Below, piece by piece: positions 1 to 33,586 of a stretch of DNA of 33,586 bases. Origin of the DNA: a bacterium. Its GTDB lineage: Bacteria; Lindowbacteria; 2-12-FULL-62-27. The DNA lies in assembly GCA_016202645.1 (NCBI GenBank), contig JACQOF010000051.1, positions 1 through 33,586 of the forward strand. Reading direction: 5' to 3'. The translations under genes were made by a program, and so were the position numbers. The notes under the pieces were generated by a model. It searched no databases and was not told the DNA's origin. It was given only the letters and a program-made list of their open reading frames with translations. Numbering within the stretch: the stretch's first letter is position 1; each line of letters begins with the position of its first letter.

Positions 1-103
1 CAGTCCGAGAGCCGGATGCGGCAAATCCGCACGTCCGGTTCGATGAGCGGGGTGAGGAAACGGGGCGGGTTAATCTCCGCTACCGCGCCTCACCTCGACT
101 CTA
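1..103 (+). mobile_element. Group II intron 3' end (domains V and VI), cut by the window edge
   Basis: Positions 9-41 fold as a group II intron domain V. GAGCC (9-13) pairs with GGTTC (37-41), GGA pairs with TCC, a two-base GC bulge follows on the 3' side, and TGCGG pairs with CCGCA around a small loop. The length of 33 nt and the two-base bulge are diagnostic of domain V. Positions 49-57 (GGGGTGAGG) can pair with 88-96 to form domain VI. The downstream sequence around GACTCTAC resembles the 3' end of many bacterial class C introns. The reverse transcriptase/maturase, if present, would lie to the left of the window on the same strand. The exact 3' splice boundary near 103 is an estimate. Confidence 0.62.
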
Positions 104-153
104 CCCGTGTACCCGTGTACCCGTGTAACCCGTGTAACGTGTGAACCGTGTAA
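104..153. repeat. Imperfect tandem octamer array (CCCGTGTA)
   Basis: CCCGTGTA repeats directly about three times from 104, then continues in degenerate 8-9 bp copies (ACCCGTGTA, ACGTGTGA, ACCGTGTA) up to the terminator. It lies between the intron end and the terminator of the repeat-protein gene and codes for nothing I recognise. Two other octamer arrays with different sequences occur in this window, at 11031-11168 and 32079-32110. Confidence 0.8.
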
Positions 154-182
154 AAAAGGGGAGCGGCGAGTTGCCGCTCCCC
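152..182 (-). terminator. Rho-independent terminator of the acidic repeat-protein gene
   Basis: A perfect 10-bp GC-rich stem (158-167 with 173-182) closes a 5-nt loop and is followed, on the minus strand, by six T residues (A152-157 on the plus strand). It lies about 30 bp beyond the stop codon of the leftward 1048-residue gene, which is the expected position. Confidence 0.88.
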
Positions 183-213
183 CTGTGTGCGTTCTTTTAT
201 GTCAGGCTGACAT

Positions 214-3200
214 TCAAGCCATCGTTGCGGGCTCAGACTCGACCGGGTACTCGGGCATGGAACCGGCGTCACCGAACGGGGCCTCATATCCGGCTCCGTC
301 ATAGGTGCAGGCGGCTGTGAAATCTCCCGCGCCATCCGCGGGAATCGTGCACTGGGCTGTGGCCGGGTCATACATGGTGTCCGGCGGACACGTAACCGCA
401 ACGGACCCGTCCGGCTGGACGGCCATACCGTCCGGCATGACCGCGTAGGTCTCGGCCGGCGGAATCTCCACCGTTCCGGAAACCGGATCGATGGTGCTGC
501 CCTCAGGACAACTCCATGTGCAGGTTCCGTCCGGATTGGCTGACACGTCCGGCGGCAGAACCGCGTCGGAGTACTCGTTCGGCACCGTGTAGGTGCCTGC
601 GTTCGCGTCGAAGGTTGTCTCCGGCGGACACTCGTACACGACGTTCCCGTCCGGCGTTGTCGAAACGTCCGGCGGCAGGACCGCGTCGGCTTCCGCCTGC
701 GGCACTGTGATCGCGCCAGCGTCGGCGTCGATCGTGGTTCCGGGCGGAAGATCGATCATCACCGAACCGTCCGGCTGCGGCTCGCATCCGTCCGGCATGA
801 CCATGGTTGCGCCGTCCTGGGGAACGGTGAGTTCCCCGGCGGGAGCGTCATAGGTCGTGCCCGGAGGCATGTCGCAGGTGCAACTGCCGTCCGGATTCAC
901 CGTGACTTCCGGCGGCATCACCATGTCGGCGCTGTCGTTCGGAATCACAAACGCGTCGCCCTCCGGCGTGTACTCCGTTCCCGGCGGCAATTCGCAGGTC
1001 GCGGAACCGTCCGGGTTGAAGGTCATGTCGGTGGTGGCGTAGGTGTCGGCGAAATTGTCGGGCGGCATGGTGCAGGTCCCGGCGGCGGGATCGTAGCTGA
1101 CCCCGTCGGCCGGCGTGCCCACTTCCACCGCGACGACATACTCGCCTTCCGCTCCGGCCGGCGCCGGCTCGAGGCTTCCCGAACCGGTGTTCTCCAGCAC
1201 CATGTCGGTGCCTTCCGGTGGAAGTTCCAGCGTTCCGGAATTGGCCTCGAAGGTGGTTCCCTCCGGGCAATCCATCGAGACGCTTCCATCCGGATTAACC
1301 GCGATTTCAGGCGGCATCACCACGTCGGCGTCGGCGTTCGGCACGGTGAATGTGCCTTCAGCCGGATCCGCCGACCATGCGGCATCGCCCGCGGTCGGAT
1401 AGTCGCACGTACAGGTCCCGGCGGCCGGATCAAACGAAAGGGCCGGATCGCCATCAGGCGGCGGCGCTTCCCCTCCGGGCGGAACATACTCGCAACCGGT
1501 CATTCCCGACCAGGTTTCCGAACCTGGCGGGATGTCGAATGTGCCTGCGTTGGGATCGATATTGGTGCATTCCACCGTGAGAGACCCGTCGGCATTGACG
1601 GTCTCCCCCGCCGGCATGACCGCATCCGCTCCGGCGTTCGGAACGATGCATTCTCCGGCGGCGGTGTCATAGGTGGTTCCTTCCGGCATTGTGGCGGTCA
1701 TCGTGCCGTCCGGATTGGCGACCACTGTGTCCGCGGGCGCGTCCATGTAGCTCGGCGCATCCGCCTCCGGACAGGTGATGGTGCCGGCGTCCGCGTCGAC
1801 CTTCGCATCCGGCGGGATCTCACAGGCCACGCTTCCGTCGGGATTGATCGACATGTCGGGCGGAATGTAGTCCGCCGTCGCGTCGGCCGGAATCGTCGCT
1901 GTCCCGGCATTGGGATCAAAGGTGGTGCCTTCCGGCGCCTCGCATGCAATCGCGCCGTCCGGCTGGAATTCCATGTCCGGCGAAGGCAGAAAAACTTCCG
2001 AAGCCCCGTCGGCCGGCATGGTCATCGTTCCCGCGTTGGGATCGATGGTGGTATCCGGCGGGCAGTCGCAGGTGACGCTGCCATCCGGGTTGACCTCCGC
2101 ATACTCCGGCGTCACCATGTCGGTGCCTTCGGGCGGAAGTTCCAACGTGCCCGAATTGGCGTCGAAGGTGGTCTCCGGCGGGCAGTCCATCGTACACGAT
2201 CCGTCCGGCGCAATGTCCATCTCGGGCGGAACGGTCGGGCAGTCGGCCGGGGGATAATCCAACGTTCCCGCTGCGGGATCGTAGGTCGTCCCCTCGGGAC
2301 ACGCCACCGCGACGTCGCCGTCCGGCTGGACAGTCGCGTCCACGGCGGGCGCGAAGGTATCGACTGCGTCCTGCGGGGGCATCGTGACTTCGCCCGCGGC
2401 AGGATCCAAACTGCCTTCCGGCGGCACCGCAACCGCGACGTCTCCGTCGGGCTGAACGGCGCAGTTGTCCGGGGCGACCATGTCGGCGCCCTCGGGCGGA
2501 AGTTCCAAGGTTGCGGATTCGGCGTCAAACGAAGTTTCCGGCGGGCACTCGCAGGTGACGCTCCCGTCGGGATTCACGCTCGCGTAGTCCGGCTCGGCGA
2601 CGTAGGCCCCGTCGTTCGGAACCGTTGCGGTCCCGGCGTCGGCGTCGTAGGTCGTGCCTTCCGGCATCGCGACCGTCGCGGAACCGTCCGCGTTCACCGT
2701 TGTGTCATTGGGCAGGAATTGATCGGCATCCGCCGCCGGCGCGGTGATCGTGCCGGCGTCGGCGTCGACGGTCGCGGTCGGCGGAACTTCCGTCGTCACG
2801 CTTCCGTCCGCGTTCACGGTCTGATCCTCGGGCAAAACCATGGCGGCGTCGCCCGGGGGAAATGTCACATCACCCGCGTCGGCGTCGTACGTACAGCCGT
2901 CCGGACAATTCGCCACGACTCCGCCGTCCGGTGTGGTCGAGAGATTCTCCGGCATGACCGTGTCGGCCGAATCGGCTGGAACCACCAGGGCCGCCGCGTC
3001 CGCGTCGTACGTGGTGCCTTCCGGACACGACATCGTCGCGGATCCATCCGCGTTGACGGTCGCGTCCATCGGGTAAGCTTCAGCAGGCGGTGGTTCGGTC
3101 GCCGCAACCGTCGCGTCACCATTCTCGGGAATGGTGACTGTGTCGGTCGTCCCGGCGTCCGCGCCGGAATCGTACTGCGACATGTCATAACTGCCGGCAT

Positions 3201-3360
3201 CCGCCGTCGTTGCGTCCGCCTCGGCGTCCATGCTCTCGGCGTCTGCGTCAGCGATCGGAACGCCCAACGCTCCGGGCGCTACAATCTCGTCCAGCTTCTG
3301 GACCTTGACGCCTTTCTTCTTGGCCTTTCCTCCATCTTTCCTTCCGTCGTCCTTTGCCAA
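214..3360 (-). CDS. Acidic, cysteine-containing 40-residue-repeat protein, probably exported
   Basis: Protein of 1048 residues that I do not recognise as a named family. Residues 1-25 are lysine-rich. From about residue 95 to 1010 it consists of about twenty copies of a unit near 40 residues. Each has a turn of the form N-P/A-D-G-S, a short strand often holding one or two Cys, P-P/E-x-T-T-Y/F-D, D/N-A-x-A-G-T, a second strand, and a Pro/Asp-rich linker. After the basic N-terminus I see only one Lys and no Arg, so the chain is strongly acidic. Roughly thirty Cys are scattered through the repeats. Two units, around residues 600-760, are irregular. The start is TTG, chosen because AGGAGGT (minus strand, 3367-3373) sits six bases upstream and no earlier Met exists. 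There is no classical signal peptide. The gene diverges from an adaptor/protease/TolC operon, suggesting it is that system's cargo. The repeat turns recall Ca-binding or beta-solenoid modules, but this is inference. Confidence 0.85.
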   Translation of the reverse strand: MAKDDGRKDGGKAKKKGVKVQKLDEIVAPGALGVPIADADAESMDAEADATTADAGSYDMSQYDSGADAGTTDTVTIPENGDATVAATEPPPAEAYPMDATVNADGSATMSCPEGTTYDADAAALVVPADSADTVMPENLSTTPDGGVVANCPDGCTYDADAGDVTFPPGDAAMVLPEDQTVNADGSVTTEVPPTATVDADAGTITAPAADADQFLPNDTTVNADGSATVAMPEGTTYDADAGTATVPNDGAYVAEPDYASVNPDGSVTCECPPETSFDAESATLELPPEGADMVAPDNCAVQPDGDVAVAVPPEGSLDPAAGEVTMPPQDAVDTFAPAVDATVQPDGDVAVACPEGTTYDPAAGTLDYPPADCPTVPPEMDIAPDGSCTMDCPPETTFDANSGTLELPPEGTDMVTPEYAEVNPDGSVTCDCPPDTTIDPNAGTMTMPADGASEVFLPSPDMEFQPDGAIACEAPEGTTFDPNAGTATIPADATADYIPPDMSINPDGSVACEIPPDAKVDADAGTITCPEADAPSYMDAPADTVVANPDGTMTATMPEGTTYDTAAGECIVPNAGADAVMPAGETVNADGSLTVECTNIDPNAGTFDIPPGSETWSGMTGCEYVPPGGEAPPPDGDPALSFDPAAGTCTCDYPTAGDAAWSADPAEGTFTVPNADADVVMPPEIAVNPDGSVSMDCPEGTTFEANSGTLELPPEGTDMVLENTGSGSLEPAPAGAEGEYVVAVEVGTPADGVSYDPAAGTCTMPPDNFADTYATTDMTFNPDGSATCELPPGTEYTPEGDAFVIPNDSADMVMPPEVTVNPDGSCTCDMPPGTTYDAPAGELTVPQDGATMVMPDGCEPQPDGSVMIDLPPGTTIDADAGAITVPQAEADAVLPPDVSTTPDGNVVYECPPETTFDANAGTYTVPNEYSDAVLPPDVSANPDGTCTWSCPEGSTIDPVSGTVEIPPAETYAVMPDGMAVQPDGSVAVTCPPDTMYDPATAQCTIPADGAGDFTAACTYDGAGYEAPFGDAGSMPEYPVESEPATMA

Positions 3361-3453
3361 ACTGCCACCTCCTCAACGGATTTAAGGACAATCTTTGTCT
3401 TTTTTCTTGTCCCCCCAATCCCCCTGTTAGCCTCTGCTTTTGTATCCTTGGAT

Positions 3454-3482
3454 CATCTAAAAGACAAAGGATTCGTTGTCAA
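3454..3482 (-). promoter_or_regulatory. Candidate sigma-70-type promoter for the repeat-protein gene
   Basis: On the minus strand a perfect TTGACA (3477-3482) is followed after 16-17 bp by TTAGAT/TAGATG (3454-3460), a weak -10. Transcription would start near 3447, giving a leader of about 87 nt that ends in a strong ribosome binding site. Confidence 0.38.
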
Positions 3483-3521
3483 AATAGGCACAAAGGGACT
3501 GTCTTCTACGTCACTTCGAAA

Positions 3522-3538
3522 ATGTGAAAAAATCACAT
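3522..3538. promoter_or_regulatory. Inverted repeat ATGTGA-N5-TCACAT, candidate Crp/Fnr-family operator
   Basis: Perfect 6-bp arms separated by five A residues closely resemble the CRP half-sites TGTGA/TCACA, though the spacer is one base shorter than the E. coli consensus. It lies between the divergent repeat-protein gene and the operon that encodes a Crp/Fnr-type regulator. Its centre is about 83 bp upstream of the predicted start for the repeat-protein transcript, a distance typical of class I activator sites. Confidence 0.45.
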
Positions 3539-3545
3539 ACACTTG

Positions 3546-3560
3546 TCCACAATATGTGGA
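3546..3560. promoter_or_regulatory. Inverted repeat TCCACA-ATA-TGTGGA
   Basis: Perfect 6-bp arms around a 3-bp centre, eight bases beyond the ATGTGA/TCACAT site. It may be a second operator in the same divergent control region. No T-tract follows it in a way that would make it a convincing terminator. Confidence 0.35.
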
Positions 3561-3640
3561 TGATTTTTTTGTGGCCCAGAGATATAAAAAAATACATGGT
3601 CTGAGGACACTGGGTCAGACCGTGTCAAGTTTTGCAAAAT

Positions 3641-3780
3641 TCTTCCTCCCCCCTTGAGGGGGAGGCAGGGAGGGGGGTTACAACTCCGAAATACAGTGCT
3701 TTTCCTTCGGAAACCCCCCATTCAACTTCCCCCTCAAGGGGGGAAGGGTTGGTTGTGCAATGGCTGTAAATCGAATTTGC
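3641..3780 (-). repeat. Dispersed GC-rich palindromic repeat, copy 1
   Basis: About 140 bp holding two internal palindromes of the type CTCCCCCTTGAGGGGGAG, separated by GGGGGGTT and a non-palindromic middle. Its reverse complement aligns along nearly its whole length with 6938-7076, so the two copies are inverted with respect to each other and bracket the protease/adaptor and regulator genes. It forms most of the non-coding sequence between the divergent promoters. Partial copies lie at 14441-14475 and 15767-15803. An inverted repeat GGTCTGA-N10-TCAGACC (3598-3621) lies just outside it. Confidence 0.85.
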
Positions 3781-3863
3781 CAAAATCCAGTCAATACCAC
3801 GGTCTGAGCCCAACCCACCCACCTCTCCATATTATATAGAGGCCCCCCGCCAAGCCTTTCCCC

Positions 3864-3892
3864 TTGACTTATCCACAATCCATTGGCATAAG
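3864..3892 (+). promoter_or_regulatory. Candidate promoter for the protease/adaptor operon
   Basis: TTGACT (3864-3869) is followed after exactly 17 bp by CATAAG (3887-3892). Transcription would begin near 3899, only a few bases before the ATG at 3905. This leaves no room for a Shine-Dalgarno sequence, and none is visible, so the first gene may be translated from a nearly leaderless message. Confidence 0.4.
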
Positions 3893-3904
3893 CCCTAAGT
3901 AGAT

Positions 3905-6085
3905 ATGCCTGAGGCAACCCCTAAGCGGCTTGGACCCAAACTCAGAGAGGATTTAATCCTCGTTGAAAAGGTTCGCCAAGGGGAGAGGTTGCTGGTCATC
4001 AAGGACCCGATCACGGTCAAGTACTACCAGTTTGGCGCCTTGGAGATCGCCCTCTTCCGGCTCCTCGACGGTTCCACCCCTCCGCCCAAAATCATCGAGC
4101 AAATCAACGCCCAGCACCCGGACGCCGAAATGACGATGGACGAACTCAAGGAATTTCTCGGCGAGATCGATAAGATGAAGCTTCTGGAAAAGGGCGCCGC
4201 GGATCGGAATGCGCTCCTTCTTGAGCGGCTGAAGGAGGAGCGCAAGGGCAAACTCATGAGCAAGAAGGGATCGGTCATGTTCAAGCGTTTCCCCTTGGTC
4301 GACCCGAACGATTTTTTCGACCGCATTCATCCGTACATCAAATGGATCTGGAGCGTACCCTTTGTGGCGTTCATGTGCCTCGTGATCCTGGCGGCCTGCG
4401 TGGCGATCGGGTACAACTGGCAGGAATTCCTGGACGGCATCGCGGCCATTTTCTCCTTCAGCGAGCAGACCGCGTCGAGTCTCCTCTGGCTGTGGCTGAC
4501 GATCATCTGCGTGATCGCTTTTCACGAATTGGGGCACGGCCTGACCTGCAAGCACTACGGCGGGGAGGTCCATGAGATGGGGTTTCTGGTGCTCTTTTTC
4601 CAGCCCTGTTTCTACGCGAACGTGACGGACGCCTACATGTTCGCGAACAAGAAGCACAAGCTCTATGTGACGTTCGCGGGGATCATCGTGGAATTTTTTA
4701 TCGGCAGTCTCTTTTGTTTCGTGTGGCTTCTCACCGACCCCACCTCCGGCCTCAACGCCATCTGCTACCAGGCCATGACGGTGTGCGGCATCTCCTCCGT
4801 GCTCTTTAATCTCAACCCCCTCGTCAAATACGACGGCTACTATGCCTTCTCCGAAATGGTCGATCTTCCGAACCTCAAACAAAATTCCGGGGACGCCCTG
4901 GAGAAGTTTCTGACGAGGATATACAAAAAGAGGGATGACATCGAAGAGGACGACTTCACGCCGCGGGAACGCCGCATTTACATCATCTACTCAATCTGCG
5001 CCACGCTCTTTATCGTGTCTATGCTGGCGGGCATCCTGTACCTCATCAAAGACCCGATCCTTGAGTTCTTCCCGCTCTATCCGGAAGCCGGCGCCGCGGT
5101 TTTCATTTTCATCTGCCTCAAACTCCTGAGCGGCCAGATCTCGGCCACGACGAAATTTTTCAAGGATTTTTATCTGTATGAGGAGGCGGCCTACGGCGGC
5201 GTCAAGACACGCCTGGCGGCTGGCGCGCTCCTCATCGCCGTGATCGCGGCTTGCTTCACCGCGCCCTACGACATCGTCATCGAGAAGGAAATCAAAGTCG
5301 AGTCGCGCGACCGGTGGACCGTGCGGGCGCCGGTGGACGGGTTTCTGGAGGAGGTCTACATCAGGGGCGGCGAGGAAGTGAAGATGGACCAGCCGCTGTT
5401 TTTGATGACGAACCCCGACAAGAGCCGCCGACTCGCGGACCTGGCGGCGGAAGACCGGAAATTCGACATGCAGAGGGACCAGGCCGTCGCGGACGGCGAG
5501 CTGGGAAGTCTTCAGGACATCCAGCTCCGGGAATCTCAGAGCTCCCGGGAACGCGAGGCGATCCGCCGGGAGATGCAGAAGCTCAAGACGGTTTCGCCGG
5601 CCACCGGACTTGTCCTCACGCCTGCGGTAGAGGAACTTGCCGGGAAATATTTCAATGCCGGAGACAAAATCATGGAGATCGCCTGCCTGGCCAACTTGTA
5701 TTCCGTGGTGGAGCTGGAGGAACGCGAAGCCGGGGAAGTGCGGGACCGGCGGCAGATGTCGAGACTGCGCGCGGAAGGGAAACCTGCGGAACGGGCCACC
5801 TCCGCGCGGGTCAAACTCGGGGCGTTGCCGGGCCGGCTTTTTAGCGGGCACATCGAGGCGATTGACGCGGTCGCGGATACCAGCGGCGTGACCCGGAAAT
5901 TTACCGCGAGGATCGCCATCCCCAACCCGGACCTCCGATACGGCGAAAACTGGCTCGCCTCCGGACTGGCCCTCCGGCCCGGCATGACGGGCATGGCCAA
6001 GATCGACGTCCGAAGATCGACGCCCGCGGCGGCCATCGCACGGTGGTTCGCGGGATTCTTCAGACTTGATTTGTTCATGTACTGA
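3905..6085 (+). CDS. PqqD/RRE-like domain - M50 site-2 metalloprotease - HlyD-type adaptor fusion
   Basis: Membrane protein of 726 residues with three parts. Residues about 8-100 resemble the PqqD fold that serves as a peptide-recognition element (RRE) in RiPP pathways. Residues about 140-460 form a polytopic M50 protease with HELGH at 207-211 and the third motif N304-P-L-V-K-Y-D310-G, so zinc ligands and the catalytic Glu are present. Residues about 480-715 form a lipoyl/barrel-sandwich adaptor (ESRDRWTVRAPVDGFLEE and following) like HlyD/MFP proteins, with a short coiled coil. Known RRE domains bind leader peptides, M50 enzymes cleave substrates in or near the membrane, and adaptors link inner membrane to TolC. 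Together these suggest that it recognises, cleaves and hands over an exported polypeptide. The divergent repeat protein is the obvious candidate substrate; this is inference. The regulator gene follows after 2 bp. Confidence 0.86.
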   Translation: MPEATPKRLGPKLREDLILVEKVRQGERLLVIKDPITVKYYQFGALEIALFRLLDGSTPPPKIIEQINAQHPDAEMTMDELKEFLGEIDKMKLLEKGAADRNALLLERLKEERKGKLMSKKGSVMFKRFPLVDPNDFFDRIHPYIKWIWSVPFVAFMCLVILAACVAIGYNWQEFLDGIAAIFSFSEQTASSLLWLWLTIICVIAFHELGHGLTCKHYGGEVHEMGFLVLFFQPCFYANVTDAYMFANKKHKLYVTFAGIIVEFFIGSLFCFVWLLTDPTSGLNAICYQAMTVCGISSVLFNLNPLVKYDGYYAFSEMVDLPNLKQNSGDALEKFLTRIYKKRDDIEEDDFTPRERRIYIIYSICATLFIVSMLAGILYLIKDPILEFFPLYPEAGAAVFIFICLKLLSGQISATTKFFKDFYLYEEAAYGGVKTRLAAGALLIAVIAACFTAPYDIVIEKEIKVESRDRWTVRAPVDGFLEEVYIRGGEEVKMDQPLFLMTNPDKSRRLADLAAEDRKFDMQRDQAVADGELGSLQDIQLRESQSSREREAIRREMQKLKTVSPATGLVLTPAVEELAGKYFNAGDKIMEIACLANLYSVVELEEREAGEVRDRRQMSRLRAEGKPAERATSARVKLGALPGRLFSGHIEAIDAVADTSGVTRKFTARIAIPNPDLRYGENWLASGLALRPGMTGMAKIDVRRSTPAAAIARWFAGFFRLDLFMY

Positions 6086-6087
6086 CC

Positions 6088-6861
6088 ATGCCCCTCCTTC
6101 ACCGCTTCGGACAGAAACGCGGCATGGCGGCCCCGCCGTCGGCGTTTCCCCTGCTCGCCAAACACACCCTCTTCGCCGGTCTGCCGGAAGAAATCCGCCG
6201 CGATCTGGTGGCCAAGGGCAGTCTCGTCCGGATTCCGAAATATTCCCTGATGTTTCACCAGCGGGACGATGTGACGGCGGTTTATTTGATTCTCGAAGGA
6301 CTCGTCAAACTTTACCGGGACCTCGGCGAGACCGACCGGACCTGGGGATTTCGGTACAAGGGGGACATGGTCGGCACCGACTCGCTCCACGCGTCCGGAG
6401 GTCATTTGTACAGCGCCCAGGCGCTTGCGTTTGTCAGCGCCTGCGCGTTTCCGCGCGACATCCTGACGGACCTGACCGCATCCTCGCCGGAATTCTGCGA
6501 GGCGCTCTTTCAGCACGCCGCAAACGAACTTGAAACATCTCTCCGCGAACAGGACGTCCTCACCAGCCGCAGCACCAACGGGCGGATCGCGGACAAAATC
6601 CTGATACTGGCCGAAAAATTCGGCCGGATCAGCGGCTCCGCGGCCCCAAGTGTCGGCGTCTCTGACGCCGGCCGGGCTGAATCCCAGGGCGTCGTGCTTC
6701 AACTTCGCATCACCCAGCGCGAACTAGCCTCCCTCGCCGGGACCAACCGCGAGTCGGTCTGCAAGGCCCTCGTGACGTTCAAACGCGAGGGATCGATCGA
6801 CATTCTTCAAAACAAGTTGATTCTGGTTAAGAATCAAACCAAACTCGCCTCCTGGCCTTGA
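6088..6861 (+). CDS. Crp/Fnr-family transcriptional regulator
   Basis: Protein of 257 residues. Residues about 25-150 form a cyclic-nucleotide-binding-like beta-barrel (PKYSLMFHQRDDVTAVYLI, LEGLVKLYRD). A dimerisation helix follows, and a C-terminal winged helix-turn-helix with ITQRELASLAGTNRESVCKA around 207-226. The N-terminus lacks the cysteine cluster of FNR, so an oxygen-sensing iron-sulfur centre is unlikely, and the ligand is unknown. A loop at about 185-203 between the dimer helix and HTH is longer than usual. It is co-transcribed with the protease (2-bp gap). The inverted repeats at 3522-3560 are plausible operators, making it a likely local regulator. An internal Met at 6124 is an alternative start. 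Confidence 0.9.
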   Translation: MPLLHRFGQKRGMAAPPSAFPLLAKHTLFAGLPEEIRRDLVAKGSLVRIPKYSLMFHQRDDVTAVYLILEGLVKLYRDLGETDRTWGFRYKGDMVGTDSLHASGGHLYSAQALAFVSACAFPRDILTDLTASSPEFCEALFQHAANELETSLREQDVLTSRSTNGRIADKILILAEKFGRISGSAAPSVGVSDAGRAESQGVVLQLRITQRELASLAGTNRESVCKALVTFKREGSIDILQNKLILVKNQTKLASWP

Positions 6862-6937
6862 GTCAGGGGGGAGATGAATTATGATACAAGATTGGACACC
6901 CATGAGATGCCTTTTAGGAGTTATGAACTGGACTGTT

Positions 6938-7076
6938 GTAAATTTGATTTACCGCATTTGCACAACTAACCCTTCCCCCCTCGAGGGGGAAGTTGGATGG
7001 GGGGGTTCCGAAGGAAAAGCACGATATTTTGGAGTTGCAACCCCCCTCCTAACCTCCCCCGCAAGGGGGGAGGAAG
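6938..7076 (+). repeat. Dispersed GC-rich palindromic repeat, copy 2, supplying a ribosome binding site
   Basis: Near-full-length inverted copy of the 3641-3780 element, with the same two palindromic blocks (CCCCCCTCGAGGGGGAAG and CCTCCCCCGCAAGGGGGGAGG). Its right end supplies GGAGG (7069-7073), five bases before the ATG of the TolC-like gene. The element is open in the same frame as that gene, but the translated part looks nothing like a signal peptide, so I treat it as untranslated. Confidence 0.85.
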
Positions 7077-7078
7077 GT

Positions 7079-8605
7079 ATGAGCCGTGTCCGAGCGGCTG
7101 CGGTCTTCGCCCTCCTGCTGGGTCTATCGGGTTTCGCCGGGGCTTATGCGCAGGAAATTCGAATCCTCTCGATCCAGGACGCGCTGAAACTGGCGCTGGA
7201 CCGTAATCCGACGTTCGCCAAGGCGAACCTGTCCCACGAGTCGGCGCGGCTGACGTACTTGAAGACCCTCCACGGGCTCGGGTGGGTCGAGACCTTCTCA
7301 AGCAAAATGGACTTCAAACGGGACGAGACCGGCAGTTATTCCAGATATTCGACCGCGACCGGCGAGGTCTATTCATTCACCCGCGCCAAGACTCTCAGTT
7401 CCAACACGGCCTGGGATTTCAAACGGACCTTTGCGTCCGGCGTGGACGCGGACTTCTACACCAAGCTGAACAGCTCCGGCGTCCGGAACAAATACAAGAA
7501 AATCGGCCAGCCGACTTCCCTCCTGGAACAAACCGCCGGCGGCGACGTCACCCGGTATCAGTACCTCACGGAAAAAATCAATCCGGAAGTCGGGCTGAAC
7601 CTGACCATTCCCTTTTACGGGCCGGACAAGGACAAGGGCCGATTGAGCCGGCAGACCGCCGACATGATCTGGGAACAGTCACGGCTCGATTTCGAAATGG
7701 CCCGGAAAACCCTGGTCTTTTCGGTCCGCCAGGGATATTACGATCTCCTGAAAGCCCGGGAGATGACGCGCCTCCGGAAGGATTCGCTGGCCGAAGGCGA
7801 AGTCCGGCTTGAACTGGCCCGGAAGCGTCTGGGCGTCGGGATGGTCACCGACCTTGACGTTTCCCAGGCCGAACTTGCGGTCCTCCGGAACCGGGCCGAC
7901 CTGGCCGACGCGACGTTTTCGGAACAACAGGCCTTCAGCGGTTTCAACAGCCTCATCGGCCTCCCTCTGGATGACTATTATGACCTGACCGAATCCTTTC
8001 CGGCCGACGACGGCGAGGAGTTGTCGATCAAGGCGATTCAGACCCGGGTCGTGTCGGCCAGCGACGAACTCAAACGCGCCAACAAGGACGTCGACCTGGC
8101 GTCGGTTTCGGTCGAGGAGGCCCGGGGCAAACTCAAGCCGAGTTTCGCTTTTACGTCCACCTTGGCCATGGAGGGCGAACGGCGGAGCGTCCCGAGGGTC
8201 CTGAGAGATCCGGAGGAAAAATATGCGTTTGGATTGGTGTATGACTTTCCGTTCGGCAAGAAAGTCACCGAGCAGGCGGACCTTGAGCTGGCCAAAGCGG
8301 ACCTGAGCACGAAAGTCCTCGTGCGGGATGAACTCAGCCAGGGGCTCCTGCTGGACGCGACCCAGAATTATCAGGAGCTGTTGAAAGTCCGCCGGAGGCT
8401 GGCGATCGCCCGCCAGTCGTCGGAGGTGGCAGCCAGACGCCTCGAGATATCTCAGGCCAAGTACGATGCCGGCCGCGCCGAGATCACCGACGTGATTTCG
8501 GCGAAAGAAGCCCTCGTGAGCGCGCGCGTCGAGGAACTAAACAACCTCTACTCTGTCGCCGTCGCGCTCGCCCAGCTCGAACTGCTGACGGGAGGTTCCC
8601 TGTGA
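7079..8605 (+). CDS. TolC-family outer-membrane efflux protein
   Basis: Protein of 508 residues with a cleavable signal peptide (MSRVRAAAVFALLLGL, then AYAQ before EIRIL). The rest is a typical outer-membrane factor with two structural repeats, IQDALKLALDRNP near the mature N-terminus and the C-terminal helix pair ISQAKYDAGRAEITDVISAK. TolC trimers form the channel across the outer membrane and periplasm. I chose 7079 over an in-frame ATG at 6881 because the signal peptide begins here and GGAGG lies just upstream. It sits between the protease/adaptor-regulator pair and two further adaptors, and its stop overlaps the next start (GTGA at 8602-8605), indicating translational coupling. Confidence 0.9.
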   Translation: MSRVRAAAVFALLLGLSGFAGAYAQEIRILSIQDALKLALDRNPTFAKANLSHESARLTYLKTLHGLGWVETFSSKMDFKRDETGSYSRYSTATGEVYSFTRAKTLSSNTAWDFKRTFASGVDADFYTKLNSSGVRNKYKKIGQPTSLLEQTAGGDVTRYQYLTEKINPEVGLNLTIPFYGPDKDKGRLSRQTADMIWEQSRLDFEMARKTLVFSVRQGYYDLLKAREMTRLRKDSLAEGEVRLELARKRLGVGMVTDLDVSQAELAVLRNRADLADATFSEQQAFSGFNSLIGLPLDDYYDLTESFPADDGEELSIKAIQTRVVSASDELKRANKDVDLASVSVEEARGKLKPSFAFTSTLAMEGERRSVPRVLRDPEEKYAFGLVYDFPFGKKVTEQADLELAKADLSTKVLVRDELSQGLLLDATQNYQELLKVRRRLAIARQSSEVAARRLEISQAKYDAGRAEITDVISAKEALVSARVEELNNLYSVAVALAQLELLTGGSL

Positions 8606-11013
8606 GCGAGCCGGAAGCGGCGCCGGTGGAGGGCCAGGAGGATCTGAAGGCGAAACTCGACCGGCTTACCCTCCTCTACGGCCTCAACCGGGACTTCAAC
8701 GCCACCCTCGACGTCGCGGAACTCATGCCGAAAGTTTTCGAAAAAGTTCTCACGGCGGCCGATGCCGAGGCGGGGTCGTTCTGGCTGTGGGACGAGGAGC
8801 GCAAGGTCATCACCTGCGAAAACGCGTTCGGGCCGGGAAGCGAGAGCGTCAAGGGTCTGGAATTGCCCAAGGGCACCGGGGTGGTGGGCTGGGTGATCAA
8901 CATGAAGAAGCCAACCATCGTCAAGGACGCCACGGCGGACAAGCGGTTCGCGGGGAAGAAGGACGAAAAAAGCGGGTTCGTCACGAAATCGATGATCTGC
9001 GTGCCCCTCGTGGCCTCGACCGGCGTTCTCGGCGCCATCCAAGTGTTGAATAAGAAAGGCGACACCGGACAGTTCAGCGACGAGGACCTGGAACTCTGCC
9101 GCGTCCTGGCCGACAACGCCGCCATGGCTCTTGTCAACGCGCGGTCGTTCGAGAACGAGAAAAAGGCGAAGGAACGCATCCAGGTCTTCAACGAATTCAA
9201 CAAGGCCCAGAGCACGACCCTCGAACTCGACAAATTGCTCGACATTATTTTGAAACGCGTCGTCGCCATCCTCGACGCCATGGCCGGAAGCGTGTGGCTC
9301 CGGGAGGGCCAGGAACTGGCCTGCAAGGTCGCCGCCGGGCCGACGGGCGGAAAATTGAAGGGCGTGAAAGTCGGGGTCGGGACGGGGATTGTCGGAAGCG
9401 TGGTGTCGAAGAAGACGCCGATGATCGTGGAGGACACGTCGAAGTCGGAACTTTTTTCGGGGAAAGTCGACGACGCGACGGGGTTCAAAACCAAGTCCCT
9501 CATCACCGTGCCGCTCATCCACCAGGACGAGGCCATCGGCGCGATCCAGATCATCAATAAAAAACATCAGGATGACCTCTTCACCAAGGAGGACATGGAA
9601 CTTTTGTCCAGCCTCGCGGGGCTTTCCACCAGCGCCATCAAAAACGCGACGCTGTACGAGGTCGAACGCAAAGCCAAGGACCTGTCGACCCTGCTCGAGA
9701 TTTCCAAGGACGTTTCCTCCAACCTCGACATCGACAGCGTCCTCGTCACGGTCGTGAACCTCACCAACCAGGTCGTCCCCTACGACCGGGCGGCGATGTT
9801 TGTGAAGAACGAAAACAAGTTCGACCTCAAGGCGGTCTCGGGCGTGACGAAGATCGACATGAACGATCCGGTCATGAAGGCTCTCGACAACGCCGTCGAT
9901 GGGCTCGACAAGGATCTCTACATCCCCGATGCCGAAGCCTATCTCGCCGAGTCGGGGGGCGCGGCGGCGGTCAAGGAGTATCTCAAGGCCGCCGGCGTGG
10001 CGGCGTTCTACGCGAGGGTCCTTGCGGATGACCAGGGCGCGCTGGCGATGATGACAATGGAGAGCAAGAACAAGAATTTTATTCCGCCCGCGCAGATGGA
10101 GATGATCACGCTCCTGGCCAACCAGATCACCGTTTCGCTCCGGAACGCGGAACTTTATAAATCCGTTCCGCTCTTCTCGTCCCTCGGCCAGAGCGCGGTC
10201 GGGAAACGCCCGCTTGTGGCGGCGGCGATCGGGTTGGCGGTCCTCGCGGGTCTCGGGGCTCTGCTCACCATTCCCAAAATCGAGCACCAGATCGCGGGGG
10301 ATATCGAAATCATCCCGATCGTCAAATATAAAATTTACGCCAAGGAAAGCGGGCTCCTGGAAAAGGTCCAGTTCCAGGAGGGCGATATGATCAAAGCCGG
10401 GGATCTCTTCGCGGAACTGTCCGTGCTGGACATGGAGCAGGAACGCTCGAAACTGACGACCAAGCGCGAACTGGCGCGGCAGGCGTATCTGCGCGCCATC
10501 GGCCTCTCGAACATGGCGGAGGCGAGGATGAAGGAATCCGAGATTGCGCAGGCTGAGCGCGAACTCGCCAATCTGGCCTCGAAGATGAATAACACCAAAG
10601 TCATTTCTCCGTACGAGGGCCAGGTCCTCACGAAGGATCTTTCCCAGAAAGTCGGAGAAAACGTGAGCCGGGGGTCGATCGTCGGAGAAGTCGTCGACCT
10701 CGGAGAGCTTCAGGTCAAATTCCTCGTGCCGCAGGAACAGATCCGGTACATCCAGGCCGGCCAGCCCGTCCACTTCAAAGTCTCGGCCTATCCGGCACGG
10801 GCCTTTGACGTCAAGATCGACCGGATCGGCCTCGACGCGGAACCCGTGGAAAGTCAGATTTTCTACAACGCCTACGCCACCATCTCGAATGCCGACCGGG
10901 CCCTGCGGGCCGGCATGTCCGGCCGTGGCCGGATCCACGCGGGCAAGTGGCGCCCCCTCGACCGGCTTCTCGAACAGCCGACGCACTGGTTTCGGATGAC
11001 GTGGGTATGGTAG
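8602..11013 (+). CDS. Triple-GAF sensor fused to HlyD-type membrane adaptor
   Basis: Protein of 803 residues. Three GAF domains occupy about 30-180, 205-355 and 370-525. The first two are clear, with the typical endings VPLVASTGVLGAIQVLNKK and VPLIHQDEAIGAIQIINKK; the third is more divergent. A single transmembrane helix follows at about 536-556 (LVAAAIGLAVLAGLGALLTI), then a HlyD-like periplasmic part at about 570-790 with barrel-sandwich halves around a coiled coil. GAF domains usually sense small molecules in the cytoplasm, so the protein could couple an intracellular signal to the assembly or opening of the export channel. It starts with GTG preceded by GGAGG (8591-8595). The ligand is unknown, and I see no output domain such as a cyclase or kinase. 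Confidence 0.88.
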   Translation: MSEPEAAPVEGQEDLKAKLDRLTLLYGLNRDFNATLDVAELMPKVFEKVLTAADAEAGSFWLWDEERKVITCENAFGPGSESVKGLELPKGTGVVGWVINMKKPTIVKDATADKRFAGKKDEKSGFVTKSMICVPLVASTGVLGAIQVLNKKGDTGQFSDEDLELCRVLADNAAMALVNARSFENEKKAKERIQVFNEFNKAQSTTLELDKLLDIILKRVVAILDAMAGSVWLREGQELACKVAAGPTGGKLKGVKVGVGTGIVGSVVSKKTPMIVEDTSKSELFSGKVDDATGFKTKSLITVPLIHQDEAIGAIQIINKKHQDDLFTKEDMELLSSLAGLSTSAIKNATLYEVERKAKDLSTLLEISKDVSSNLDIDSVLVTVVNLTNQVVPYDRAAMFVKNENKFDLKAVSGVTKIDMNDPVMKALDNAVDGLDKDLYIPDAEAYLAESGGAAAVKEYLKAAGVAAFYARVLADDQGALAMMTMESKNKNFIPPAQMEMITLLANQITVSLRNAELYKSVPLFSSLGQSAVGKRPLVAAAIGLAVLAGLGALLTIPKIEHQIAGDIEIIPIVKYKIYAKESGLLEKVQFQEGDMIKAGDLFAELSVLDMEQERSKLTTKRELARQAYLRAIGLSNMAEARMKESEIAQAERELANLASKMNNTKVISPYEGQVLTKDLSQKVGENVSRGSIVGEVVDLGELQVKFLVPQEQIRYIQAGQPVHFKVSAYPARAFDVKIDRIGLDAEPVESQIFYNAYATISNADRALRAGMSGRGRIHAGKWRPLDRLLEQPTHWFRMTWVW

Positions 11014-12038
11014 AGATGACGCCTATGCAAGGGAGAAAGGGAGAAAGGGAGAAAGGGAGAAAGTTAAACAGAGGAACCCGGGGAAATCTTTGTCCTTTCT
11101 CCCTCTCTCCCTCTATCCCTCTCTCCCTTCTTTTCTGTTTATCCTTTCTCCCTTTCTCCCTTTCTCCCTCTATCCCTGCCCACGCGGACGTCTATCCAAA
11201 CGGCCTCGTGGTGCCCTATCTCGATGTATCCGTCTCCCCCCGCGCGTCGGGGACGGTCACGGAGATTTTCGTGAAGGAGGGAGACTGGATACAGGTGGGC
11301 GATACGCTCGCGGTGATGGACGATGCCAAGGAACAGCTGGACATGGAACTGTCGGAACATGAAATCGACGAACTGCGCGTGTCCCTGGACAAATTGAAAA
11401 AAGGCCGCCAACCCAAGGAACTGGAAAAGATGCAAGTTGACCTGAAGAAGGCAAAACTTTCGGAAGAGAAGGCGAAGGCCGAATTGGACCGGGTGGAGCG
11501 GCTGTTTGAGCAGAAGGCGGTGTCGGAAAAAGAGGTGGCCGACGCGAAAAATGCCCACCAGACCGCCGCGCTCTCCGTCGAGTCTCTCCGGCTTGGACTG
11601 GAAATCGCCGCGTCCGAACCCCGGAAAGAGGACGTGATCCTGCAGGAAATGAAAATCGCGCAGAAAATGACGGGCCGGGATCAGAAAACCCTCGCGCTCG
11701 AAAAACTGACCCTCATCTCGCCCGCCGCCGGCGCGATCACCAAACTTTACTACGCCCCCGGCGAATACGCGGGCGCCGGGTCGCCCTTCTGCGACGTGAT
11801 TTACACCGACAGCCTCTACGTAGAACTCAACCTGCCGCTGTCAGAAATCCGCCGGATCGAGAGGGGCATGCGCGCGGAAGTCACCGTCCCGGCCATCACG
11901 CCGAAAACCTACGCCGGCAAGGTGGTCTTCATCGGCCCCACGGTCGACCCGGCCAGCCGGACCTTCAAGATCCGGATTCTGATCGATAATCCCAAACACG
12001 TTCTCAGACCGGGACTATTCGCCACGGTTAAACTGTAA
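11007..12038 (+). CDS. HlyD/MFP-family periplasmic adaptor with repeat-derived N-terminus
   Basis: Adaptor of up to 343 residues. The mature part (from DVYPNGLVVPYLDVSV) has a lipoyl-like barrel (ASGTVTEIFVKEGDWIQVGD), a long coiled-coil hairpin, the second barrel half (LTLISPAAGAITKLYYAPGE) and the beta-barrel ending in LRPGLFATVKL. It resembles RND-type membrane fusion proteins more than the other two adaptors do. The N-terminus is unusual: candidate starts at 11007, 11016 and 11025 all precede four perfect GGGAGAAA octamers, then come pyrimidine-rich octamers that encode a hydrophobic Ser/Pro/Leu/Phe stretch ending in PAHA, a plausible signal peptide. The start overlaps the previous stop by 7 bp. 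The true start is uncertain. Because the octamer length is not a multiple of three, copy-number change would shift the frame. Confidence 0.83.
   Translation: MVEMTPMQGRKGEREKGRKLNRGTRGNLCPFSLSPSIPLSLLFCLSFLPFSLSPSIPAHADVYPNGLVVPYLDVSVSPRASGTVTEIFVKEGDWIQVGDTLAVMDDAKEQLDMELSEHEIDELRVSLDKLKKGRQPKELEKMQVDLKKAKLSEEKAKAELDRVERLFEQKAVSEKEVADAKNAHQTAALSVESLRLGLEIAASEPRKEDVILQEMKIAQKMTGRDQKTLALEKLTLISPAAGAITKLYYAPGEYAGAGSPFCDVIYTDSLYVELNLPLSEIRRIERGMRAEVTVPAITPKTYAGKVVFIGPTVDPASRTFKIRILIDNPKHVLRPGLFATVKL
11031..11062. repeat. Perfect tandem octamer array, GGGAGAAA x 4
   Basis: Four identical 8-bp units directly after the candidate start codons of the HlyD-type adaptor gene. They encode a basic stretch (GRKGEREKGRK). 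The reverse complement of the same octamer recurs at 11096-11168, so the transcript could fold back on itself. Confidence 0.95.
11096..11168. repeat. Octamer arrays of TTTCTCCC and variants
   Basis: Positions 11096-11127 hold TTTCTCCC followed by three variants (TCTCTCCC, TCTATCCC, TCTCTCCC). Positions 11145-11168 hold three perfect TTTCTCCC units and one degenerate unit follows. They are complementary to the GGGAGAAA array. In the reading frame of the adaptor they encode the hydrophobic core of its putative signal peptide. Confidence 0.93.
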
Positions 12039-12050
12039 GACCCTGTCCGC

Positions 12051-12077
12051 GTCATTCCCGCGAAAGCGGGAATCCAG
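12051..12077. repeat. REP-like palindrome between convergent genes
   Basis: ATTCCCGC (12054-12061), a GAAA loop, then GCGGGAAT (12066-12073) form a perfect 8-bp hairpin flanked by GTC and CCAG. This is the common CATTCCCGCGAAAGCGGGAATCC type of bacterial extragenic palindrome. It lies between two convergent genes and could act as a bidirectional stop or mRNA 3'-end stabiliser, although no T-tract is present. Confidence 0.75.
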
Positions 12078-12106
12078 GACTTTGGACGAGGCCGTCTTGG
12101 GTGGGT

Positions 12107-12286
12107 TTACGCCAAGTCGGATGCCTGGACGGTCTTCTTGCCGGCCGCCTTGGCCTTTTCGATCCCTTCCTTGAGTTTTGCGACCACCAAATCGCTCAGG
12201 GACTGTATCGCGTCCCCGCCCGTGCGCATGCCCGCTTCCTTGGCGACCTTCTTCACCTTGCTCGTTACAACCAGAACTTCTGCCAT
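12107..12286 (-). CDS. Small bacterial histone-fold protein
   Basis: A 59-residue gene. The product starts MAEVLVVTSKVKKVAKEAG and ends GKKTVQASDLA. It has the pattern of a singlet histone fold: a first helix with VTSKVKK, a central helix (AIQSLSDLVVAKLKEGIEKA), and the loop G-K-K-T-V followed by D-L that is typical of archaeal and bacterial histones such as the Bdellovibrio Bd0055 type. Such proteins dimerise and bind or bend DNA in the nucleoid. The start is strongly supported by AAGGAGGA (minus strand, ending seven bases before the ATG). It is expressed from its own apparent promoter at 12334-12360, separately from glyS upstream, and a REP-like hairpin lies beyond its stop. The family assignment is from memory of sequence pattern. 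Confidence 0.82.
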   Translation of the reverse strand: MAEVLVVTSKVKKVAKEAGMRTGGDAIQSLSDLVVAKLKEGIEKAKAAGKKTVQASDLA

Positions 12287-12333
12287 CGTCTGTCCTCCTT
12301 TAATTAATGTTGATTCGAATTTGATCCGAATTT

Positions 12334-12360
12334 CTTATATTTTGTCCGGCCCCGCGTCAA
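12334..12360 (-). promoter_or_regulatory. Candidate promoter of the histone-fold gene
   Basis: On the minus strand TTGACG (12355-12360) and TATAAG (12334-12339), each matching five of six consensus bases, are separated by 15 bp, slightly short. Transcription would start near 12327, about 40 nt before the ATG. The local sequence is AT-rich in contrast to the flanking genes. Confidence 0.42.
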
Positions 12361-12366
12361 CCCCGG

Positions 12367-14490
12367 TCAGTCGGTCACGGCGATTTTGTCGAATTCGGCG
12401 TAGGACCGGAAAGCTTCGCTGATCGAACGGATGAGGGCGAGGCGGTTGTTTTTCAAGTCGGCGTCGTCCACCATCACGAAGACTTTTTCGAAAAATTGGT
12501 TCAGGGGATCGGCCATCTCCACGATCGCGCGGAGCCGGTCGGTGTACTTCCGGTCCGGCAGGGCGCCGACTTTTGTCTGCCAGGTCTTGAAGGCCTGATA
12601 GAGCGCGGTCTCCTCGGTTTGCCGGAACGCGCCGGCGTTGAGGGCCGGGAGACTCGCTTCGGCGCGCACGATGTTGTGGGCGCGCTTCGCGGTCCGGAGA
12701 AGCGTCACCCACCGGGTCTTGCTTTCCGCCGAGACTTTGCGCAGGGCCTCGGCCTTGCCGGCGACTTCACAGGGATCGTCCGAGACGTTGATACAGGCGG
12801 CGACGAACTCGGCCGGATAGGTTTCCTTGAGCTGGGCCTCGAGCCGGCCCCGGAAAAAATCGAGCGCGGCCGGGACGGCGGTCTTGAGCGCGGCGGCGTC
12901 CGGAAAAATGTGGGACGCGCTCTCCGCAAGTTTCCCCACCGGCAGGTGCCAGGCCCGCGCGAGCAGGATCCGCGAAATGCCGATCGCCGCGCGCCGCAGG
13001 CCGTAGGGGTCGGCGGAAGCGGTCGGGCGGATGCCAAGCGAGAATACGCCGAAGAGCAGTTCGAATTTATCGGCGAGGGCAAGCAGCGCCCCGAGAGGAC
13101 TGGCGGGGAGATCGTCCTGCGGGCCTTTCGGGAGATAATGCTCCGCGATCGCGTCGGATATTTCCGGGGGCTGGCCCTCGAGTTGCGCATATATCCGGCC
13201 CATCGTGCCCTGAAGTTCCGGAAATTCTCCGACGACTTCGGTCAGGAGGTCCGCCTTGCAGAGATACGCGACCTCCCCGTACCGCTCCAGGTCGATCTCA
13301 ACGCCGATTCGCGGCGGCAGGATCACCATCAGGTCCCGGATCCGGCGGGCGCGGTCGTGAAGACTTCCGAGGCCTTCGAGGTGGACCACCCGCTTCAATC
13401 CTTCGATGCGGTCAGCCAGTTTCTTTTTCCGGTCGTTTTCGAAAAAATATTTCGCGTCGGAAAACCGGGCGGTCAACACCCGCGCGTTGCCCCGGGCGAC
13501 GACCTGGCGGCGGTCGGGCGGGCCGTTCCGCACGACCAGGAAATACGGCGCGATTTTCCCTCCGCGGCCCAGCACCGGGAAATACCGCTGGTGGTGGGTC
13601 ATGGCTGATTTCAAAATCACGTCGGGAATATCGAGAAACCGCTCGTCAAACCGGCCCAGAAGCGCGGTCGGGTATTCCGTCAGATGGACGACTTCGCTGA
13701 GAAGCGCCTCCGGCATGTCGCACTTGAAGTTTTTTCGGGCCAAGAGCCGCCGGGTTTCCTTCAGGATTTTTTCCCGCCGCCGCCCGGCTGAAACCATCAC
13801 GCCCCGTTTTTCGAGGTGGCGGAAATAATCCGCGGCGGTGGAAGGCCGGAACGGTTTCGGAAAAAAGAACTTGTTGCCGAACGTCCGTGCGGAGGCGGTG
13901 AGGCCATACGCCGTAAACCGGAGGGCCTTCCGGCCAAGAATGCACAAAATCCACCGGATGGGCCGCGCGAACGCGGAGGGGTCGCCGGTCCGCCAGCGCA
14001 TGTTTTTCGGAAAATGCAGGGACGAAATCAATCCGGGCAGGACTTGCGGGAGAATGATGCCCGCCGTCCGGCCTTTCTCGGTCAGCCGGACGCCGACGAA
14101 GACGCGGTCTTTTTTTTCCAGTTTGAAAATGTCCTTCGCCGCGGCCCCGGAGGATTTTAGAAACCCCGTCAGCGCCGCGGTCGGCTTGCCCGCCGCGTCA
14201 AACGCCGCGTCCCACGGCGGCCCGGATTTTTCCACCACGCGGGTCGCGGCGGCGGCCGGAAGACCCATCACATGAAGCACCAGCCGGCAGGGCGTCGCGT
14301 ACGCGGCGATGCTTTTGGCCGGAAGACGCGCGTCAGCCAGGATCCGCTTGGCCGATTCCTCCAGCTGGCGAACCGCCGCCGGCAAAAATCGCGCGGGTAT
14401 CTCCTCAGTGCCGATCTCCAACAACAGATCCTGCCTACGCTCCTCCCCCCCTGAGGGGGAGGCCGGGAGGGGGGTCTTATTTCTCGGCAT
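12367..14490 (-). CDS. glyS: Glycyl-tRNA synthetase beta subunit
   Basis: Protein of 707 residues, close to the usual 690. It is recognised by [20 protein letters not shown] at the start of the core, [13 protein letters not shown] in the middle and [20 protein letters not shown] towards the C-terminus. With the alpha subunit it forms the alpha2beta2 enzyme that charges tRNA-Gly; the beta subunit binds tRNA and carries an HD-like and an anticodon-binding region. It overlaps glyQ by 14 nt. The first 20 residues ([20 protein letters not shown]) are not part of the normal protein: they are encoded by a fragment of the dispersed palindromic repeat at 14441-14475. An in-frame TTG shortly downstream is an alternative start that would exclude this extension. 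Confidence 0.96.
14441..14475. repeat. Partial dispersed palindromic repeat inside the 5' end of glyS
   Basis: About 35 bp matching one half of the 3641-3780 element: a CTCCCCCCTGAGGGGGAG-like palindrome followed by GGGAGGGGGGT. It lies within the glyS reading frame, just after the glyQ/glyS overlap, and encodes [11 protein letters not shown]. Confidence 0.82.
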
Positions 14491-15364
14491 TTTGAATTTC
14501 CCTCCCCAGCGGAAATCCGAGCGTCTCGCGGAGCCGCAAATACCCGGTCGCAGCCTGCGACGCCAGGTCCCGGACCCGCAGGATGAATTTCATCCGCTCC
14601 GACACGCTGATGGCGCCGCGCGCGTCGAGAAGATTGAACGTGTGGGAGCATTTCTGGACCTGCTCGAATCCGGGAAGCACCAGGCCGGCCGCCATCAGGC
14701 GTTTGGCTTCCGACTCGAACGTGTCGAACAGCCGGAACAGGATATCAGGATCGGATTTTTCGAAGTTGTAGGTCGATTGTTCCCACTCACTCCGCTTGTG
14801 CATCTCGGCGTAGGTGACGGACGCATTCCACTTGAGATCATAAACATTGTCGACGCCTTGAATCGCCATGCAGATTCTTTCAAGCCCGTACGTCAATTCG
14901 ACCGGGATCGGATCGAGCTTGATCCCGCCGACTTCCTGGAAATAGGTGAACTGCGTGATCTCGAGCCCGTCCAGCCACACCTCCCACCCCAGCCCCCACG
15001 CGCCGAGCGTCGGGGATTCCCAGTCGTCTTCGACGAACCGCACGTCATGCTCGCGCTCGGATATCCCGAGCGCCCGGAGCGATCCGAGATAAATGTCCTG
15101 GACGGCGTCGGGGGCGGGTTTGAGAAGGACTTGGTACTGGTAATAGTGCTGAAGCCGGTTCGGATTTTCGCCGTAACGCCCATCGGTCGGCCGCCGCGAC
15201 GGCTCGACGTACGCGCAGTGCCACGGCTCGGGGCCCAGAGACCGGAGGAACGTGTTCTGGTTAAATGTGCCCGCGCCGACTTCAAGTCCAGCCGGCTGGA
15301 CGATGACACAGCCGCGTTTGGACCAGTACGTGTTCAGAGCGAAGATCAGGTCTTGAAAATACAT
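14477..15364 (-). CDS. glyQ: Glycyl-tRNA synthetase alpha subunit
   Basis: Protein of 295 residues, normal for the family. Class II synthetase signatures are intact: [19 protein letters not shown] at the start, [39 protein letters not shown] and the motif 3 region [18 protein letters not shown]. This subunit holds the active site for glycine and ATP. It is the second gene of a leftward cutA-glyQ-glyS unit, one base after cutA and overlapping glyS. Confidence 0.97.
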
Positions 15365-15365
15365 C

Positions 15366-15698
15366 TTATGCCGGGGTTGTTTCGTCCGCGAGCCACCGCA
15401 AATAGTCCGGGTTGCCGCCTTCGATCCGGAAGGACACCACTTCCGGAACGCTGTAGGTGTGGTGGCGCTTGACCTCCGCCGTCAACGCGCCAAGAAGCGC
15501 CTCCTGGGTCTTGATGACGAGCAGACACTCCGAGGCCTCCTCGATCTTGCCTTCCCACCGGTAGATCGATTTGGCGCCGGGCAGAATGTTCACGCAGGCG
15601 GCTAGACGCTTTTCCAATAGTCCCTTCGCGATTTGCTCGCCCTGGGCGGGACTTTCACAGGTGACCAGCGCCACCAGACACTCCGGAAGCGATTCCAT
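15366..15698 (-). CDS. cutA: CutA1-type protein (divalent ion tolerance family)
   Basis: Protein of 110 residues, the standard size. It is recognised by the ferredoxin-like pattern with [40 protein letters not shown] and [17 protein letters not shown]. CutA1 forms a very stable trimer. It was originally linked to copper tolerance in E. coli, but its molecular role is still unclear. Only one base separates it from glyQ, so the three genes are probably one transcript. Its start is 35 bp from the end of the upstream glycosyltransferase gene. Confidence 0.95.
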
Positions 15699-15733
15699 GA
15701 TCCAGTAGGACTACTTCGCGCGCGCCGTCCCTG

Positions 15734-17851
15734 TCAACGCCCACTTCCTCGCTTGGTGCGGCCGCGTCCTCCCCCCTGGAGGGGGAGGCCCGAGGAGGGG
15801 GGGATCAGCTGCTCATATATCTTTAAATTTTCTGACACCATCCGGTCTGCCGTATATCGCGCCAGAACCGTTTCCCGGGCGCGCCGACCCATCGCGACCC
15901 GCATGGCTTCGTCTCTGAGAAGTCCGACAACGGCTCTTGCCAGCTCTTGTGCGTCTTCCCGCGGGAAAATCAGGCCGGTTACGCCGTAATCGACGACCTC
16001 GGACGCGCCCGGAAAGTCGGATAGGACAGCGGCTCGGCCGCCCGCCATGGCTTCAATCGCGGCGTTTGGAAACCCTTCCCAGCGCGAAGAAAGAACAAAC
16101 ACATCGCAGGCGGTGTAGACGTCTTGAGCGTCGACGATGCCCGGAAGAAGCAGACAGTCGGTCAGGCCCAGATGTCGAATCATCTTTTCCAATTTGTCTC
16201 GCAGGGGTCCTATCCCGGCGATGAGAAATGTCGTTTCCGGTTCCGCTTTGCGGATCAGGGCGGCCGCACGGACAAATGTTTCCGGATCTTTCTGGATGTG
16301 AAGCCGCCCGACCATCGCGACCAAGCGGGTGTCTACAGGGATTTTGAGTCTCTGCCGCGCGGTCAAAGGATCTCGGGGCGCGGCGGCGCGGCCGTCCTCG
16401 GCGGCCAGCGCGTTCGGGATCACGCTCAGTCGGTCCGGAGAAACGCCGATGGTTTCACGCGCGAATGCGGCCAGGGCTTCGCTGTTGGCGGTGTACCGGT
16501 CCACCCACGCCGATGTGCGGCGGTCCAGCGCAAGATGCCACCGCTTCTCTCCTTCGGCCACCCGGAGGGCGCTGATGGACGGCGCGTCGAACATCACCGC
16601 GAGGATACGCGCCGCGAGATTTCCGTGAAACATGAAGCCGTGAAAGAGATCAAAGGAGCACCTGGAAAAAAATCGAAATGCGCGCGGGATAAAGCGGGGA
16701 TGCGGAAACCCGAGCGAGTAAACCGGGACGCCGGCTTCCCGCAGAAGTCCCGCATAGGCGCCCTCGCCGTTCAGGGACAGAACCATCGGGGCCCAGCGGT
16801 TTTTGGGCAGATTCCGCGCAAGAAGGAGAAGATTTTTTTCGGCGCCGCCAACGCCCAGTTTGGAAACCACATAACACACGTGACGCGGTCGACAATTTTG
16901 CAGGCTCACCGGGCGGATCTTCGCCTTGCGCCACAGACTCAGAAATACCCGCAGAATATTCAGGAAACGCAGGCCCAGGGCAGACCGCGGGCCACCCAAC
17001 AGAAACCGCAAGGCGTGAAAGGGAATGGCCGCCGCATGAACGGCCAGAAATATGCATTTCTGATCCCACGCCGCGTTCCGGCTGATGCAAACCGCCATGT
17101 TCTTCAGCGCCGCCCGCCGCAGAGCCCGCGCAAGCGTGGGATCCTTCAGGGATGTTCCCCCGCCTTTGTGATGGACCACGGCGGCCGGCACGTAGGCCGC
17201 CTTCCATCCGGCCCGGTGGGCCCGCCAGGAGAGATCGACGTCCTCGAAATAGGATCCGAAAGATTCGTCAAAATTTCCGATCTGCCGGAGCATCTCCGTC
17301 CGGTAAAGACAGGCCGCGGCGCAGCCGCCGATCACCGCCGTCCTCCGGTCGTATTGCCCCCGGTCGAGACAGCCCTTGCCGCGGTCGACCACACGCCCGA
17401 ACCTGAACACATGACCGGTTGAATCGATCCGATCCGGCTGGTCCATGCTGAGGATTTTGGGAGCTGCGATCCCGATGCGGCCGTCGCGCTGAGCCGCGAT
17501 CAACAAGTGTTCGATCCACTGCGGGTCGGGCCGGGTATCGCTGTTGAGAAGACAGACATACTCGATGTGGGGTTGAGCGAGGATGTCCCGTAACGCCGCA
17601 TTGTTGGCGCGTGCAAACCCCGTATTGGATTCGAGGGCCATCAGCCGGAACGCGGGAAAATTGGAACGAACGTATTCGGGGGACCCGTCCGTTGATCCGT
17701 TGTCGACCACGTAGACGGGCCATTCCCTCCGGATGGATTGCTTGAGCGCCGGAAGACTCCCTTCGAGCCATTTTCGCCCGTTCCAATTCACCATCACCAC
17801 GGCCACGCCGGCCGCCCTCGGCGCGTCATTTCTCTTCAAAACGTCGGTCAT
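15734..17851 (-). CDS. Bifunctional GT2-GT4 glycosyltransferase
   Basis: Protein of 705 residues with two complete glycosyltransferase modules. The first, about 15-270, is a GT-A (GT2, rhamnosyltransferase-like) domain with VVMVNWNGRKWLEGSLPALK, VDNGSTDGS, a LLNSDTRPD metal-binding motif and SYFEDVDLSWRAHRAGW. The second, about 325-690, is a GT-B (GT4) domain with YVVSKLGVGGAEKNLLLL, VAMVGRLHIQKDPETFV and the retaining EGFPNAAIEAMAGG signature. Two sugars could be added in succession by one polypeptide. It stands at the left edge of the glycan locus and faces away from the ATP-grasp operon. The last residues (PPSSGLPLQGGGRGRTKRG) come from a fragment of the dispersed repeat and are probably functionless. 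Confidence 0.9.
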   Translation of the reverse strand: MTDVLKRNDAPRAAGVAVVMVNWNGRKWLEGSLPALKQSIRREWPVYVVDNGSTDGSPEYVRSNFPAFRLMALESNTGFARANNAALRDILAQPHIEYVCLLNSDTRPDPQWIEHLLIAAQRDGRIGIAAPKILSMDQPDRIDSTGHVFRFGRVVDRGKGCLDRGQYDRRTAVIGGCAAACLYRTEMLRQIGNFDESFGSYFEDVDLSWRAHRAGWKAAYVPAAVVHHKGGGTSLKDPTLARALRRAALKNMAVCISRNAAWDQKCIFLAVHAAAIPFHALRFLLGGPRSALGLRFLNILRVFLSLWRKAKIRPVSLQNCRPRHVCYVVSKLGVGGAEKNLLLLARNLPKNRWAPMVLSLNGEGAYAGLLREAGVPVYSLGFPHPRFIPRAFRFFSRCSFDLFHGFMFHGNLAARILAVMFDAPSISALRVAEGEKRWHLALDRRTSAWVDRYTANSEALAAFARETIGVSPDRLSVIPNALAAEDGRAAAPRDPLTARQRLKIPVDTRLVAMVGRLHIQKDPETFVRAAALIRKAEPETTFLIAGIGPLRDKLEKMIRHLGLTDCLLLPGIVDAQDVYTACDVFVLSSRWEGFPNAAIEAMAGGRAAVLSDFPGASEVVDYGVTGLIFPREDAQELARAVVGLLRDEAMRVAMGRRARETVLARYTADRMVSENLKIYEQLIPPSSGLPLQGGGRGRTKRGSGR
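15767..15803. repeat. Partial dispersed palindromic repeat at the 3' end of the GT2-GT4 gene
   Basis: About 37 bp of the same family as 3641-3780: CTCCCCCCTGGAGGGGGAG followed by GAGGAGGGGGG. It is read through by the glycosyltransferase gene, giving it a Pro/Gly-rich C-terminal tail. Confidence 0.8.
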
Positions 17852-17891
17852 TTAGTTATACTCAAATTCTCCTTTCCGGCTTACGCTACCA

Positions 17892-17905
17892 TTGGAGGTC
17901 TCCAA
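17892..17905. promoter_or_regulatory. Palindrome TTGGAG-GT-CTCCAA in a divergent intergenic region
   Basis: Perfect 6-bp arms with a 2-bp centre, in the middle of the 87-bp gap between the leftward GT2-GT4 gene and the rightward ATP-grasp operon. The position suits an operator that controls both transcripts. No regulator for it is identified. Confidence 0.3.
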
Positions 17906-17938
17906 ACGACAGCCGGTTGATGCTCGAACGGAGGCAAC

Positions 17939-19012
17939 ATGAAACGAATTCTGATCACGGGCGTGGGCGGCCCCGCGGGAGTAAACTTCGTGAATTCCCT
18001 GAGGGCCGCGGAAGAGAAGGTCCATATCGTCGGGACGGACATCGATTCCTACCATCTGGAATGGCCGGACATCGACCGAAAGATCCTCGCTCCGCCCTGC
18101 GGCGATCCTTCGTACATTGATTTTCTGAATCAAACCATCGAGTCGGAGGGCGTCGAATTCGTCCATCCCCAGCCGGATGTGGAAGTCCGCGTCATTTCCG
18201 AGAACCGGGAGCGCCTGAAGGCGGCGACGTTTCTTCCGGCGAAAGAGGCGCTCCGCGTTTGCCAGGACAAGACGGCGTCGGCCCGGGTGTGGCATGAGAA
18301 GGGGATTCATTCCCGGCCGACGGTCGTGCTGGAAACCGAATCCGATTTGGCCCGGGCCGAGCGGGAGCTGGGTTATCCGTACTGGATCCGCGCCGGCCGG
18401 GGCGCGGGCGGCACGGGCAGTACGCCGGTGCGGAGCCGCGACATGGCCGCGCACTGGATCGCCTACTGGCGCGCCTGGGGCCGCGCCTGGACGTTCATCG
18501 CCCAGGAGTTTCTGCCCGGCAGGGATCTGGCGTTCCAATCTCTTTGGAAGTCCGGCCGGCTGGTCGTATCGCAGGCGCGCGAGAGATTGGAATACATCTA
18601 TCCTCATTTGGTTCCTTCCGGCGTGACCGGCACGCCGTCCGTCGCGGTGACGGTTCACCGGGATGACGTGAACGCCGCGGCCACGCGCGCGATCCTGGCG
18701 ATCGATCCGAAACCCGAGGGAATTTTTTGCGTCGATTTGAAGGAAAACGCGGGGGGCGTTCCGGTCCCGACGGAGATCAACGCCGGCCGGTTTTTTACGA
18801 CGAGTTATTTCTTTACGCGCGCCGGAGTGAATATGCCCTACTACTACATGAAGCTGGGATACGGTGAGGGCATCCCGCCTCTGCCTCAATATAATTCTGT
18901 TCCGGCCGGCGTTCACTGGATCCGGCACATGGATTGCCCCACGGTCATGCGGAACGAGAATGAATTGGGCCACTGGCCCCCGAAGGTTGGAAGCGATGCG
19001 CCGCGCCAGTGA
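17939..19012 (+). CDS. ATP-grasp carboxylate-amine ligase-like protein
   Basis: Protein of 357 residues resembling the carbamoyl-phosphate-synthase/PylC branch of the ATP-grasp superfamily. It begins with a nucleotide-binding-like MKRILITGVGGPAGVNFVNS and has the ATP-binding segment YPYWIRAGRGAGGTGSTPV, then FIAQEFLPGRDLAFQSL, and FCVDLKENAGGVPVPTEINA with the acidic residues expected to bind Mg-ATP. The family joins a carboxylate to an amine or other nucleophile. Here, in a glycan locus, it may modify a sugar or make a precursor; substrate unknown. ACGGAGGC sits eight bases before the ATG. It is the first gene of a four-gene rightward operon and overlaps the following methyltransferase by 17 bp. 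Confidence 0.85.
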   Translation: MKRILITGVGGPAGVNFVNSLRAAEEKVHIVGTDIDSYHLEWPDIDRKILAPPCGDPSYIDFLNQTIESEGVEFVHPQPDVEVRVISENRERLKAATFLPAKEALRVCQDKTASARVWHEKGIHSRPTVVLETESDLARAERELGYPYWIRAGRGAGGTGSTPVRSRDMAAHWIAYWRAWGRAWTFIAQEFLPGRDLAFQSLWKSGRLVVSQARERLEYIYPHLVPSGVTGTPSVAVTVHRDDVNAAATRAILAIDPKPEGIFCVDLKENAGGVPVPTEINAGRFFTTSYFFTRAGVNMPYYYMKLGYGEGIPPLPQYNSVPAGVHWIRHMDCPTVMRNENELGHWPPKVGSDAPRQ

Positions 19013-19727
19013 ACTGAAACGGTTGAGCCGTGTCGCCGCGCGGTTTTCCCCTTGGGAAGGCTTCAACAGCCGGTTGCTCGACTACCAGGCGGCGGTGTTG
19101 CGCCCCCTGTGCCGGGGGAAGCGTGTTTTGGAAATCGGCTGTGCGGACGGCGGGGTGACCGTACGACTGGCCCCCGCGGCGCGGAGCTGGGTCGGGTTGG
19201 ATGGATCGGATGTTCAAATTCGTCGGGCCCGCCGGAGGGGAGGACGCCAGAAGTGGCGCCGGCGCGTGCGGTTTGAGTGTTCACTCTTTGAATCCTATGC
19301 CCCGGAACAAAAGTTTGACGTGGTTCTTCTGGGTCACGTCTTGGAGCATGTCCAGCGCCCTGTGGACTTGCTGCGCCGGGCGGCGTCGTGGACGGCGTAC
19401 GGGGGGCGCCTCTTTGTCATCGTTCCGAACGCACATTCCTTTCATCGCCGGGTGGGCGTGGCCATGGGACTTCTATCCAGACTCACCGCTCTCAATTCCG
19501 AGGATCGCCGCGCGGGCCACCGGAGAGTGTATACGCCCGACCGGCTTCGTTCCGACTTGCGTCGCGCAGGCCTCAAAATCGAGAAATGGGGAGGGATTGT
19601 CTTGAAGCCTCTGTCCAATGCTCAAATGCGGACGTGGCCGAAGGCGATCACGGACGAACTGTATCGGATAGGGGTTTCCATACCTGAATGGTGTTCCGAG
19701 TTGTTTGCCGTCTGCCGCCCAGAATGA
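18996..19727 (+). CDS. SAM-dependent class I methyltransferase
   Basis: Protein of 243 residues. The SAM-binding motif VLEIGCADGGVTVRLAP, an acidic post-I residue (VGLDGSD) and LLGHVLEHVQRPVDLLRRA are typical of methyltransferase types 11/23, common in glycan clusters. The ATG at 18996 is chosen because the family N-terminus (LLDYQAAVLRPLCRGKRVLE) starts shortly after it. An earlier in-frame ATG at 18864 would read out of frame through the ATP-grasp gene. It ends with an ATGA overlap onto the next gene, so translation is probably coupled. The substrate is unknown, likely a sugar or lipid-linked intermediate. Confidence 0.88.
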   Translation: MRRASELKRLSRVAARFSPWEGFNSRLLDYQAAVLRPLCRGKRVLEIGCADGGVTVRLAPAARSWVGLDGSDVQIRRARRRGGRQKWRRRVRFECSLFESYAPEQKFDVVLLGHVLEHVQRPVDLLRRAASWTAYGGRLFVIVPNAHSFHRRVGVAMGLLSRLTALNSEDRRAGHRRVYTPDRLRSDLRRAGLKIEKWGGIVLKPLSNAQMRTWPKAITDELYRIGVSIPEWCSELFAVCRPE

Positions 19728-20863
19728 TTCGCATGTTTTTTGGTGTCGATCTGCTGCCCGCCTCGGTTCGGGACGGGGGCAGTGCCCGTATCCTGGGCAT
19801 GGCGGACTATTTCTCAACGCGCAAGGGAAGCAGGGTCCGGGGCGTCTATCATTCAGCGCCTTCTCCCGGATGCGGCGGCCGGGCCTGCCGCTACGCGTCG
19901 GGTGTTTTGTGTTGGGTGGCTGATATGATTTTTGGCAGAGCAGATCTGGTGATTATGAATTATCCGAATTTCCCCGTTCTACGGCTCTGGTTCAGCAGTC
20001 TGCCGCGGGGCGCCGTCTACGGGTTTTGGTCCCCGCGCTGGTTGTTCCTGATCGGTGGCTTGTGCCTGTTTGTCATAGTCAGGATATCGACATGGATACT
20101 CTCCCGGCAGTTGATTTTGGATGTCGACGATCTGCCCAGCATGGAACCGGAATCGCCTCTCCGCAGATCCGCCTATTCCAGGCGCACGGCGGCCTGGGTG
20201 GAACGAATCCTCTTCAGGCGGGTCGATCGAATCTGGGTGGTGTCGGATGCCGAGGGCGCGAAAATTGTTCAGACGTTTGGTGTTCCCGCCCGGAACATCC
20301 GAACGGTCGTCACCGGCCGCCCGCGGAGGGATATTCGGCCCAGGGTTCTTCCGCCGGGCGGATTCCGGTTTGTCTATGCCGGAGCGATGGATCGAATCGA
20401 AATTCGAGAAATGGTCCGGTCGTTTCAAGCGGCTCCGCGGCGTGATGTGGAATTATGGCTGTGCGGGATTCATGGCGAGTGGACGGAAGAATTGAGAGCG
20501 GATGATCGGATCCATTATTTGGGCGTTCTCGATGACGTCGAAGCCGAATCCTTGGTGGCCGCCTGCGATGTTTCACTCCTGCCCTACGGCCGTCACGTCC
20601 CGTATTACGACACGGTTCAACCGGCCAAGCTGGCGTTGTCTATCGTCGCACGGACGCCCGTCTTGGCGGGAGACTCGCCGGCCCTGTCCCGGGTCGTCGG
20701 TGCACTCGACGTCGGATTGGTCTGTCCGAACAATGAGTGGACCGAATCGATGGGCCGGCTTCCAGAACGGAGGATGGACCTGGCTCGCTGGCGGGAGAAT
20801 TGTGAACGCCACCGGGAAATTTTTTACTGGGATTCCATCCTGACGGCGGCCCTTGACGGATGA
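19724..20863 (+). CDS. GT-B-fold glycosyltransferase (GT4-like)
   Basis: Protein of 379 residues. The N-terminal half begins MIRMFFGVDLLPAS and includes a hydrophobic segment at about 105-125 (FLIGGLCLFVIVRISTWI), which may attach it to the membrane. The C-terminal half has FRFVYAGAMDRIEIREMVRS, VEAESLVAACDVSLLPYGRH and LALSIVARTPVLAGDSPALS, the layout of GT4 enzymes, although the usual second Glu of the EX7E motif is not obvious. ATG at 19724 overlaps the methyltransferase stop (ATGA). It ends in an ATGA overlap with the flippase gene. It probably adds one sugar of the repeat unit. Confidence 0.82.
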   Translation: MIRMFFGVDLLPASVRDGGSARILGMADYFSTRKGSRVRGVYHSAPSPGCGGRACRYASGVLCWVADMIFGRADLVIMNYPNFPVLRLWFSSLPRGAVYGFWSPRWLFLIGGLCLFVIVRISTWILSRQLILDVDDLPSMEPESPLRRSAYSRRTAAWVERILFRRVDRIWVVSDAEGAKIVQTFGVPARNIRTVVTGRPRRDIRPRVLPPGGFRFVYAGAMDRIEIREMVRSFQAAPRRDVELWLCGIHGEWTEELRADDRIHYLGVLDDVEAESLVAACDVSLLPYGRHVPYYDTVQPAKLALSIVARTPVLAGDSPALSRVVGALDVGLVCPNNEWTESMGRLPERRMDLARWRENCERHREIFYWDSILTAALDG

Positions 20864-22299
20864 ACGGATTTTCGAACTCACGAAGTTCCGCCGTCTTGTA
20901 TCTGACGGCATCCAACTTGTTCTTGCGGCTCCTCACCGTTTTGTTCGTCATCCTGGTTCCCCGGGTCCTCGGGGTTGAGGCATTCGGCGCGTACTCGGCG
21001 GTGATGGCCGCCGGCGCCATCTTGCTGACGCTTTCCGATCTGGGAAGCGGCGTGATCCTGGTGCGCGAGGCGGCACGGCGGCCGGAATCCGCTGCGGCGT
21101 TGACCTCCTGCACCTTGGTTTGCCGCTGGCTGATTGTTGCGGTTCTGGGGGGGCTGGCGCTGGCGGCCGCCGGTTGGAAGCGGCTCGATCCGGACAAACA
21201 CATCGCTTTTGCAATGCTGGTCCTGGCCCAGCTTGGATGGGTATCCTCCCTGACCGTAAACGCGCTCGCCCAGTCCGCCGGCGATATGCGCCCCACGCCC
21301 TTCATCCCCCTCGTCCATTCCATCCTCCCGGGCTTCGTTGGCGTGGGGCTTGTGGCGATGGGGTACTCCTGGATCTGGCTGGTGGCGATGGCCGTTCCCT
21401 TCTCGGTCGTTGGCGCTGTTTCCTTTTACCGGTTCGCTGTGCGCCGTTGCGGGTTTCAGTGGTCCTGGAATTCCCGGGATTTTCGGCCGTTCCTCCTGTT
21501 GATTTTTCCGATTGCCTGCCTGACTGGCATCTACGGTCTGACCTCACGGATCGACCACCTGCTTCTGGCCGCCTGGACAGACGACCGGCAGCTCGGGTAT
21601 TACCGCAGCGCATATCATTTCGTCGACGGATTCCTCATCCTGTCGGCCAGCCTCCTCACGGCGCTTTTACCCGCAATGTCCAGAGCGGCGCAGGCCGATC
21701 CCGCGGAACTTCGGAGACTGACCTCTCGCGCGATCCATGTGATGGCGCTGGTGGGACTGCCGGCGGTTTCGCTGGTCGCCGCTTGGTCTTCGCCTCTCAT
21801 CACCTTTCTCTACGGGATCCATTACGCGCCCGCGGCGAATGTTCTTCCGCCTCTGTGCGCCGCCTCCGCGCTTCTCCTGGTTATGGCGCCGGTCGGACAG
21901 TTGTTGATCGCCGCAAACCGTCTGAAGCCCCTGCTGATTCTGGCGGCCATCGGGCTGTCGGTCAACCTTGCGGCCAATGCGGTCCTCATTCCGCGCTGCG
22001 GGTTTGTCGGAGCGGGTTGGGCGACACTGGCCGCCGAGGCGCTTGGCTTTGTCCTGCTGGAACGGGTCCTTCGTCAAACGTCGCCGGGCGTATCCCTGTG
22101 GCGCGGCCTCTCCGGGCCATTACCGGCCTTTATTGTTTTCTCACTGGCTTTGTTTTTTCTTAAATCACACGTGGGATGGTGGAGCTCTCCTCTCGCCTTG
22201 ATCCTCTATCTTGCAGTCCTCCGGATGTCAGGCGGCCTGGACGCTGACGACATCGCCTGGATGCGGTCCTTCATGACGGGTAAAAATCCCGGGCCCTAA
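20860..22299 (+). CDS. Wzx-type oligosaccharide flippase (MOP superfamily)
   Basis: Integral membrane protein of 479 residues with about 12-14 hydrophobic helices. The N-terminal VLYLTASNLFLRLLTVLFVI, VPRVLGVEAFGAYSAVMAAG and the central LGYYRSAYHFVDGFLILSAS are typical of polysaccharide biosynthesis proteins such as RfbX/Wzx. It would move lipid-linked oligosaccharides across the inner membrane. It is the last gene of the ATP-grasp/methyltransferase/GT4 operon, overlaps the previous stop by 4 bp, and is convergent with the frameshifted membrane gene, overlapping its stop by 4 bp. No Wzy polymerase or Wzz is seen in the window. Confidence 0.92.
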   Translation: MNGFSNSRSSAVLYLTASNLFLRLLTVLFVILVPRVLGVEAFGAYSAVMAAGAILLTLSDLGSGVILVREAARRPESAAALTSCTLVCRWLIVAVLGGLALAAAGWKRLDPDKHIAFAMLVLAQLGWVSSLTVNALAQSAGDMRPTPFIPLVHSILPGFVGVGLVAMGYSWIWLVAMAVPFSVVGAVSFYRFAVRRCGFQWSWNSRDFRPFLLLIFPIACLTGIYGLTSRIDHLLLAAWTDDRQLGYYRSAYHFVDGFLILSASLLTALLPAMSRAAQADPAELRRLTSRAIHVMALVGLPAVSLVAAWSSPLITFLYGIHYAPAANVLPPLCAASALLLVMAPVGQLLIAANRLKPLLILAAIGLSVNLAANAVLIPRCGFVGAGWATLAAEALGFVLLERVLRQTSPGVSLWRGLSGPLPAFIVFSLALFFLKSHVGWWSSPLALILYLAVLRMSGGLDADDIAWMRSFMTGKNPGP

Positions 22300-22668
22300 A
22301 TTTTGGCCGCCACGCGAGGCTCGGTCACTCTCACGTCCTTCGGGGCGCCCACCAACTCTCGGTCAGCCTTCCGGCATCCCCAGCTCATTTTCGCAGCGAC
22401 AGCCGTCGCCAGCATGTAGGCTAAAACAGCGGCGGCCACGTTAAAGATACCCCCGGCCGGTCTCGTGAACGACCAGTCCGATGGATGCCCAGTACAGCGT
22501 GTCCTCGATCCCGGCCAACAGCGTCGCCGATTTGGCTTTGCCGAAAACAACCAGGATCGTCTGGCCTTCGGCCAGAAGACACGAAATAAACCGCACCACA
22601 AAAATGACGGGAATTGCCCACCAGCTCGCCAGGAGCGGCATGAAATCCGCTTCGAGTTGCGTCAACAT
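22296..22668 (-). pseudogene. Frameshifted small membrane protein, DUF5698-like
   Basis: Two adjoining reading frames together give one plausible protein of about 123 residues. The first part (MLTQLEADFMPLLASWWAIP, RFISCLLAEGQTILVVFGKA, LLAGIEDTLYWASIGLVV) ends early at about 22441. The second, in the next frame, continues GGIFNVAAAVLAYMLATAVA and AKMSWGCRKADRELVG. Joined, they resemble the DUF5698 membrane domain found at the N-terminus of DUF2179 proteins (R-x-x-D/S...G-T-x-R pattern, helix, F/E-x-x-I-W, N-x-x-x-Y-x-x-G-F-A-T-G). The shift maps to a run of five G on the minus strand (22450-22454): removing one G restores a single frame. GAGGTGG precedes the ATG at 22668. It may be a real pseudogene, an assembly error in a homopolymer, or slippage. 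Confidence 0.55.
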
Positions 22669-22830
22669 GATGCCCACCTCAATTCATTGTATTGTGAACC
22701 GGATACCCTACGCCCGTATTTTCCAAATCCCCGAAGGCCATATCAAGGCACCCCGGGCGAAAGATTTTAATCCCAAGAGGCTGGTGGGGGTTAACTCAGC
22801 GAGGATCTAAGGGGCGCAATGACCGTCCTG

Positions 22831-23661
22831 TCAGGGGATAGCGGCGGCTGGAGCGGCTGCGAATTGGGCAATGCGGTCGAAATAAGCGGCGCCGCCGACA
22901 AGGTAGCAGTCGTTGTGACTGCCGCCTTCGACGGCGTAAAAGGATTTCGGATGTTCGGCGCGGCTGAAGAGGTCCTGCCCAAGGCGGTACGGGATGACGT
23001 CGTCCAGGGTGCCGTGGATGACGAGGAGGGGACATCGACGCAGTTTGAGGTAGGCGATGGTGTTGAGGTCGACGCTGATGAATGGATGCGGCACACGGAT
23101 CGGCGCGAAAATGATCTCCGCCATCTCCCGCGCCGATGGAAAACAACCTTCCAGAATGATCCCCCGGATGGGACGCCCCCGCGCCGTATGCGCGGCCAGG
23201 ACCGCGCCGAGGGAGCGGCCGAAAAAAACGATTTCCTCGGGAGGCACGCCGAGCTGGACCGTCAGTTCCTCGTAGGCCGCGTCCGCGTCCATTTTGAGTC
23301 CCTCCTCGGAAGGCTTGCCTTCGCTTTCGCCGTAGCCCCGGTAGTCGAAAATAAAAACGGAGAAGCCGCGCTGTCGAAGGAGCGCGAGGTTCTGGAGGCG
23401 GTCGCCGATGTTGCCGGCGTTGCCGTGAAAAAACAGGATCGTCGCGATCGGCTCGGGGTGCCGGACCCACCAGCCGGTGAGCTGGTTGCCGTCGTAGCTG
23501 AGAAATCGGCGCCACTCAAACGAAATCCCCACGTCGGCCGGGGTCTGGTTGACTTCGCGGATCGGAAAAAATATCAGCCGCCGCTCGTAGTAGAGAATGT
23601 AGAGTTTCAACGCGCCCGCCACGATCGCGGCGACGGCGAGGGTCTTCAGGACAAACGCCAT
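22831..23661 (-). CDS. Alpha/beta hydrolase, membrane-anchored (Bem46/ABHD13-like)
   Basis: Protein of 276 residues. An N-terminal helix (about 2-24) probably anchors it in the membrane, followed by ERRLIFFPIREVNQTPAD, a usual opening for this group. The hydrolase fold shows the oxyanion-hole region ILFFHGNAGNIGDR (75-88), nucleophile S150 in GRSLGA, acid D220 or D221 in HGTLDDVIP and H249 in GGSHND. The substrate is unknown; most members are esterases or remain uncharacterised. The start overlaps the stop of pilT by one base, so the two are co-transcribed. Downstream, 162 bp separate it from the frameshifted gene; I see nothing clear in that gap. Confidence 0.9.
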   Translation of the reverse strand: MAFVLKTLAVAAIVAGALKLYILYYERRLIFFPIREVNQTPADVGISFEWRRFLSYDGNQLTGWWVRHPEPIATILFFHGNAGNIGDRLQNLALLRQRGFSVFIFDYRGYGESEGKPSEEGLKMDADAAYEELTVQLGVPPEEIVFFGRSLGAVLAAHTARGRPIRGIILEGCFPSAREMAEIIFAPIRVPHPFISVDLNTIAYLKLRRCPLLVIHGTLDDVIPYRLGQDLFSRAEHPKSFYAVEGGSHNDCYLVGGAAYFDRIAQFAAAPAAAIP

Positions 23662-24770
23662 TACATGCCTGACGTGCCTGAATAGATCCCTTTGAGGTTG
23701 AGTTTCAGTTCGTCCGGCTTGGAGGAGGCCGCAAGCCCGTCGGCTTCGGAAATCACGCCGGTCTGGATCAGCTGGACGATCGCCTGGTTGAAGGTCTGCA
23801 TGCCCTCGGACTGCGACGCCTGCACGGCCTGGGGGAGCTTCGCGGTCTGGCCTTCCATCAGAAGTTTTCGAATGAGCGGCGTGGCGATGAGAATTTCGAT
23901 CGCGGCGGCGCGGCCGGCGCCGTCGGACTTGGCCACGAGCCGCTGGCAGAGGATGGCCTGAAGGCCGAGCGAAAGCTGCATCCGCACCTGCTGGATTTTG
24001 TCGGCCGGAAAGAGGTTCAGGATCCGCTCGATCGACTGAGCCGCGTCCTGCGTGTGGAGCGTCCCGAAAACAAGATGGCCCGTCTCGGCGGCCGTCAGGG
24101 CCACGCTCACGGTTTCGATGTCGCGCATTTCGCCGATCAGAATGACGTCGGGGTCCTGACGCAGAACGTATTTCAGGGCCGACGCGAAATTCGGCGTGTC
24201 GGCGCCGACTTCGCGCTGGTTTACGAGACTCATCTTGTTCTGGTGCACAAACTCGATCGGGTCCTCGATGGTCATGATGTGCGAGCTTTGGGTGCTGTTG
24301 ATGTAGTCGATCATCGCCGCCAGCGTTGTGGATTTGCCGCTGCCGGTCGCCCCCGTCACGAGGATGAGGCCGTGGTCGGCGTCGCAGATTTTTTTCAGGA
24401 CCGGCGGAAGCTTCAAATCGTCGATGTTCGCGATTTTCGTGCCGATTGTCCGAAGGACCATCCCCATGCGGCCCCGCTGGAAAAACAGGTTGACGCGGAA
24501 CCGGCCAAGGCCGTCCAAGGCGATGGCCGCGTCGAACTCGCGGGCTTTTTCGAACGCCGCGAATTTCTCGGGCTCCGGCAGGACCTCCCCCGCCAGCCGC
24601 CGGCTGTCGTCCGGGGACAGCGGCTCCACCGGAAACGTCACCAGTTCCCCGCGGATGCGGCCCCGGGGAGGATCCCCGGCCTGAATGTGCAGGTCCGAGC
24701 CTTTGTTCTCGACCAGGATCTGCAGAAGATACGACATCGTGACGTCCTTCGCGGCGATCGTGTCGGCCAT
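23661..24770 (-). CDS. pilT: Type IV pilus retraction ATPase PilT
   Basis: Protein of 369 residues. It has an N-terminal PAS-like region (LQILVENKGSDLHIQAGDPP), Walker A GATGSGKST (140-148), Asp box MTIEDPIEF (166-174), Walker B with DPDVILIGEMRD (206-217) and His box GHLVFGTLHT (231-240). The C-terminal AIVQLIQTGVISEADGLAAS is typical of PilT. Hexamers of this ATPase disassemble type IV pili and drive twitching and DNA uptake. A weak promoter-like pair (TTGATC-N17-TTAAAT, minus strand, about 24800-24828) lies in the 132-bp gap upstream. The only neighbour in the operon is the hydrolase; other pilus genes are not present in the window. Confidence 0.96.
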   Translation of the reverse strand: MADTIAAKDVTMSYLLQILVENKGSDLHIQAGDPPRGRIRGELVTFPVEPLSPDDSRRLAGEVLPEPEKFAAFEKAREFDAAIALDGLGRFRVNLFFQRGRMGMVLRTIGTKIANIDDLKLPPVLKKICDADHGLILVTGATGSGKSTTLAAMIDYINSTQSSHIMTIEDPIEFVHQNKMSLVNQREVGADTPNFASALKYVLRQDPDVILIGEMRDIETVSVALTAAETGHLVFGTLHTQDAAQSIERILNLFPADKIQQVRMQLSLGLQAILCQRLVAKSDGAGRAAAIEILIATPLIRKLLMEGQTAKLPQAVQASQSEGMQTFNQAIVQLIQTGVISEADGLAASSKPDELKLNLKGIYSGTSGM

Positions 24771-24902
24771 GTCGCCTAGAGTGGCAGGAGTAATGAGAAA
24801 TTTAATTCGTCGCGCATGTGTAGATCAAAGCACGCATGAACGCGGCAGTCAATGAGCCGCCACCGCCCCATGTGAAGCTCTGAAGCTCAGACCGTAAATT
24901 GT

Positions 24903-25622
24903 TCAAATCTTTTTTTTTCGGGCGAAGCTGTACAGGTTCCGGGCGTAGCGGATCGTGTCCGGGATGACGTTGAGTTTTGAGACCTTGTCGGAACGGCGAA
25001 GAAACAAACAGGGGATTTCAGCGACTTTCATGCCTGATTTTTCGGCGAAATAAACCAGTTCGGTGTCCCAGAACCAGCCCGGGTCGGCGCAGCTGTCCTT
25101 GATCCGGTCATAGCTTTCTTTTCGGAAGAATTTGAATCCGGATTCGGAGTCCTTTGTGCGGAGGCCGAGGACGCGGCGGGAGAGCGCGGCGTAGCCGCGC
25201 GAGAGGATGTGGCGGATGAAAGGGACCGGATAGGGGTTGATCCGGTAGACGCGGTAGGCCAGGGCCATGTCGGCGCCCTCTTCGAGCGCCCGCAAATGGG
25301 CGGGAATGTAGCGGGCGTGGACCTCGAGATCGACGTCGATGTAGCCGATGAACCGGCCCCGCGCCTGATCGAGGCCGTCGCGGACGGTCCGGCCGCGGCC
25401 CATGTTTTGATCATGCAGGACGGCGCGCACGCCGGGCATCTCATCGGCGAGTTTCCGGACATTTTGCGGAGTCTCGTCGCGGCTGTGGTCGTCCACCAGA
25501 ATCAGTTCATAGCTCCATTTGCTGTTGTCCAGCTCCGCGCATATCTCGCGCACCGACGGGACCAAAATGCCGCCTTCGTTGTAGCACGCCAGCACCAGGC
25601 TGAGGTCCATTCCGGAGGTCAT
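24903..25622 (-). CDS. GT2 family glycosyltransferase, dolichyl-phosphate-mannose-synthase-like
   Basis: Protein of 239 residues, GT-A fold. MDLSLVLACYNEGGILVPSV opens the nucleotide-binding half; ILVDDHSRDETPQNVRKLAD and IGYIDVDLEVHARYIPAHLR supply the acidic DxD-type motif; LSRRVLGLRTKDSESGFKFF is typical of polyprenyl-phosphate glycosyltransferases. It lacks the C-terminal membrane helices of some relatives. It might make a polyprenyl-linked sugar donor for a GT-C enzyme such as the YfhO protein nearby, or act directly in glycan assembly. Its ATG overlaps the stop of the upstream GT4 gene (ATGA). The 132-bp gap to pilT shows no convincing terminator. Confidence 0.9.
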   Translation of the reverse strand: MTSGMDLSLVLACYNEGGILVPSVREICAELDNSKWSYELILVDDHSRDETPQNVRKLADEMPGVRAVLHDQNMGRGRTVRDGLDQARGRFIGYIDVDLEVHARYIPAHLRALEEGADMALAYRVYRINPYPVPFIRHILSRGYAALSRRVLGLRTKDSESGFKFFRKESYDRIKDSCADPGWFWDTELVYFAEKSGMKVAEIPCLFLRRSDKVSKLNVIPDTIRYARNLYSFARKKKI

Positions 25623-26734
25623 CCCACTCGGATCTCCCTTGAATCCACGGAACTCAGAAGGTCCGCGTACTGCCGGATCGTGACCGGCATGGCGAATTTC
25701 TCGTGAAAGAGGCGCTGTTGCCGGGCCGAGATGCGGTCCAGCCGCGCGGGGTCGGCCAAAAGTTCCACGATGGCGCGGGCCAGAGCGGGCGGATCATCCG
25801 GAGGCGCCAGGACGCCGGTTTCTTCGTTCGACACGATTTCGTCCACAATCGGAATATTCGTGGAGACCACGGGGCAACCCCGGGCGAGACACTCCAGCAG
25901 AGTCTGCGGGTAGGCGATGGTTCCAAAGGAAAACTGGAAGGGCAGGGCCATGAGGCTGATGCGGTCCCAGTCAATGGGGCCGAAGACGACATCGGCGGCG
26001 TTCTCCAGACGCCCGCGGCGGATCCATTCCTCGACAGGCTGTCGCGGGCCGATGCCGCTGTGATAGAGGCGGAGCCGGATCGCCGGCATGATTTTCCGCG
26101 CGAGTGAAAACGCCTCCAGCAGAACCTCGACGCCTTTGACCGGCAAAAAATGCCCGGCGTAGCCGACGACGAACCCGGCCGGCCGGCGGTGTTTGGCGGG
26201 CGGATCGCTCATCAGGTTCGGAATGCAGGATATTTTTTCCGGCGGACAACCGGTCAGGATGAGTTCCTCGCGCTGGTATCGGGAAGCCACCAGGTATCGG
26301 TCGGCCAGGAAACGGCTCTGCCGGGCGCGGGACATCCGGTTCCAATAGACCCTGGGCAAATAAAATGCGGGATGCCGCCACAGTTGCCGAAAATTCAGCC
26401 GAATCTGCCGGTCGGCCAGGACCCCATCGTATCGAACCCACAGGGGGACCCGGATTTGTTCCCGGATCCGGTCCGCGTCTGATGAGTAAGCCGGGCTTGG
26501 AAGAATCAACACGACCAGGTCCGCGCCGGCGGACTTTTCCGGCAGGCTCCGAAGGATGCGGCGTTTGTCCCGGAGGCCCCGCGGAATCGAGTGGTCCACG
26601 CCCTCATAGGCCGCCGCAAAGTGCAGATCGACCTCATGGCCCATCGAGCGGAAAGCATCCCGCATTCCCATGGCCTGGTTCATTTCGCCGCACCGGGGAA
26701 GAACAATGTGAAACGACGAGAGAAGAATCTTCAC
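25619..26734 (-). CDS. GT4-family glycosyltransferase
   Basis: Protein of 371 residues from a GTG start. VKILLSSFHIVLPRCGEMNQ and GMRDAFRSMGHEVDLHFAAA form the N-terminal Rossmann half. The C-terminal half has FVVGYAGHFLPVKGVEVLLE, FGTIAYPQTLLECLARGCPV and STNIPIVDEIVSNEETGVLA, the sugar-nucleotide-binding signature of retaining GT4 enzymes. I chose GTG 26734 over an upstream in-frame TTG because it forms a four-base overlap (GTGA) with the stop of the preceding methyltransferase, the coupling style of this operon. It probably adds a sugar to the lipid-linked glycan. Confidence 0.9.
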   Translation of the reverse strand: MKILLSSFHIVLPRCGEMNQAMGMRDAFRSMGHEVDLHFAAAYEGVDHSIPRGLRDKRRILRSLPEKSAGADLVVLILPSPAYSSDADRIREQIRVPLWVRYDGVLADRQIRLNFRQLWRHPAFYLPRVYWNRMSRARQSRFLADRYLVASRYQREELILTGCPPEKISCIPNLMSDPPAKHRRPAGFVVGYAGHFLPVKGVEVLLEAFSLARKIMPAIRLRLYHSGIGPRQPVEEWIRRGRLENAADVVFGPIDWDRISLMALPFQFSFGTIAYPQTLLECLARGCPVVSTNIPIVDEIVSNEETGVLAPPDDPPALARAIVELLADPARLDRISARQQRLFHEKFAMPVTIRQYADLLSSVDSREIRVG

Positions 26735-27426
26735 GGCTTCGACAATTTCCGGGCGATCCAAAGAGCCGAAACCCGGAGGCGTTCAGGCAGAAAATGTTCC
26801 AGGTAGTCCAGGACCGGGAGGGCAAATCGCGGCAGAAGGCGGTAGGCCGTCGGCGCAAAGAGAAAAGCCGAAGAGAGCGCCACGATCTCAAACCCCAGTT
26901 CATCCAAACGTGCGCGGATGAACCGGTCGGAATGGACGTGGACCCTGCCGCCCAGCCAGCGGGGAATGTACCAGTCCCGAATCAGAAGGCTCCAGCGGTA
27001 GGTCTCAAACACAATCACGCCGCCGGTCCGGCAGACTCGGGATGCCTCCTTGATAATGTCCATGGGCGTCGGGTAGTGAAACAGAAGTCGAAAGCATACC
27101 ACCGCGTCGAAACTTTCATCCCGAAACGGCAGGCATCGGGCATCCGCCAGGACTCGCCGGCGGTCATAATCTGCGGCCAGGGACAGCATGGCATTCGACG
27201 AGTCCGCGGCAAAGACCGCCCGCTCCGGGCCATTCAGCCAGGGCGCGGACCGGCCGGTACCGGCGGCCAGGTCAAGAATCCGGCCGGCCGGCGGCAGGTA
27301 CGGCAGAATCCGGTCCAGTTCCTTGTGGAGAACGTGATTCCCGGAGCCGCCGCCGTACCGGACCCCCCGGTACGTCCGGGCGACGTCAGGGCGCCGGTAG
27401 TAGTCGATTTTTTCTCCGCTGGGCAT
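26731..27426 (-). CDS. SAM-dependent class I methyltransferase
   Basis: Protein of 231 residues starting MPSGEKIDYYRRPDVARTYR. ILDLAAGTGRSAPWLNG is the SAM-binding motif I, VFAADSSNAML the acidic loop, and DARCLPFRDESFDAVVCFRL the motif II/III region of type 11 methyltransferases. Longer in-frame starts upstream overlap the YfhO-like gene and give an unrelated N-terminus, so ATG 27426 is preferred although no clear Shine-Dalgarno is visible. Its stop overlaps the following glycosyltransferase start. It could methylate a sugar, quinone or lipid; the glycan context favours a sugar. Confidence 0.87.
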   Translation of the reverse strand: MPSGEKIDYYRRPDVARTYRGVRYGGGSGNHVLHKELDRILPYLPPAGRILDLAAGTGRSAPWLNGPERAVFAADSSNAMLSLAADYDRRRVLADARCLPFRDESFDAVVCFRLLFHYPTPMDIIKEASRVCRTGGVIVFETYRWSLLIRDWYIPRWLGGRVHVHSDRFIRARLDELGFEIVALSSAFLFAPTAYRLLPRFALPVLDYLEHFLPERLRVSALWIARKLSKP

Positions 27427-27457
27427 GAGCGGATTAAAACACGCGCCCGGGGGACGG

Positions 27458-29869
27458 TCAACAACCGTCGGGTTTTCGACGGCGGAAAAACGCCGCCGCA
27501 ACGATTCCAAGTCCCGCCAGCGTGGCGCCGGCGCCCGCCCGGACGCTGAGCGGCCGGTAGATCATCTCCACCGTCCACTCGCCGGCCGGCACTTCCACCG
27601 CCCGAAACGCGTACTGCGCCCGGTGGATCGGCCGCCGCGCGCCGTTCACCCGCACTTCCCAGCCCGGATAGAAACTGTCGCCAACAAAGAGCGCCATCCT
27701 CCCGTCGCTTCGGCCCGAAATCCTCAGCTTCGACGGCGCCTCCTCGATCAAGCCGATTTCCCCCCGCGCCTCCGGATCAGCCTGGATCCGGCCGTCTTCA
27801 CCCGGGCTGACGTACAGGGTCGTCCCGGCCAGATCGGGATCGGACGACAGAATCTGAAGCGTCGCGTCGTCAACCGATGGATGTTCAATGTGTGCGTAGA
27901 GGGCAAAGCGTTTGAGCGGTCGTTCAACCCGATACACGTAGCAGGTGTCCTCGTAAATCATCTGAAAATCCTTGTATCGCTCCTTGCGATAGGTCGAACT
28001 CGAAAACGCGGTATCGAACGCAAGACCCGGAATATCCAGCGGCCGCGTCGTCGTGAGCAGTCCCGCCCCCAAAAGCCGCAGGACGTTCACGGAGGGGAGA
28101 ACAGCCGCATCCAAATAGTAACCGCTGCCCATGAGGCGTGGCGGGGGCCCGCCCACGTCGGCCAGTCGCTTGTAGTAAAGCACGTGGGCCGGCCCGTAGT
28201 CGATGGCGCCGCGAATGCCATAATGGGGCGCCAGACGCGGGCTCAGGGATTGGTGCAAAAGCCCAACTCGAAAGTCGCCCTGCCGCCGCACGACATACTC
28301 CGACAGCGGCGTGGGTTTACGGTAGACATCCGGGGAGACCGGAAGCAGGAACCGTTTGAAATAGAGCGTGGATTCAAGCAGGCCGAGCGCGAGCGCCGCC
28401 GTGCCGAGCCGGCGGCGATACGAAGTTGATCCAAGCGAAGCCATGACCAGCGCCGCCGCCGCCAGAGAACCCGCCCATCGCGCCGCGGGCATGAAGCCTT
28501 CCGAATAATACCGCCCCATCCGCTCCCGCGCCTCATCCGCCGCCATCCCCCGGCCTCGCCCCTGAGCGTTAAGCTCGGCGACTTTTTTCTCGGCGAATGG
28601 AACCACCACGCGGTCATAGAAATTCTCCGCCAGAGGAAAGGAGAGGCCCACCCCGACCATCACCACGGCCGCCGCCCACAGACACCGTTTCCGGTTCGGC
28701 CAAGAGGCCATCCCCGGCGCGTGGTCGGGATCGTCGAACAGCCGGTGGAGCGCCATGCCGGACAGCGCCGCCGCGCCAAAGTAGAAGATGCACTGAATGC
28801 GGTCGAGATCCCGATAGATGACGGAAAACCCGGGCAGGGCGCGCCAAAGATATTGCGTCAGGCCGATCATCTCCCTCGATATGAGCGCATACATCGCCAC
28901 ACCAAAGATCAACCAGAACTTCACGATCCAGCCCCGAAACCCGGAAAAAAACGCGAGGCCCGTCAAGACAGCCGCGAAGGTGCCGAAGTAGGGATATTTG
29001 TTTCGAAAATCCCCGGTCCCCCAGAACGTGTAATCCACCGGATTGCCGTACGTCTCCGGCAGCAAAATCGTGGCCAGATTTCGCAGGGGCAGCGAGGTGT
29101 TTCGAAGAGTCAGGCCCGGATCCCCCGACATGCGGTCGGAATTCAGCGCCAGTTCAAGAGACGGCAAAAATTGACAGGCCGCCAGAAGTAGAAAGAGGAC
29201 CGTTGCGGCAAGTGCGACGCCCACACCGCGCCGGACCGCCGGGCCGCCTCCCTGAACGCCAAGCCCGACCCACAAATATAGAAATCCCGCGCCGGCGGTG
29301 AAATAAAATACCTCCGGCCGGCCCGCCACCAACTGCAGCGCCAAAATAACCGCCAGCCCCGCCGCCGCGCGCGCCATGCCGCGGCCCTGCCGAAGGATCG
29401 CGCCCTGCGCGACAAAAAAGAAAGCGGGAATCCACGCCGAGGCGCAGATCAGATTCATGTGCCCCGAGTGAATGCGGTCCACATACCACCGGGACAGCAC
29501 ATACACGCCCGCCCCAAGCGCCTGACCCTTCCATCCAACCCCAATTCTGCGTAAATACGCGGCGGTGAATCCGGCCGCGATCAAGAGATGGATCAGATAA
29601 AGAGCAATCGTAAACTGCGCCGGCTCGAGCCGGTGAAGCAGCCAGGTGGTTGGATAGAACGTGGACTGCTGCATGCGGGCGTGGGCCGGCACGCCGCCCG
29701 CCAGAAATGGATCCCAGAGGGGCATGCGGCCCTCCCTGAACTCCCGCAAGGCGAAGTATTTTTCCGCCAGATATTTGCCAAGATCCGTCCCGGACGGCAA
29801 ATCCCCGGCAAGATAGATCGGCAAAAAGAGGCCGACCAAAATAATCCCAATCAATACGAGCGCCCGCAT
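27458..29869 (-). CDS. YfhO-family membrane protein, putative GT-C glycosyltransferase
   Basis: Protein of 803 residues with a large multi-spanning N-terminal region and a soluble C-terminal part. MRALVLIGIILVGLFLPIYL begins the first helix. The first loop (SGTDLGKYLAEKYFALREFR, PLWDPFLAGG) carries acidic residues that are catalytic in GT-C enzymes, and WYVDRIHSGHMN lies in a later loop. The C-terminal GWEVRVNGARRPIHRAQYAF and VEVPAGEWTVEMIYRPLSVR, plus a last helix, are characteristic of YfhO (needed for lipoteichoic-acid glycosylation in Gram-positives). It probably transfers sugars from a polyprenyl-phosphate donor outside the inner membrane. AAGGAG sits seven bases upstream of the ATG. 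Confidence 0.9.
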   Translation of the reverse strand: MRALVLIGIILVGLFLPIYLAGDLPSGTDLGKYLAEKYFALREFREGRMPLWDPFLAGGVPAHARMQQSTFYPTTWLLHRLEPAQFTIALYLIHLLIAAGFTAAYLRRIGVGWKGQALGAGVYVLSRWYVDRIHSGHMNLICASAWIPAFFFVAQGAILRQGRGMARAAAGLAVILALQLVAGRPEVFYFTAGAGFLYLWVGLGVQGGGPAVRRGVGVALAATVLFLLLAACQFLPSLELALNSDRMSGDPGLTLRNTSLPLRNLATILLPETYGNPVDYTFWGTGDFRNKYPYFGTFAAVLTGLAFFSGFRGWIVKFWLIFGVAMYALISREMIGLTQYLWRALPGFSVIYRDLDRIQCIFYFGAAALSGMALHRLFDDPDHAPGMASWPNRKRCLWAAAVVMVGVGLSFPLAENFYDRVVVPFAEKKVAELNAQGRGRGMAADEARERMGRYYSEGFMPAARWAGSLAAAALVMASLGSTSYRRRLGTAALALGLLESTLYFKRFLLPVSPDVYRKPTPLSEYVVRRQGDFRVGLLHQSLSPRLAPHYGIRGAIDYGPAHVLYYKRLADVGGPPPRLMGSGYYLDAAVLPSVNVLRLLGAGLLTTTRPLDIPGLAFDTAFSSSTYRKERYKDFQMIYEDTCYVYRVERPLKRFALYAHIEHPSVDDATLQILSSDPDLAGTTLYVSPGEDGRIQADPEARGEIGLIEEAPSKLRISGRSDGRMALFVGDSFYPGWEVRVNGARRPIHRAQYAFRAVEVPAGEWTVEMIYRPLSVRAGAGATLAGLGIVAAAFFRRRKPDGC

Positions 29870-29915
29870 GCACGACTCCTTGTCCGGAACCAGTTCATGC
29901 GTCCCGGAAGAATGG

Positions 29916-30527
29916 TCAAGCTTTTCGGCCCATCAATCCCACGAAGCACCTGAAGAAAAATGTGGCGTCGCCGATCACCCGGAGACCGGCCCGGCCGAAC
30001 AAGTCGCGCAAGCCCTTTCGGTCATACGTCGTTCCGTCCCAGGCGCCCTTGAAACTGCTTTTTTTGAGCTTGCAAACGGCGAGCGGCCCGTAGGTGAAGG
30101 GCACGCCGACGAAGACGTGACCGCCGGGTTTGGTCACACGGGCCATTTCGTTCAGGGCGTCCTGCGGATTTTTGAAATGCTCGAGGGTGCTGTTGTTGAA
30201 GGTGAGGTCGAACGTGCCGTCCGGAAATGGCATTTTGAAAAGATCTCCCTGAACCAGCCGGGCCCCGCTCTGAAACCGCCTCGCGACGGCGAGGGCGGAA
30301 TAGGCATAGTCGAGGGCGCTGGCGTTCAGGCCATCCTCCGCGAGGAGGGCCGACACGCAGGCCGACCCGGCGCCGGGTTCGAGGGTCCGGGCCCGGGGCG
30401 CGAGCACGGTTTTGACGTAGCGTTTGATCTGCCGGTTGAGAACCCCGCGAAGGGCGTCCAGCGCGTCGTCGTAGATGGGGATGCGGGACCAGTATCGGTC
30501 CCAAGTTTTGGTTTCCGGCGCGGTCAT
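29916..30527 (-). CDS. SAM-dependent class I methyltransferase
   Basis: Protein of 203 residues. TLEPGAGSACVSALLAEDGL is motif I with a somewhat unusual E-P-G-A-G-S, ALDYAYSALAVARRFQ gives the acidic loop, and FPDGTFDLTFNNSTLEHFKN plus ARVTKPGGHVFVGVPFTYG are typical of type 11 enzymes. Its ATG overlaps the stop of the preceding methyltransferase gene (ATGA), so the two are translationally coupled. They may act on related substrates within the glycan pathway. The gap to the YfhO-like gene is 46 bp. Confidence 0.9.
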   Translation of the reverse strand: MTAPETKTWDRYWSRIPIYDDALDALRGVLNRQIKRYVKTVLAPRARTLEPGAGSACVSALLAEDGLNASALDYAYSALAVARRFQSGARLVQGDLFKMPFPDGTFDLTFNNSTLEHFKNPQDALNEMARVTKPGGHVFVGVPFTYGPLAVCKLKKSSFKGAWDGTTYDRKGLRDLFGRAGLRVIGDATFFFRCFVGLMGRKA

Positions 30528-31252
30528 TTTCGAAAGTCCGCGACAGAGACCCAGAAAAACCGTCCAAGACCCGGAAGGATCCGGAGGATTGCGTCGTCGA
30601 TCCGGGATATCCAGTCAAGGGGCGTCCAGACGTGAAAGAGTTTCCCCAGGGGAAACGCCAGAAGCGCGAGAAAATAGAATTCGCGCCGTGACAGCGTTGA
30701 GAAATGCGCCCGGGCCTCATCCAGCGCCCTCGTCGTCACGAACGTCGCCCGCAGGGGAGTCCAGCGGGAGACCGCCATCCGGTACAGAATGAGAACCGGG
30801 TTGTCCGCCATCGGCTCGAGGATCACGACCTGGCCGCCGCGTTTCGTCACCCGCGCGAATTCCCTGAAAGCCGCGGCGTGGCGAAGATGCATCATCACGG
30901 AATTGACGTAGACCACGTCGAAGGAGTCGTTCGGAAACTGGAGATGTTCCGCGTCCATCTGAAGGATCTGTATGCCGGGCAGGTTCTCCGCCGCGGCCTG
31001 ATTCCGAAGGGACTTGAGCGCCTCCTCCGAAATGTCTACCGCGGTGACCTCCGCGCCCCGCCGGGCGAACCACACCGCCTGCCGGCCCGTCCCGCATCCG
31101 ATTTCGAGGATTTTTTTTCCGCGTATATCCCCGAGAATCGAATAGGAATGCCGGATCGCCCGGTCGAAAATCCGCAAAAAATTGTTGGCGGCCGCCGCCC
31201 GCGGGCGCGCCGCCCACTGGGCATCATAAAACGTCCTGATGTCTGAAGCCAT
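30524..31252 (-). CDS. SAM-dependent class I methyltransferase
   Basis: Protein of 242 residues from MASDIRTFYDAQWAARPRAA. KILEIGCGTGRQAVWFARRG is a standard SAM motif I, VTAVDISEEALKSLRNQ the acidic loop, and FPNDSFDVVYVNSVMMHLRH plus FARVTKRGGQVVILEP complete the type 11 pattern. The last 60 residues contain a hydrophobic segment (FYFLALLAFPLGKLFHVWTP) that may associate with the membrane. ATG 31252 is preferred to 31321 because the upstream extension has no family resemblance and would use up the divergent promoter region. It heads the leftward group ending with the GT2 gene at 24903. Confidence 0.9.
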   Translation of the reverse strand: MASDIRTFYDAQWAARPRAAAANNFLRIFDRAIRHSYSILGDIRGKKILEIGCGTGRQAVWFARRGAEVTAVDISEEALKSLRNQAAAENLPGIQILQMDAEHLQFPNDSFDVVYVNSVMMHLRHAAAFREFARVTKRGGQVVILEPMADNPVLILYRMAVSRWTPLRATFVTTRALDEARAHFSTLSRREFYFLALLAFPLGKLFHVWTPLDWISRIDDAILRILPGLGRFFWVSVADFRK

Positions 31253-31301
31253 GCGGCAAACTTCACCTGAAAATAATTCTCCAGTCAACCATCTTTTTTT
31301 A

Positions 31302-31331
31302 TTGACAATCCTGCCATCCAAAAGACAGAAT
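31302..31331 (+). promoter_or_regulatory. Candidate promoter for the SpoVG-like lipoprotein gene
   Basis: TTGACA (31302-31307) is preceded by a run of T and followed after 18 bp by CAGAAT (31326-31331), which matches four of six -10 bases. It lies in the 141-bp divergent gap, about 60 nt before the ATG of the lipoprotein. Confidence 0.42.
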
Positions 31332-31393
31332 CCAGCTTCTATGCGTCGGGTCGGCGGGTGACTCGAACGAATGAAAAAAATGAGGGGGGTTCC

Positions 31394-32071
31394 ATGAATC
31401 GAAATGTTTCGATTGTCAGTGTGCTGGGTTTTCTGATGCTGACAGCTTGCGGAAAATCCGAGCCGTCGGCCGCGCCGGCGCCGGCGGTGTCCGATGCGCC
31501 GTCCGCGCAGGATCAGGCGGGTCCGGCGGTGGACATGGCCGATGAGGACGCGCCGGCCGGAAATGTCGATATGCCGAAAACGGCGTCGGGTCTGGCCATT
31601 ACGGAAATCCGCAAGGGCGAAGGCGGGAAATACTCCGCCACCTTAAATGGCGCTATTGTCTTCAGGGAATTGACGTTACAGAACGACCGCCTTTTCTTTC
31701 CGAAGGTCCCTGGGCGAGGGGATCAGAGTTTTCATATTGTGTATTTGAAGGACCGGACGATCGCGGATCAAATCAAGGCGGCGATTCAGGCGGGGAAAGC
31801 CACGGCCAAGGGAGCGCCGGGGGAGCTTAAGGTGACGGAGGTCAAGTGGCGGGAGTTTGGGCGGGAGGGGAATTTGAAGGGATTTGCGAATGTGATGTTT
31901 AATGACGCAATTGAGATCAAGGACTGCAAGTTATTGGACGGGAAGAATGGGTTATGGGTGGCGTGGCCGAGCGTGAAGAAGGATGGGGAGTTTTACGATT
32001 TGATTTTTGCGTTGGATGAGGGGGTTCGGAAGCAGGTGACGGAGGCGGTCATTAAGGAGGCGGGTCTTTAG
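31394..32071 (+). CDS. Lipoprotein with two SpoVG-like domains
   Basis: Protein of 225 residues. The signal peptide MNRNVSIVSVLGFLMLTAC ends in a lipobox (L16-T-A-C19), then GKSE, indicating export and lipid attachment. Residues about 22-70 are a Pro/Ala/Asp-rich linker. Two similar domains follow. The clearer, about 145-225, has LKGFANVMFNDAIEIKDCKL, DGKNGLWVAWPSVKKDGEFY and VRKQVTEAVIKEAG, close to SpoVG, which normally reads I/L-D-G-x-N-G-L-F-V-A-M-P-S. The other, about 75-140, shows the same order of elements in weaker form (ATLNGAIVFRELTLQNDRLF, FPKV, FHIVYLKDRTIADQIKAAI). SpoVG itself is a small cytoplasmic nucleic-acid-binding regulator, so an exported tandem form is surprising. GAGGGGGG precedes the ATG. 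The job of this protein is unknown. Confidence 0.82.
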   Translation: MNRNVSIVSVLGFLMLTACGKSEPSAAPAPAVSDAPSAQDQAGPAVDMADEDAPAGNVDMPKTASGLAITEIRKGEGGKYSATLNGAIVFRELTLQNDRLFFPKVPGRGDQSFHIVYLKDRTIADQIKAAIQAGKATAKGAPGELKVTEVKWREFGREGNLKGFANVMFNDAIEIKDCKLLDGKNGLWVAWPSVKKDGEFYDLIFALDEGVRKQVTEAVIKEAGL

Positions 32072-32078
32072 CTTGAGA

Positions 32079-32138
32079 GTATCGGGGTATCGGAGTATCG
32101 GTGTATCGGTGAGGTCAACTGCAGTTTCTCCGATACAC
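32079..32138. repeat. Tandem octamer array GTATCGGN x 4 with an inverted copy
   Basis: Four consecutive units, GTATCGGG, GTATCGGA, GTATCGGT, GTATCGGT (32079-32110), start seven bases after the lipoprotein stop. CCGATACAC (32130-32138) is the reverse complement of GTGTATCGG (32101-32109), so the transcript can form a hairpin with a 20-nt loop. There is no T-tract, so it is not a standard terminator. Confidence 0.9.
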
Positions 32139-32192
32139 AGGTCCTTTGATACTGTCCGAACTGGAGCGGGAGAGTGGATAAACCTACGGCAG

Positions 32193-32210
32193 GGCACCCT
32201 TAAGGGTGCC
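32193..32210. terminator. Perfect 18-bp palindrome, possible weak terminator or binding site
   Basis: GGCACCCTTAAGGGTGCC is fully self-complementary. As RNA it would form a short GC-rich hairpin with a TTAA tip, followed by TTACAT rather than a T run, so termination would be weak. A dimeric DNA-binding protein is an alternative. Confidence 0.35.
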
Positions 32211-32214
32211 TTAC

Positions 32215-32541
32215 ATGCTGAAATATCATCGGAACCAGATGATTAAAAAAACAACACAGGGCGAGAGGACTGTTGACTAAACAATCATACAGCTAGAAAA
32301 AGTCAAAATCTGAAATTAATTTCATCCCAAGGTATACGTCTACTTTGCTATAATTATAATACATTGATATTTAGATAATTATAAATATGTGACTTTAGCT
32401 TAAAGTGGGCTCGGGATTTTGTGAAATGGTGATAAGAAAGTATATAGGCATGAGAATTGCTTATATATATATTCCTATTTATATATGGGTTCTGGAGGGC
32501 GTGTCCGTTCCGATGTGAGTTTGATGCCCTTATAACGAATC
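32215..32541. other. AT-rich intergenic stretch without recognisable gene
   Basis: About 330 bp whose base composition is strikingly AT-rich compared with the high-GC flanks. It contains several TATAAT-like words (for example 32348-32362), runs of alternating TA and no open frame of interest. It separates the lipoprotein gene from the phospholipase-D-like gene and may be a regulatory or transferred segment. Confidence 0.7.
32457..32485 (+). promoter_or_regulatory. Candidate promoter for the phospholipase-D-like gene
   Basis: TTGCTT (32457-32462), 17 bp of mostly alternating AT, then TATATA (32480-32485). The expected transcription start is about 50 nt before the ATG at 32542. The AT-rich context makes chance matches likely. 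Confidence 0.28.
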
Positions 32542-33586
32542 ATGATAACAGGAACGGGGCACGATAGCGGGGAAGAAAAGCGTTGCGGGGTCGGTGGGGT
32601 GGTGGGGCGTCGCAGCTCATATGGCTCGCGGGTTATTGGCGGAATCATTCACAACTTGGCCGCGCGATTTTGGAAGGCCCTTCTTCCGGCGATGGGTCTT
32701 TGTCTATTTCTGGCCGGAGCGACGCCGGCCGAGGCGGCGCCGTGGTGGTGGGCGTTCTTTTCAATTGGCGAGGGATCGGGGTTCAGTTCGTCGTCTTCGG
32801 TTGAGCGGTATATCGGCCAATACATCCGTTCCGCGCAAAATCCGGATACCGTCTACATCGCGTCTTTTACTTGGGGGACGGGAACCAACGAGCCGATCAA
32901 CGGCAGTGGCTGGGGCATTAATGCGCTGCACACTCTCCGGCAGGGGGTTTCGGGCGCCGCGCCGGTTCGGGTGATCGCGGACGGGGACGATTTGGCCGAC
33001 ATCAACGCCACCAAAAGCGCCGCCGTGCCGATGGTTGCGTCGCCATCCAATACCGGCTCGGCGACTCACAACAAGGTCATCACCCTGGGCACGCGTTCCG
33101 TCATGACGGGGTCGATGAATTTCACGGCCGGGGGCTATTCGAATCAGCCGAACAACATGGTGATGCTTCGCGTGCCGTCGGTTGCGCAGGCCTACCTGAA
33201 CGAGCTGGATGATCAGTTTTTGAACAACAACTTCATCGAGAACACCAAATCGCCCCAGAACCTGTTCACCTCGCCCACCGGGAACCGGATCGAAGTTTTT
33301 TTCGGGCCGGACGACAACGGCAACATCACGCTTTCTCCCTACTCGTCGGGTTCGGCGATGAAGGACGTCCTGCTCTATCACATTTCCAACAGCAACGAGT
33401 CCATTTTCTACATGGTCAACCGGTTTTTCATGAGCACGGAGCTTCGGGACGCCATGACGGCCGCCACGCCCGGCAAGCAGGTTGAGGGGTGGTTTGATTC
33501 ATTCGACGCAAACGCGAACATCAAAAATATTCTGCAGGCCGACCACACCGCGCGGGACTGGAACGACCTGAGCGCCACGGAGGGCC
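32542..33586 (+). CDS. Secreted phospholipase-D-like protein, 3' end beyond window
   Basis: Open frame of at least 348 residues with no stop before the right edge. A signal peptide is seen at about residues 38-63 (RFWKALLPAMGLCLFLAG followed by ATPAEA), giving an unusually long N-region if ATG 32542 is used. GTG at 32599 or 32602 or TTG at 32656 would give a more normal one. The mature part has VERYIGQYIRSAQNPDTVYI and the PLD-type motif THNKVITLGTRSVMTGSMNF, i.e. H-x-K ... G-S-x-N. The Asp normally five residues after the Lys is Gly here. The second HKD motif would lie later, around or beyond the window edge. Relatives are phosphodiesterases or nucleases; an extracellular enzyme or an inactive binding domain are both possible. 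Confidence 0.78.
   Translation, partial: MITGTGHDSGEEKRCGVGGVVGRRSSYGSRVIGGIIHNLAARFWKALLPAMGLCLFLAGATPAEAAPWWWAFFSIGEGSGFSSSSSVERYIGQYIRSAQNPDTVYIASFTWGTGTNEPINGSGWGINALHTLRQGVSGAAPVRVIADGDDLADINATKSAAVPMVASPSNTGSATHNKVITLGTRSVMTGSMNFTAGGYSNQPNNMVMLRVPSVAQAYLNELDDQFLNNNFIENTKSPQNLFTSPTGNRIEVFFGPDDNGNITLSPYSSGSAMKDVLLYHISNSNESIFYMVNRFFMSTELRDAMTAATPGKQVEGWFDSFDANANIKNILQADHTARDWNDLSATEG

Follow-up and report, generated by a model that had tools for sequence, protein, structure and literature searches.

A predicted leader-guided M50-HlyD-TolC export locus beside a giant acidic repeat protein in Lindowbacteria

Background

The closest known signal to the one described here is LEPR-XLL (NCBIfam NF012209, LEPR-8K), which, like the motif LE[DEQ]RIAP treated below, is a short N-terminal LE-x-R-type motif of giant proteins. 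It is followed by LLSAD, whereas proteins with the motif LE[DEQ]RIAP have IAPG instead. The daptide intramembrane metalloprotease (NF041824) and the YydH/LiaK epipeptide protease (NF058609) align over aa 13-385 with the RRE-like and M50 core of the fusion protein of this locus. That fusion differs from them in carrying a HlyD adaptor and in being paired with a giant cargo rather than a small peptide, and it scores only 182.7 bits against the NCBIfam daptide_HExxH model, below the curated cut-off of 300. Type I secretion (ABC transporter-HlyD-TolC) has HlyD adaptors, TolC and acidic, repeat-rich giant cargo in common with the locus. In contrast to type I secretion the locus has neither an ABC ATPase (a distant gene is not excluded) nor RTX nonapeptides, its predicted signal is N-terminal, and one of its adaptors is joined to a protease domain. 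The RiPP recognition element (RRE, PqqD-type) resembles the N-terminal domain of the fusion in predicted fold and profile matches, and both go with a substrate that has a conserved leader. Here the locus departs from RiPP systems in that no modification enzyme was recognised in the operon and the RRE sequence match is weak. No relevant paper on the motif or the module was found in the open-access literature; most subscription journals and bioRxiv preprints were outside the coverage of that search.

The locus and its genes

The window, meaning the whole stretch of 33,586 nucleotides that was analysed, is contig C23 of a 2.9-Mb draft genome in 146 contigs that is 82% complete. Three genomes of the phylum, all of one family, were compared: the window genome, G001 (Candidatus Lindowbacteria bacterium RIFCSPLOWO2_12_FULL_62_27), which belongs to a different genus, and G002. 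The features of the locus are as follows.

150..187, minus strand: intrinsic-terminator-like hairpin and U-run behind the repeat gene (sequence read by eye)
214..3360, minus strand: giant acidic repeat protein, the predicted cargo (ORF of 1048 aa, about 24 units of about 40 aa, TTG start; syntenic orthologue in G001, 58% identical)
3262..3321, minus strand: predicted leader or recognition segment KKKGVKVQKLDEIVAPGALG, aa 14-33 of the repeat protein (conservation against the G001 orthologue; related to LE[DEQ]RIAP of other fusion loci)
3905..6085, plus strand: fusion of RRE-like domain, M50 zinc protease and HlyD adaptor, 726 aa (Pfam M50 and HlyD, NCBIfam, AlphaFold2)
3929..4195, plus strand: RRE-like N-terminal domain of the fusion, about aa 9-97 (predicted three strands and three helices; profile matches in PDB)
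6088..6861, plus strand: Crp/Fnr-family regulator (Pfam cNMP_binding and HTH_Crp_2; same place in G001)
7079..8605, plus strand: TolC-family outer-membrane channel (Pfam OEP, 2.7e-36; likely true start at the signal peptide MSRVRAAAVFALLLGLSGFAGAYAQ, judged from the translation)
8602..11013, plus strand: GAF-GAF-HlyD adaptor, 803 aa (Pfam GAF twice and HlyD; GAF part predicted cytoplasmic; a homologue adjoins most fusions)
10947..12038, plus strand: HlyD-type periplasmic adaptor (Pfam HlyD_D23, 1.6e-27; kept in G001; true start later than the ORF start)

The ORF list, Pfam and NCBIfam place all six genes where an earlier note on this DNA had put them, and confirm the arrangement that it described, a 1048-aa acidic repeat protein divergent from an operon of fusion, Crp/Fnr, TolC, GAF-HlyD and HlyD genes. 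Its identification of the channel holds with a corrected start, since the listed ORF begins too early and the likely start is at 7079. The two further adaptors that it named do have HlyD parts; the gene at 8602 additionally encodes GAF domains ahead of HlyD, and the ORF start listed for the last adaptor is again too early.

The same divergent arrangement is found in G001, with the fusion 71% identical to that of the window and with the Crp/Fnr gene and the order of the TolC operon, including the last HlyD gene, kept. Neither the fusion nor the repeat protein was found in G002, a genome that is only 88% complete.

The contig begins 213 bases past the stop of the repeat protein, so that the region behind the repeat gene is truncated in the window. 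An Rfam group II intron match (window 7-104, plus strand) lies at the edge of the contig, some 110 bases past that gene, and is followed by tandem ACCCGTGT units. In G001 the region behind the repeat gene (L040:3375-12393), which the window contig does not reach, encodes an M6 (immune inhibitor A-like) peptidase, an alginate-export-like protein and a CHASE histidine kinase.

The repeat protein and its predicted leader

The repeat gene has a strong Shine-Dalgarno sequence (GAGGAGGTGGCAG-TTG) ahead of its TTG start, and a perfect GC hairpin followed by a U-run lies behind it, near 181-150 of the minus strand, as seen by eye. Substitutions relative to G001 amount to 31, 28 and 53% at codon positions 1, 2 and 3, and on account of this pattern the gene is read as encoding a protein. 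The units, about 24 in number, follow each other at a near-constant spacing of about 40 aa along the protein. At the DNA level they are 60-70% alike within the cargo, and they diverge between species. AlphaFold2 gave a mean pLDDT of 45 with a hint of four short strands per repeat, and no fold search was based on this model. A chitin-binding CBM_14 match in the repeats was rejected, as no single stretch passes and the match looks compositional. The protein belongs to no NCBIfam family. Neither a signal peptide nor a C-terminal RTX signal was found in it; there is no occurrence of GGxGxD, and the conserved segment is N-terminal.

That segment, aa 14-33 (KKKGVKVQKLDEIVAPGALG), is identical at 18 of 20 positions in G001, while only 4 of the next 23 positions agree. 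Such a conserved island in a fast-changing N-terminus would give the pattern expected of a recognition signal. It occurs once, at the N-terminus, and not between the repeats. The window version, LDEIVAP, deviates from the consensus LE[DE]RIAP found at other loci.

The net charge is +4 in the leader and -188 in the body, where a single Lys/Arg stands beside 189 Asp/Glu. The bodies of eight giant cargos that were examined contain 0-11 Lys/Arg per about 1000-2000 residues and have a pI of about 4, against a median of 11.5% Lys/Arg in the other long ORFs of fusion loci, where values below 1% are reached by only 7 of 420. Since giants with the motif from Verrucomicrobiota and LEPR-XLL giants differ in this respect, having 1-7% Lys/Arg, the Lys/Arg-poor body is a property of the cargo of the window's clade and not of the motif. 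Outside that clade, a giant with a LKVEELEERIAPAAVV start at locus L146 (G141, Sedimentisphaerales) has no Lys/Arg in the next 499 residues.

The fusion protein

The fusion has Pfam matches to M50 and HlyD, and its zinc motifs HELGH and NPLVKYDG are intact. Residues H207, E208, H211, P305, D310 and G311 are invariant across 53 fusion homologues. The M50 domain thus meets the HExxH and NPxxxxDG criterion within a helical membrane region, from which proteolysis is only inferred. All 53 fusions match the daptide protease model. The AlphaFold2 model of the window protein has a pLDDT of 84.9; in it, three strands and three helices are predicted for the first 95 or so residues. When a profile of this N-terminal domain was compared with PDB, the first four ranks were PqqD (3g2b), TbiB1, TfuB1 and PaaA with weak E-values (0.009-0.6); all four are leader-binding proteins that bear an RRE. 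Pfam PqqD matches 11 of the 53 homologues, the window copy not among them. The N-terminus can accordingly be assigned to the RRE only as a remote, predicted relationship. Foldseek was uninformative for the RRE and M50 parts, the matches shown all being HlyD-type adaptors. At their C-termini the fusion and the GAF-HlyD adaptor carry an aromatic amphipathic tail (..RLDLFMY, ..RADLWL, ..VEFWSWW) that is seen across phyla.

No ABC ATPase signature was found in the ORFs of the window. An ABC ATPase lies within 6 kb of only 6 of 84 fusions, none of them in the clade of the window. The system either relies on a pump encoded at a distance or needs none.

The motif LE[DEQ]RIAP beside fusions in other phyla

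A scan with five fusions gave 406 matching stretches, of which 80 were kept as loci. These 80 come from Planctomycetota, Acidobacteriota, Gemmatimonadota, Verrucomicrobiota, Nitrospirota, Bdellovibrionota, Pseudomonadota and others. LE[DEQ]RIAP, in the form KLE[DE]RIAPG, heads giant acidic repeat proteins adjoining the fusion in Oligoflexia, Alteromonadales and Magnetococcales. Two giants of Oligoflexia (1373 and 2079 aa) have KLE[DE]RIAPGMxGGG and repeats resembling those of the window, and fusion-adjacent giants of 1066-1478 aa with KLEDRIAPGGIGGLVGDLG are found in Planctobacterium, an Alteromonadaceae MAG and Thalassomonas. The motif also heads a giant of 1751 aa without repeats of the window type (L174), whose repeats were not examined in detail.

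When all frames were searched for the motif, short ORFs came to light as well, most of them 46-100 aa long, in the neighbourhood of fusions of Gemmatimonadota, Nitrospirota, Acidobacteriota and Verrucomicrobiota; a motif ORF of Planctomycetota was found in a Pirellulales genome (locus L178). Cores of 4-60 aa follow the motif in the short peptides. Altogether the motif-bearing neighbours of these machines span at least seven bacterial phyla. No recognisable motif neighbour was found for a distant clade of Acidobacteriota or for most fusions of Planctomycetota. The earlier note had regarded the module as dedicated to one large cargo. This agrees with the giants of the nearest clade, but the motif also stands on small ORFs beside distant fusions, and the pairing is much broader than was proposed.

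With a position matrix, 30 strong motif ORFs were obtained in 20 of the 80 fusion loci and none in reversed controls. The matrix was built from its own hits, and fairer tests are the reversed control of the DNA pattern and the genome G086. The DNA pattern has 52 matches in 50 fusion genomes against 2 when read backwards. In G086, which was not used in defining the motif, a motif peptide ends 137 nt before an RRE-M50 gene. Eight matches were obtained in 98 mostly fusion-free genomes; apart from G086, the ones whose context was inspected fall within ordinary proteins or outside any convincing gene. The matches within ordinary proteins (by eye NRPS-like, PanB-like and others) were dismissed as chance.

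In Gemmatimonadota (L074, L077, L082, L084, L092 and L123) peptides of about 46-60 aa stand in tandem near the fusion, with the pattern LTxEQK..ATGK..ELSVEELEERIAP. As only 4-12 residues extend past the motif, they are candidates for tiny secreted peptides. A small ORF of repeated EELQEKEAPRRAPIG units at another fusion locus (L124:6386-6874, G008, Meg19_1012_Bin_119) is perhaps another type of leader or substrate.

LEPR-XLL proteins were found in 9 of 33 fusion genomes and in none of 14 control genomes. The cargo of the window is not one of them, as it has no match to NF012209, and this model matches none of the LE[DEQ]RIAP proteins scanned. In Thalassomonas sp. RHCl1 (G118:C20, L191:2411-9203 onward) two LEPR-XLL giants of 1134 and 2317 aa are immediately preceded by a second RRE-M50-HlyD gene together with two further genes of HlyD type, while a LEDRIAPG giant adjoins the first fusion of the same genome. 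The gene order suggests two pairs of motif and fusion in one cell, with LEPR-XLL also being read by a member of the fusion family. No fusion was seen near the other LEPR-XLL loci that were inspected.

Phylogeny of the fusions and cargo class

The maximum likelihood tree of 53 fusions places that of the window in a clade of 12 sequences with support of 100/98. Eleven of these 12 fusions have as a neighbour either a giant acidic repeat protein or a piece of one that is cut by the contig end, and the motif is present in these cargos wherever the start is readable. For L078 and L081 the start of the cargo is lost at a contig end, and for this reason the two were labelled by cargo type; the genome of L078 holds a matching motif start at L152. 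Mapped on the tree, the motif label needs 4 changes compared with 16.8 when shuffled, which shows that cargo class follows fusion phylogeny. Operons consistently without a repeat-protein neighbour, named in the earlier note as grounds for refuting its proposal, are not what is found in the nearest clade.

Discussion

The locus is probably a leader-guided, M50-coupled, TolC-type exporter dedicated to the giant acidic repeat protein and working without a local ATPase, with binding, cleavage and export all inferred from sequence comparison. The recognise, cleave and export module of the earlier note is thereby supported by comparative genomics as the best explanation, the location of the protein likewise being an inference. 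In the proposed mechanism the cytoplasmic RRE-like domain would capture the N-terminal leader of the cargo (KxxKLDEIVAPGALG here, LE[DEQ]RIAP elsewhere), and this capture would dock the chain at the M50 domain in the inner membrane, which would probably cut at the ..IAP-G motif or immediately behind it. The path across the envelope would consist of the HlyD domain of the fusion, the GAF-HlyD and HlyD adaptors and TolC, and the cargo may end up either free outside the cell or on its surface. A signal may act on expression or activity through the GAF and Crp parts. The membrane potential can assist acidic segments in crossing membranes. As the body is almost without Lys/Arg, has a net charge of about -190 and is not accompanied by an ATPase, the energy could come from the membrane potential pulling it outward, although this is speculation. 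Against the proposed exporter it can be said that M50 enzymes usually cut within membranes, yet the leader is not hydrophobic, and that movement of 1000-2000 residues without an ATPase lacks an explanation; a pump encoded elsewhere cannot be excluded.

Such a pump is the core of one alternative, a type I-like system whose export step depends on an ABC transporter or another energised pump encoded elsewhere, while the fusion only trims or escorts. HlyD adaptors and TolC normally need a pump, and the incomplete genome (82%) has other TolC genes. The alternative is nevertheless considered unlikely: the window has no ABC ATPase, 78 of 84 fusions have none within 6 kb, and the M50 domain itself carries the adaptor. 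Equally little weight is given to the fusion being a RiPP-type maturation protease and exporter, with the giant as a multi-core precursor cut into peptides of about 40 aa (or 20 aa). The near-constant spacing of the repeats would suit a precursor of this kind, as would the resemblance of the fusion to daptide and epipeptide proteases and the motif at the head of peptides of 46-100 aa with cores of 4-60 aa. A multi-core precursor is harder to reconcile with a leader motif that is present once and absent between repeats, with repeats that are only 60-70% alike in DNA and diverge between species, and with motif giants such as L174 that seem to lack repeats of this kind.

The genes could also be unrelated neighbours, the repeat protein being intracellular or structural and the operon serving efflux or signalling (regulated proteolysis by M50, sensing by GAF and Crp). 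The absence of a signal peptide and of a C-terminal RTX signal is compatible with this, and the Crp and GAF parts are regulatory. The divergent pairing is kept across genera, matching pairs occur in other phyla and the leader motif is common to the cargos, and chance neighbourhood is regarded as very improbable.

The proposed exporter lies between RiPP leader recognition and TolC-type secretion and would be a new class if export without an ATPase were shown. In a wider and clearly more tentative reading, it may belong to an undescribed, widespread class of secretion in which an LE[DEQ]RIAP-type leader is read by RRE-M50-HlyD proteins, and chains of a few to thousands of residues pass through TolC without an ATPase, the Lys/Arg-free polyanionic cargo possibly being pulled by the membrane potential. 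If right, the findings would link RiPP-style leader recognition with the secretion of giant proteins and would provide a first test case for a TolC pathway that exports a very long chain without a dedicated ATPase. One short motif would then be enough to tell which proteins are substrates of a large family of membrane proteins that is so far unstudied.

Follow-up and report, generated by a model that had tools for sequence, protein, structure and literature searches.

What does a bacterium gain from a protein of about 1,000 residues that is built of acidic repeats and almost devoid of basic amino acids? The window analysed here is a whole stretch of 33,586 nucleotides from a member of the Lindowbacteria, and it encodes such a protein:

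Positions 214 to 3360, minus strand: repeat protein (proposed cargo), 1,048 aa, TTG start.
Positions 322 to 3072, minus strand: about 22 units of about 40 aa, residues 97-1013, located with a unit HMM.
Positions 3368 to 3373, minus strand: Shine-Dalgarno sequence AGGAGG, with a context conserved in the ortholog.

The open reading frame had been picked out in an initial annotation made from the DNA alone, and it was confirmed on the minus strand. The TTG start is located 7 nt downstream of the AGGAGG sequence, and GAGGAGGTGG followed by TTG is the same in the ortholog from genome G001 (Ca. Lindowbacteria RIFCSPLOWO2_12_FULL_62_27, contig MFPR01000001). G001 belongs to the same family as the window genome (G000), and its protein is 58% identical over the whole frame. 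In the whole ORF, Lys and Arg were found only at residues 3, 7, 8, 12, 14, 15, 16, 19, 22 and 520, that is, nine within the first 22 residues and afterwards K520 alone, which agrees with the initial statement that one Lys and no Arg follow residue 25 in about 1000 residues. No His is present in the 1,048 residues. The K/R content after residue 29 is 0.1%. In a comparison set of 575 ORFs, each 300 aa or longer, from the window and related loci, the median K/R content after residue 60 was 11.7%, and the two lowest values were those of the repeat protein and its ortholog. K/R in the ortholog are confined to residues 4-18, with zero in the following ~1,100 residues, and the ortholog carries poly-Pro insertions. 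The repeat protein has a predicted pI of 4.05 and a net charge of about −188.

The unit HMM detected 19 units above 22 bits, most of them above 46, plus a few degenerate ones, so that the earlier count of about twenty acidic 40-residue repeats holds. The total score was 954.5 bits versus a maximum of 10.0 in 500 shuffles of the same composition. The consensus is approximately PPDxxVNPDGSVTxxCPPGTTYDADAGTLTVPxDGADMVM. The unit divides naturally into two halves, in each of which a turn (PDGS or DAGT) precedes a short strand and then Pro. D9, G10, P17 and P32 were invariant across the 13 exact 40-mers, D9 of the PDG turn being invariant inside the window protein.

Periodic cysteines had also been reported. 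Their positions are periodic, mostly 12, 14 and 16 of the unit, which are alternate residues on one strand; their presence varies from unit to unit, and the two orthologs have 32 and 45 of them. Cys was retained in the ortholog at 22 of the 32 Cys positions of the repeat protein. Between the orthologs, conservation was 93% for Pro, 80% for Gly, 69% for Cys, 46% for Asp and 24% for Glu. Because acidic residues are poorly kept while Pro, Gly and Cys are better kept, bulk negative charge seems to outweigh particular acidic sites, and, the invariant D9 notwithstanding, the two sequences are better explained by a structural scaffold of overall negative charge than by many fixed metal sites.

These data bear on one alternative, in which the composition is set by a role outside the cell: a fibre, exported by any route, that would carry metal (Ca2+ bound by the NPDGS and DADAGT turns) or be cross-linked by disulfides between its Cys residues. 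The conserved turns, the alternate placing of Cys on a strand and the 69% retention of Cys speak for such a fibre, while the poor conservation of acidic positions and the differing Cys numbers speak against it. No calcium-repeat family matched the repeat protein, and RTX nonapeptide repeats (PF00353) were not detected at E up to 1. Nor does a fibre of this kind explain why Lys, Arg and His are missing from the non-repeat parts, or why unrelated giant proteins linked to similar cassettes in other bacteria (see below) are K/R-poor. We regard it as rather unlikely to be the reason for the composition. As to role, it is compatible with the explanation preferred here, which is export by a dedicated cassette; under that scheme the exported product may bind cations or contain disulfides.

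Structure prediction, suggested in the initial annotation, was run on six units with AF2. Each unit was predicted to form four short strands and a short helix, with a pLDDT of ~75 in the better stretches and 61.6 overall (six-row alignment; five models, 39 to 62). Complete disorder was not predicted; a confident fold was not obtained either. Fold searches with this low-confidence model using Foldseek and VIA-align gave no significant match. The low-probability rows of Foldseek include fibre shafts, namely adenovirus fibre, reovirus sigma1 and tail fibres of injection systems, and these shafts are absent from the VIA-align list. A trimeric β-spiral is only an idea, as the model is a monomer. 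When the PDB was searched by sequence, the repeat profile matched hydrazine synthase beta (4e-4) and the G-box domain of CPAP (0.003-0.005), and no significant match came from the full repeat protein used as a single query. The likeness to CPAP, a β-meander with PDG turns, is a lead only, and the composition is biased.

The repeat profile was also searched against 386 genomes, and copies were found only in G000 and G001. A match in G074 (E=5.7e-6) was rejected as a relative, being a different, K/R-containing repeat (DYTGRVHVVPAGA) whose resemblance was judged to be one of turns. The full cargo found no relative in the genome contigs, and no copy was found in a viral contig collection. NCBIfam did not match the unit. 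Pfam reported CBM_14 only, over 23 of 53 positions of one terminal unit (whole-protein E=8.5e-8), and the ortholog scored 19.1 bits, under the cut-off of 22.1. The last unit does resemble CBM_14/peritrophin-A (PF01607) in its CPxGTxYDxxxGxCxxP hairpin; unlike that domain, most units lack the second Cys, and CBM_14 identity was rejected since the full domain with its Cys pattern does not occur in the repeat protein. The unit itself is unnamed. The initial view that no named family covers it survived the profile search and the fold comparison, which yielded no confident match to a characterised domain.

The genes that lie beside the repeat protein in the window are as follows:

Positions 3905 to 6085, plus strand: fusion of an RRE, an M50 site-2 protease and HlyD, 726 aa; proposed to act as receptor and peptidase for the leader and as adaptor.
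Positions 3905 to 4204, plus strand: RRE (PqqD-like) domain, approximately residues 1-100, according to PF05402 in homologs, AF2 and PDB matches.
Positions 4523 to 4537, plus strand: HExxH zinc-protease motif, His207-His211.
Positions 6088 to 6861, plus strand: Crp/Fnr-type regulator, by family matches.
Positions 6881 to 8605, plus strand: TolC-type outer-membrane channel (PF02321, E=2.7e-36), true start uncertain.
Positions 8602 to 11013, plus strand: GAF-HlyD protein (GAF, E=1.6e-38; HlyD_D23, E=4.2e-17).
Positions 10947 to 12038, plus strand: HlyD-type adaptor (HlyD_D23, E=1.6e-27), overlapping the previous gene, true start uncertain.

PF05402 (PqqD) matched 29 of 40 homologs of the fusion protein, and the window sequence alone did not match it. 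The AF2 model of the domain (pLDDT 81) shows three strands followed by helices. Its best PDB matches in Foldseek were the TbiB1 RREs solved with leader peptides (probability 1.0, TMt 0.78, E 2.3e-3). Model and homologs together support an RRE domain with the winged-helix fold seen in leader-binding RREs. HExxH and NPL.K.DGYY were intact in all four aligned homologs, among which H207, E208, H211, N304-P305-L306 and D310-G311 were invariant. The closest curated families were those of daptide and YydH/LiaK RiPP proteases, with the daptide leader protease at E=1.1e-53 and 182.7 against a cut-off of 300. The same gene arrangement is kept in G001: cargo, RRE-M50-HlyD, Crp/Fnr, TolC, GAF-HlyD, HlyD.

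The cassette contains no ATP-using component. Kamneva et al. 2015 (PMC4452313) described a type-I-secretion-like locus of GAF-HlyD, M50-HlyD, HlyD and a secondary SecA_DEAD. In the sections of that paper considered here, the secondary SecA_DEAD is a possible motor and the M50 protein a possible pore, weak M50 similarity is reported, the broader role is called completely unknown, and neither an RRE nor a substrate is named. G000 and G001 each yielded a single SecA_DEAD protein, of canonical length (open frames of 1067 and 1037 aa); a secondary SecA_DEAD was not found in either, the genomes being 82% and 94% complete, so that a miss is possible.

The N-terminus of the repeat protein is the part that appears to connect it with this cassette:

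Positions 3274 to 3360, minus strand: proposed leader, residues 1-29, a basic stretch plus KLDEIVAP; its end is tentatively set at Pro29.
Positions 3274 to 3297, minus strand: KLDEIVAP core, residues 22-29, proposed RRE-binding motif, to be compared with ELExMEAP of daptides and LEERIAP of planctomycetes.

The N-terminal sequence, KKKGVKVQKLDEIVAPG, is nearly invariant in the ortholog, and it carries nearly all the positive charge of the protein. KKKGV.V.KLDEIVAPGALG is near-invariant between the two genera, and the residues beyond it diverge. By inspection the leader lacks a hydrophobic core and is therefore neither a Sec nor a Tat signal. Twelve planctomycete leaders of the VEELEERIAPA type served to build a leader profile that contained no Lindowbacteria sequence. 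Among 915 proteins, the two Lindowbacteria leaders ranked second and sixth, the window leader being the sixth. The nine top-ranked sequences were all leader proteins from loci that carry this kind of cassette; the first belongs to the training set. When the window N-terminus was shuffled, none of 20,000 sequences reached its score. Both Lindowbacteria leaders have LDEI, with Ile where LExR has Arg. Pfam PF07595 (LEPR-XLL) did not match the window leader, though this 20-position model also puts clear members below its cut-off; NCBIfam, in which even clear LEPR-XLL proteins drew no signal-type model at E up to 10, is uninformative on this signal. KLDEIVAP aligns without gaps with the daptide motif ELExMEAP, so that Leu23 and Ile26 stand opposite Leu(−7) and Met(−4) of the daptide leader. 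Replacing either of these daptide residues by Ala prevented processing by an RRE-dependent enzyme (PMC10036551). Judged by these comparisons, the N-terminus looks like an export tag that is probably read and cut by the neighbouring protease-exporter.

The linkage might nevertheless be accidental, the repeat protein being an acidic structural protein unrelated to the cassette and its basic N-terminus serving nucleic-acid or membrane binding or some other function. The gene for the cargo runs divergently to the cassette and is not part of its operon, the pair was seen in two genomes only, and the cassette has no obvious motor. Against coincidence, the pair is kept in two genera at 58% (cargo) and 71% (neighbour) protein identity, the leader resembles cassette-linked leaders of other phyla, and G002, a third member of the family, matches neither partner, with no hit to repeat protein, leader or RRE-M50-HlyD. 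We think coincidence improbable.

A further possibility is that the repeat protein is a very large RiPP precursor: the RRE of the neighbour would recruit enzymes that modify the repeats, for example at Cys, and the M50 protease would free the modified polymer. An RRE with a leader is a hallmark of RiPPs, and the closest curated families of the fusion protein point the same way. However, ORF lists and family matches revealed no modifying enzyme next to the cassette, either in the window, where the contig end truncates the flank to the left of the cargo, or in G001, and the cassette is made of export components. This origin seems very improbable.

Export as the preferred reading also draws on other phyla. 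Genome contigs were scanned with an alignment of four RRE-M50-HlyD sequences, which yielded 236 relatives, of which the best 80 were retained; these 80 came mainly from Planctomycetota, Verrucomicrobiota, Acidobacteriota and Gemmatimonadota, and GAF-HlyD or HlyD genes stand beside the protease in most of their loci. In Planctomycetota and Verrucomicrobiota, large K/R-poor or LEPR-XLL proteins often adjoin the sister cassettes. Large proteins with 1.5-2.9% K/R occur in loci L058, L065, L074, L084, L095, L096, L112 and L115; one K/R-poor cassette-linked protein has cadherin-like and RTX repeats. In 846 genes around cassettes, LExRxLL was observed 16 times near the N-terminus versus 0.3 expected by shuffling. 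A LEPR-type protein of 430-500 aa directly adjoins HlyD/GAF-HlyD in eight Opitutaceae-type loci (L083, L084, L086, L094, L096, L098, L104 and L111). In planctomycetes, where giant proteins with such leaders are common, chance alone should place some of them within 10 kb of a cassette.

Co-occurrence was followed in the order of L095 (Sedimentisphaerales), in which 13 of 118 genomes hold a close relative of the L095 RRE-M50-HlyD protein (E < 1e-180). The leader was matched in 7 of the 118, one of which (G151) is a weak match in a broken 83-aa frame with an in-frame stop and was set aside. All six sound leader genomes fall among the 13 with the matching protease (Fisher p=5e-7, or 3e-6 with the seventh counted against); since members of one order share ancestry, such p-values overstate independence. 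Leader and protease share a contig in G098, G099 and G100 and lie on separate contigs in G123, G131 and G145. Each of the first three genomes yields a single leader match, which forms the start of a giant protein encoded on the cassette contig. The giant leader proteins of this order have 0-1.4% K/R after residue 60 in the stretches read, the pattern found in the window. A second SecA_DEAD frame (~650 aa) is present in most planctomycete genomes with the matching protease.

We consider it probable that an RRE-guided, type-I-like cassette exports the repeat protein as its dedicated cargo, and that the depletion of Lys, Arg and His in this protein is an adaptation to the export route. According to this model, the KLDEIVAP leader would be recognised in the cytoplasm by the RRE of the 3905-6085 protein. 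The M50 protease fused to that RRE, an intramembrane enzyme, would then cut off the basic leader, with the cleavage site probably close to AP|G. What remains, a body free of K/R, would cross the HlyD/GAF-HlyD/TolC conduit and would fold outside the cell into an elongated, β-rich fibre or surface coat; a sheath or an adhesin are other conceivable final roles. The near-total lack of basic residues would fit with the finding from other systems that ABC-type secretion is blocked by cationic regions (PMC9223453); the analogy is imperfect because the cassette has no ABC protein. The extracellular location that had been proposed from composition gains support from the leader-like N-terminus, the linked leader-protease/exporter cassette and the K/R depletion common to other cassette-linked proteins. 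Most of the meaning of the locus lies in the leader and the neighbouring leader protease, both outside that earlier reading.

More generally, RRE-M50-HlyD cassettes may be the processing and export machine for the LEPR-XLL/LEERIAP signal carried by giant surface proteins in Planctomycetota, Verrucomicrobiota and related phyla, with a RiPP-style RRE co-opted as cargo receptor and the Lindowbacteria repeat protein as a minimal single-cargo case that works without a secondary SecA; we rate the chances of this wider scheme as even. If it is true, the orphan LEPR-XLL signal gains a machine and the orphan cassette of 2015 gains a cargo, RRE recognition extends from short natural products to proteins of at least 100 kDa, and a reason is offered for giant proteins without basic residues.

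Among known systems, RTX and other type-I-secreted acidic repeat proteins are likewise acidic, K/R-poor and repetitive and have TolC/HlyD neighbours; they differ in their C-terminal signal (N-terminal here), nonapeptide repeats and ABC exporter, none being recognised in the cassette. In the daptide system, MpaP, an RRE-fused intramembrane peptidase, is said to remove the leader (PMC10036551). It shares with the window the fusion of an RRE to an intramembrane site-2 protease and the leader motif L-D/E-x-hydrophobic-x-A-P; unlike it, the window neighbour adds HlyD, the cargo is ~100 kDa and not a short peptide, and no tailoring genes were recognised, the flank showing no oxidative decarboxylase, aminotransferase or methyltransferase gene of the daptide kind. 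Membership of the daptide system was rejected, as the 1,048-aa cargo ends in ATMA and is no short precursor with a C-terminal Thr.

LEPR-XLL proteins (PF07595, RRLxxExLExRxLLA) resemble the repeat protein in a basic N-terminus and a short L-E/D motif that opens a large protein, and the leader profile relates them. The window leader differs in the changes of Arg to Ile and LLA to VAP, in lacking a Pfam match and in its non-planctomycete host. PMC8567305, citing Studholme et al. 2004, treats the LEPR-type motif as a presumed new export signal; Tuwongella immobilis has 52 LEPR-type genes, and 8 of its 10 longest proteins carry the motif (PMC8567305). In the literature searched, with subscription papers mostly outside it, no exporter is named for LEPR-XLL and no paper joins it with the GAF-HlyD/M50-HlyD cassette. 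The locus of Kamneva et al. encodes GAF-HlyD, M50-HlyD and HlyD together, sometimes with an OEP/TolC gene, as the window does; it differs in the secondary SecA, which was not found in the two Lindowbacteria genomes, and a leader-bearing cargo is identified here. The cassette, the leader type and the RRE-protease fusion were already known separately, and it is the link between the three that appears to be new.

Two copies of a 155-nt element, whose ends are inverted repeats, were found in the window in opposite orientation (86% complementary), and a tract of short repeats was located at the beginning of the HlyD ORF.

3642-3796, 155-nt element, copy 1, inverted relative to copy 2
6922-7076, 155-nt element, copy 2, inverted relative to copy 1
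11030-11177, tandem array of short GAAAGGGA / CTTTCTCCC units that has inverted arms

Copy 1 lies in the gap separating the divergent genes of the acidic repeat protein (the cargo) and the RRE-M50-HlyD protease. The TolC ORF runs through copy 2, which supplies its opening residues (NPSPLEGEVGWGG...), so the real start of TolC is probably downstream. The tandem repeats are translated as a low-complexity N-terminus of the HlyD ORF, and its real start may be further downstream.

Two further genes are located near the contig end. SpoVG is as a rule small and cytoplasmic; the 237-aa protein begins like a lipoprotein and carries a SpoVG domain at its C-terminus. The ORF of the PLD-like protein is interrupted by the contig end.

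31358-32071, +, SpoVG-domain protein (PF04026, E=1.5e-16)
32542-33585, +, PLD-like domain protein, incomplete (PF13091, E=1.2e-7)

In most of the Opitutaceae-type loci, RRE-M50-HlyD is followed by a ~370-aa gene on the same strand.

L084, 12161-13297
L086, 12263-13354
L094, 12166-13278
L096, 12161-13300
L098, 12154-13290
L111, 12372-13463

An unrelated protein of genome G074 (L005, 1375-2967), picked up as a weak match, is built with some twenty ~14-residue repeats of the DYTGRVHVVPAGA type. Seven leader matches, all weak, were detected in a single planctomycete genome (G105, containing locus L056), including LEDRIAPA, LERRVAPV, LEHRIAPA, LEPRIAPV, LESRVAPA and LEQRVAPA. These matches suggest that some lineages encode numerous cargo proteins per genome. 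They also link the LEPR-XLL and LEERIAP leader forms.
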